In this document: positions 1 through 33,900 of the stretch, in pieces
How positions within the stretch are numbered: position 1 is the stretch's first letter
Layout: every line of letters begins with the position of its first letter
NCBI GenBank assembly: GCA_947627465.1
Contig: CANQWD010000029.1
Coordinates: 1-33,900 of the forward strand
From: an uncultured Clostridia bacterium
GTDB taxonomy: Bacteria; Bacillota; Clostridia; Oscillospirales; Ruminococcaceae
DNA: 33,900 nt
Direction of reading: 5' to 3'
Notes under the pieces: model-generated
Database searches by the model: none
The model's input: only the letters and a program-made list of their open reading frames with translations
Told to the model about the DNA's origin: nothing
Translations under genes and position numbers: made by a program

Positions 1-24
1 ACTGATTTGCTTGTTCATATTTTT

Positions 25-53
25 ATTATACCATTTTCCCTTTCAATTTGCAA
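25..53 (-). promoter_or_regulatory. possible promoter for a gene left of the window
   Basis: Read on the minus strand there is TATAAT (positions 25-30) and TTGCAA (48-53) separated by 17 bases. This fits a sigma-A promoter firing leftward, away from the trp operon, but the -35 box matches only four of six bases and the target gene lies outside the window. Confidence 0.35.
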
Positions 54-171
54 GGCTTTGTGCGGTGTTGCCTTAAATTTTAACAAAAATACTGCCATCA
101 TTTTTATCTTTTTTGCCATCTTTTCAGCATTTTGTTTTATTTTTTTGCCGAAAAAAAATTTTGTAACCCCC

Positions 172-200
172 TTGACAAACGCGTAATTTCGTGATATACT
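172..200 (+). promoter_or_regulatory. trp operon promoter
   Basis: A TTGACA -35 box (172-177) and a TATACT -10 box (195-200) are separated by exactly 17 bases, a near-consensus housekeeping promoter. Transcription would begin near position 207, just before the T-box leader of trpE. Confidence 0.8.
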
Positions 201-206
201 AAATTC

Positions 207-542
207 AACAATTGAATTGTCCTTTATAAACCCATGAAGCAGAGATAAAAACGTTCGCAGCCCTCACAGAGAGCGGTCGCCGCTGAGAGTACCGCAGGAA
301 ACGGGGCGTTAAATGGACTGCCGAGGGCGCGATGAAGGCGGCTTGATAAAAGGGGCGCGGGTTTTGTTCGATAAAAACACGCTCCGATTAGCCGCTGTGT
401 ATCCCGCGACGTGTGCGAGCGTTAATCGCAAGGGTATGATAGTACCCGCTGAGAGCGCGTTTTTACGCGAAATAAGGTGGCAACGCGGTGAGTTTTCTCC
501 GTCCTTATTGCAGAATTATTCTGCATTTGGGACGGTTTTTTT
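207..542 (+). promoter_or_regulatory. T-box leader (tRNA-Trp sensing) of the trp operon
   Basis: The leader between the promoter and trpE has the layout of a T-box riboswitch. A long GC-rich Stem I region is followed by the conserved T-box core AAGGTGGCAACGCGG (474-488) and an intrinsic terminator (499-542). The likely specifier is TGG at 314-316, the tryptophan codon, followed by the usual purine. In the core, the bulge reads TGGC; its last base C would pair with a G discriminator base, which tRNA-Trp carries. Uncharged tRNA-Trp should stabilise the antiterminator and switch on trpEGDCFBA. The class is seen directly; the exact specifier position is inferred from layout. Confidence 0.85.
499..542 (+). 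terminator. T-box regulatory terminator upstream of trpE
   Basis: CCGTCC (499-504) pairs with GGACGG (530-535), with an inner palindrome GCAGAATTATTCTGC (510-524), followed by a run of seven T (536-542). The 5' arm lies right after the T-box core, so terminator and antiterminator can compete. It sits 30 bases before the trpE start. Confidence 0.78.
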
Positions 543-571
543 GTACAAAAAAAGAAAACGAGGTGTTTATC

Positions 572-2050
572 ATGCTGTCGCCGACATTGGAACAGGCGCG
601 AAATCTGCAGGACTTCAACATTATCCCGATAAAACGCGAGTTTTTATCGGACTTCATCACTCCGATCGAAGTCCTGCGCAAGCTGCAAAACGCAAGCCGC
701 AACGTCTACATACTGGAATCCGTGGAAAATCAGGAGAAATGGGGACGCTACACGTTTCTCGGCTACGAGCCGAAGCTGGAGATCTCCTGCATAAACGGCG
801 TCACGACCGTGAAAGACGTGCGTAACGGAGACGTTAAAGTCTGCCAAACCTCTCACCCCGCCGACTACATCAGAGAACTGATGAGCCGTTTAAAATCGCC
901 GAAACTCGAGGGCTTTCCGAGCTTCACGGGCGGCTTGGTGGGTTATTTCAGCTACGACTACATAAAATACAGCGAACCCGAACTTAGGCTTGACGCGCTT
1001 GACGAGGAAAACTTCAAAGACGTTGATCTAATGCTGTTTGACAAGGTGATCGCGTTTGACAACATTCATCAGAAAATCATTCTCATAGCTAATATTTCTA
1101 CAGAAAACTTGGATAAAGAGTACAAAAAAGCCGAAGAAGAATTGTGCAAAACAGAGAAATTGATCCGTGACGGCAAGCCTGCCGCGCCAATGCCCGCGAA
1201 ACTTAAAAGCGAGTTTCGGCACTTGTTTGAAAAGGACGCGTTCTGCGAAATGGTCGACAAAGCGAAAAGGTATATACGCGAGGGCGACATTTTTCAGGTG
1301 GTGCTGTCAAACCGCCTCGACGCGGACTTCGAGGGCAGTCTGCTGGACGTTTACAGAACGCTCAGATCCACCAACCCATCGCCGTATATGTTCTACTTTT
1401 CAAGCGGCGATATGGAAGTCGCGGGCGCGTCTCCGGAAACGCTCGTGAAGCTTGAGGACGGCATTCTGAACACGTTCCCGATAGCGGGAAGCCGTCCGCG
1501 CGGCAAAACCGAGGAGGAGGACAAAGCGCTTGAAGCGGAGCTTCGCGTCGACGAAAAAGAGCTTTCCGAACACAATATGCTTGTGGACTTAGGACGAAAC
1601 GATTTGGGAAAAATTTCGGAATTCGGCTCGGTCGAGATCGTAAAATATATGGAAATACTGCGGTTTTCGCACATCATGCATATATGTTCGACGGTGAAAA
1701 GCAAGCTGAAAAACGGCTGCGACGCGCTTGACGCGGTAAATGCCGTACTGCCCGCAGGCACGCTCTCGGGCGCGCCGAAGATACGCGCGTGCGAGATAAT
1801 CAACGAGCTTGAAAACAACAAGCGCGGAATTTACGGCGGCGCGATAGGCTATATCGGCTTCAACGGCGGTCTTGACACCTGTATCGGCATTCGGCTGTGC
1901 TACAAGAAAAACGGGCGCGTGTTCGTCCGCGCGGGCGCGGGCATTGTCGCCGACAGCGTTCCCGATCGCGAGTTCACCGAGTGCGTAAACAAGGCAAAAG
2001 CGGTCGTAAACGCGCTCCGCGGCTTTTCGGAAAAGGGGGCGGAGTTATGA
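572..2050 (+). CDS. trpE: anthranilate synthase component I
   Basis: 492 residues, normal for TrpE. It converts chorismate, with ammonia delivered by TrpG, to anthranilate, the first committed step of tryptophan synthesis. The N-terminal half carries ILES at residues 47-50, matching the LLES motif of the tryptophan feedback site. The C-terminal chorismate-binding domain has the hallmark stretches GTLSGAPKIRACEII and GGAIGYIGFNGGLDTCI. I chose ATG 572 because it follows AACGAGGTG at good distance; the frame is open further upstream but that would lie inside the T-box terminator. The stop overlaps the trpG start as ATGA, so the two subunits are probably made by coupled translation. Confidence 0.97.
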   Translation: MLSPTLEQARNLQDFNIIPIKREFLSDFITPIEVLRKLQNASRNVYILESVENQEKWGRYTFLGYEPKLEISCINGVTTVKDVRNGDVKVCQTSHPADYIRELMSRLKSPKLEGFPSFTGGLVGYFSYDYIKYSEPELRLDALDEENFKDVDLMLFDKVIAFDNIHQKIILIANISTENLDKEYKKAEEELCKTEKLIRDGKPAAPMPAKLKSEFRHLFEKDAFCEMVDKAKRYIREGDIFQVVLSNRLDADFEGSLLDVYRTLRSTNPSPYMFYFSSGDMEVAGASPETLVKLEDGILNTFPIAGSRPRGKTEEEDKALEAELRVDEKELSEHNMLVDLGRNDLGKISEFGSVEIVKYMEILRFSHIMHICSTVKSKLKNGCDALDAVNAVLPAGTLSGAPKIRACEIINELENNKRGIYGGAIGYIGFNGGLDTCIGIRLCYKKNGRVFVRAGAGIVADSVPDREFTECVNKAKAVVNALRGFSEKGAEL

Positions 2051-2616
2051 TACTTTTGATAGATAATTACGACAGCTTTTCTTACAACATTTATCAGGTT
2101 ATCGGCTCGATAAATCCCGATATAAAGGTAGTTCGCAACGATGAGCTGACTGTTCCGCAAATTTCGAAACTTTCGCCCTCGCACATAATTTTAAGCCCAG
2201 GTCCCGGCAGACCGAGCGGCGCGGGCGTCTGCGAGGACGTTATCCGCGAAATGGCGGGGAAAATCCCGATCTTGGGGATATGCTTGGGACATCAAGCGAT
2301 CTGCGAAACATTCGGCGCGAAAATCACATATGCCAAACAGCTTATGCACGGCAAAAAATCTACGATAACGTTTGACGAAAACTCGCCGATCTTCCGAGGT
2401 TTAAGCGGAAAATTCGAGGTCGCGCGGTACCACTCGCTGGCGGCTTCCGATGAAAATTTTCCAAGTGAACTGAAGATCACCGCGCGAACCTCGGACGGCG
2501 AGATCATGGCGGCGGAACACAGAAAATTTCCCGTTTTCGGACTGCAATTTCACCCGGAAAGCATTCTCACTCAAAACGGCAAAAAAATCGTTGAAAATTT
2601 TCTTGCGATACGGTGA
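2047..2616 (+). CDS. trpG: anthranilate synthase component II, glutamine amidotransferase
   Basis: 189 residues, a stand-alone class I glutamine amidotransferase that feeds ammonia to TrpE. The catalytic triad is visible: Cys79 in GICLGHQ, His169 and Glu171 in FHPES; the oxyanion-type SPGPG motif is at about residues 50-54. Starts inside the trpE stop (ATGA). Stand-alone TrpG can be shared with folate synthesis as PabA in some Firmicutes, but the location argues for the trp role. It is followed by an unusually long gap before trpD. Confidence 0.96.
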   Translation: MILLIDNYDSFSYNIYQVIGSINPDIKVVRNDELTVPQISKLSPSHIILSPGPGRPSGAGVCEDVIREMAGKIPILGICLGHQAICETFGAKITYAKQLMHGKKSTITFDENSPIFRGLSGKFEVARYHSLAASDENFPSELKITARTSDGEIMAAEHRKFPVFGLQFHPESILTQNGKKIVENFLAIR

Positions 2617-3007
2617 TTTTCTGCATTGATCCCGGCGGATTTTCGGACATGAAATTCAGACAAAAAATATCGCTCAAATAACGCTCCGAAATTGCCCCAA
2701 ATTCAGGCAATTTTGAGAGTGGATTTTGAAGTAAAAAACGCGTGTTTTTTTCTTACAAAAAATCCGGTGAAAACAAGCTTGATTTTTGTCATGCAAGATT
2801 GTTTAAAACGCGCACAACAAAGCCGATTTCACTCAAAATTACTCGCGTTTCCCACGAGTGATTTTCCGTGCGAAAACAACGCGAATTTCGGGACGATTTC
2901 AAGGCGTTTTTTACTGCAAGATTTCGGGGATTATTTCTACCCGAAAATCGTTTCGAAAATTCATCTAAAACACATTAAAATTACATGCCAAATTCGGAGG
3001 TATTATT
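2617..3007 (+). other. 391-bp gap between trpG and trpD
   Basis: No supported gene. A reading frame opening within it runs into trpD in another frame and has no ribosome binding site. The DNA is more AT-rich than its flanks. AAATTGCC (2689-2696) can pair with GGCAATTT (2706-2713), a weak hairpin followed by few T. The last bases hold the trpD ribosome binding site CGGAGG. I see no clear promoter or strong terminator. It could be an eroded gene, an internal regulatory leader, or a remnant of an insertion. Confidence 0.5.
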
Positions 3008-4018
3008 ATGATAAAAGAAGCTATCACAAAACTTACAAACGGCGAGCATTTGACATACTCGGAAGCGGAGGAAGTGACCCGCGAAATTATGACGGGAAAC
3101 GCATCTCCCGCGCGGACCGCGGCATATCTGACTGCCATGCACATAAACGGCGAAAACGTTGACGAGGTATCTGCGAGCGCTTATGTTATGCGCGACTGCG
3201 CCGAGCGCGTATTCTATGACAGCGACATTATGGAGATCGTCGGCACGGGCGGCGACGGAGCGCAGTCCATTAACGTTTCCACGATCTCGGGGATCGTCTG
3301 CGCGGCGGCGGGCGCTAAGATCGCCAAGCACGGCAACCGCGCCGCGTCCTCGAAATGCGGCGCGGCTGACTGTCTCGAAGCCCTCGGCGTAAACATTTCT
3401 ACGTCTCCGGAAGGCTGCGTGCAGCTGCTCAACGAGGTGGGAATATGCTTTATGTTCGCCCAAGCGTACCACTCGGCTATGAAATATGTCGGTCCCGTGC
3501 GCCGTGATATCGGCATTCCGACTGTGTTTAATCTGTTAGGTCCGCTTACCAATCCCGCGCACGCAAATTTACAGCTGCTCGGCGTTTACAAAAAGGAGCT
3601 GCTCGAACCAATGGCGAAGTCGCTTGTTAAGCTTGGTGTTAAGCGCGGAATGGCTGTTTACGGGCAAGACAGGCTCGACGAGATCTCGGTCGGCGCTCCG
3701 ACTTCCGTTATCGAATTTGAGGGCGGCAACTTCACCGAATACGAGATTACGCCCGAGCAATTCGGTTTACAGCGTCACGATGTTTCCGAGCTTAGGGGCG
3801 GCGAACCCGCTCTCAACGCACAGCTTGCCCGCAATATTCTTGACGGTGAAAAGGGTGCGGGGCGCGATTCCGTTTTACTCAACGCAGGCGCGGCGCTACA
3901 CATTTACATGAACATTTCCATTGCCGACGGCATCATGCTCGCCGCCGACGCCATTGACAGCGGCAAAGCCGCTAAAACTCTTGCGCAATACATCGCCGTC
4001 TCCCGAAGCGTTGAGTAA
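3008..4018 (+). CDS. trpD: anthranilate phosphoribosyltransferase
   Basis: 336 residues, typical length. It transfers phosphoribose from PRPP to anthranilate. The PRPP-binding glycine loop GTGGDGAQSINVST lies around residues 79-92, followed by KHGNRAASSKCGAAD and the stretch GPVRRDIGIPTVFNLLGPLT, all diagnostic of the family. ATG 3008 follows CGGAGGTATTATT. Unlike trpE-trpG and trpC-trpF it is not overlapped by its neighbours: long gaps lie on both sides (391 and 281 bases), the second holding a multi-arm palindrome. Confidence 0.97.
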   Translation: MIKEAITKLTNGEHLTYSEAEEVTREIMTGNASPARTAAYLTAMHINGENVDEVSASAYVMRDCAERVFYDSDIMEIVGTGGDGAQSINVSTISGIVCAAAGAKIAKHGNRAASSKCGAADCLEALGVNISTSPEGCVQLLNEVGICFMFAQAYHSAMKYVGPVRRDIGIPTVFNLLGPLTNPAHANLQLLGVYKKELLEPMAKSLVKLGVKRGMAVYGQDRLDEISVGAPTSVIEFEGGNFTEYEITPEQFGLQRHDVSELRGGEPALNAQLARNILDGEKGAGRDSVLLNAGAALHIYMNISIADGIMLAADAIDSGKAAKTLAQYIAVSRSVE

Positions 4019-4041
4019 CTTCTCCCGAGCGTCGTCACACA

Positions 4042-4140
4042 GCGGTGCGCCGCTTAATTCGCGGAGCGAATTCGCCGCCGCAGGCGGCGGTTTTGGCGAA
4101 CGCAGCGAAGCGGAGTTTGCCAAAACAAGCGGCGTACCGC
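4042..4140. repeat. four-stem cloverleaf palindrome between trpD and trpC
   Basis: A closing stem pairs 4042-4055 with 4127-4140 (14 pairs, one mismatch that is G-T). Inside, with no unpaired bases between arms, are three hairpins. Arm 1 is AATTCGC, loop GGA, GCGAATT (4056-4072). Arm 2 is CGCCGCC, loop GCA, GGCGGCG (4073-4089). Arm 3 (4090-4126) has an 8-bp end stem GTTTTGGC with GCCAAAAC and contains GCGAAGC. The pairing is read directly. The rest of the trpD-trpC gap (4141-4299) shows no gene, only the trpC ribosome binding site. Confidence 0.85.
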
Positions 4141-4299
4141 GGCTTCGACGAGTGTTCCCGAGTATCGCGCCGCTTATGTCTGCTTTTTGCTTCACGGGCG
4201 CGTTTGCGGCGCGGTGCGAGGGAGCGCGAGGAGAAGCCTCCGTGTTCGCGGGGACTTTTGAAACAACAGATCAGCACACTTGATTTAGCGAGGTAACTT

Positions 4300-5082
4300 A
4301 TGATTTTAGATGAGATCGCGGCAAAAACGCGCGAACGCGTAGCCGCATTAAAAGAGGACGTTTCGCTTGAGGAGCTTCAAGCGCGGGCGAAATGCTTTTC
4401 AAGTCACACGGGATTTCCGTTTCTGAATGCGATTCAAAAAGACGATGTTGCATTTATTTGTGAAGTGAAAAAGGCAAGCCCCTCAAAGGGCGTTATCGCC
4501 GAGGATTTTCCGTATCTTCAAATAGCAAAGGACTACGAGAAAGCGGGCGCTGCGGCGATCTCCTGCCTTACCGAGCCGTACTGGTTTCAAGGGAGCAATA
4601 AATATCTTCGAGAGATCGTGAAAAACATGAATATTCCCGTTCTGCGAAAGGATTTCACGGTGGACGAGTACATGATCTACGAAGCAAGGATACTCGGCGC
4701 GTCGGCGGTGCTGTTGATATGCTCGATTTTAAGCGAGGAGCAGCTTTCGGAGTATCTGGAACTGGCGCACTCGCTCGGGCTTTCCGCGCTTGTGGAAGCG
4801 CATAACGAAGCGGAAATTGAAACGGCTGTGAAAATCGGCGCGAAAATAATCGGCGTGAACAACCGCGACCTGAAAACATTCAGCGTGGACACGGAAAATG
4901 CCGCGCGATTGCGCGATCTGGTGCCGCGCGACCGCGTTTTCGTGTCCGAAAGCGGAATAAAAACCGCCGAGGACGTTCACAATCTGCGGAAAATCGGCGC
5001 AAACGCCGCTCTTATTGGCGAGACGCTTATGCGAGCCGACGATAAGAAAGCCAAACTCGACGAACTGCGGGGGCAGAAATGA
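4300..5082 (+). CDS. trpC: indole-3-glycerol phosphate synthase
   Basis: 260 residues, the usual length of a monofunctional TrpC (TIM barrel). It closes the indole ring, turning carboxyphenylamino-deoxyribulose phosphate into indoleglycerol phosphate. Motifs: FICEVKKASPSKGVI with the catalytic lysines near the N-terminus, VLRKDFTVDEYMI, GVNNRDLKTF and FVSESGIKT, then IGETLMR at the phosphate-binding end. ATG 4300 follows GCGAGGTAACTT. The stop overlaps the trpF start as ATGA. Confidence 0.97.
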   Translation: MILDEIAAKTRERVAALKEDVSLEELQARAKCFSSHTGFPFLNAIQKDDVAFICEVKKASPSKGVIAEDFPYLQIAKDYEKAGAAAISCLTEPYWFQGSNKYLREIVKNMNIPVLRKDFTVDEYMIYEARILGASAVLLICSILSEEQLSEYLELAHSLGLSALVEAHNEAEIETAVKIGAKIIGVNNRDLKTFSVDTENAARLRDLVPRDRVFVSESGIKTAEDVHNLRKIGANAALIGETLMRADDKKAKLDELRGQK

Positions 5083-5693
5083 GCGTTAAAATTAAACTCT
5101 GCGGAATGTTTCGTGATTGCGACATTGATTTTGTGAACGAAGCGAAGCCCGATTATATAGGGTTTATCGTTATGTTTCCGAGAAGTCACAGAAATATTGA
5201 TCTTGAAACGGCTCTGCGACTGAAAGCGCGGCTGTCGCCCGACATCGGGAGCGTTGCAGTATCGGTAAACGCGCCGCCCGCCGCTCTCGCGGAGTTCGCC
5301 AAAAGCGGCGCGGCTGATATGTTACAATTGCACGGCTCCGAAAACGCCGATTACATTGCGGAATTGCGGCGTTTAACCGATGTTCCGCTCATCAAAGCTG
5401 TCAAAGTCACGAACGTCGCTGATATTGAGAACGCGAACGCTCTCGACGCGGATTTTCTGCTGTTGGATAGCGGCACGGGTTCGGGAAAAGCGTTCGATCA
5501 CTCGCTTATCGACCGCGCTAAGATAACCAAGCCGTTTTTTCTGGCGGGCGGACTTACTCCCGAAAACGTCCGTGCGGCGGCTCTTGAGGTAAAACCTTAC
5601 GGAGTGGACATGTCGAGCGGCATTGAAACGGATAAGGTAAAAGACCGCGGGAAGATACTCGCAGCGGTAAGGGCGGTGCGCAATGGACTGTGA
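5079..5693 (+). CDS. trpF: phosphoribosylanthranilate isomerase
   Basis: 204 residues, normal for TrpF (TIM barrel). It performs the Amadori rearrangement between the TrpD and TrpC steps. Visible: KLCGMF with the catalytic cysteine near the N-terminus, DYIGFIVMFPRSHRNI, MLQLHGSE, LLLDSGTGSGKAFD containing the catalytic aspartate, FLAGGLTPENV and GVDMSSGIE. The MF after KLCG and the VMFPRSHRN stretch are slightly divergent from common versions, but all key residues stand. Starts by ATGA overlap with trpC; its last 11 bases overlap the start of the broken methyltransferase gene. Confidence 0.95.
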   Translation: MSVKIKLCGMFRDCDIDFVNEAKPDYIGFIVMFPRSHRNIDLETALRLKARLSPDIGSVAVSVNAPPAALAEFAKSGAADMLQLHGSENADYIAELRRLTDVPLIKAVKVTNVADIENANALDADFLLLDSGTGSGKAFDHSLIDRAKITKPFFLAGGLTPENVRAAALEVKPYGVDMSSGIETDKVKDRGKILAAVRAVRNGL

Positions 5694-5932
5694 AAAGGTG
5701 CGAAAGCACTTTAACGCGGCTTCAAGATCCGAATGGGAGCGTCTTGACGCCGACGAATATCATCGGCTTATCTATCGGCTGCACCTTGATTTTATCAAGA
5801 CCGAGCTTTCCGCCGCTCCGCGGATACCGGACGCGGGGTGCGGCTCGGGACGGTACGCTGTGGAATTCGCGCGGCGCGGCTGTGCTGTCACGCTCTGCGA
5901 CATATCGGACGGAGAACTTTCGTTTGCCGCTG

Positions 5933-6025
5933 ATACTAATTCCAAATCAACGTATAGATTTGATTTGCTGTTCCACACCCGTCATCACGTCAAATTTCGT
6001 CCACGCTTTGAATGGGAATTAGTAT
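5933..6025. mobile_element. MITE, family A (ends ATACTAATT), copy 1
   Basis: 93 bases with an 11-bp perfect terminal inverted repeat: ATACTAATTCC (5933-5943) and GGAATTAGTAT (6015-6025). Outermost AT on both sides is likely the duplicated target, since removing 91 bases restores the methyltransferase frame. It has no coding capacity. A second copy of similar length is at 33241-33334, sharing the ends and the internal CAA-TATAGA-like segment next to the left end. Confidence 0.88.
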
Positions 6026-6086
6026 GAGAAGCTCCGCGAAAGCGGGCTGTCCGCCGAGGGATTTATCCGAGCGGACTTACGGAACT

Positions 6087-6187
6087 TATAGCAATCCACG
6101 AAAATAACGCTGCGGTTCAATTAAACGTTATTATGCGAGAAGGGACTTAAAAGCACTAATGTTGCTTTAATTGTGTGGATTGCTATA
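6087..6187. mobile_element. MITE, family B (ends TATAGCAATCC), copy 1
   Basis: Terminal inverted repeats TTATAGCAATCCAC (6086-6099) and GTGGATTGCTATAA (6175-6188) are perfect over 14 bases. The element is 97 bases (6089-6185) flanked by TA on both sides, which looks like a TA target duplication as made by IS630/Tc1-mariner-type transposases. Removing 99 bases restores the methyltransferase frame. The element introduces a TAG at its left edge. A second copy lies at 13661-13762. Confidence 0.88.
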
Positions 6188-6708
6188 AGCATGTTTTCCG
6201 ACGAGAGCTTCGACCTCACAGTGTGTTATGGCGCGCCGCTCTCCTACATCACAGAAAACCGCGAAAAAGCGCTTTCGGAGCTTGTCCGCGTAACAAGGCG
6301 CGGCGGCACGGCGGCTTTCAGCGTAAACAACACATGGGGAATACTGCGGAATGCTCTTGGGAAAATGAAGGAAGACCTCTTCGCAAACGGCGATTTTTGG
6401 CGCATTGACGAGGTTATCGAAACGGGCGACTGTCCGTCTTTCGAGAGCGTCAAATTCGGCGGCGAAACCTCGCCCGAAAAGCATTTCTTTAAGCCCGCCG
6501 AGCTATCCGATCTGCTTGAAAACGCGGGACTTTCGGATATCGCGCTTGGAGCCGCGCCCTGCCTGTGCTCGGGAAACTCCGTGCAATATAACAAACTCGC
6601 CGAAAATCCTGCGGCAAAAGCGCGGACAGAAGCGTTATAACTGAAATGCTGCAGCGATGAAACTATGCTCGGTTTCGGAGAATTTCTGCTCGCAAAGGGA
6701 GTAAAAAA

Positions 6709-7242
6709 ATGATCTACTATATAGCGGACTTACATTTGGGACACGAAAGAGTTATACAATTCAGCGACCGTCCGTTTTCGAGCCTTGAGGAAATGGACAA
6801 AATATTGATCGCGAATTGGCGCGCAGTCGTGCGCCCCGAGGACGAGGTGTATATACTCGGCGATTTGATCTACAAAGCCGAAAGCCCGGAAGCGTATCTG
6901 AAACAGCTCACGGGACGGCTTCATCTCATTAAGGGAAATCACGATACTTATATTAAAAAGCCGGAGTGTCAAAAGTATTTTGAAAGTATTGACGACGCGA
7001 AACAAATCGCCGACGACGGGCGGCGCGTATTTATGTCGCACTACCCTCACGCGGAATGGCCGGGATACTACCGTAACGCCATTCATCTTTTCGGACATAT
7101 TCACAACCGCGAAAACGACGCGTATCACATTATGCAAACGCTTCCGCGAAACTACAACGTCGGCGCGGACGTTATCGGTTACACGCCGCGGACGCTCAAT
7201 GAAATAATCTCCATATTCGGAGAACGGCGGCTGTCCGAATAA
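6709..7242 (+). CDS. calcineurin-like metallophosphoesterase
   Basis: 177 residues. The metal-binding motifs of the family are all present in order: DLH (Asp7, His9), GD at 51-52, GNHD at 76-79, His110 in MSHYPH and GHIH at 128-131. It is therefore a small two-metal phosphoesterase, cytoplasmic, with no signal peptide. The substrate cannot be told; small relatives act on nucleotides or phosphodiesters. ATG 6709 follows AAGGGAGTAAAA and overlaps the original stop of the broken methyltransferase gene as ATGA, showing that the two were once coupled. Confidence 0.9.
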   Translation: MIYYIADLHLGHERVIQFSDRPFSSLEEMDKILIANWRAVVRPEDEVYILGDLIYKAESPEAYLKQLTGRLHLIKGNHDTYIKKPECQKYFESIDDAKQIADDGRRVFMSHYPHAEWPGYYRNAIHLFGHIHNRENDAYHIMQTLPRNYNVGADVIGYTPRTLNEIISIFGERRLSE

Positions 7243-7428
7243 CTTATTCGCATATTCCCGCTTCACGGCACGATACGCGATATCAAGGCAATTAGGCATG
7301 AATATAATCAATAAAGCCGAACAGCCCGTTACGCCTTACGAAAACCTCTGAAAACCTGTTTTGTTTGGCTCTGCGACCCGCTCCGCGAAGCCGATGCCGA
7401 ATAATCGCAGTTTTTAGAAGCGCCCTTA

Positions 7429-7541
7429 TGTTTTTGTGAAAAACGAGAGCGCGGCTTTACAAGCGGCTGGGGTTTGAAATTGCAGAAACTGTCGAGAAAA
7501 CACGCTATAAAATGATCAGGGAAGTGAAATTATATGTTTGA
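7429..7541 (+). pseudogene. remnant of a GNAT acetyltransferase gene
   Basis: The 291-bp gap 7243-7533 has no intact gene. In its right part one frame reads VFVKNESAAL and a shifted frame continues LYKRLGFEIAETVEKTRYKM, ending IREVK and TGA at 7539-7541. This resembles the C-terminal strand-helix of GNAT acetyltransferases (N-x-x-A-x-x-LY-x-x-x-GF). It is a frameshifted, truncated tail overlapping the start of the intact GNAT gene. No start or acetyl-CoA motif remains. The left part of the gap shows nothing recognisable. Confidence 0.55.
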
Positions 7542-7962
7542 AATAACTGATTGTAACGAAAAAGACATTGACCGTATATACGACGGTTTGGTAAAAAGCA
7601 TTTTTGAAAGCGTACCCGAACTTCAAAAAAACAAACATTTCAAAATACACAAGAAAATCGCCGACGAAAACGGCACGGTTATCGCGGGCTGCATTGCCGA
7701 GGGGTATTGGTGGAATGCGGTGTACGTTGATTCGCTTTGGGTGGACGAACGTTACAGAAACCGCGGTTTGGGTTCGGCGCTGCTTTGCGAGGTTGAGAAA
7801 ATAGCCGCGCAAAACGGCTGCAATATCGTGCATTTGGACACGTTCGATTTTCAAGCCAAAGACTTCTATATAAAGCGCGGATATGAGATTTTCGGAACGC
7901 TTGAAAACTCTCCCGAGGGGCATTGCAGATACTATTTGAAAAAAGCACTTATACAACCATAG
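7534..7962 (+). CDS. GNAT family N-acetyltransferase
   Basis: 142 residues, one GNAT domain. The acetyl-CoA pyrophosphate-binding motif is RNRGLG at residues 75-80, preceded by the VYVDSLWV strand and followed by a helix; near the end FYIKRGYEIFGTLE is the typical terminal strand pair. The acceptor substrate is unknown. ATG 7534 follows CAGGGAAGTGAAATT. It directly follows a decayed GNAT remnant, suggesting turnover of such genes at this site. Confidence 0.88.
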   Translation: MFEITDCNEKDIDRIYDGLVKSIFESVPELQKNKHFKIHKKIADENGTVIAGCIAEGYWWNAVYVDSLWVDERYRNRGLGSALLCEVEKIAAQNGCNIVHLDTFDFQAKDFYIKRGYEIFGTLENSPEGHCRYYLKKALIQP

Positions 7963-8021
7963 GTAAAGAGATTTTTGTTCAATATAAATTCGGCATTCAC
8001 GTAAAATGACGGGAGGTCAAA

Positions 8022-8663
8022 ATGGCATTTGGAGATGAAATATTGCGGCTGTTCAAGGTTGAAAAGCCCGTCGGCTATACCGCCGAGGAAGTCGAGAAAG
8101 CGAAGTCGGCGGTAGGCGGTCTGCTGCCGCTTGAATTGGAAAGATTTTATCTTTACTGCGGAAAATCTCCGGAAATTCGCAGCTTACAGGACGAGTTTAT
8201 TCTGCCGAACCGTTATTCGGCATTTCTTAAACTCGACTACATAGTATTCTTCAACGAAAACCAAGGAGTCTGCCAAGCGGCGGTCAAAAAGTCGGACGCG
8301 GCGCTTGACGACCCGCCCGTGTATGCGAGCGTTGGCGACAATTGGCGGCTGTCCTCGCCGCGATTTTCGGAATTTATACGCGCGATGTATGATTATCAGG
8401 CGAGTATATGTCTTGATTTCAGCCCCGAGGAATTTTATTTTATAACAGCCGAGGAAAAAAAGAAAATCGAAAGTCTGTTTCCGAAGCTCGGAGAATTCGA
8501 CAACTGGCTTTACGATTTTAAAATCACGGTGTTCGGAGAGAACGGCGGACGCATCGCGCTTATGGAGAACGGCGGCGATATTCAAATGAACTACGCCGCG
8601 AACAACGAGGACGAGTTTAAACGAATGACGGCTCTGCTGAAAGGTATCGGCGAGCCGATGTGA
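8022..8663 (+). CDS. SUKH (SMI1/KNR4-like) family protein
   Basis: 213 residues, soluble, no signal peptide. The N-terminal segment YTAEEVEKAKSAVG followed by LPLELERFYLYCG matches the start of SUKH domains, and an acidic, aromatic-rich body follows (DNWRLSSPRFSEFIRAM). SUKH proteins are best known as immunity proteins to polymorphic toxins, but many solitary ones have unknown roles. No toxin gene is visible here. RBS GACGGGAGG lies before ATG 8022. The call rests on the pattern of conserved positions, so it is moderate. Confidence 0.65.
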   Translation: MAFGDEILRLFKVEKPVGYTAEEVEKAKSAVGGLLPLELERFYLYCGKSPEIRSLQDEFILPNRYSAFLKLDYIVFFNENQGVCQAAVKKSDAALDDPPVYASVGDNWRLSSPRFSEFIRAMYDYQASICLDFSPEEFYFITAEEKKKIESLFPKLGEFDNWLYDFKITVFGENGGRIALMENGGDIQMNYAANNEDEFKRMTALLKGIGEPM

Positions 8664-8680
8664 ACGATCGAGGAGGAAAA

Positions 8681-9421
8681 ATGTCAAAACGTGACGACAA
8701 CATAAAACACGCCGCCGCTCACATCAAGGAGATGGACGAGCGGTTCGGCAAGAAAATCAAAAACTCAATCGAAAACTCCGTGATTTACGGCGGGAGCGGA
8801 AAAACGCCGCAAAAAAGCGCGGAAAACGTCCAAACAGAGATGATTGTACTGAACGTTGATTCCACCGAAGCGGCGCTGCGATACCCCAACTCGGCGCTGC
8901 TGAATTTCGCGTCGTACAGACACGCGGGCGGCGGGTTCGTTACGGGAGCTTGGGCGCAGGAGGAGGCTATCTGCCACGACTCCACGCTGTACAACGTGCT
9001 GCGCCGCTTTGAAAACTTCTACGAAGAAAACGAGAAAACGCTCAACCGCTCGCTGTACACCGACAGGGCGATATTCTCCCCCGACATTGTTTTCGAGCGT
9101 GACGGAAAAACCGCCGAGTGTTCCGTTATCACCTGCGCCGCGCCCAATTTCGGAGCCGCGCGGGGTCGCGGAATAACTCAATCAGAAAACGAGAACGCTT
9201 TGGCCGGGCGGGTCGATTTTGTGATAAGCATTGCCGAGGAACAAAACGTAGAAACCTTGATACTCGGCGCTTGGGGCTGCGGAGTGTTCGGGCAAGACCC
9301 CGCGGTCGTGGCAAGGCTGTTTAAAGAGCGGTTGGAGAAAAGTTCTCTGAAGCGCGCGGTGTTTGCCATTCCGGGTAATAACCGAAATTACGCTGAATTT
9401 GAAAAAACATATCGGAATTAA
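8681..9421 (+). CDS. TIGR02452 / microbial PARG-like protein
   Basis: 246 residues from ATG 8681, chosen because GAGGAGG lies just before it. The central part NFASYRHAGGGFVTGAWAQE holds the PARG signature: GGG at 83-85 followed by QEE at 93-95, the catalytic glutamates of poly(ADP-ribose) glycohydrolases of the macrodomain superfamily. Further on TCAAPNF and LGAWGCGVFG are family-typical. The expected activity is hydrolysis of ADP-ribose polymers or ADP-ribosyl conjugates. Next to SUKH and DUF4253 genes it could neutralise an ADP-ribosylating toxin, but that is inference. Confidence 0.88.
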   Translation: MSKRDDNIKHAAAHIKEMDERFGKKIKNSIENSVIYGGSGKTPQKSAENVQTEMIVLNVDSTEAALRYPNSALLNFASYRHAGGGFVTGAWAQEEAICHDSTLYNVLRRFENFYEENEKTLNRSLYTDRAIFSPDIVFERDGKTAECSVITCAAPNFGAARGRGITQSENENALAGRVDFVISIAEEQNVETLILGAWGCGVFGQDPAVVARLFKERLEKSSLKRAVFAIPGNNRNYAEFEKTYRN

Positions 9422-9436
9422 CGGGAGGAAAACAGA

Positions 9437-10213
9437 ATGGCTAAACCGCCTATCAGAATAAGTTCTATGGAATTGTTCGGGTGCGAAGCGCTGAGGTTGG
9501 ACAACGATCCGAACATTGACGAATTAACGGAGTTTTACCTTACCGAACGTCAAAAAGGTGCGGAAAACGGCTTTTCGCCGATAATTCTTGCGCTCGACAG
9601 GCGTGTTCGGTGGATGATCGAAAGCAACGTTTCAAAATACGGTTCCGCCGAGAAGCTGCGCGAAGAGGTGTTCGCCGACAGCGCGGGCGGCAGAGAGCTT
9701 TTACAGCGCGGTTTTGAAGATTTGAAGAAACAATCTGCCGCCTACGGCGAAGAAGATACGCTTGCCGAGGACGATGAAACGCTCGATCAGTATCTCAAAA
9801 CGGGGGGCGGCGTTAAACAGACAGAGCTGTGGTCTGTGAGCGAATGCGCGGAGCAAATTTTAAACGACCACGACACCGACGGCAACGGCGTTTATCTCGT
9901 TAGAGTGCCCGCCGCCGAGCCTTGGAAAGCGGCGGCTTGGCTGCCGTTCTGCGGATTTAACGAATGCCCGCCGGTCTCCGAAATGATAAAGATATGCAGG
10001 TTTTGGTTTGAGAAATACGGAGCGGCTCCCGCGTTTATTTCGGGAGACATAATGCAGTTTTGGCTGGACAAACCGATCTCGGACAGGAAAACCGCACGTG
10101 AGATCTCTCATCAGCACGCGGTTTTCTGCGAGGAATTTCTCGCGGAGAGCGGACTTGATTCACAGACCGCAGATATTATGACATCAAACGTTTGGTCGTT
10201 TTGGTGGGATTGA
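9437..10213 (+). CDS. DUF4253 domain protein
   Basis: 258 residues. The C-terminal half resembles DUF4253: AAWLPFCGFNECPP around residues 166-179, then FWFEKYGAAPAFISGDIMQF and a final helical stretch AVFCEEFLAESG. The N-terminal 120 residues are acidic and helical and not recognised. No signal peptide. DUF4253 is often found in lists of possible immunity proteins and near SUKH genes; its biochemistry is not known to me. RBS ACGGGAGG precedes ATG 9437. Confidence 0.68.
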   Translation: MAKPPIRISSMELFGCEALRLDNDPNIDELTEFYLTERQKGAENGFSPIILALDRRVRWMIESNVSKYGSAEKLREEVFADSAGGRELLQRGFEDLKKQSAAYGEEDTLAEDDETLDQYLKTGGGVKQTELWSVSECAEQILNDHDTDGNGVYLVRVPAAEPWKAAAWLPFCGFNECPPVSEMIKICRFWFEKYGAAPAFISGDIMQFWLDKPISDRKTAREISHQHAVFCEEFLAESGLDSQTADIMTSNVWSFWWD

Positions 10214-10237
10214 ATACATTTATTGGGAGGAAAAGAA

Positions 10238-10777
10238 ATGGCTAAAGCAATCAAAGTGCCGAATTTAGAGGAAATGCGGGAATACTTAAAAAATTTTAAA
10301 GCCGACCCCATTCACAACCGCATAAACGACGCGGATCACGCGGCTATGCACAAGGAAATGACTATCAGGATATTCTCCGTGGATATGACAGACGATGTGA
10401 AAGTCACGGCGTGGAAGTTCTGCAAGACCTTGGCGAATTTCGCACACGCGCCGGTGTCTCCCGCCGAATACAAGAGAATGGAGAAATGGCTTCCCGAAAC
10501 GGGGCTTATCGACGCGCTTCTCAAAGCGTGCGATGACTATTATCCCGACCCCGCATTCAAATACGATTTCGATACGATAGGTTTTTCGTACTCGATAGCG
10601 CTTATCTCGCAGTCGCAATACAAGAGAGCGGACTGTCTTGCTCTGCTGGACAAAATAACTCAATATTATGTGAATACCAAAGACGATTGGTACACGGTGC
10701 TTTTGCGGAATATGACAAAGCTTTGCAAGACGTTCCCCGACCTGACGGGATTTAAAACCGCTCTTGAAAGCATTTAA
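10238..10777 (+). CDS. hypothetical protein, 179 aa
   Basis: I chose ATG 10238 because it follows GGGAGGAAAAGAA; the frame opens 15 bases earlier with TTG, but that start would lie inside the ribosome binding site. The product is soluble and probably all-helical, with conserved-looking aromatic clusters (DDYYPDPAFKYDFDTIGFSY). Low similarity to anything I recognise. Its spacing to the flanking genes suggests co-transcription with the DUF4253 gene and the 94-aa gene. It may belong with the immunity-like genes upstream, but nothing in it proves this. Confidence 0.75.
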   Translation: MAKAIKVPNLEEMREYLKNFKADPIHNRINDADHAAMHKEMTIRIFSVDMTDDVKVTAWKFCKTLANFAHAPVSPAEYKRMEKWLPETGLIDALLKACDDYYPDPAFKYDFDTIGFSYSIALISQSQYKRADCLALLDKITQYYVNTKDDWYTVLLRNMTKLCKTFPDLTGFKTALESI

Positions 10778-10795
10778 GAAAGGAAGGTTCGGTAT

Positions 10796-11080
10796 ATGAA
10801 AAATATCCAAAACTATACCGCCCCAAAATACGAGGGCGAGGCTTACGTGTCCGTTGAGGACGGAATTTACAAAACCGAAACGGAAAACGGCACGATTTAT
10901 GTTACCGCGCTCGGGTTTGACAAAAAGAGCGATATATGCTTGGAGGATATTCTGGACGCTTACAGAGTTTACATCTCCGATTTCTTTAAAGAACAGGACG
11001 CGAAAAGCGGGTTCACTTTTTTGGAGTTCGCGAGCGAAAATATAGCGGATATAAGAGCATTACGCGGCATTTTGAATTAA
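10796..11080 (+). CDS. hypothetical protein, 94 aa
   Basis: Small acidic soluble protein with a beta-rich N-terminal half (AYVSVEDGIYKTETENGTIY) and a helical C-terminal half (DILDAYRVYISDFFKEQDAK). RBS AAGGAAGG lies before ATG 10796. Not recognised. It sits 18 bases after the preceding gene and 10 before the flavoprotein gene, so it is part of the same transcript. Confidence 0.7.
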   Translation: MKNIQNYTAPKYEGEAYVSVEDGIYKTETENGTIYVTALGFDKKSDICLEDILDAYRVYISDFFKEQDAKSGFTFLEFASENIADIRALRGILN

Positions 11081-11090
11081 GGAGAGCAAT

Positions 11091-11645
11091 ATGGGAAAGA
11101 AACTATTGTTGGTAAATTGCAGCCCCGTAAGAAACGGCGCGACCGCCGAAATAGTCAAACTCGCCGCCGAGTATCTGGACGGCGCAGGCGAGATAAAAAG
11201 CGTTTGCATTGACGACTACGACATTAAATTCTGCAGGGGCTGCCGCGCTTGTCACAAAACGGCGAAGTGCGTTCAAAGCGACGATACGTTAAAACTTATG
11301 GGCGAATTCGATCGGGCAGACGTTATCGTCTGCGTTTCGCCGTCATATTGGGCGGACGTTCCCGGGCAGTTTAAAGCGTTTATAGACAGATGCACGCCGT
11401 GGAGCAACACTCACGAGCCGCACGCGGTTATCGGCAAGGGCAAAAAGGGCTACGCGATCGCCTTGCGGACGGGTCCCAATATGCGCGAATGTGAACGTAT
11501 TATCGAAACCATAGAGCATTTCTACGGACATCTTGAAATAACCCAAAGCGGACATCTCGGGCTATGCTCGATTGAATATAAAGAAAACGTCGCGGACAGA
11601 GTAGATGAAATTCGAGCATTCTGCGATAAAATAATTTCAGATTAA
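11091..11645 (+). CDS. flavodoxin-like NADPH-dependent FMN reductase
   Basis: 184 residues. The N-terminal strand and phosphate loop LLVNCSPVRNGATAEI bind FMN phosphate. CRGCRACHKTAKC around residues 46-60 is the cysteine-rich segment seen in the iron-sulfur-flavoprotein-like branch of this family. SPSYWADVPGQFKAFIDR contacts the flavin ring. It likely reduces small molecules such as quinones or metals using NAD(P)H. Preceded by GGAGAG. It ends 15 bases before trpB, so it is transcribed with trpBA though unrelated to tryptophan synthesis. Confidence 0.88.
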   Translation: MGKKLLLVNCSPVRNGATAEIVKLAAEYLDGAGEIKSVCIDDYDIKFCRGCRACHKTAKCVQSDDTLKLMGEFDRADVIVCVSPSYWADVPGQFKAFIDRCTPWSNTHEPHAVIGKGKKGYAIALRTGPNMRECERIIETIEHFYGHLEITQSGHLGLCSIEYKENVADRVDEIRAFCDKIISD

Positions 11646-11660
11646 AGGAAAGGATAAAAA

Positions 11661-12851
11661 ATGGCTAATTCAAAAGGACGTTACGGCGATTTCGGCGGAC
11701 AGTATATCCCCGAAACGCTGATGAACGAAATTCACAAGCTGGAGGACGCTTACGAGCACTACTCCAAAGACCCCGAGTTTATCGCGGAGCTTGACAGGCT
11801 CAACCGCGAGTACGCGGGCAGACCGTCTTTGCTCTACTACGCGGAGAAAATGACAAAAGATCTCGGCGGCGCGAAAATCTACTTTAAGCGCGAGGATTTG
11901 AACCACACCGGCTCGCACAAAATAAACAATGTGCTCGGGCAATGTCTGCTTGCGAAGAAAATGGGAAAAACACGCATTATCGCGGAGACGGGCGCGGGTC
12001 AGCACGGAGTTGCGGCGGCTACCGCGGCGGCTCTTATGGGGCTGGAATGCGAGATCTTTATGGGCAAAGAGGACACAGTTCGTCAAGCTCTCAACGTTTA
12101 CAGAATGGAGCTTCTCGGCGCAAAGGTAAACCCCGTTACCACGGGCACAATGACGCTGAAAGACGCGGTAAACGAAGCTATGCGCGACTGGACTTCACGC
12201 GTGGACGATACGCTGTACGTGCTCGGCTCGGTTATGGGTCCGCACCCGTTCCCGATGATAGTGCGCGATTTCCAGAGCGTTATCTCCAAGGAAGCGCGGG
12301 AACAAATTCTCGAAAAAGAGGGCAGGCTCCCGACCGCCGTTATGGCTTGCGTGGGCGGCGGCTCCAATGCTATGGGCATGTTTTACAACTTCATAAACGA
12401 CAAGGACGTGCGGCTTATCGGCTGCGAAGCGGCGGGGCGCGGCGTCGACACGGGCGAGACTGCGGCGACTATCGCAACGGGAACGCTCGGTGTGTTCCAC
12501 GGAATGAAGTCGCTGTTTTGTCAGAATGAATACGGGCAGATCGCTCCCGTGTACTCCATTTCGGCGGGGCTGGATTATCCCGGAATAGGTCCGGAGCACG
12601 CTTATTTACACGAAATAGGCAGAGCCGAATATGTTCCCGTGACGGACGAAGAAGCGGTGAACGCGTTTGAATATATCGCGAAAACAGAGGGCATTATCTG
12701 CGCTATCGAGAGCGCTCACGCCGTGGCGCATTTGATGAAGATCGCGCCGGCTATGAGTAAAGACGACATCATTATCTGCTGTCTGTCGGGGCGCGGCGAC
12801 AAGGACGTGGCGGCTATAGCGAGATATAGGGGGATAGATCTTCATGAGTAA
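11661..12851 (+). CDS. trpB: tryptophan synthase beta chain
   Basis: 396 residues, normal for TrpB1. The PLP-dependent subunit condenses indole with serine. The PLP lysine lies in [43 protein letters not shown]-like [12 protein letters not shown] (phosphate-binding glycine loop) and CLSGRGDKD near the C-terminus are hallmarks. Begins [16 protein letters not shown], typical of the N-terminal region. ATG 11661 follows AAAGGAAAGGATAAAAA. Overlaps the trpA start by 8 bases, as usual for the pair. Confidence 0.98.
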
Positions 12852-13623
12852 CAGAATAGCTAAGGCATTTGAAAACAAAAAAGCGTTCGTGGGCTTTCTC
12901 ACCGCGGGAGACCCTGCGTTCGACGCGTCTTACGATAACATTATGGCGCTTATCAACGCGGGCGCGGATCTGGTTGAAATAGGTATACCGTTTTCCGACC
13001 CTATCGCCGAGGGTCCCGTCATTCAAGGCGCGGACGTTCGTGCGCTTAAAGGCGGAATGACTACCGACCGCGCGTTTGAATTGGCGGCTAAGGTGCGCTC
13101 TCAAACCGATATTCCGCTGGTATTTATGACTTACTTAAATCCCGTGTTTAAGTACGGGTACGACAGGTTTTTCGGAAAATGCGCCGAGATCGGCGTGGAC
13201 GGGCTTATCTGCCCCGATATGCCGTTTGAGGAGAAGCAAGAGGCGGACGGCATTGCGAGATCGCACGGCGTTTCGATAATTTCTATGATAGCGCCGACCT
13301 CCGAGGAGCGCATTAAGGCTATCGCGGAAAACGCGGAGGGATTTTTGTACATTGTTTCTTCATTGGGCGTTACGGGCGTTCGCAGCGAGATAAAAACCGA
13401 CCTTTCGGCGATTATGGAGAGCGTTAAGAAATACTCCAAAGTGCCCGCCGCGATAGGTTTCGGAATTTCCTCGCCCGAACAGGCGAAAAAAATGTCCGCG
13501 CTTGCGGACGGGGTCATTGTCGGTTCGGCTTTGGTGCGCTTAGTCGAAAAATTCGGCGAGAATGCCGCGCCCGAGATAGGAAAACTCGCCAAAGCCCTCG
13601 CGGACGCAGCTCACGGGGCTTAA
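12844..13623 (+). CDS. trpA: tryptophan synthase alpha chain
   Basis: 259 residues, TIM barrel. It cleaves indoleglycerol phosphate to indole, which is channelled to TrpB. Catalytic Glu in [20 protein letters not shown] and Asp in [18 protein letters not shown] is the flexible loop, and GFGISSPEQ and GVIVGSALV bind phosphate. Start overlaps the trpB stop. Last gene of the trp operon; a MITE and a terminator-like palindrome follow. Confidence 0.97.
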
Positions 13624-13660
13624 CGCATATTTCCTTTCACCGTATTTAACCGAAGCAAAT

Positions 13661-13762
13661 TATAGCAATCCACGAAAAGTTCGCACAATATTGAAGCAGC
13701 TTTTTCCAAGATCACGCTGCATTTTAGGACTGATTTGTGCTTTAATTGTGCGGATTGCTATA
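13661..13762. mobile_element. MITE, family B, copy 2
   Basis: Ends TATAGCAATCC and GGATTGCTATA flank about 100 bases after the trpA stop, with TA on both sides. The left 18 bases (through CACGAAAA) and the right end TGCTTTAATTGTG-C/T-GGATTGCTATA match the copy at 6087-6187, while the middle has diverged. No coding capacity. It lies between trpA and its likely terminator, so it is transcribed in the trp message. Confidence 0.87.
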
Positions 13763-13765
13763 AGA

Positions 13766-13808
13766 CAACACCGCACAAAGCCCATAGGACGGTCTTTGTG
13801 CGGTGTTG
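13766..13808. terminator. 15-bp palindrome, probable terminator after trpA
   Basis: CAACACCGCACAAAG (13766-13780) pairs perfectly with CTTTGTGCGGTGTTG (13794-13808), loop 13 bases. It lies between the converging trpA and the zinc-ribbon gene. Neither side carries a strong T-run, so efficiency is uncertain. The right arm (CTTTGTGCGGTGTTGC) also occurs at 56-71, just upstream of the trp promoter. Confidence 0.55.
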
Positions 13809-13810
13809 CT

Positions 13811-14008
13811 TTAGTCTTGGAAAGGTTTTATGTAATCGGAATCTTTAAAGGCTTTTATTTTCGCGGCTATGTCAAAGCCGCAATAGCGACAATATTTGCC
13901 GTCTTTGAGTCTTCTGCGCGTCTGCGGGGTTAGTTCGCCGTTATTGTAAAATCTGTATTCGGTTATACGACCGTAACACTTCGGGCACAAATACGTTATT
14001 ATTCTCAT
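13811..14008 (-). CDS. small zinc-ribbon protein
   Basis: 65 residues with CPKC at 8-11 and CRYC at about 40-43, a four-cysteine zinc ribbon. The middle is basic (RRRLKDGKY). A strong ribosome binding site (GGAGGAAATCAA before ATG) supports a real gene despite the size. Such proteins can bind nucleic acid or act as small adaptors; the role is unknown. It is divergent from the XRE regulator gene and could be under its control. Confidence 0.72.
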   Translation of the reverse strand: MRIITYLCPKCYGRITEYRFYNNGELTPQTRRRLKDGKYCRYCGFDIAAKIKAFKDSDYIKPFQD

Positions 14009-14092
14009 TTGATTTCCTCCTTTTTATTTGATTAAATCTATTATATCACAGAAAATGTATTTTGTAAAGTGTTTTTGTCATCTTATATTATG

Positions 14093-14119
14093 TTTTCACT
14101 TCTAGATATAAGTGTAAAA
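14093..14119. promoter_or_regulatory. possible operator in the zinc-ribbon/XRE divergent region
   Basis: An imperfect dyad TTTTCACTT (14093-14101), 8-base spacer, AAGTGTAAAA (14110-14119) lies just before the XRE gene. XRE-type repressors commonly bind such dyads next to their own gene. No clear promoter pair was found, so this rests on symmetry and position. Confidence 0.4.
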
Positions 14120-14140
14120 TAATAATATGAGGTGATTTTT

Positions 14141-14473
14141 TTGAGTTATGTAGATTATAAAAAGGTTGGTCAAAGGCTTGCCGCACGGAGACATCAGCTT
14201 GGATTGAAACAATGGCAGGTTATTGAAATGGCAGGGCTTTCCGACAAGTACCTTTCTAACATTGAACGTGCGACCTCAAAAATAAGCATTGATGTACTTT
14301 TGCGGCTTTGCGATGCGCTTGACACTACCCCCGACTGCATTCTTCTCGGCACTACCGAAAAGTCGGAGGATGTTTCCGCAGCTCTTGAAAGCAGACTTAG
14401 ACGTATGGACGCAAAACAACAAAAACTCGCGCTGGATATTATGGACTGCATTCTTGATAACAAGATCAACTGA
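14141..14473 (+). CDS. XRE-family helix-turn-helix regulator
   Basis: 110 residues counting from TTG 14141, which I prefer because GAGGTG ends six bases before it; GTG 14132 lies inside that binding site. The HTH domain covers about residues 8-65: VGQRLAARRHQLGLKQWQVI, then AGLSDKYLSNIERATSKISI, the usual recognition-helix region of Cro/CI-type regulators. The C-terminal tail is helical (RLRRMDAKQQKLALDIMDCI). Likely a dimeric repressor of its own divergent region. Found beside a terminase pair, it may be a mobile-element regulator. Confidence 0.85.
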   Translation: MSYVDYKKVGQRLAARRHQLGLKQWQVIEMAGLSDKYLSNIERATSKISIDVLLRLCDALDTTPDCILLGTTEKSEDVSAALESRLRRMDAKQQKLALDIMDCILDNKIN

Positions 14474-14547
14474 AAAATAAAACTATTCTCGCTTTTTATA
14501 TGTTGTCTTGTAAACGTTACGCGACTGGTGCGAGGGGAAAACCCTTC

Positions 14548-14601
14548 GGGAGGGGGAGAGGGGGGCGTCGGTAACTTCTTGCGCCCCCCTCTCCCCCTCC
14601 C
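14548..14601. repeat. 20-bp perfect G-rich inverted repeat
   Basis: The arm at 14548-14567 (GGGAGGGGGAGAGGGGGGCG) is perfectly complementary to 14582-14601 across a 14-base spacer. Together with GGGG at 14534-14537 the plus strand has four G-runs (4, 3, 5 and 6) and could also fold as a G-quadruplex; a second C-rich run lies near 14735-14755. It begins a 170-bp stretch of palindromes between the XRE gene and the terminase genes. No gene is supported in 14474-14844. Confidence 0.8.
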
Positions 14602-14626
14602 TACGTGTTTGTGGTGTGGACGTGTC

Positions 14627-14714
14627 CACACAATATGCGGTTCGCGCGGAGCGCGAATTGCGGACGACAGTCCGCAAAGCATATTGTGTGAGAGTGAACG
14701 CGAAGCGTTCACTC
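14627..14714. repeat. three-way-junction palindrome plus GAA-loop hairpin
   Basis: Outer stem CACACAATATGC (14627-14638) pairs perfectly with GCATATTGTGTG (14679-14690). Inside are TTCGCGC, loop GGA, GCGCGAA (14641-14657) and TTGCGGAC, loop GACA, GTCCGCAA (14658-14677). Right after comes a separate hairpin GAGTGAACGC, loop GAA, GCGTTCACTC (14692-14714). Arm 1 has the same TTCGCG, GGA, GCG, AATT layout as arm 1 of the palindrome at 4042-4140. Confidence 0.83.
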
Positions 14715-14809
14715 GCGCGCTCCTTTTTCCTCTTTCCCTCCCCCTCTGCCCCCTAACACGCTAAATTAGTTGACTTTGATTTTTGAGGGAAAGATTTTTC
14801 TACAAGATT

Positions 14810-14835
14810 ACGCGCCGTCCTTGCGGATGGCGCGT
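14810..14835. terminator. hairpin downstream of the terminase gene
   Basis: ACGCGCCGTCC (14810-14820) pairs with GGATGGCGCGT (14825-14835), loop TTGC, one G-T pair. It is placed 9 bases past the stop of the leftward terminase gene. No long T-run follows on either strand, so a terminator role is likely but not certain. Confidence 0.5.
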
Positions 14836-14844
14836 ATTTTGTGT

Positions 14845-16080
14845 TCAGAAACCGAAAAGTCGGTTTTCATAACGCTCGAACGCGTATTCCAAAGCGTCTA
14901 AGCTGTCGATATTCGACGTTCCGTTGTCAAGTCTTACGTCCTTGTGAAGCTGCCGCTCGTCCCAGACGGCATTTTGCAGCGCTTCGATAACGTGAACGCA
15001 ATCTTCCGCGACGTAAAAACGCTTTGCCGCGATAAGCCGATTGAGCATATTTATTCGCGTATTGATCGGCTTCTTCAAGGCATTTTTGACTTCAACTCCG
15101 TATTTTCCCACCGCTTGACGAAAGCTCTTTATCAAAAGCTGCTCGGCGCTGTCGCAATAGGCGGTTTGAAGCGGCGGTATCTTCGATTTACTGTCCAATG
15201 TGAACGCCTCGAAATTTTTGATAAGGTTTTCGGCGGAACGGTTTCGCTTATCATAATACTCCGAAAGAACGTAAAGATTGCGAAATCCCGCGTCTATTCC
15301 TATCAAAACAAACGCCGAAGCGCTGCCGTTTCCGCCGTAATCCACGCCTATCGCCGCCGTTATCAGCTTGTTTTCCGAAAGACGTTCTTTAAGCTCCGCG
15401 CGGGCGATTATGTTATCCAAGGAAAAGCTCTCGTAAACTCTGCCCTCGGCGGCTACCCATTTGCCGAGTATGTAACGGTCGTAGAAAACGCCGCGGAACT
15501 CGTTTTTTAGCGATTTTACGTACTCCGCGGGCAAAAAGACGTTATCTTCAAGCGAAAACTTTATCGACAGCAGATCGATGTTTTTATTGTCGAGATATCG
15601 CCGCTTTACCCAATGCGAGGGGTTGTCGGGATTGGTAGTCGCGAAAAGCTTCGCGCCATATTCCGAAAGTCTTGACAAGAGCATTACGAAATAATCCTCG
15701 CCGAAAAGCGTAAGCTCGTCGCAATACGCGCCCATAAGCGTCATTCCGCGTATCTTGCTTTCCGCTTCGGCGTTTGCCGCGCCCTCCAAATAGATTTTTC
15801 TGCCGAACAGAGTTCCCTCTTTTTTGCTTACGCTGTAATCAAAGCTGTCGCCGAGCAAGGCTTTAAGCGGCTCGAGAACGTTGCGTTTCAGCGTCGTGAG
15901 CGTTTTGCCGCACATCAGGTACGCTTTTTCCTTCGGCGACTGCGCGGTCCAAAACGCCCACATTATCATGGAAACATAAGTCTTTCCGCTGCGCACGCTG
16001 CCCTCGAAAATGTTCAAGCGGCGCAATTCTCCGTTCTTCAGCAGAAGCATTGCTTCTTCTTGTTTGGGTGAAAAGGTCAT
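14845..16080 (-). CDS. phage terminase large subunit (PBSX-like)
   Basis: 411 residues, normal for TerL of the Terminase_3/XtmB type. The ATPase half has Walker A GSVRSGKT (27-34), Walker B with DE at 121-122 (MGAYCDE) and the coupling motif FATTNPDNPSHW. The nuclease half starts with AIGVDYGGNGSASAF (metal-binding Asp247) and continues to DSLDALEYAFERY. All catalytic motifs look intact. In phages it packages DNA into capsids. Here no portal, capsid or tail gene is adjacent; the only partner is the small gene whose end overlaps its start (ATGA). Confidence 0.92.
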   Translation of the reverse strand: MTFSPKQEEAMLLLKNGELRRLNIFEGSVRSGKTYVSMIMWAFWTAQSPKEKAYLMCGKTLTTLKRNVLEPLKALLGDSFDYSVSKKEGTLFGRKIYLEGAANAEAESKIRGMTLMGAYCDELTLFGEDYFVMLLSRLSEYGAKLFATTNPDNPSHWVKRRYLDNKNIDLLSIKFSLEDNVFLPAEYVKSLKNEFRGVFYDRYILGKWVAAEGRVYESFSLDNIIARAELKERLSENKLITAAIGVDYGGNGSASAFVLIGIDAGFRNLYVLSEYYDKRNRSAENLIKNFEAFTLDSKSKIPPLQTAYCDSAEQLLIKSFRQAVGKYGVEVKNALKKPINTRINMLNRLIAAKRFYVAEDCVHVIEALQNAVWDERQLHKDVRLDNGTSNIDSLDALEYAFERYENRLFGF

Positions 16081-16340
16081 TCATCATCTTCCTTTCCCAA
16101 AACATTGTACGCGCCGATAAGCTCGGTGAGCTTGTCGGACGAATTGGACGGGGAATTTTCGATGAGCATTTCAAAAACCAGCTTCCAGACTTTTGCCAGC
16201 TTTTCCAAGTCCTTTTCCGCTACCGCGTTTATCAATTCTTCGTCGTTAAGCAAATCGACAAAATGCTCGCCGAATTTTATGAATTTGACTTTGTTTTTCT
16301 CGAAGTATTCCTCGGGGGTCATTGCTTTTTTCGCTGCCAT
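16077..16340 (-). CDS. small gene coupled to terminase; possible small subunit
   Basis: 87 residues, helical, charged (MTPEEYFEKNKVKFIKFGEH). It lies directly upstream of the large terminase subunit, overlapping it by 4 bases, where a small subunit is normally found, but it is shorter than typical TerS and lacks an obvious helix-turn-helix. RBS AGGAGG precedes ATG. A hairpin (16369-16376 with 16388-16395) lies in its leader. The name therefore rests on position. The 325-bp gap 16341-16665 otherwise holds the patatin promoter and AT-rich DNA without genes. Confidence 0.65.
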   Translation of the reverse strand: MAAKKAMTPEEYFEKNKVKFIKFGEHFVDLLNDEELINAVAEKDLEKLAKVWKLVFEMLIENSPSNSSDKLTELIGAYNVLGKEDDE

Positions 16341-16576
16341 ATTTATCCTCCTTTAATATTGGGAAGCCTTTTCCGCTCAACTTACGGGCGGAAAACAAAG
16401 GCTCGTTTTGGTTTTGAAGCTTTTTCAAGATAATGTTAACAAAGAAATAACTGCAAAAATCTGCAATTTTAAGAAAAGTATGCTTTTTCAACAAATTTTA
16501 GTTGAAGTCTGCATAATTTTTCGTTAAAATGAGGGACGATCGTGTCAACAAAGTTTACAAAAAGTTAAAATTGGGG

Positions 16577-16585
16577 TGTTATAAT
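16577..16585 (+). promoter_or_regulatory. extended -10 promoter of the patatin gene
   Basis: TGTTATAAT carries a perfect -10 box (16580-16585) with the upstream TG of an extended -10 promoter. The best -35 candidate, TTTACA at 16554-16559, is 20 bases away, too far for a standard promoter. It lies 80 bases before the start codon. Confidence 0.6.
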
Positions 16586-16665
16586 TGTTATATCAGAAAT
16601 AATAGCCGATATTGCGGGTATTCCCGCGTTCGGAAATACGGCATACAGATCAAGGAGATGCTGAT

Positions 16666-17550
16666 ATGAAAACAGGACTTATTCTTGAGGGCGGCGCGGT
16701 TCGCGGGATCTTCACCGCGGGCGTGTTGGACAGACTTTTGGAGGACGAGATCCTCTTTCCGTATGTTATAGGCGTTTCGGCGGGCGGCGGCAATGCCATG
16801 AGTTATGTCTCCGGGCAAAAGGGGCGCACCTGTCAAATGATAAACGTGCCGAGAAACGAAAGCTACTACGGTTTCAAGCAATTCCTCGGCTCGGGGAAGA
16901 TCATCAACCTCGACAAAATGGTGTTTGAATATCCTTACAAACAATTCCCATTCGATTTCGATACATATTTCAACAGCGGCATTGAAACCGAATATGTCTG
17001 CACCTGTATGGAAACGGGCAAGGCGGATTATCTCTCCGAGACCGAGGACTGCGGCAGACTGCTGACTATTACCAAAGCGACATGCTCGGTGCCTATGCTT
17101 TGTTCGCCCGTTGCGCTGGACGGCAAGCACTATCTGGACGGCTCCATTGCGGACTCCATTCCGATCGAGCATGCGCTGGAAATGGGCTGCGACAAACTTG
17201 TCATCATTCTTACAAAGCCCGGGAAAAGCACGCCGCCTACGGACTACAAAAAATTCCGCAAAGTGATACATAGAATGTACAAGCAATATCCCGCGTTTGA
17301 AGAGGCTTGCATGACGCGCGTTGAACGTTACGAAAAAACCATAGAGCTTATGGAGCGGTTGGAGGACGAGGGCAGGCTCATTACATACCGTCCCACTCTC
17401 GCGCCCATTTCTAAGTTTGAGAAAGACGGCGAGAAGATCATGGCTTCTTACCGCGACGGTTACTCTCAGGCGGACGAGCGCATTGACGAACTTGCTCGGT
17501 TTATGGAGAACGAACACGCGAATGTTCGTTCACGTGTTAAAGTCGGATAA
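16666..17550 (+). CDS. patatin-like phospholipase
   Basis: 294 residues from ATG 16666, preceded by AAGGAGATGCTGAT; the frame is open 18 codons further up but without a binding site. Ser-Asp dyad hydrolase: oxyanion hole GGAVRG (9-14), nucleophile Ser38 in GVSAG, and Asp158 in DGS. Close in layout to the YjjU/RssA-type bacterial patatins. No signal peptide or membrane span, so it probably acts on lipids from the cytoplasm. A monocistronic unit with its own promoter and terminator. Confidence 0.92.
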   Translation: MKTGLILEGGAVRGIFTAGVLDRLLEDEILFPYVIGVSAGGGNAMSYVSGQKGRTCQMINVPRNESYYGFKQFLGSGKIINLDKMVFEYPYKQFPFDFDTYFNSGIETEYVCTCMETGKADYLSETEDCGRLLTITKATCSVPMLCSPVALDGKHYLDGSIADSIPIEHALEMGCDKLVIILTKPGKSTPPTDYKKFRKVIHRMYKQYPAFEEACMTRVERYEKTIELMERLEDEGRLITYRPTLAPISKFEKDGEKIMASYRDGYSQADERIDELARFMENEHANVRSRVKVG

Positions 17551-17567
17551 ACTTTTGATAATATAAA

Positions 17568-17600
17568 CCCGCGGCTTACGGACAGCCGCGGGATTTTTTT
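17568..17600 (+). terminator. intrinsic terminator of the patatin gene
   Basis: CCCGCGGCT (17568-17576) and AGCCGCGGG (17584-17592) form a perfect 9-bp stem with a 7-base loop, followed by A and seven T. Confidence 0.9.
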
Positions 17601-17677
17601 AAGAAAAGCTTGGGATATTTATATCAGTCATTATCGCCTTTGCGTGAAAAATTCGGATAGATTTTTTCACATTCTTC

Positions 17678-19288
17678 CTAACACTCCGAGGTATAGTATG
17701 ATACGTTGCTGATACTTGTGTTTATGTACGGTTCATTATTCTTGTTTATAGAGATTATCTCCATTACATCGACAGTTATAGTGAAGCCGCTGTATTTATA
17801 GATCAGCGCATAGGAGATCATATCAATTTTGTCGTTGTTAAAAGCGACCTTTACGTCCGACGGCTTATTGTATTTTTGATCATAGAAACGAACATCGGAC
17901 GGCGCGCCCAATTGCGCAAGCATATCGTTATAAAACTGCGTGTTTTCGCTGTGTGGATTTAAGGTGTGCAGCTGCGCACTGCTGTTTATTTTAAAAAGTT
18001 CGTCAATTTTGTATTCTCCGGTTTCCAAATTCCACCAATTCTTTTCCAAGCTTTCCTGCGGCGTTATTTTGGAATTTCCATTGCCGCTGAAATTGTTGAG
18101 GTTCAGATCGGGCGTTTCTGTTTCCGGGTCTACTCTGTGGTCGTAAATTTTATATATGGATGTATTGAAGCCCGGACTGACTTTCCCAAAGTCTTCCATC
18201 AGCGTTTCAAAGCTTTCGCCGTCACGTCCGTGATACCACTTGTTCCCCAGCTCCTTCATATTGGTTATGGGCAGTTCGACGCCGCCGAAAAGCTCCGCCT
18301 CAAATTTATCCTTTTTAGGCGCGGATAAATCTATGCTTTCAACGATAAAGTGTGCGTCAATGTCCGAATAGCCCCCGTTTACAGCGGAACTGCTTTCCTT
18401 GACCGATGACAACTCCGCTGCGGACGACGCTGACAGATTGCTTTCCGGTGCTGCCGTTTTTTGGGAATTATTCGCGATAAGTACCCCTGCGGTCACTCCT
18501 CCGCCCACTACAACTGCGGCGCACACACCCGCTATGATCTTTGCTTTAAGTGAATTCAACATTGTTTTTCCTCCTGCGTTCGCGGCTTGTGCCGCGGAAT
18601 TTTGGGGAACGCTTTCGGAAGAAGACGGCACGTCTTTCACGAGCGGCACATTCGGCACAGCGGCGCTTTCCGCTTCGGCTTTCAGCAGCCTTGTCAAAAT
18701 CGGTATCGGCACTACTATGTGCAGTCGGTCGTTATTTTCTTCTTCATACTTTAAAACCTCCTCTTTGATCTTCGCCTTGGCAGTCTTTAAGCGGTAAAGC
18801 ACGGTTTTTTCGTGACAGCCCATAAGCTCCGCTATCTCGGCGGCAGTAAACTCGTCGAAATAATACAATATCACTGTGCGGCTTTGCGGCTCTGTAAGCT
18901 TCCTCGTGATAATATCCATAATTATCGCGCGCTTTGCCTTATCCGCGACATACTCCTCGGGAAAAAGCGCGTCGTCGGGGATATTCTCGATAAGCTCGCC
19001 GCCGTCCTCCGCTTGAGAGCTTACGATGCTTGATCTCAAGTGATCCTTGCACTTGTTTGCCGCTACCTTGTTCAGCCAGCCCTGTATCCCGTCGAAATTG
19101 GGAAGCGTGCTCAGCTTTTCAAGCGCGGTGAGATAGGTTTCCTGCATAATATCCTTGGCGTTTTCCTCGTTCTTCAAAAGCTGTATGCAGGTGAACCACA
19201 CGCCGCTTTTCGTCTGCTCGTAAAGCTTGTCGAACGCTGTTCTGTCGCCGTTTGCCGCCTGCCGCGCAAGCGTTTTGATGTCGCTCAT
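17678..19288 (-). CDS. ECF sigma factor fused to a membrane span and outer domain
   Basis: 536 residues. Residues 1-90 match sigma region 2 (AFDKLYEQTKSGVWFTC, then AKDIMQETYLTALEKL) and about 118-180 match region 4 (LTEPQSRTVILYYFDEFTAA with the HTH AEIAELMGCHEKTVLYRLKT). A low-complexity linker leads to one membrane helix at about 250-273 (IIAGVCAAVVVGGGVTAGVL). After a Ser-rich stretch comes an extracytoplasmic domain of about 230 residues with no recognised family. The sigma part would thus be tethered to the membrane. A dyad TTCCCG (19316-19321) and CGGGAA (19336-19341) lies in its leader. No separate anti-sigma gene is adjacent. Confidence 0.88.
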   Translation of the reverse strand: MSDIKTLARQAANGDRTAFDKLYEQTKSGVWFTCIQLLKNEENAKDIMQETYLTALEKLSTLPNFDGIQGWLNKVAANKCKDHLRSSIVSSQAEDGGELIENIPDDALFPEEYVADKAKRAIIMDIITRKLTEPQSRTVILYYFDEFTAAEIAELMGCHEKTVLYRLKTAKAKIKEEVLKYEEENNDRLHIVVPIPILTRLLKAEAESAAVPNVPLVKDVPSSSESVPQNSAAQAANAGGKTMLNSLKAKIIAGVCAAVVVGGGVTAGVLIANNSQKTAAPESNLSASSAAELSSVKESSSAVNGGYSDIDAHFIVESIDLSAPKKDKFEAELFGGVELPITNMKELGNKWYHGRDGESFETLMEDFGKVSPGFNTSIYKIYDHRVDPETETPDLNLNNFSGNGNSKITPQESLEKNWWNLETGEYKIDELFKINSSAQLHTLNPHSENTQFYNDMLAQLGAPSDVRFYDQKYNKPSDVKVAFNNDKIDMISYALIYKYSGFTITVDVMEIISINKNNEPYINTSISNVSYYTSEC

Positions 19289-19382
19289 TTTTTTAACTTC
19301 CTTTCGAGTTTTTGTTCCCGTTTATTTAACGATTCGGGAAATAAAAAAGGATAAAGATTTTTGAAATTTTATAAAATAATTT

Positions 19383-19401
19383 CCCCCGCCAACGGCGGAG
19401 G
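19383..19401 (-). terminator. possible terminator after the uridine-kinase-like gene
   Basis: On the minus strand CCTCCGCC and GGCGGGGG form a stem with loop GTT and one mismatch, followed by the AT-rich GAAATTATTTTAT. It would end the purA-ymdB-spoVS-asparaginase-kinase transcript before the sigma factor gene. Confidence 0.5.
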
Positions 19402-19449
19402 GAATCACGGCAGCTATCCCCGCAGTAATAGGGAAAAGCGCAAAATCTT

Positions 19450-20355
19450 TTAACCGATAAATTCGCGTATCAGCGCGTTTTGAGGAACGAATTTTTTATC
19501 CACGGGTGAGAGCGCGGTTAAAAAACGCTCGATATCCGCGAATTTTTCGTAACCCTCATAAAATTTCGACGCGTTTTCCAGCTCGGGAAGCAGAATATCG
19601 CGGTAAACGCTTGCTTCGTATTCGATAAACGTGTCTATGTCGAAATCGGCACGGTGCTTATACGGCATTATGTAAAGATTTTCGCCGCGCTCCACGCTCT
19701 TAAAGAACTCGAACGTTTCCGAAAGCTCACGCCCTCTGTAAAGCTTATCGCGCATTAAACGGCGCATCAAGCGTATCTTGGACGGGTGCAGCAGCACTTC
19801 GCCGTTTTGGATGCGAGTTCGCACGCTTACGTATATCCTTTGGGTGTAATCGTCGCTGTCGCCCGTGACCTGCAGATTTAACGCGTGAATCCCCTCTAAA
19901 ATTACCAGATCGCCCTTTTCGCGCTTTAATGTCATTCCCTCAGCGCGATCCTGAATGGCGAAATCAAAGCTTGGAACGTAAATTTCCTCTCCGCGCTGAA
20001 GCTTCTCCAAATGCTCGTGGAACAGCGGGATATCAAGGCGCTCGGGGCTTTCGTAGTCGATGTCCTCGCCGTGAAGCTCCTTATCCTTTTTCAGCGGAAG
20101 AAAATAGTTGTCCATGGAGATCACGTGAGCGCCGCAGCCCTTTTCCCGAAGCGCCGCAGCAACTCTCATAGCCGAGGTGGTCTTACCCGAACCGGACGGT
20201 CCGGAAATAAGCACTATCGGTTTTTCGGCGCGCTGCTCGTATATCTTCTCGGCGGCGGCGCTAAGCTGCTTGAAGTAGAGCCGCTCACCCTCGGATATAA
20301 AATCCTCGGGCGACAGAGCCGCGTTATTTAAATACTCGACCTTAATACATCTCAT
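19450..20355 (-). CDS. uridine kinase-like P-loop kinase
   Basis: 301 residues. After about 45 N-terminal residues comes a phosphoribulokinase/uridine kinase fold: Walker A GPSGSGKTT (52-60), MDNYFLP with the base-binding region, IDYESPERLDIP and VILEGIHALN. The long C-terminal helical tail (RRLMRDKLYRGRE, then IMPYKHRADFDIDTFI) fits the nucleoside-kinase group common in Clostridia that often carries an N-terminal extension. Likely phosphorylates uridine or cytidine; the exact substrate is not proven. Starts by ATGA overlap with the asparaginase stop. Confidence 0.85.
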   Translation of the reverse strand: MRCIKVEYLNNAALSPEDFISEGERLYFKQLSAAAEKIYEQRAEKPIVLISGPSGSGKTTSAMRVAAALREKGCGAHVISMDNYFLPLKKDKELHGEDIDYESPERLDIPLFHEHLEKLQRGEEIYVPSFDFAIQDRAEGMTLKREKGDLVILEGIHALNLQVTGDSDDYTQRIYVSVRTRIQNGEVLLHPSKIRLMRRLMRDKLYRGRELSETFEFFKSVERGENLYIMPYKHRADFDIDTFIEYEASVYRDILLPELENASKFYEGYEKFADIERFLTALSPVDKKFVPQNALIREFIG

Positions 20356-21269
20356 ATCCGTTCCTCACCGTTTTCTGTGTAAAATAGTTTCTTAAATTCT
20401 TCGTAGTTTTCGGAATACGCCAAAGCCCAACGCGCTCTCGCAACGGCGTACTCCACCGTCATTCTGCCCGTTTCGAGAAGCGGACACATCTTGGCGGCAT
20501 GCTGTCCGACCTCGTATTTTTCGAGGTTCGTGCCGCCGCTTTGACACTGTGTTGCAATAATAACATAAACTCCCTTGACATCGGCAAGCTCCACAACCTC
20601 TCCGAGAAGATAATCGGGAACGCCGCCCGCGCCGTAGCTCTCCAGAATAACCGCTTTCGCGGTTTCCGGAATATACAGCCGCTGTCCGGGAATAAGTTTA
20701 ACGTGGAAAACATCATCGGAGAGACGCTCGTAAAAGCGCGTTTCGCCGCGATATTCCGCAAAGCCGAATTGCTCGCCGTCAAAAGCGTTTTCGCTTTGAC
20801 TGTGAATTTTAACGACGGTTTTGCCGTCAAAAACTTTTCCGCCGAAAACCACATTCACTCCAAAAGCACGCTCGTCCGCCGCAAATTTCAATGCGCTGCG
20901 GAGATTTTTCGGCGCGTCGGAATTCTCCGCGTTCATAGGCAGCATGCTTCCCGTGAACGCTATCGGCTTGCGGCTGTTCTGTATCAGGCACGACAAGGAA
21001 GCGGCGGCGTAAGCCATAGTATCCGTGCCGTGCGTTATCACAAAGCCGTCAAATTCGCCGTAACATTCACGAATTTTCCGCGCCAACCGTTCCCGGTGGC
21101 GCGGGGTCATATTTGTGCTGTCAAGATTAAAAAGCTGTTCCGTGTGAATTTCCCACGGAACTTCAATTTCTTTGAGCAGATCACTCACCGAAAACGCTGG
21201 CTCGAGACCGTTTTCGCGTTTTACGCAAGAAATCGTCCCGCCTGTGCCGATCACAAGAATTTTGCGCAT
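20352..21269 (-). CDS. L-asparaginase (type I)
   Basis: 305 residues. TGGTIS at residues 9-14 holds the nucleophilic threonine and HGTDTMAYAA at 80-89 the second Thr-Asp pair, the two signatures of the family. AFTGSMLPMNAENSDAP follows. No signal peptide, so a cytoplasmic enzyme converting asparagine to aspartate and ammonia. Its stop overlaps the kinase start; it begins one base after the spoVS stop. In the same transcript is PurA, which uses aspartate. Confidence 0.93.
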   Translation of the reverse strand: MRKILVIGTGGTISCVKRENGLEPAFSVSDLLKEIEVPWEIHTEQLFNLDSTNMTPRHRERLARKIRECYGEFDGFVITHGTDTMAYAAASLSCLIQNSRKPIAFTGSMLPMNAENSDAPKNLRSALKFAADERAFGVNVVFGGKVFDGKTVVKIHSQSENAFDGEQFGFAEYRGETRFYERLSDDVFHVKLIPGQRLYIPETAKAVILESYGAGGVPDYLLGEVVELADVKGVYVIIATQCQSGGTNLEKYEVGQHAAKMCPLLETGRMTVEYAVARARWALAYSENYEEFKKLFYTENGEERI

Positions 21270-21270
21270 T

Positions 21271-21531
21271 TTATCGCGGCTCTACGATAAATTTCATAGC
21301 CGTGCGCTCCTCGCCGTCTATTTCGACGGTCGTGAACGCGGGAATACAGATCAGATCAACTCCGGTAAGAGCCATGTAACTTCTCGCGATGGCGATCGAC
21401 TTTACCGCCTGATTTGCCGCGCCCGCGCCTACCGCCTGTACCTCGACCTCGCTGTTTTCTCGAATTACCGCCGCTATCGCGCCCGCAACGGACTTGGGCA
21501 CGCTGTGTGCCGATACCTTTACAACTTCCAT
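21271..21531 (-). CDS. spoVS: stage V sporulation protein S
   Basis: 86 residues when started at ATG 21531, exactly the length of Bacillus SpoVS; the longer open frame upstream is not needed. The sequence has the conserved pattern KVSAHSVPKSVAGAIAAVI, QAVGAGAANQAVK, SGVD-like TGVDLICIPAF and ends IDGEERTAMKFIVEPR. SpoVS is an Alba-like small protein needed for later sporulation and acting as a modulator of septation in Bacillus. AAAGGGG lies upstream of the start. Its placement after ymdB is common in Firmicutes. Confidence 0.96.
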   Translation of the reverse strand: MEVVKVSAHSVPKSVAGAIAAVIRENSEVEVQAVGAGAANQAVKSIAIARSYMALTGVDLICIPAFTTVEIDGEERTAMKFIVEPR

Positions 21532-21616
21532 TCTGCTTAAACCCCTTTGGAGCATAAAAAGCCTGCTCCACCTTTCTGTTTTATCAATTAAATATATTAT
21601 TAAAGCTTTTCTTGCT

Positions 21617-22396
21617 TTATTTACTGCCGCCATGCGTTATGCAAAAGCGCTCGATACTCAGCGCTTTGCCGCTTTTTGGATCTATCTCGACCGCCGCGCC
21701 GCAGATATCCACGTCACCGCCCGCGTAAACGTGTCTCTTGGGATAGTATGTGAGGAACTTCTCGATTATTACGTCCTTTTCCACACCCAAAACGCTGTCG
21801 CGGGGTCCGGTCATTCCAACGTCCGTCATATATGCCGTGCCGTCGATTATCTGCTCGTCGGCGGTCTGGACGTGAGTATGTGTTCCCAAAACCGCGCTTG
21901 CCTTTCCCGCAAGGAAAAATCCCATAGCGCGCTTTTCACTTGTCGCTTCCGCGTGGAAATCCACAACTATAACTTTGGAGCTTATCGTTTTCAGCAGTTC
22001 CTCGGCGCACTTGAACGGATTGTCCGCGGGAGACATGAACGCGGTGCCGATAAGGTTCACGACCGCGACGGAATACGCGCCCATATCTATTTCGCAAACG
22101 CCCTTTCCCGGCAGATAACCGCCGAGATTAGCGGGACGAAGCAGCGTATCGAGCCGCTCGTACTCCTCTTCTATTGAATGTTTGCGGAACGAATGGTTGC
22201 CCGTTGTGATAACGTCCGCGCCCGCCGCGAAAATGCTCTCGGCGCTTCGCGCGTCTATGCCGTTGCCCTCGGCGCTGTTTTCGCCGTTGACTATCGTCAA
22301 ATCCGCGCCGTAATCGCGCTTGATCTGCGGTAGCTCCGCCGCCAACGCTTCACAGCCGATCTTTCCGACAACGTCTCCTATAAAAACTATCTTCAT
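21617..22396 (-). CDS. ymdB: YmdB-type metallophosphoesterase (TIGR00282)
   Basis: 259 residues from ATG 22396, whose A is the last base of the purA stop (TAATG). Motifs: IGDVVGKIG at the N-terminus, NGENSAEGNG, TTGNHSF, VDFHAEATSEK and GTHTHVQTAD, all typical of the YmdB family. YmdB hydrolyses 2',3'- or 3',5'-cyclic nucleotides and influences biofilm and motility programs in Bacillus. Two-metal site complete. Coupled to purA upstream and followed by spoVS after 85 bases. Confidence 0.94.
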   Translation of the reverse strand: MKIVFIGDVVGKIGCEALAAELPQIKRDYGADLTIVNGENSAEGNGIDARSAESIFAAGADVITTGNHSFRKHSIEEEYERLDTLLRPANLGGYLPGKGVCEIDMGAYSVAVVNLIGTAFMSPADNPFKCAEELLKTISSKVIVVDFHAEATSEKRAMGFFLAGKASAVLGTHTHVQTADEQIIDGTAYMTDVGMTGPRDSVLGVEKDVIIEKFLTYYPKRHVYAGGDVDICGAAVEIDPKSGKALSIERFCITHGGSK

Positions 22397-23679
22397 TAGC
22401 GGAATATTACTTGATCTCTGCCGGGACCTACGCCGATTATCGTTATCGGACATCCGCAAAGCTCCTCAAGTCTTGCGATATAGGCTTTGCACTTTTCGGG
22501 AAGCTCATCATAGGTCTTGCACTTTGACAAATCGCCGTCGTAGCCCTCTATCTCCTCGTAGATCGGCGAACAATCCGCAAGTTCCTCAAGCGTTACGGGG
22601 AAATCATTGAGGACTGTGCCGTCGGACTTTTTATATGCCGTGCAGACCTTTAAATTGCCAATTCCCGCCAGCGTGTCGAATTTATTTATCGCGATCGCCG
22701 TCAAGCCGTTTACGCGAACCGCGTGGCGCATAATTACCGCGTCGAACCAACCCGTGCGGCGCGGTCTGCCTGTGGTCGTGCCGAATTCGCCGCCGCGGTT
22801 ACGGATAAGGTCGCCGAGTTCGTCGTTAAGCTCCGTCGGGAAAGGACCGTTGCCAACGCGCGTCGTGTAGCTCTTTCCGACGCCTATTACCTCGTCTATC
22901 ATTTTGGGTCCCACACCCGTACCTACGCACGCGCCGCCCGCTATCGGGTGACTGGATGTTACGAACGGATAAGTGCCGAAATCAATATCGAGAAGCGTTG
23001 CCTGAGCGCCCTCAAAAAGGACGTTTTTGCCCGCTTTATATGCCTCGAACGTGACAACGGAGCCGTCGGCAACGTATTTCGCCAGTTTTTCGCCGTAAGC
23101 CTTGTATTCCTCAAAAACCGCGTCCGGATCGAACGGCTTGCCGCCGTAAACCTTTTCTATAATAAGATTTTTAAGCTCGCCCGTGTTCTTCACGAGTTTT
23201 TTCAGGCACTCGGGATGAATGAGGTCGTACATTCTTATTCCTATACGCTCGTCCTTGTCGGTGTAGCACGGACCGATACCGCGTCCCGTTGTGCCGACGT
23301 TCACGCCCGTTTGCTTCGCCTTAAACTCCTCTTGAAGCTTATCCAATTCTTTGTGCCACGGCATTATGATATCCGCGCGCGCGTCTATTCTGAGATTATC
23401 ACAGGTCACGCCGCGCTTGTTCATCTCGGTTATCTCCTCAAGCAAGACCGCCGGGTCGACCACCACGCCGCTTCCTATAAGGCATATTGTCTCGGGATAA
23501 AGAATTCCCGAGGGCAGCAAATGAAGCTTATAAACCTCGTCGCCGTGGACTACCGTATGTCCCGCGTTATTGCCGCCGCTTGAACGAACCACCAAGTCCG
23601 CTTTCGCCGCCATTATATCAATGACTTTTCCTTTGCCCTCGTCACCCCATTGTGTTCCGACTATTACACTTGACGCCAT
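22396..23679 (-). CDS. purA: adenylosuccinate synthetase
   Basis: 427 residues, normal. It joins IMP and aspartate with GTP in the first step to AMP. GTQWGDEGKGK (8-18) is the P-loop region, then VRSSGGNNAGHTVV, IMPWHKELD, TGVNVGTTGRGIGPCYTDK with the catalytic region, and GTTTGRPRRTGWFDAV near the base-binding site. RBS GAGGAATAAAAAC before ATG. Member of the minus-strand operon starting with the 33-aa membrane peptide gene. Confidence 0.98.
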   Translation of the reverse strand: MASSVIVGTQWGDEGKGKVIDIMAAKADLVVRSSGGNNAGHTVVHGDEVYKLHLLPSGILYPETICLIGSGVVVDPAVLLEEITEMNKRGVTCDNLRIDARADIIMPWHKELDKLQEEFKAKQTGVNVGTTGRGIGPCYTDKDERIGIRMYDLIHPECLKKLVKNTGELKNLIIEKVYGGKPFDPDAVFEEYKAYGEKLAKYVADGSVVTFEAYKAGKNVLFEGAQATLLDIDFGTYPFVTSSHPIAGGACVGTGVGPKMIDEVIGVGKSYTTRVGNGPFPTELNDELGDLIRNRGGEFGTTTGRPRRTGWFDAVIMRHAVRVNGLTAIAINKFDTLAGIGNLKVCTAYKKSDGTVLNDFPVTLEELADCSPIYEEIEGYDGDLSKCKTYDELPEKCKAYIARLEELCGCPITIIGVGPGRDQVIFR

Positions 23680-23723
23680 GTTTTTATTCCTCGTTTCGTT
23701 AAAACTTATGTCTGCCGACCGTT

Positions 23724-24548
23724 TTATCTGATCACCTTGCCGCCGCGCTTTTTATTTTTCTCGCGTTTAAGGTGTATCGGTTCTTCTTTGCCGCCCTGAT
23801 CTCGAAATACCGCGTCGTCGTCCTCAAGCTCCCAATCGGGTATCTCGGGGTTGCGCTCTCCCGTTCTTTCGTAATAGGGATTTATCAGGTGCTTCTGTAT
23901 CGCCGGATAGCAGCAGAACACCGATGTAAACACTATCCACGCGCCCGGCAAAAACGGCGCCAGAAAAATCACGGGAATGAAAAAGAACCAAAAGAGCGCA
24001 GCGAACCCGATTATCAGAGCGAGCACGATAAGTTCTCCGGGAAGATTGACGCACACCATAATAAGCGAGTTTTTGAAAATGCTGCCAAGCGGAAGATCCA
24101 ATGCGGCTATCTGCGGATAAATGTAGAAATTTACCATCAAAAACAGCACCATGACCGCAAGCGATATGATGTACATGATCTTCATTGAACTTTCCATATT
24201 CGGCTGCGCACCGTACTGATTATACAGAATTACGAATACGGCGGCCGCCGCGATATCGATAAGCCCCACGACGAACCCCTGCTTGAAGTTCTTCTTGAAA
24301 TACTGCACGAAATCATGCCAGATGAACTGCGGACGCTCTAGATAGATGTTTCGCATCATCGCCGTGAGCGCCGCCGTCGCGGGACCTATCGTCACCACGG
24401 GCAGGCAGAACAGAAGATAAATCAAATTCAGCTTGAAAAACGTACCGAATTTGTTGAAGAACAACTCCCAATAGCGGAAAAACGGCTTTTTCTTCACGCC
24501 CTTTTCAACGCCGCTGCCCGATACGTTGTTATTGTAAAATAAACCCAT
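23724..24548 (-). CDS. DUF624 / YesL-like membrane protein
   Basis: 274 residues with about five to six hydrophobic segments (LNLIYLLFCLPVVTIGPATA, GLIDIAAAAVFVILY, MYIISLAVMVLFLMVNFYIY, LIVLALIIGFAALFWFFF, then FLAPFLPGAWIVFTSVFCCY). The stretch FCLPVVTIGPATAALTAMMR is the DUF624 signature as in YesL. The C-terminal tail is acidic then basic and cytoplasmic. The family is often near sugar transport genes, but here it is in a purA operon. GGAGTAGAGG precedes the ATG. Function unknown. Confidence 0.88.
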   Translation of the reverse strand: MGLFYNNNVSGSGVEKGVKKKPFFRYWELFFNKFGTFFKLNLIYLLFCLPVVTIGPATAALTAMMRNIYLERPQFIWHDFVQYFKKNFKQGFVVGLIDIAAAAVFVILYNQYGAQPNMESSMKIMYIISLAVMVLFLMVNFYIYPQIAALDLPLGSIFKNSLIMVCVNLPGELIVLALIIGFAALFWFFFIPVIFLAPFLPGAWIVFTSVFCCYPAIQKHLINPYYERTGERNPEIPDWELEDDDAVFRDQGGKEEPIHLKREKNKKRGGKVIR

Positions 24549-24573
24549 AAACCTCTACTCCAAAACCGATTTT

Positions 24574-24675
24574 TCAGCCGTACTGAAAAATCACGCCCAA
24601 AATCATTGCCACCGCCAATATCATCGCCACAACGCGGCTTATTTTTATCAAGCGTGCGCGCTTTTTCTCATCCAC
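24574..24675 (-). CDS. 33-residue membrane peptide
   Basis: A GTG-started frame: MDEKKRARLIKISR followed by a single hydrophobic span VVAMILAVAMILGVIF and QYG. AAAGGAGT lies eight bases before the start, and a consensus promoter lies directly upstream. It ends 25 bases before the DUF624 start. Positive N-terminus and single span suggest an inner-membrane peptide with its N-terminus inside. It resembles in layout small single-span proteins such as DUF4044, but I cannot assign it. Confidence 0.68.
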   Translation of the reverse strand: MDEKKRARLIKISRVVAMILAVAMILGVIFQYG

Positions 24676-24714
24676 GTTTCAAGACTCCTTTGTGAAAATC
24701 ACACTACAATATAT

Positions 24715-24743
24715 ATTATACATCAAACGGCGGCTTATGTCAA
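24715..24743 (-). promoter_or_regulatory. consensus promoter of the DUF624-purA-ymdB-spoVS operon
   Basis: On the minus strand TTGACA (24738-24743), 17 bases, TATAAT (24715-24720): both boxes are perfect. It overlaps the last codons region of the 980-aa gene and fires into the 33-aa membrane peptide gene. Confidence 0.88.
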
Positions 24744-24748
24744 GCGGT

Positions 24749-27691
24749 TTATTGCGGAACTTTCACTCCTTCGGCGCATACGGCGTTTATTTCGCCGCCT
24801 ATCTTGAACGCCGCGGAAAATCCCGTTTTATCATCGTACACCGAGACCGTTTTCGGTTCGGCGCCCTCGGCGAACACGACATACTCCGAGATCACGGAAA
24901 CTCCGTCGAAATAGCTGTATGCCGCTCCCGTATTATCACCGTCGATGAACGCCGCTTTTGGCTCGCCCGGTTTCACGCTCGAAAGAGACTCCGCGGAAAG
25001 TTCCTTGGAATACTCCGCGCGCTTTTCGCAAACGCCGTCCTTAAGATCGTAACGCGTTATGGTAAGCTTGCCATCCTCCGTTTGATAGATCAGCGCGGAA
25101 TTCCCCGATATAATGCCGCTTGCGGTTGTAAGCGTCAGGGGTTCGGGGCTTTGCGGCTTGGCGCAGTCGACACGGAAAACGCTGTCCGTATCGCCGCTTA
25201 CGGTAAGATACGCGCCGTCGAACCACATTTCGTTTATTTTTTCGGGCGTGCCCGTCAGCATTGAGCCGAGTTTAAGATCCTCGCCGAAAAGCTTTATCTT
25301 GCCCGCGTTTTCGCGCTCCGTTACGGCGCATGCGTTTTTGCCGAACGCCGCTCGGGAGATAAGCTCGGTCGACCGCGAGGTAAACTTCCCGTTATCGGTC
25401 TTAACTATCAAGCCCTTGTTGCCGTTCAGCGCGAAACGCCCGTCGGCGGACGCCGCCACGGGGTCGCCTATAACGGCTTGGGAACTTTTGACTTCGCCGC
25501 TGTCTGTGGAATAATCCGCGCTCACTCCGTAGGAATAGCCCTCGCCCGAGCTTATCAGCACATTTTTCACCGAAATGGGCTTTACGTTATCCTCGCCCAT
25601 TATTTGCGCGCCCATTTTCGGCAGGTAGACCTCCTCGTCAGCCAGCGTAAACGTATGCTCGAAATTCGGCGTGTAGACCGTTCCCAGCTTTATTATGTCT
25701 CCGTCGTGCTCAAAATCGGTGAGAACGCCGTCCTGAAGCACCTTGATATCCTCGGTTCCGTTTACCACCTTTATGAAGCCCGACTGCTTTCCGCTGAACA
25801 CTGCATAAAGTCCGCCGTCGCCGTCAAACGCTGCGACAAAGCGCGAATTTTCGGGCGGCAAGATATCCGAGAGCGGCACCACTACGCCGTTATTTACGAT
25901 ATCCCCCGAGATGGCTTCCTCGGTGACCGTATAGACCTCCGTGTTTATCGCGAACGTTCCGACTTCGCCGTCGTTTATAAGCAGATCGCCGAAAAACGCG
26001 CTGTAATCCGCGTCTATTCCGCAAGCTTCACTGCCGCCCGCAGTCGAACCGCTGTAAGCATCGTATATCTTCGCGAAGATCTCCGAATTATCTTTAGCGT
26101 AATGAAGCTGTTTGCCGTCATTTTTGCCGATCGCCGCGCCGATAAGCCAGCTTGCCGCCAAAAGCGCTGCCGCTCCGACCGCACCGCCGATAAGCGCACC
26201 GCCGTGATAGACCTTTCCGTTTTCGGTGAGTGCGGAAACCTCGGAAATCTCCTCCGCTTCCGCCGTTTCGGGTTCTTCAATATTATCGGTAACCTCAAAC
26301 TGTTCTTCATCAGTATCCTCGGGCGGCTCTTTAACGGGCTTTTCGGGCTTCGGGCGGGAACTCTTGACGGGCTTCGACGGCTTTTTATCGGCTGACTTCG
26401 CTTGCTTTGCCGTCTTTGCCCGATTCGGTTCTTCAACGCGCTCATTCGGCTTATCTTCCGACCGATCTTCGTTTTCGGTGTGAACCTTTTCCGCCAGCTT
26501 TTCAAAACTCTCGCGGAGCATTTCCTCGTCTATCTGAACTATTGTCGTCGTATCGCCGACGCTTGTTTCTTCCTCGGGCGTCTCCGAAGCCGCGAGTTTT
26601 TCCGCGTTTTTGGACTTTATCTTATCAAAAGCCTGAGTAAACGAAAGCTCGGTAAGATTCTCGCCGTCCTCAAGCTCCTCGGGAATATCCTCCAAATCCG
26701 TCTCTTCCGTCTCCGAAGGCTCCTCCGTTTCTGCTTCCTCGAAAATTTTCGCGGCGTTTTTGCCGCTGTGAAGATCGGGATCGTCCGCTTTCGGAGGTTT
26801 CGGCTCGTCCGGATCCACGCTAATTTTATCGAAAGCCTCGATTATCGTCAAATCGTCGGTTTTGCCCTTGGGGAATTCCTTTTTCGGCTTGACGTTTGAG
26901 GTGAAGTTGTAATCCTCCTCGGACATCTCGGGAACAACACACTCGTCAAAATCGGAAAACTCCTCAATTTCCGGTATTTCATCTTCGGACGGCGCGGCGG
27001 TTTCCTCATTCTCGCCCGCGTCCCATTCAAACGAGCCATCCTCGGCTTGTTCCTGATATATCTCGGGGTGCTTGTTTTCGCGCTCGGCTTGCTCGAAAAT
27101 GCGTTCGGCGGTTTTGCCGCTGTGGAGGTCGTTATAGTCCGCTTCACGCATTTCCGAATTTATTTTATCGAAAACCGCCGTGAAAGACAACTCGCTCATA
27201 TCCTCGTCGTAATCGTCAAACTCCTCGACGACGGGGCTTTCCTCGGCGGGTTCTTCCTCTATGACAGCGGGCGCGGCAGGCTCGTCCTCGTCCTCATCAT
27301 ATTTCTCGATCTGGCGCGACAGCTTTTCGGACTTCTCCAGACGCATGGTAAGCGTGCGCTCCCACACCTGCCGCGCTGTAAGCAGCATTCTTGTGTAATC
27401 GTCCGAATCCAGTTCGGAATTTTCCAACGTCATCACCAGACCCTGCAAATTCATCGCGGGGTTCTGTTTTATTCTGTTCACCGTATTTTCAGGCGCGCCG
27501 CACCCCTCAAGCAGGTTTAAAAAATCCGCGCTGCCTATCCCCAACGCTCTGAGCCTTGTCAGAAACGCGAACGCGTCAAGCTTCGGCGGCTTTGCTTCCT
27601 CGTCTATCAGGCAGTTTATCACGTTTTGCGGCACTACCTCCTCGGGCACCACTTTTTCCCGCATTGCGCTGCGCATTTCTTCGATAGTCAT
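24749..27691 (-). CDS. 980-aa single-span membrane protein with repeated acidic motifs
   Basis: I start it at ATG 27691 (GGGGTGAAAAA before it); the open frame upstream overlaps the sigma-like gene. Residues 1-130 are a helical cytoplasmic domain. Residues 130-490 are acidic and disordered with repeated motifs: LSFTAVFDKI (169-178), LTIIEAFDKI (281-290), LSFTQAFDKI (349-358), and LHSGKTAERIFE (189-200), LHSGKNAAKIFE (307-318). Lys/Pro-rich 425-455. One span at about 498-521 (GALIGGAVGAAALLAASWLI). Residues 522-980 lie outside and are beta-rich with repeated short strands. No family recognised. Adjacent to the sigma-like gene, so a sigma/anti-sigma-type signalling pair is plausible. Confidence 0.85.
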   Translation of the reverse strand: MTIEEMRSAMREKVVPEEVVPQNVINCLIDEEAKPPKLDAFAFLTRLRALGIGSADFLNLLEGCGAPENTVNRIKQNPAMNLQGLVMTLENSELDSDDYTRMLLTARQVWERTLTMRLEKSEKLSRQIEKYDEDEDEPAAPAVIEEEPAEESPVVEEFDDYDEDMSELSFTAVFDKINSEMREADYNDLHSGKTAERIFEQAERENKHPEIYQEQAEDGSFEWDAGENEETAAPSEDEIPEIEEFSDFDECVVPEMSEEDYNFTSNVKPKKEFPKGKTDDLTIIEAFDKISVDPDEPKPPKADDPDLHSGKNAAKIFEEAETEEPSETEETDLEDIPEELEDGENLTELSFTQAFDKIKSKNAEKLAASETPEEETSVGDTTTIVQIDEEMLRESFEKLAEKVHTENEDRSEDKPNERVEEPNRAKTAKQAKSADKKPSKPVKSSRPKPEKPVKEPPEDTDEEQFEVTDNIEEPETAEAEEISEVSALTENGKVYHGGALIGGAVGAAALLAASWLIGAAIGKNDGKQLHYAKDNSEIFAKIYDAYSGSTAGGSEACGIDADYSAFFGDLLINDGEVGTFAINTEVYTVTEEAISGDIVNNGVVVPLSDILPPENSRFVAAFDGDGGLYAVFSGKQSGFIKVVNGTEDIKVLQDGVLTDFEHDGDIIKLGTVYTPNFEHTFTLADEEVYLPKMGAQIMGEDNVKPISVKNVLISSGEGYSYGVSADYSTDSGEVKSSQAVIGDPVAASADGRFALNGNKGLIVKTDNGKFTSRSTELISRAAFGKNACAVTERENAGKIKLFGEDLKLGSMLTGTPEKINEMWFDGAYLTVSGDTDSVFRVDCAKPQSPEPLTLTTASGIISGNSALIYQTEDGKLTITRYDLKDGVCEKRAEYSKELSAESLSSVKPGEPKAAFIDGDNTGAAYSYFDGVSVISEYVVFAEGAEPKTVSVYDDKTGFSAAFKIGGEINAVCAEGVKVPQ

Positions 27692-27710
27692 TTTTTCACC
27701 CCATTTATTT

Positions 27711-28175
27711 TCAGTCTGTATAAAGCGTCGGCAATGCAGCGGCAAGCCGCTTTTTTACGCTGTTTCTGTGCGTTCCCGTATACGCGGCTATCATCGACGC
27801 GTCCAGTCTGCCCGCGATATACAGCACCGCGCAAAGTCTGTCCATATAATCGTCCAACCGCATAAACGCTTTCTTTATCTCATTTTCGTCTTCATCAGGC
27901 TCGCTGCCGTTTTCCTTGCACATAATCTTTATCCGAGCGCACAATGTTTTCATCATAAACGCCTCGAACGCTTCTTCGCTGCGCAGTCTGCCTATCGCCT
28001 TAAAGCCGTCCCGTGCCGCGCCTATCACCGCGTCGGCAGCGTCGTCCCCGTTCGGCAGCGTATAATACGCGGTATAATACATTCCTCTGTATATCATCTC
28101 GTACAGCTTCGAGAACGACTTCGCGTCGCCGTCCGCCGCGCGTGCGCTTAAATCTTTATAGTATTCCTTATCCAT
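27711..28175 (-). CDS. small ECF-like sigma factor (degenerate)
   Basis: 154 residues. The N-terminal part (LSARAADGDAKSFSKLYEMI, then MYYTAYYTL) looks like sigma region 2 and the end (MIAAYTGTHRNSVKKRLAAA) like a region 4 helix-turn-helix. Between them the usual spacing is kept but several typical positions (for example the D-x-x-Q-E-x-F segment) are replaced by DAADAVIGAARDGF. It is followed after 19 bases by the large membrane protein gene, so the two are co-transcribed and may work together. It may be a divergent sigma factor or a sigma-like adaptor. Confidence 0.75.
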   Translation of the reverse strand: MDKEYYKDLSARAADGDAKSFSKLYEMIYRGMYYTAYYTLPNGDDAADAVIGAARDGFKAIGRLRSEEAFEAFMMKTLCARIKIMCKENGSEPDEDENEIKKAFMRLDDYMDRLCAVLYIAGRLDASMIAAYTGTHRNSVKKRLAAALPTLYTD

Positions 28176-28213
28176 AACCGTCCGTTACGCCCCCTTATTG
28201 CGTCGAAAACGCG

Positions 28214-29980
28214 TTATTTTTCGATTGTTTTGATCCCCAATTCCTCAAGCTGTTCGTCGGAAACGACCGACGGCGCTTCGCTCATAAGCTCCGAAGCGTT
28301 CTGTACCTTGGGGAACGCTATTACGTCTCTTAAACTGTCCGTTTCGCACATCAGCATGGCAAGTCTGTCCAAGCCTATTCCCGCGCCGCCGTGCGGAGGA
28401 GCGGCATATTTGTACGCGTCTACAAGGAAGCCGAATTTCGCGGCTATCTCCTCGTCCGACATTCCCAACATCTCGAACATCTTCTGCTGAAGCGCGGGGT
28501 CGTTTATTCTCATAGAACCGGAAAGCAGCTCCACGCCGTTCAGCACCAGATCGTAGCACTTCGCGCGTACTTTTTCCTTATCGCTGTCGAGATACTGTAT
28601 ATGCTCATCGAGCGGCATTGTGAACGGATGGTGCATGGCTACCCACTCGCCGTGCTCGTCGTCGTACTCGAAGAACGGGAACTCGGTTATCCACAGGAAA
28701 TTCCAGCCCTTTGGGATAATGTCGAGCTTTTTCGCAACGTTTAAGCGCAGCGCTCCCAAAGTCGGCAGAGTTACTTTATCCTTATCCGCGACTATCAGCA
28801 CTACGTCGCCTTTTTCCGCGCCGAGAGCTTTCAAGATATTTTCAAGTTCGCCCTCTTTAAGGAACTTCGCAAAAGAACAGTTAGGCGCGTCGTCTACCCA
28901 ACGAACATAAGCCAGACCCTTTGCGCCTATGCCCTTTGAATACTCGGTAAGCTTGTCTATCTCCTTGCGTGTAAGAGTTCCCGCAGCGTTTTTCGCGACT
29001 ATCGCTCTTACCGAACCGCCGCTTTCTATCGCGCTCTTGAACACGACGAAATCGGTATCCTTTACCAATTCGGAGATGTTTTGTATCTCCATTCCGAAAC
29101 GAGTGTCGGGCTTGTCCGAACCGTAACGGCTCATCGCCTCGTCATAGGTAAGTCTCGGGAGCGGCGTTTCGATATCTACGTTTAATATTTCTTTATAGAG
29201 ACGCTTTACAAAGCCCTCCAGACATTCAAGAATGTCATCGGTATCGACAAACGACATCTCGAGATCTATCTGCGTGAACTCGGGCTGTCTGTCCGCTCTC
29301 AGATCTTCGTCGCGGAAGCACCGCGCAAGCTGAATGTACTTATCAAAGCCCGATATCATCAGCAGCTGCTTATACATCTGCGGCGACTGCGGCAGCGCGT
29401 AGAACTTGCCGTTGTGAATTCTCGACGGCACAAGATAATCGCGCGCGCCCTCCGGCGTGGATTTCATCATCATCGGCGTCTCGATCTCAAGGAAGCCGTT
29501 TTCATAGAAATATTCACGCGCAACTCTCGCGATATTATGCCGCATTATAAGATTGCGCTGAAGCGGTTCGCGGCGCAAATCGAGATAGCGGTATTTCAAA
29601 CGCAGCTCCTCATTTGTCTTGCTGTCGGAAACTATCTCGAACGGCGGTGTCTGCGCCTTGGCTAAAATTCTAAGGTCGCTTACAACTATTTCCAGATTTC
29701 CCGTTTTGAGATCGGGGTTGGCGCTCTCACGCGCTCTCACCGTGCCCCTCGCCACAAGCACGTCCTCGCGTCCGACCGACTTCGCTTTCTCGAACACGGA
29801 CTTTTCGGTGTTCTCGTCAAACACAAGCTGGACTATCCCGCTTCTGTCGCGCAGATCTATAAACACCAGCCCGCCTTTGTCGCGTATCTTCGCGCACCAG
29901 CCGCAGACCGCGGCTTCTTTATCTTCAAGCGTTACCTCGCCGCAATAGCTCGTTCTTTTAAGTCCCTGCATAGTATCCAT
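28214..29980 (-). CDS. aspS: aspartyl-tRNA synthetase
   Basis: 588 residues, the bacterial AspRS length with the GAD insertion domain. OB-fold anticodon domain at the N-terminus (VCGWCAKIRDKGGLVFIDLR). Class II motif 1 around FLEIETPMMMKSTPEGARDY, motif 2 RCFRDEDLRADRQPEFTQID, motif 3 GGAGIGLDRLAMLM. Start ATG 29980 follows GAGGTAATTGAA. It has its own promoter, and the sigma-like gene starts 38 bases after its stop. Whether it also charges tRNA-Asn cannot be told here. Confidence 0.98.
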   Translation of the reverse strand: MDTMQGLKRTSYCGEVTLEDKEAAVCGWCAKIRDKGGLVFIDLRDRSGIVQLVFDENTEKSVFEKAKSVGREDVLVARGTVRARESANPDLKTGNLEIVVSDLRILAKAQTPPFEIVSDSKTNEELRLKYRYLDLRREPLQRNLIMRHNIARVAREYFYENGFLEIETPMMMKSTPEGARDYLVPSRIHNGKFYALPQSPQMYKQLLMISGFDKYIQLARCFRDEDLRADRQPEFTQIDLEMSFVDTDDILECLEGFVKRLYKEILNVDIETPLPRLTYDEAMSRYGSDKPDTRFGMEIQNISELVKDTDFVVFKSAIESGGSVRAIVAKNAAGTLTRKEIDKLTEYSKGIGAKGLAYVRWVDDAPNCSFAKFLKEGELENILKALGAEKGDVVLIVADKDKVTLPTLGALRLNVAKKLDIIPKGWNFLWITEFPFFEYDDEHGEWVAMHHPFTMPLDEHIQYLDSDKEKVRAKCYDLVLNGVELLSGSMRINDPALQQKMFEMLGMSDEEIAAKFGFLVDAYKYAAPPHGGAGIGLDRLAMLMCETDSLRDVIAFPKVQNASELMSEAPSVVSDEQLEELGIKTIEK

Positions 29981-30040
29981 TTCAATTACCTCGTTTTTTC
30001 GTTATTCGCCCAATGGTACAGTAATTCATCATACTCTTTT

Positions 30041-30069
30041 ATTATAACATTATTTTCCGCATATTTCAA
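30041..30069 (-). promoter_or_regulatory. aspS promoter
   Basis: On the minus strand TTGAAA (30064-30069), 17 bases, TATAAT (30041-30046). It fires leftward into aspS, 61 bases before the start codon. Confidence 0.8.
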
Positions 30070-30119
30070 GTATTGACGAAAAAAATATTAAACAAATTTC
30101 ATGCGAAATATTACAAAGT

Positions 30120-30190
30120 TGTAATCATTTTCACACAACTGTAACCATTTTGTAACCGCATTGTAACCGCTTTGTAATTGCATTTTGTAA
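30120..30190 (+). repeat. direct repeats of TGTAAY at helical spacing
   Basis: TGTAA begins at 30120, 30140, 30151, 30162, 30173 and 30186, mostly as TGTAACC or TGTAATT with 11-base spacing in the central four. They end at and overlap the -35 region of the lipoprotein promoter. Read on the other strand the unit is (G/A)TTACA, similar in form to direct-repeat boxes bound by OmpR/PhoP-type response regulators. Confidence 0.7.
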
Positions 30191-30206
30191 TATCGTGTGC
30201 TATAAT
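30178..30206 (+). promoter_or_regulatory. lipoprotein gene promoter
   Basis: TTGCAT (30178-30183), 17 bases, TATAAT (30201-30206) with an extended TG at 30198-30199. The direct TGTAA repeats sit on and upstream of the -35 box. Transcript start would be near 30213, 76 bases before the lipoprotein ATG. Confidence 0.8.
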
Positions 30207-30288
30207 GTAATCGTAAACAAAAGCAGCCGAAAGCAATAGTTTCCGGCCGCTCGTCCAAAAAACATATCAACAATATGGAGGAAACATT

Positions 30289-30612
30289 ATGAAAAAAGTT
30301 ATCGCAATCATCGCATCAATGGCAGCGGTTTTGTCGCTTACGGCTTGCGGAGACAACACTTCAAGCACCGCAAGCACTTCCAACACGCAGACGTCTTCGC
30401 AGGCAACATCGAACGCTTCAACGCCGACTTCCGACACCTCAACAAGCACCACGGAGAGCAATGCAAGCGCGGCTGAGTCCAATGCAAGCGCGGCGGATTC
30501 CAACGCAAGCGCGGCGGATTCCAACGCGAGCGCGGCGGAATCCAACGCGAGCGCGGCGGAATCCAATGCAAGCGCGGCGGATTCCAACGAGAGCGCGGCA
30601 AGCTCCAACTAA
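30289..30612 (+). CDS. small Ser/Ala-repeat lipoprotein
   Basis: 107 residues. MKKVIAIIASMAAVLSLTAC is a lipoprotein signal with lipobox LTAC, Cys20 being the lipidated residue, followed by a Ser/Thr-rich linker. Residues 56-104 are seven copies of (E/D)SNASAA (the last reads DSNESAA), then SSN. No other domain. It would be an exported, membrane-anchored, flexible acidic tail; function unknown. RBS GGAGG before ATG 30289. It converges on pnp through a shared terminator. Confidence 0.9.
   Translation: MKKVIAIIASMAAVLSLTACGDNTSSTASTSNTQTSSQATSNASTPTSDTSTSTTESNASAAESNASAADSNASAADSNASAAESNASAAESNASAADSNESAASSN
30454..30600 (+). repeat. seven 21-bp tandem repeats in the lipoprotein gene
   Basis: 147 bases, seven units coding (E/D)SNASAA, alternating GAG/GAT-GAA first codons. 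Units are nearly identical at DNA level, so copy number could change by slippage in steps of seven residues without breaking the frame. Confidence 0.88.
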
Positions 30613-30644
30613 TTCAGCAATATTTTTGAACTGCACTAGAGAAA

Positions 30645-30677
30645 AATATCCCCCGAGAACTCATCTCGGGGGATATT
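30645..30677. terminator. bidirectional terminator between the lipoprotein gene and pnp
   Basis: AATATCCCCCGAG (30645-30657) pairs perfectly over 13 bases with CTCGGGGGATATT (30665-30677), loop 7. On the minus strand it is followed by TTTCTC, so it ends the pnp transcript well; on the plus strand the tail is weaker (CCTATA). Confidence 0.85.
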
Positions 30678-30692
30678 CCTATACGTTTAAGC

Positions 30693-32828
30693 TTATTCGT
30701 TCGATTGAGCCGCCTGCGCCTTGCGCTTAGCCTCGATGTCCGCAAGCGCGTCCTTTCTCGAAAGATTTATTCTGCCTTGGCTGTCGATCTCCATTACCTT
30801 GACGATGATCTCATCGCCGACGGAAACGACGTCCTCCACCTTTTCAACGCGGTGATTTTCCAATTTGGAAATGTGAACCATGCCGTCCTTGCCGGGTGCT
30901 ATCTCGACAAACGCGCCGAAGTTCATGATCTTTACTACCTTGCCCTTGTAGATAGCGCCTATCTCCGGCGGGTTTACTATCGTGTGGATAACCTGAACGC
31001 ACGCGTTCGCTTTCGCGAGATCCGTGCCGCAGATGAATACGTTGCCGTCCTCGTCCACGTCGATCTTGCACTCGAAATCCGCGCAGAGCTTCTGAATGAC
31101 TTTGCCGCCCTTACCGATAACGTCGCTGATCTTCTCCACGGGCACTTTGGTCGTAAGCATTTTCGGAGCGTACTTGCCGACTGTCTCGCGCGGCGCGGGA
31201 ATTGCTTTCAGCATAACCTCGTCGAGTATATAATCGCGGGCTTTGTGCGTTTTTTCAAACGCGCTCTTGATTATCTCGGGAGTAAGACCGTCTATTTTCA
31301 AATCCATTTGGATAGCGGTGATACCGTCATGAGTTCCCGCTACCTTGAAATCCATATCGCCAAAGAAGTCCTCGACGCCTTGAATGTCTACCATAGTCAT
31401 CCAGCGTTCACCCTCGGTGATAAGTCCGCAGGAAATTCCCGCAACGGGCTTCTTTATCGGAACGCCTGCGTCCATAAGCGCAAGCGTGGAACCGCATACC
31501 GAACCTTGCGACGTGGAGCCGTTGGAACTTAAAACCTCGGATACAAGGCGAATAGCGTAAGGGAACTCATCAACGCTCGGGATAACCGGCACGAGAGCGC
31601 GTTCCGCAAGTGCGCCGTGACCTATTTCACGTCTGCCGGGACCTCTGGACGCTTTTGTTTCGCCCACGGAATACGCGGGGAAATTGTAGTGGTGGATATA
31701 GCGCTTGTTCGTCTCCTCGTCAAGACCCTCAAGCTTCTGCGCGTCCGAAACGGGTCCGAGCGTGCAGACCGTCATTACCTGCGTTTGTCCGCGCGTGAAG
31801 ATACCCGAGCCGTGAACTCTCGGCAAAACGCCGACTTCCGCCGCAAGCGGACGTATCTCGTCAAGCTTTCTTCCGTCGACGCGCTTGCCGTCGTCCAAAA
31901 GCCAGCGTCTTACAACGAACTTCTGCAATTTGTACATACACTCGTCGATCATCGCGGTCTGCTCGGGGTACTGCTCGTCAAACTTCTCGTGAACTTCCGC
32001 GTAGATCGGCTGCAAGCGCTCCTCGCGGATATTCTTGTCGTCCGTATCCATAGCGTAGCGCACTTTTTCGATAGCGAAATCGGAGATCGCTTCAAACATA
32101 TCATGGTCGACTTCCATGCTCTCGAAAGAGAACTTTGGCTTGCCTATCTGCGCCTGAATGTCTTTGATAAACGGGATAAGCGTGTTTACTATCTCGTTGT
32201 GACCCGCCATGATCGCTTCAAACATCAGGTCATCGGGCACCTCGTTCGCGCCCGCTTCTATCATAACCACTTTCTTTTCGGAAGAAGCGACCGTCAAGTT
32301 CAAATCGGACTTCGTTCTTTGCTCCGCATTCGGCATAAGGACGATCTCACCGTCCACCAAGCCCACGGAAATACCGCCGATAGGTCCGTTCCACGGAACG
32401 TCCGATATCGACACTGCTATCGAAGCGCCTATCATTCCCATAATTTCGGGCGAACAATCGGGGTCTACGGAGAGCACCGTCATCGTTATCGCCACGTCGT
32501 TGCGCATATCTTTCGGGAAAAGCGGGCGCATGGGGCGGTCGACCACTCTCGAAGTCAGAATTGCTTTCTCGCTCGGCTTGCCCTCGCGGCGCAAAAATCC
32601 GCCCGGAATTTTTCCCACGGCGTAGAGCTTTTCCTCGTAATCCACGGAAAGCGGGAAGAAATCCACGCCCTCGCGCGGCTTCGGACTTGCGGCGACGTTC
32701 ACCATAACCACGGTCTCGCCGTATCTTACCCAGCAGGAGCCGTTCGCCAGACCGCATACCTTTCCCGTTTCAACGGTAAGTTCGCGCCCCGCGAATGTGG
32801 TTTTGAATACCTTGTAATTCTCAAACAT
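30693..32828 (-). CDS. pnp: polyribonucleotide nucleotidyltransferase
   Basis: 711 residues, normal for PNPase. Two RNase PH domains with an all-helical linker; the second PH domain carries the active phosphate site region (GSSTSQGS-like GSTSQGSVCGSTLALMDAG). A KH domain (VIGKGGKVIQKL) and an S1 domain (GKVVKIMNFGAFVEIAPGKD) finish the protein. It degrades RNA from the 3' end by phosphorolysis. Directly downstream of rpsO, the classic arrangement, with a hairpin between the two. Confidence 0.98.
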   Translation of the reverse strand: MFENYKVFKTTFAGRELTVETGKVCGLANGSCWVRYGETVVMVNVAASPKPREGVDFFPLSVDYEEKLYAVGKIPGGFLRREGKPSEKAILTSRVVDRPMRPLFPKDMRNDVAITMTVLSVDPDCSPEIMGMIGASIAVSISDVPWNGPIGGISVGLVDGEIVLMPNAEQRTKSDLNLTVASSEKKVVMIEAGANEVPDDLMFEAIMAGHNEIVNTLIPFIKDIQAQIGKPKFSFESMEVDHDMFEAISDFAIEKVRYAMDTDDKNIREERLQPIYAEVHEKFDEQYPEQTAMIDECMYKLQKFVVRRWLLDDGKRVDGRKLDEIRPLAAEVGVLPRVHGSGIFTRGQTQVMTVCTLGPVSDAQKLEGLDEETNKRYIHHYNFPAYSVGETKASRGPGRREIGHGALAERALVPVIPSVDEFPYAIRLVSEVLSSNGSTSQGSVCGSTLALMDAGVPIKKPVAGISCGLITEGERWMTMVDIQGVEDFFGDMDFKVAGTHDGITAIQMDLKIDGLTPEIIKSAFEKTHKARDYILDEVMLKAIPAPRETVGKYAPKMLTTKVPVEKISDVIGKGGKVIQKLCADFECKIDVDEDGNVFICGTDLAKANACVQVIHTIVNPPEIGAIYKGKVVKIMNFGAFVEIAPGKDGMVHISKLENHRVEKVEDVVSVGDEIIVKVMEIDSQGRINLSRKDALADIEAKRKAQAAQSNE

Positions 32829-32856
32829 ATTTAAAATCCTTTCGGCTTAAATTCGC

Positions 32857-32881
32857 AAAAAGGGCAGAAAAAATCCTGCCC
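32857..32881 (-). terminator. terminator-like hairpin between rpsO and pnp
   Basis: On the minus strand GGGCAG, a loop of eight bases mostly T, CTGCCC, then five T. The stem is only 6 bp, so partial termination with read-through into pnp is likely, as known for other rpsO-pnp operons. Confidence 0.6.
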
Positions 32882-32904
32882 CCGTGCCCCGTGCTTCAAA
32901 GCAA

Positions 32905-33171
32905 TTACTTACGCAATCCGAGCTTCGCAACGATAGCGCGGTAACGCTCGATATCCTTCTTCTGAAGGTAGTTCAAAAGGTTTCTTCTGCGGCCTACCAT
33001 TTTCAAAAGACCGCGTGTGGAATGGTGGTCTTTCTTGTGTACCTTGATGTGCTCGGTAAGGTCGTTTATTCTCTTGGTGAGAATGGCGATCTGTACCTCG
33101 GGCGAGCCGGTATCGTTGTCGTGCTTGCGGTTTGCTTCGATAACCGCTGTTTTTTCTTCTTTTCTTAACAT
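32905..33171 (-). CDS. rpsO: ribosomal protein S15
   Basis: 88 residues, typical. [39 protein letters not shown] and [15 protein letters not shown] are invariant S15 stretches, including the residues contacting 16S rRNA. It binds the central domain of 16S rRNA early in 30S assembly. RBS GAGGTG precedes ATG. The leader is about 210 bases long and contains a MITE, which matters because S15 often controls its own mRNA leader. Confidence 0.98.
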
Positions 33172-33182
33172 AATAACACCTC

Positions 33183-33248
33183 ATTAGTATAGTCCGCGTT
33201 CACAGCAAAGGGGCGTTGGTGTTTCTCCGTTTCGGAGCTTATACTAAT
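33183..33248 (-). promoter_or_regulatory. rpsO leader hairpin formed with a MITE end
   Basis: On the rpsO RNA, ATTAGTATA from the MITE end (plus positions 33240-33248) can pair with TATACTAAT (33183-33191), which lies immediately before the Shine-Dalgarno GAGGTG (33177-33182). The loop between holds a small hairpin CTCCG-AAA-CGGAG. The pairing is seen; an effect on translation is inferred. Confidence 0.5.
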
Positions 33249-33334
33249 TTACAATCAAAGTATAGACAAAAAATAAAACCTAACGCCTTGCAATAACACA
33301 AATGTTAGCCCATACGCCGATCACAAATTAGTAT
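33241..33334. mobile_element. MITE, family A, copy 2, in the rpsO leader
   Basis: 94 bases with 10-bp ends ATACTAATTT (33241-33250) and AAATTAGTAT (33325-33334). After the left end it reads CAATCAAAGTATAGA, matching the AAATCAACGTATAGA of the copy at 5933-6025; the middle differs. It lies between the rpsO promoter and start, so it is transcribed. No coding capacity. Confidence 0.86.
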
Positions 33335-33387
33335 CATACCCGCATTCCGTGGAGCGGTAGTTTCCGCTGCGTTTGCACAGCATCTAT

Positions 33388-33416
33388 ATTATAACACATT
33401 TTTTTCGATTTGTAAA
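33388..33416 (-). promoter_or_regulatory. rpsO promoter
   Basis: On the minus strand TTTACA (33411-33416), 17 bases, TATAAT (33388-33393). It fires leftward through the MITE into rpsO and pnp. Confidence 0.82.
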
Positions 33417-33479
33417 GGGGGTTTTAAAGATTTTTTATTCCCAAATTGTTATTTATAACAATTGAGTTATCTTGGCTTT

Positions 33480-33523
33480 GCGCAAGTATACGAAGTCCTT
33501 TCAAAGCGGAAGTATACTTGTGC
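33480..33523. promoter_or_regulatory. dyad upstream of the right-edge promoter
   Basis: GCGCAAGTATAC (33480-33491) and GTATACTTGTGC (33512-33523) form an inverted repeat with one mismatch across 20 bases. It lies just before a perfect promoter firing rightward. Each half contains the self-complementary GTATAC. It could be an operator or the end of a short element. Confidence 0.55.
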
Positions 33524-33531
33524 TTGAAGTG

Positions 33532-33560
33532 TTGACAAAATGAAAATAATGTTGTATAAT
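33532..33560 (+). promoter_or_regulatory. consensus promoter at right edge
   Basis: TTGACA (33532-33537), 17 bases, TATAAT (33555-33560), both boxes perfect. It leads into two short reading frames with strong ribosome binding sites. Confidence 0.88.
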
Positions 33561-33583
33561 ATAATCAATGGTTGGGAGGTGAT

Positions 33584-33688
33584 ATGAAATTCAAATATCA
33601 ATGGTTAAACGGTAATATAATTAGTGGATGGGAGGTAATATGGTTTACAAATGTGATTCAAATGGCGCGGCTACCACATATCCTATAA
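33584..33688 (+). CDS. possible 34-residue peptide
   Basis: MKFKYQWLNGNIISGW onward, ending MARLPHIL. It follows GGGAGGTGAT and the consensus promoter, so it is likely to be translated. Aromatic and hydrophobic, no clear signal or span. Its second half overlaps the start of the next small frame in another phase. AT-rich compared with the rest of the window. Could be a small regulator, a leader peptide, or noise downstream of a promoter. Confidence 0.4.
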   Translation: MKFKYQWLNGNIISGWEVIWFTNVIQMARLPHIL

Positions 33689-33789
33689 CATACATTTCCG
33701 ATTATGAGTTTACGGGAAATATGGCTAAGATAAAAAAGAAAAACGTAATTGTCTCAAAAAAATCTTCTGTAAAATATATTCAAGCTTAA
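33640..33789 (+). CDS. possible 49-residue basic peptide
   Basis: MVYKCDSNGAATTYPI onward to KKSSVKYIQA, with a strongly basic second half (MAKIKKKNVIVSKK). It follows GGGAGGTAAT, a second copy of the binding site and surrounding bases seen before the 34-residue frame (ATGGTTGGGAGGTGATATG against GTGGATGGGAGGTAATATG). Not recognised. The remaining 33790-33900 holds no gene with a start. Confidence 0.42.
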   Translation: MVYKCDSNGAATTYPITYISDYEFTGNMAKIKKKNVIVSKKSSVKYIQA

Positions 33790-33900
33790 CATCGAACTTG
33801 TGTGAAAGGATTTGGTATTTTGTAGATAGATTGTCAACCCAAGTGCAACAAATTTCACCAAAATTTCATCAAGAGCTCAGCTGGGGTAAGGAAGTTTAAA

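Follow-up and report, generated by a model that had tools for sequence, protein, structure and literature searches.

A methyltransferase pseudogene in the trp operon of an uncultured Clostridia bacterium, interrupted by two unrelated MITEs and a nonsense codon

Between trpF and a metallophosphoesterase gene of an uncultured Clostridia bacterium lies a methyltransferase-like sequence that is split into three pieces and contains a premature stop codon, raising the question of what broke this gene, when it was broken, and whether it may still be used. The window analysed here is a 33,900-nt stretch (contig C29) of a 2,522,101-base MAG that comprises 52 contigs and is 97.35% complete (hereafter G000), and it was compared with 42 other genomes of the genus, one genome per species (43 genomes including G000). 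The trp genes of the window were named from their Pfam domains and gene order (Table 1), and all relatives that carry this methyltransferase gene are MAGs. We regard it as very likely that an accessory methyltransferase gene was broken fairly recently by two MITE insertions and a Glu-to-stop mutation.

Table 1. Coordinates of the genes, pseudogene parts and inserted elements in the window
Feature	Position	Strand	Remarks
trpE	488-2050		Pfam domain and gene order
trpG	1897-2616		Pfam domain and gene order
trpD	3008-4018		Pfam domain and gene order
trpC	4300-5082		Pfam domain and gene order
trpF (phosphoribosylanthranilate isomerase)	5079-5693	+	Intact; PF00697, E 2e-34
Pseudogene, 5' part	5683-5933	+	Codons 1-83 and two bases of codon 84; matches intact relatives
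Left TGA target duplication of element 1	5931-5933	.	3 bp
Element 1 (MITE)	5934-6024	+	91 bp; inverted ends TACTAATTCC/GGAATTAGTA
Right TGA target duplication of element 1	6025-6027	.	3 bp
Pseudogene, middle part	6028-6088	+	20 codons from 6029; colinear with residues 85-104 of relatives
TA duplications flanking element 2	6087-6088 and 6186-6187		
Element 2 (MITE)	6089-6185	+	97 bp; inverted ends TAGCAATCCAC/GTGGATTGCTA
Pseudogene, 3' part	6188-6709	+	174 codons, residues 105-278 of relatives
Original stop codon TGA	6710-6712	+	Within ATGA; overlaps the ATG (6709) of the next gene
Metallophosphoesterase gene	6709-7242	+	Intact; PF12850/PF00149
trpB	11661-12851		Pfam domain and gene order
trpA	12844-13623		Pfam domain and gene order

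The interrupted reading frame and its intact orthologues

The ATG of the methyltransferase gene (5683) is overlapped by the trpF stop codon. As it stands, the ORF from this ATG spans 5683-6027 and encodes 114 aa, with the right TGA duplication of element 1 serving as its stop codon. The insertion of element 1 added 94 bases (91 + 3) and that of element 2 added 99 bases (97 + 2); subtraction of these 193 bases from the 1,030 bases between 5683 and 6712 leaves a colinear length of 837 bases, i.e. 278 codons and a stop codon. The same number of codons from the ATG is found in three relatives (G014, G020, and G021), and the protein of a fourth (G042) aligns over 278 residues. The initial annotation of this DNA had proposed, from the letters alone, a single frame from ATG 5683 that is cut at 5934 and 6089 by two unrelated MITEs. 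Both proposals hold: the pieces are colinear with the intact relatives, and the two insertions have inverted ends, flanking duplications, and repeat families of their own, the ends and duplications differing between them. Of the lengths that it gave for each element plus one target copy, 99 bases is correct for element 2, whereas 91 bases for element 1 must be replaced by 94; its reconstructed gene of 840 bases and 279 codons, in which the joint keeps the frame, is one codon too long.

After the third lesion, a nonsense TAA codon at 6638-6640 inside the 3' part, a further 23 codons continue in frame; they match the relatives and end at the TGA within ATGA, in agreement with the conserved C-terminus previously suggested for this region. 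The sequence AAAGGGAG just before this TGA is the likely ribosome site of the phosphoesterase gene.

A full-length orthologue was found in 4 of the 42 other genomes (G014, G020, G021, and G042), in each case as a 282-aa stop-to-stop frame, with 86% (G014), 83% (G042), and 79% (G021) identity to the G020 protein; in the same search, the window yielded two pieces and one TAA. Matches in other genomes of the genus are weak (best E 1.4e-13) and resemble other methyltransferases, and a genome of the same order outside the genus (G028) contains a homologue that is 42% identical to the last pseudogene piece. In all four carriers, the intact orthologue is located directly 3' of trpF. The DNA of the window aligns with that of G014, G020, and G021 through both joints, and these genomes have GAA or GAG at the site of the TAA; in G042, the protein blocks align with the window without gaps, and Glu is present at this site. 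Both checks proposed in the initial annotation, namely an intact homologue with sequence across the two joints and a sense codon at the TAA, and empty insertion sites in related genomes, thus gave positive results, all in other species. Because the elements belong to repeat families and the orthologues run uninterrupted through both joints, a chance arrangement is excluded. With several disabling lesions here and intact orthologues in the same place elsewhere, the locus was classified as a pseudogene, from which no functional methyltransferase would be made.

Its sequence places the intact protein among the class I SAM methyltransferases of the Methyltransf_25/11 type, and the fold class is clear. 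The G020 protein shares the PF13649 domain with these enzymes (E 7.9e-19; 68.6 bits compared with a Pfam cut-off of 27), and the closest solved chain, identified with a four-sequence profile, is 2avn_A (E 2.7e-19). Among the 25 best NCBIfam models listed for it, however, every score falls far short of the curated cut-off. The first and last pieces of the pseudogene each match Methyltransf_25/11, the first one partially. The 5' part contains SAM-binding motif I, and an L49P replacement just before this glycine-rich motif is a possible further lesion. Of 204 residues on which the four relatives are unanimous, 31 are different in the window, one being the stop codon and one L49P.

The two element families

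Both elements are short, are bounded by terminal inverted repeats, occur in multiple copies, and are flanked by target-site duplications, as is characteristic of MITEs, and they are unrelated to one another, sharing neither their ends nor the type of duplication (TNA and TA, respectively). The families are present in only one (element 1) and two (element 2) of the 42 other genomes, and neither element has a match in any of the four intact carriers. Matches were counted at E <= 0.001, including the window copy and partial matches.

Element 1 has eight matches in G000, seven in G024, and none in the other 41 of the 43 genomes. An exact 3-bp duplication of the TNA form (TAA, TTA, or TGA) flanks 6 of the 10 copies that have both ends in G000 and G024, one of the six being a 101-bp variant; the four copies lacking it are all in G024. 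The nearest other copy is 94.5% identical to the window copy, which deviates at 9 of 92 columns from a consensus built on 10 others, two of these differences being private. Groups of the IS5 family (IS1031 type) duplicate TNA, and element 1 resembles them in the length and form of its duplication. Across G000, G024, and G056, 15 DDE_Tnp_1 matches were found, and none of the retrieved loci has paired TACTAATTCC ends nearby.

Element 2 has 13 matches in G000, 5 in G024, 19 in G056, and none in the other 40 genomes. TA is present on both sides of 23 of 33 family copies (counting a sister subfamily with the same ends) and an exact duplication is absent from the other 10; once the ends were loosened, the count was 26 of 36. 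The nearest other copy shows 94.8% identity, and 7 of 98 columns differ from the consensus of 27 others, one difference being private. Element 2 duplicates TA, as do IS630/Tc1-mariner-derived MITEs, but the one DDE_3 match in G000 (G000:C38) is flanked by other inverted ends (ACTAGTGTAC...). There are two DDE_3 matches across G000, G024, and G056, neither flanked by element-2 ends, and a search for paired ends of either element around the PF13358 (DDE_3) and PF01609 (DDE_Tnp_1) loci retrieved from these three genomes detected none, only scattered single near-matches. In a search with the end patterns, the paired ends were mostly ~100 bp apart; by eye, pairs ~160 bp (G000:C1) and ~420 bp (G024:C30) apart were also seen, which are too short to contain a transposase and were rejected as autonomous parents.

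Prokaryotic MITEs are normally intergenic, as stated in section 3.3 of PMC10969869, and insertion within the methyltransferase gene is in keeping with its being expendable. Other short, multi-copy elements bounded by inverted repeats are described in PMC10969869, for example Chunjie-1 of Geobacter uraniireducens and the Correia elements of Neisseria; they lie mostly between genes and occasionally disrupt one, as in the gene hit here. The present elements differ from these in host and ends, and also in that two unrelated families were inserted into one gene, which carries a nonsense mutation as well. Neither element family was named in the titles and abstract openings of the open-access literature retrieved with the terms used, and the titles listed for the end letters of element 2 were unrelated to bacterial elements.

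Of 36 copies of the element-2 type that have both ends in G000, G024, and G056, 17 have on one side, within 45 nt, an open frame with a ribosome site and start codon; for random points in the window, the figure is 296 of 4,000. None of the 17 is a copy from the window. In several copies, flanking bases extend the right end to a full TATAAT. An outward promoter formed by the right end and the flank (TATAAG/TATAAT) was considered for element 2 and was rejected, as a sigma-70 scan of 5600-7300 gave no sites against 1.5 expected. An estimate of the rate at which copies interrupt genes, obtained from open frames over joined flanks of 200-400 bp, was too noisy and was set aside. A second element-2-type copy, flanked by TA and sharing the same ends with a different interior, is located at 13663-13760, just past trpA. 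At another locus of G000 (L022, G000:C4:9295-9574), a family-2 element appears by eye to be interrupted by a third element, the ends of which resemble those of a transposase-bearing element at locus L114.

Timing of the loss and competing explanations

The closest relative is G056, in which TrpF is 91% identical to that of the window. Only ~85 bases separate trpF from the phosphoesterase gene in this genome, and they hold a relic of the methyltransferase gene (L043, G056:C102:2310-5918) that consists of 17 codons, a TGA at codon 18 (TGG in the window), a further 8 codons, and a large deletion. The deletion ends just short of the likely ribosome site of the phosphoesterase gene, and the last bases before the phosphoesterase ATG, including AAAGGGAG, are retained. 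The gene is thus broken in both G000 and G056, with different lesions.

A dead copy at the same place in both genomes, together with the 19 family-2 matches in G056, speaks for death of the gene already in their common ancestor, the visible lesions representing later decay. However, there is no demonstrable common lesion: the codon that is TGA in G056 is still TGG in the window, and the positions of the window's lesions fall within the part that G056 has deleted. Substitution patterns also argue against ancestral death. Of 277 third positions in the TrpC, TrpF, and phosphoesterase genes, 37 have changed in the window lineage alone since the split from G056, and a gene dead since that split would show an excess of changes at positions 1 and 2 of that order. 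Among first and second positions that are identical in the four relatives, 48 of 462 are changed in the methyltransferase of the window and 87 of 774 in its TrpC and TrpF, giving an excess of -0.9 points (bootstrap 95%, -4.3 to +2.8). The absence of an excess, with an upper bound of +2.8 points, suggests that death occurred late in the window lineage, and we consider an ancestral death very improbable. Pairwise dN/dS of the window pieces with the four relatives is 0.14-0.18; the relatives compared with one another give 0.13-0.23, and TrpC and TrpF give 0.07-0.20, although many of these dS values are near saturation. Most likely, the methyltransferase was under selection until late in the window lineage, and the loss in G056 was a separate one.

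The recent date proposed for the insertions in the initial annotation is upheld mainly by the lack of this excess and secondarily by the few private differences of the window copies (2 of 92 columns in element 1 and 1 of 98 in element 2), which fit a fairly recent insertion but give no date. It also called the gene a useful marker of MITE activity, which fairly describes a modest use.

The absence of relaxed substitution could mean that the gene is still in use. It might then act as a switch, with one or both elements precisely lost from the DNA of some members of the population, or skipped in the RNA, so that the gene sometimes works; the trp-operon methyltransferase would in that case be a switchable gene. 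Such a switch would account for coding constraint without relaxation and for a frame that is exact over both joints, but exact colinearity is expected from any simple insertion with target duplication, the TAA and the L49P beside motif I are left unexplained, the closest species has deleted most of the gene, and no transposase with the element ends was found among the DDE_3 and DDE_Tnp_1 families of the three genomes. We therefore hold a switch to be highly improbable. Equally improbable is an artefact in which the assembler fused repeat copies with a unique gene: the draft does comprise 52 contigs, one of which (C17) ends within a family-1 copy, but both insertions carry duplications of the local bases that are of their family's type, the flanks are colinear with the relatives, and common sequencing read lengths exceed the lengths of the elements.

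Under the favoured explanation of recent breakage, a class I SAM methyltransferase gene would have been an accessory lodged between trpF and the remaining trp operon and would have become dispensable in the window lineage. Two unrelated non-autonomous transposons, one duplicating TNA and the other TA, would have been inserted independently, both probably moved by a transposase acting in trans, and a Glu-to-stop mutation would have arisen before, between, or after these insertions. Relaxed selection may have been the cause of the loss. The flanking trpF and phosphoesterase genes remain intact and constrained; dN/dS of the latter is 0.083 between the window and G056. The case is one of ordinary pseudogenisation, well resolved and unusually readable, and the MITE families are of a known kind. 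It provides a clean gene death in uncultured Clostridia, in which both element families are seen with their duplications and the empty sites are given exactly by intact congeners, and the separate loss in the nearest species adds to its value.

The trpF-trpB interval

TrpF matches were found in 35 of the 43 genomes (counting G000), 30 of which were taken into a TrpC + TrpF tree. In this tree, G000 joins G056 and the four intact carriers form a separate clade (support 97). Non-carriers are placed between the two carrier clades, so that vertical descent of the methyltransferase is indicated rather than proven. The ratio of methyltransferase to TrpF synonymous distances is about equal within and between the clades, which suggests an old presence and repeated loss of the gene rather than a recent transfer.

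In the window, a gap of 5,971 bp separates trpF from trpB (5691-11660), and in other genomes this gap varies from 29 bp (G055 and G012) to 4,337 bp (G021). The survey covered 20 stretches from other genomes, chosen for long contigs, and trpB was reached in 19 of them. The genes carried in the interval also vary; besides this methyltransferase and the phosphoesterase, they encode an acetyltransferase, a flavin reductase, a PARG-like protein, and a putative alpha/beta hydrolase. The interval is therefore a variable accessory-gene slot in this genus, and the pseudogene is one event in its turnover; a wider pattern is indicated in which accessory enzymes enter and leave the slot and the trp genes persist. 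This slot, too, was not named in the titles and abstract openings retrieved from the open-access literature with the terms used.

At three loci (L045 in G041, L046 in G011, and L047 in G024), a different gene follows trpF, and its translation reads as methyltransferase- or acetyltransferase-like. Downstream of trpA in the window, a gene for a phage terminase large subunit is located on the opposite strand (14845-16080), perhaps as part of a prophage.
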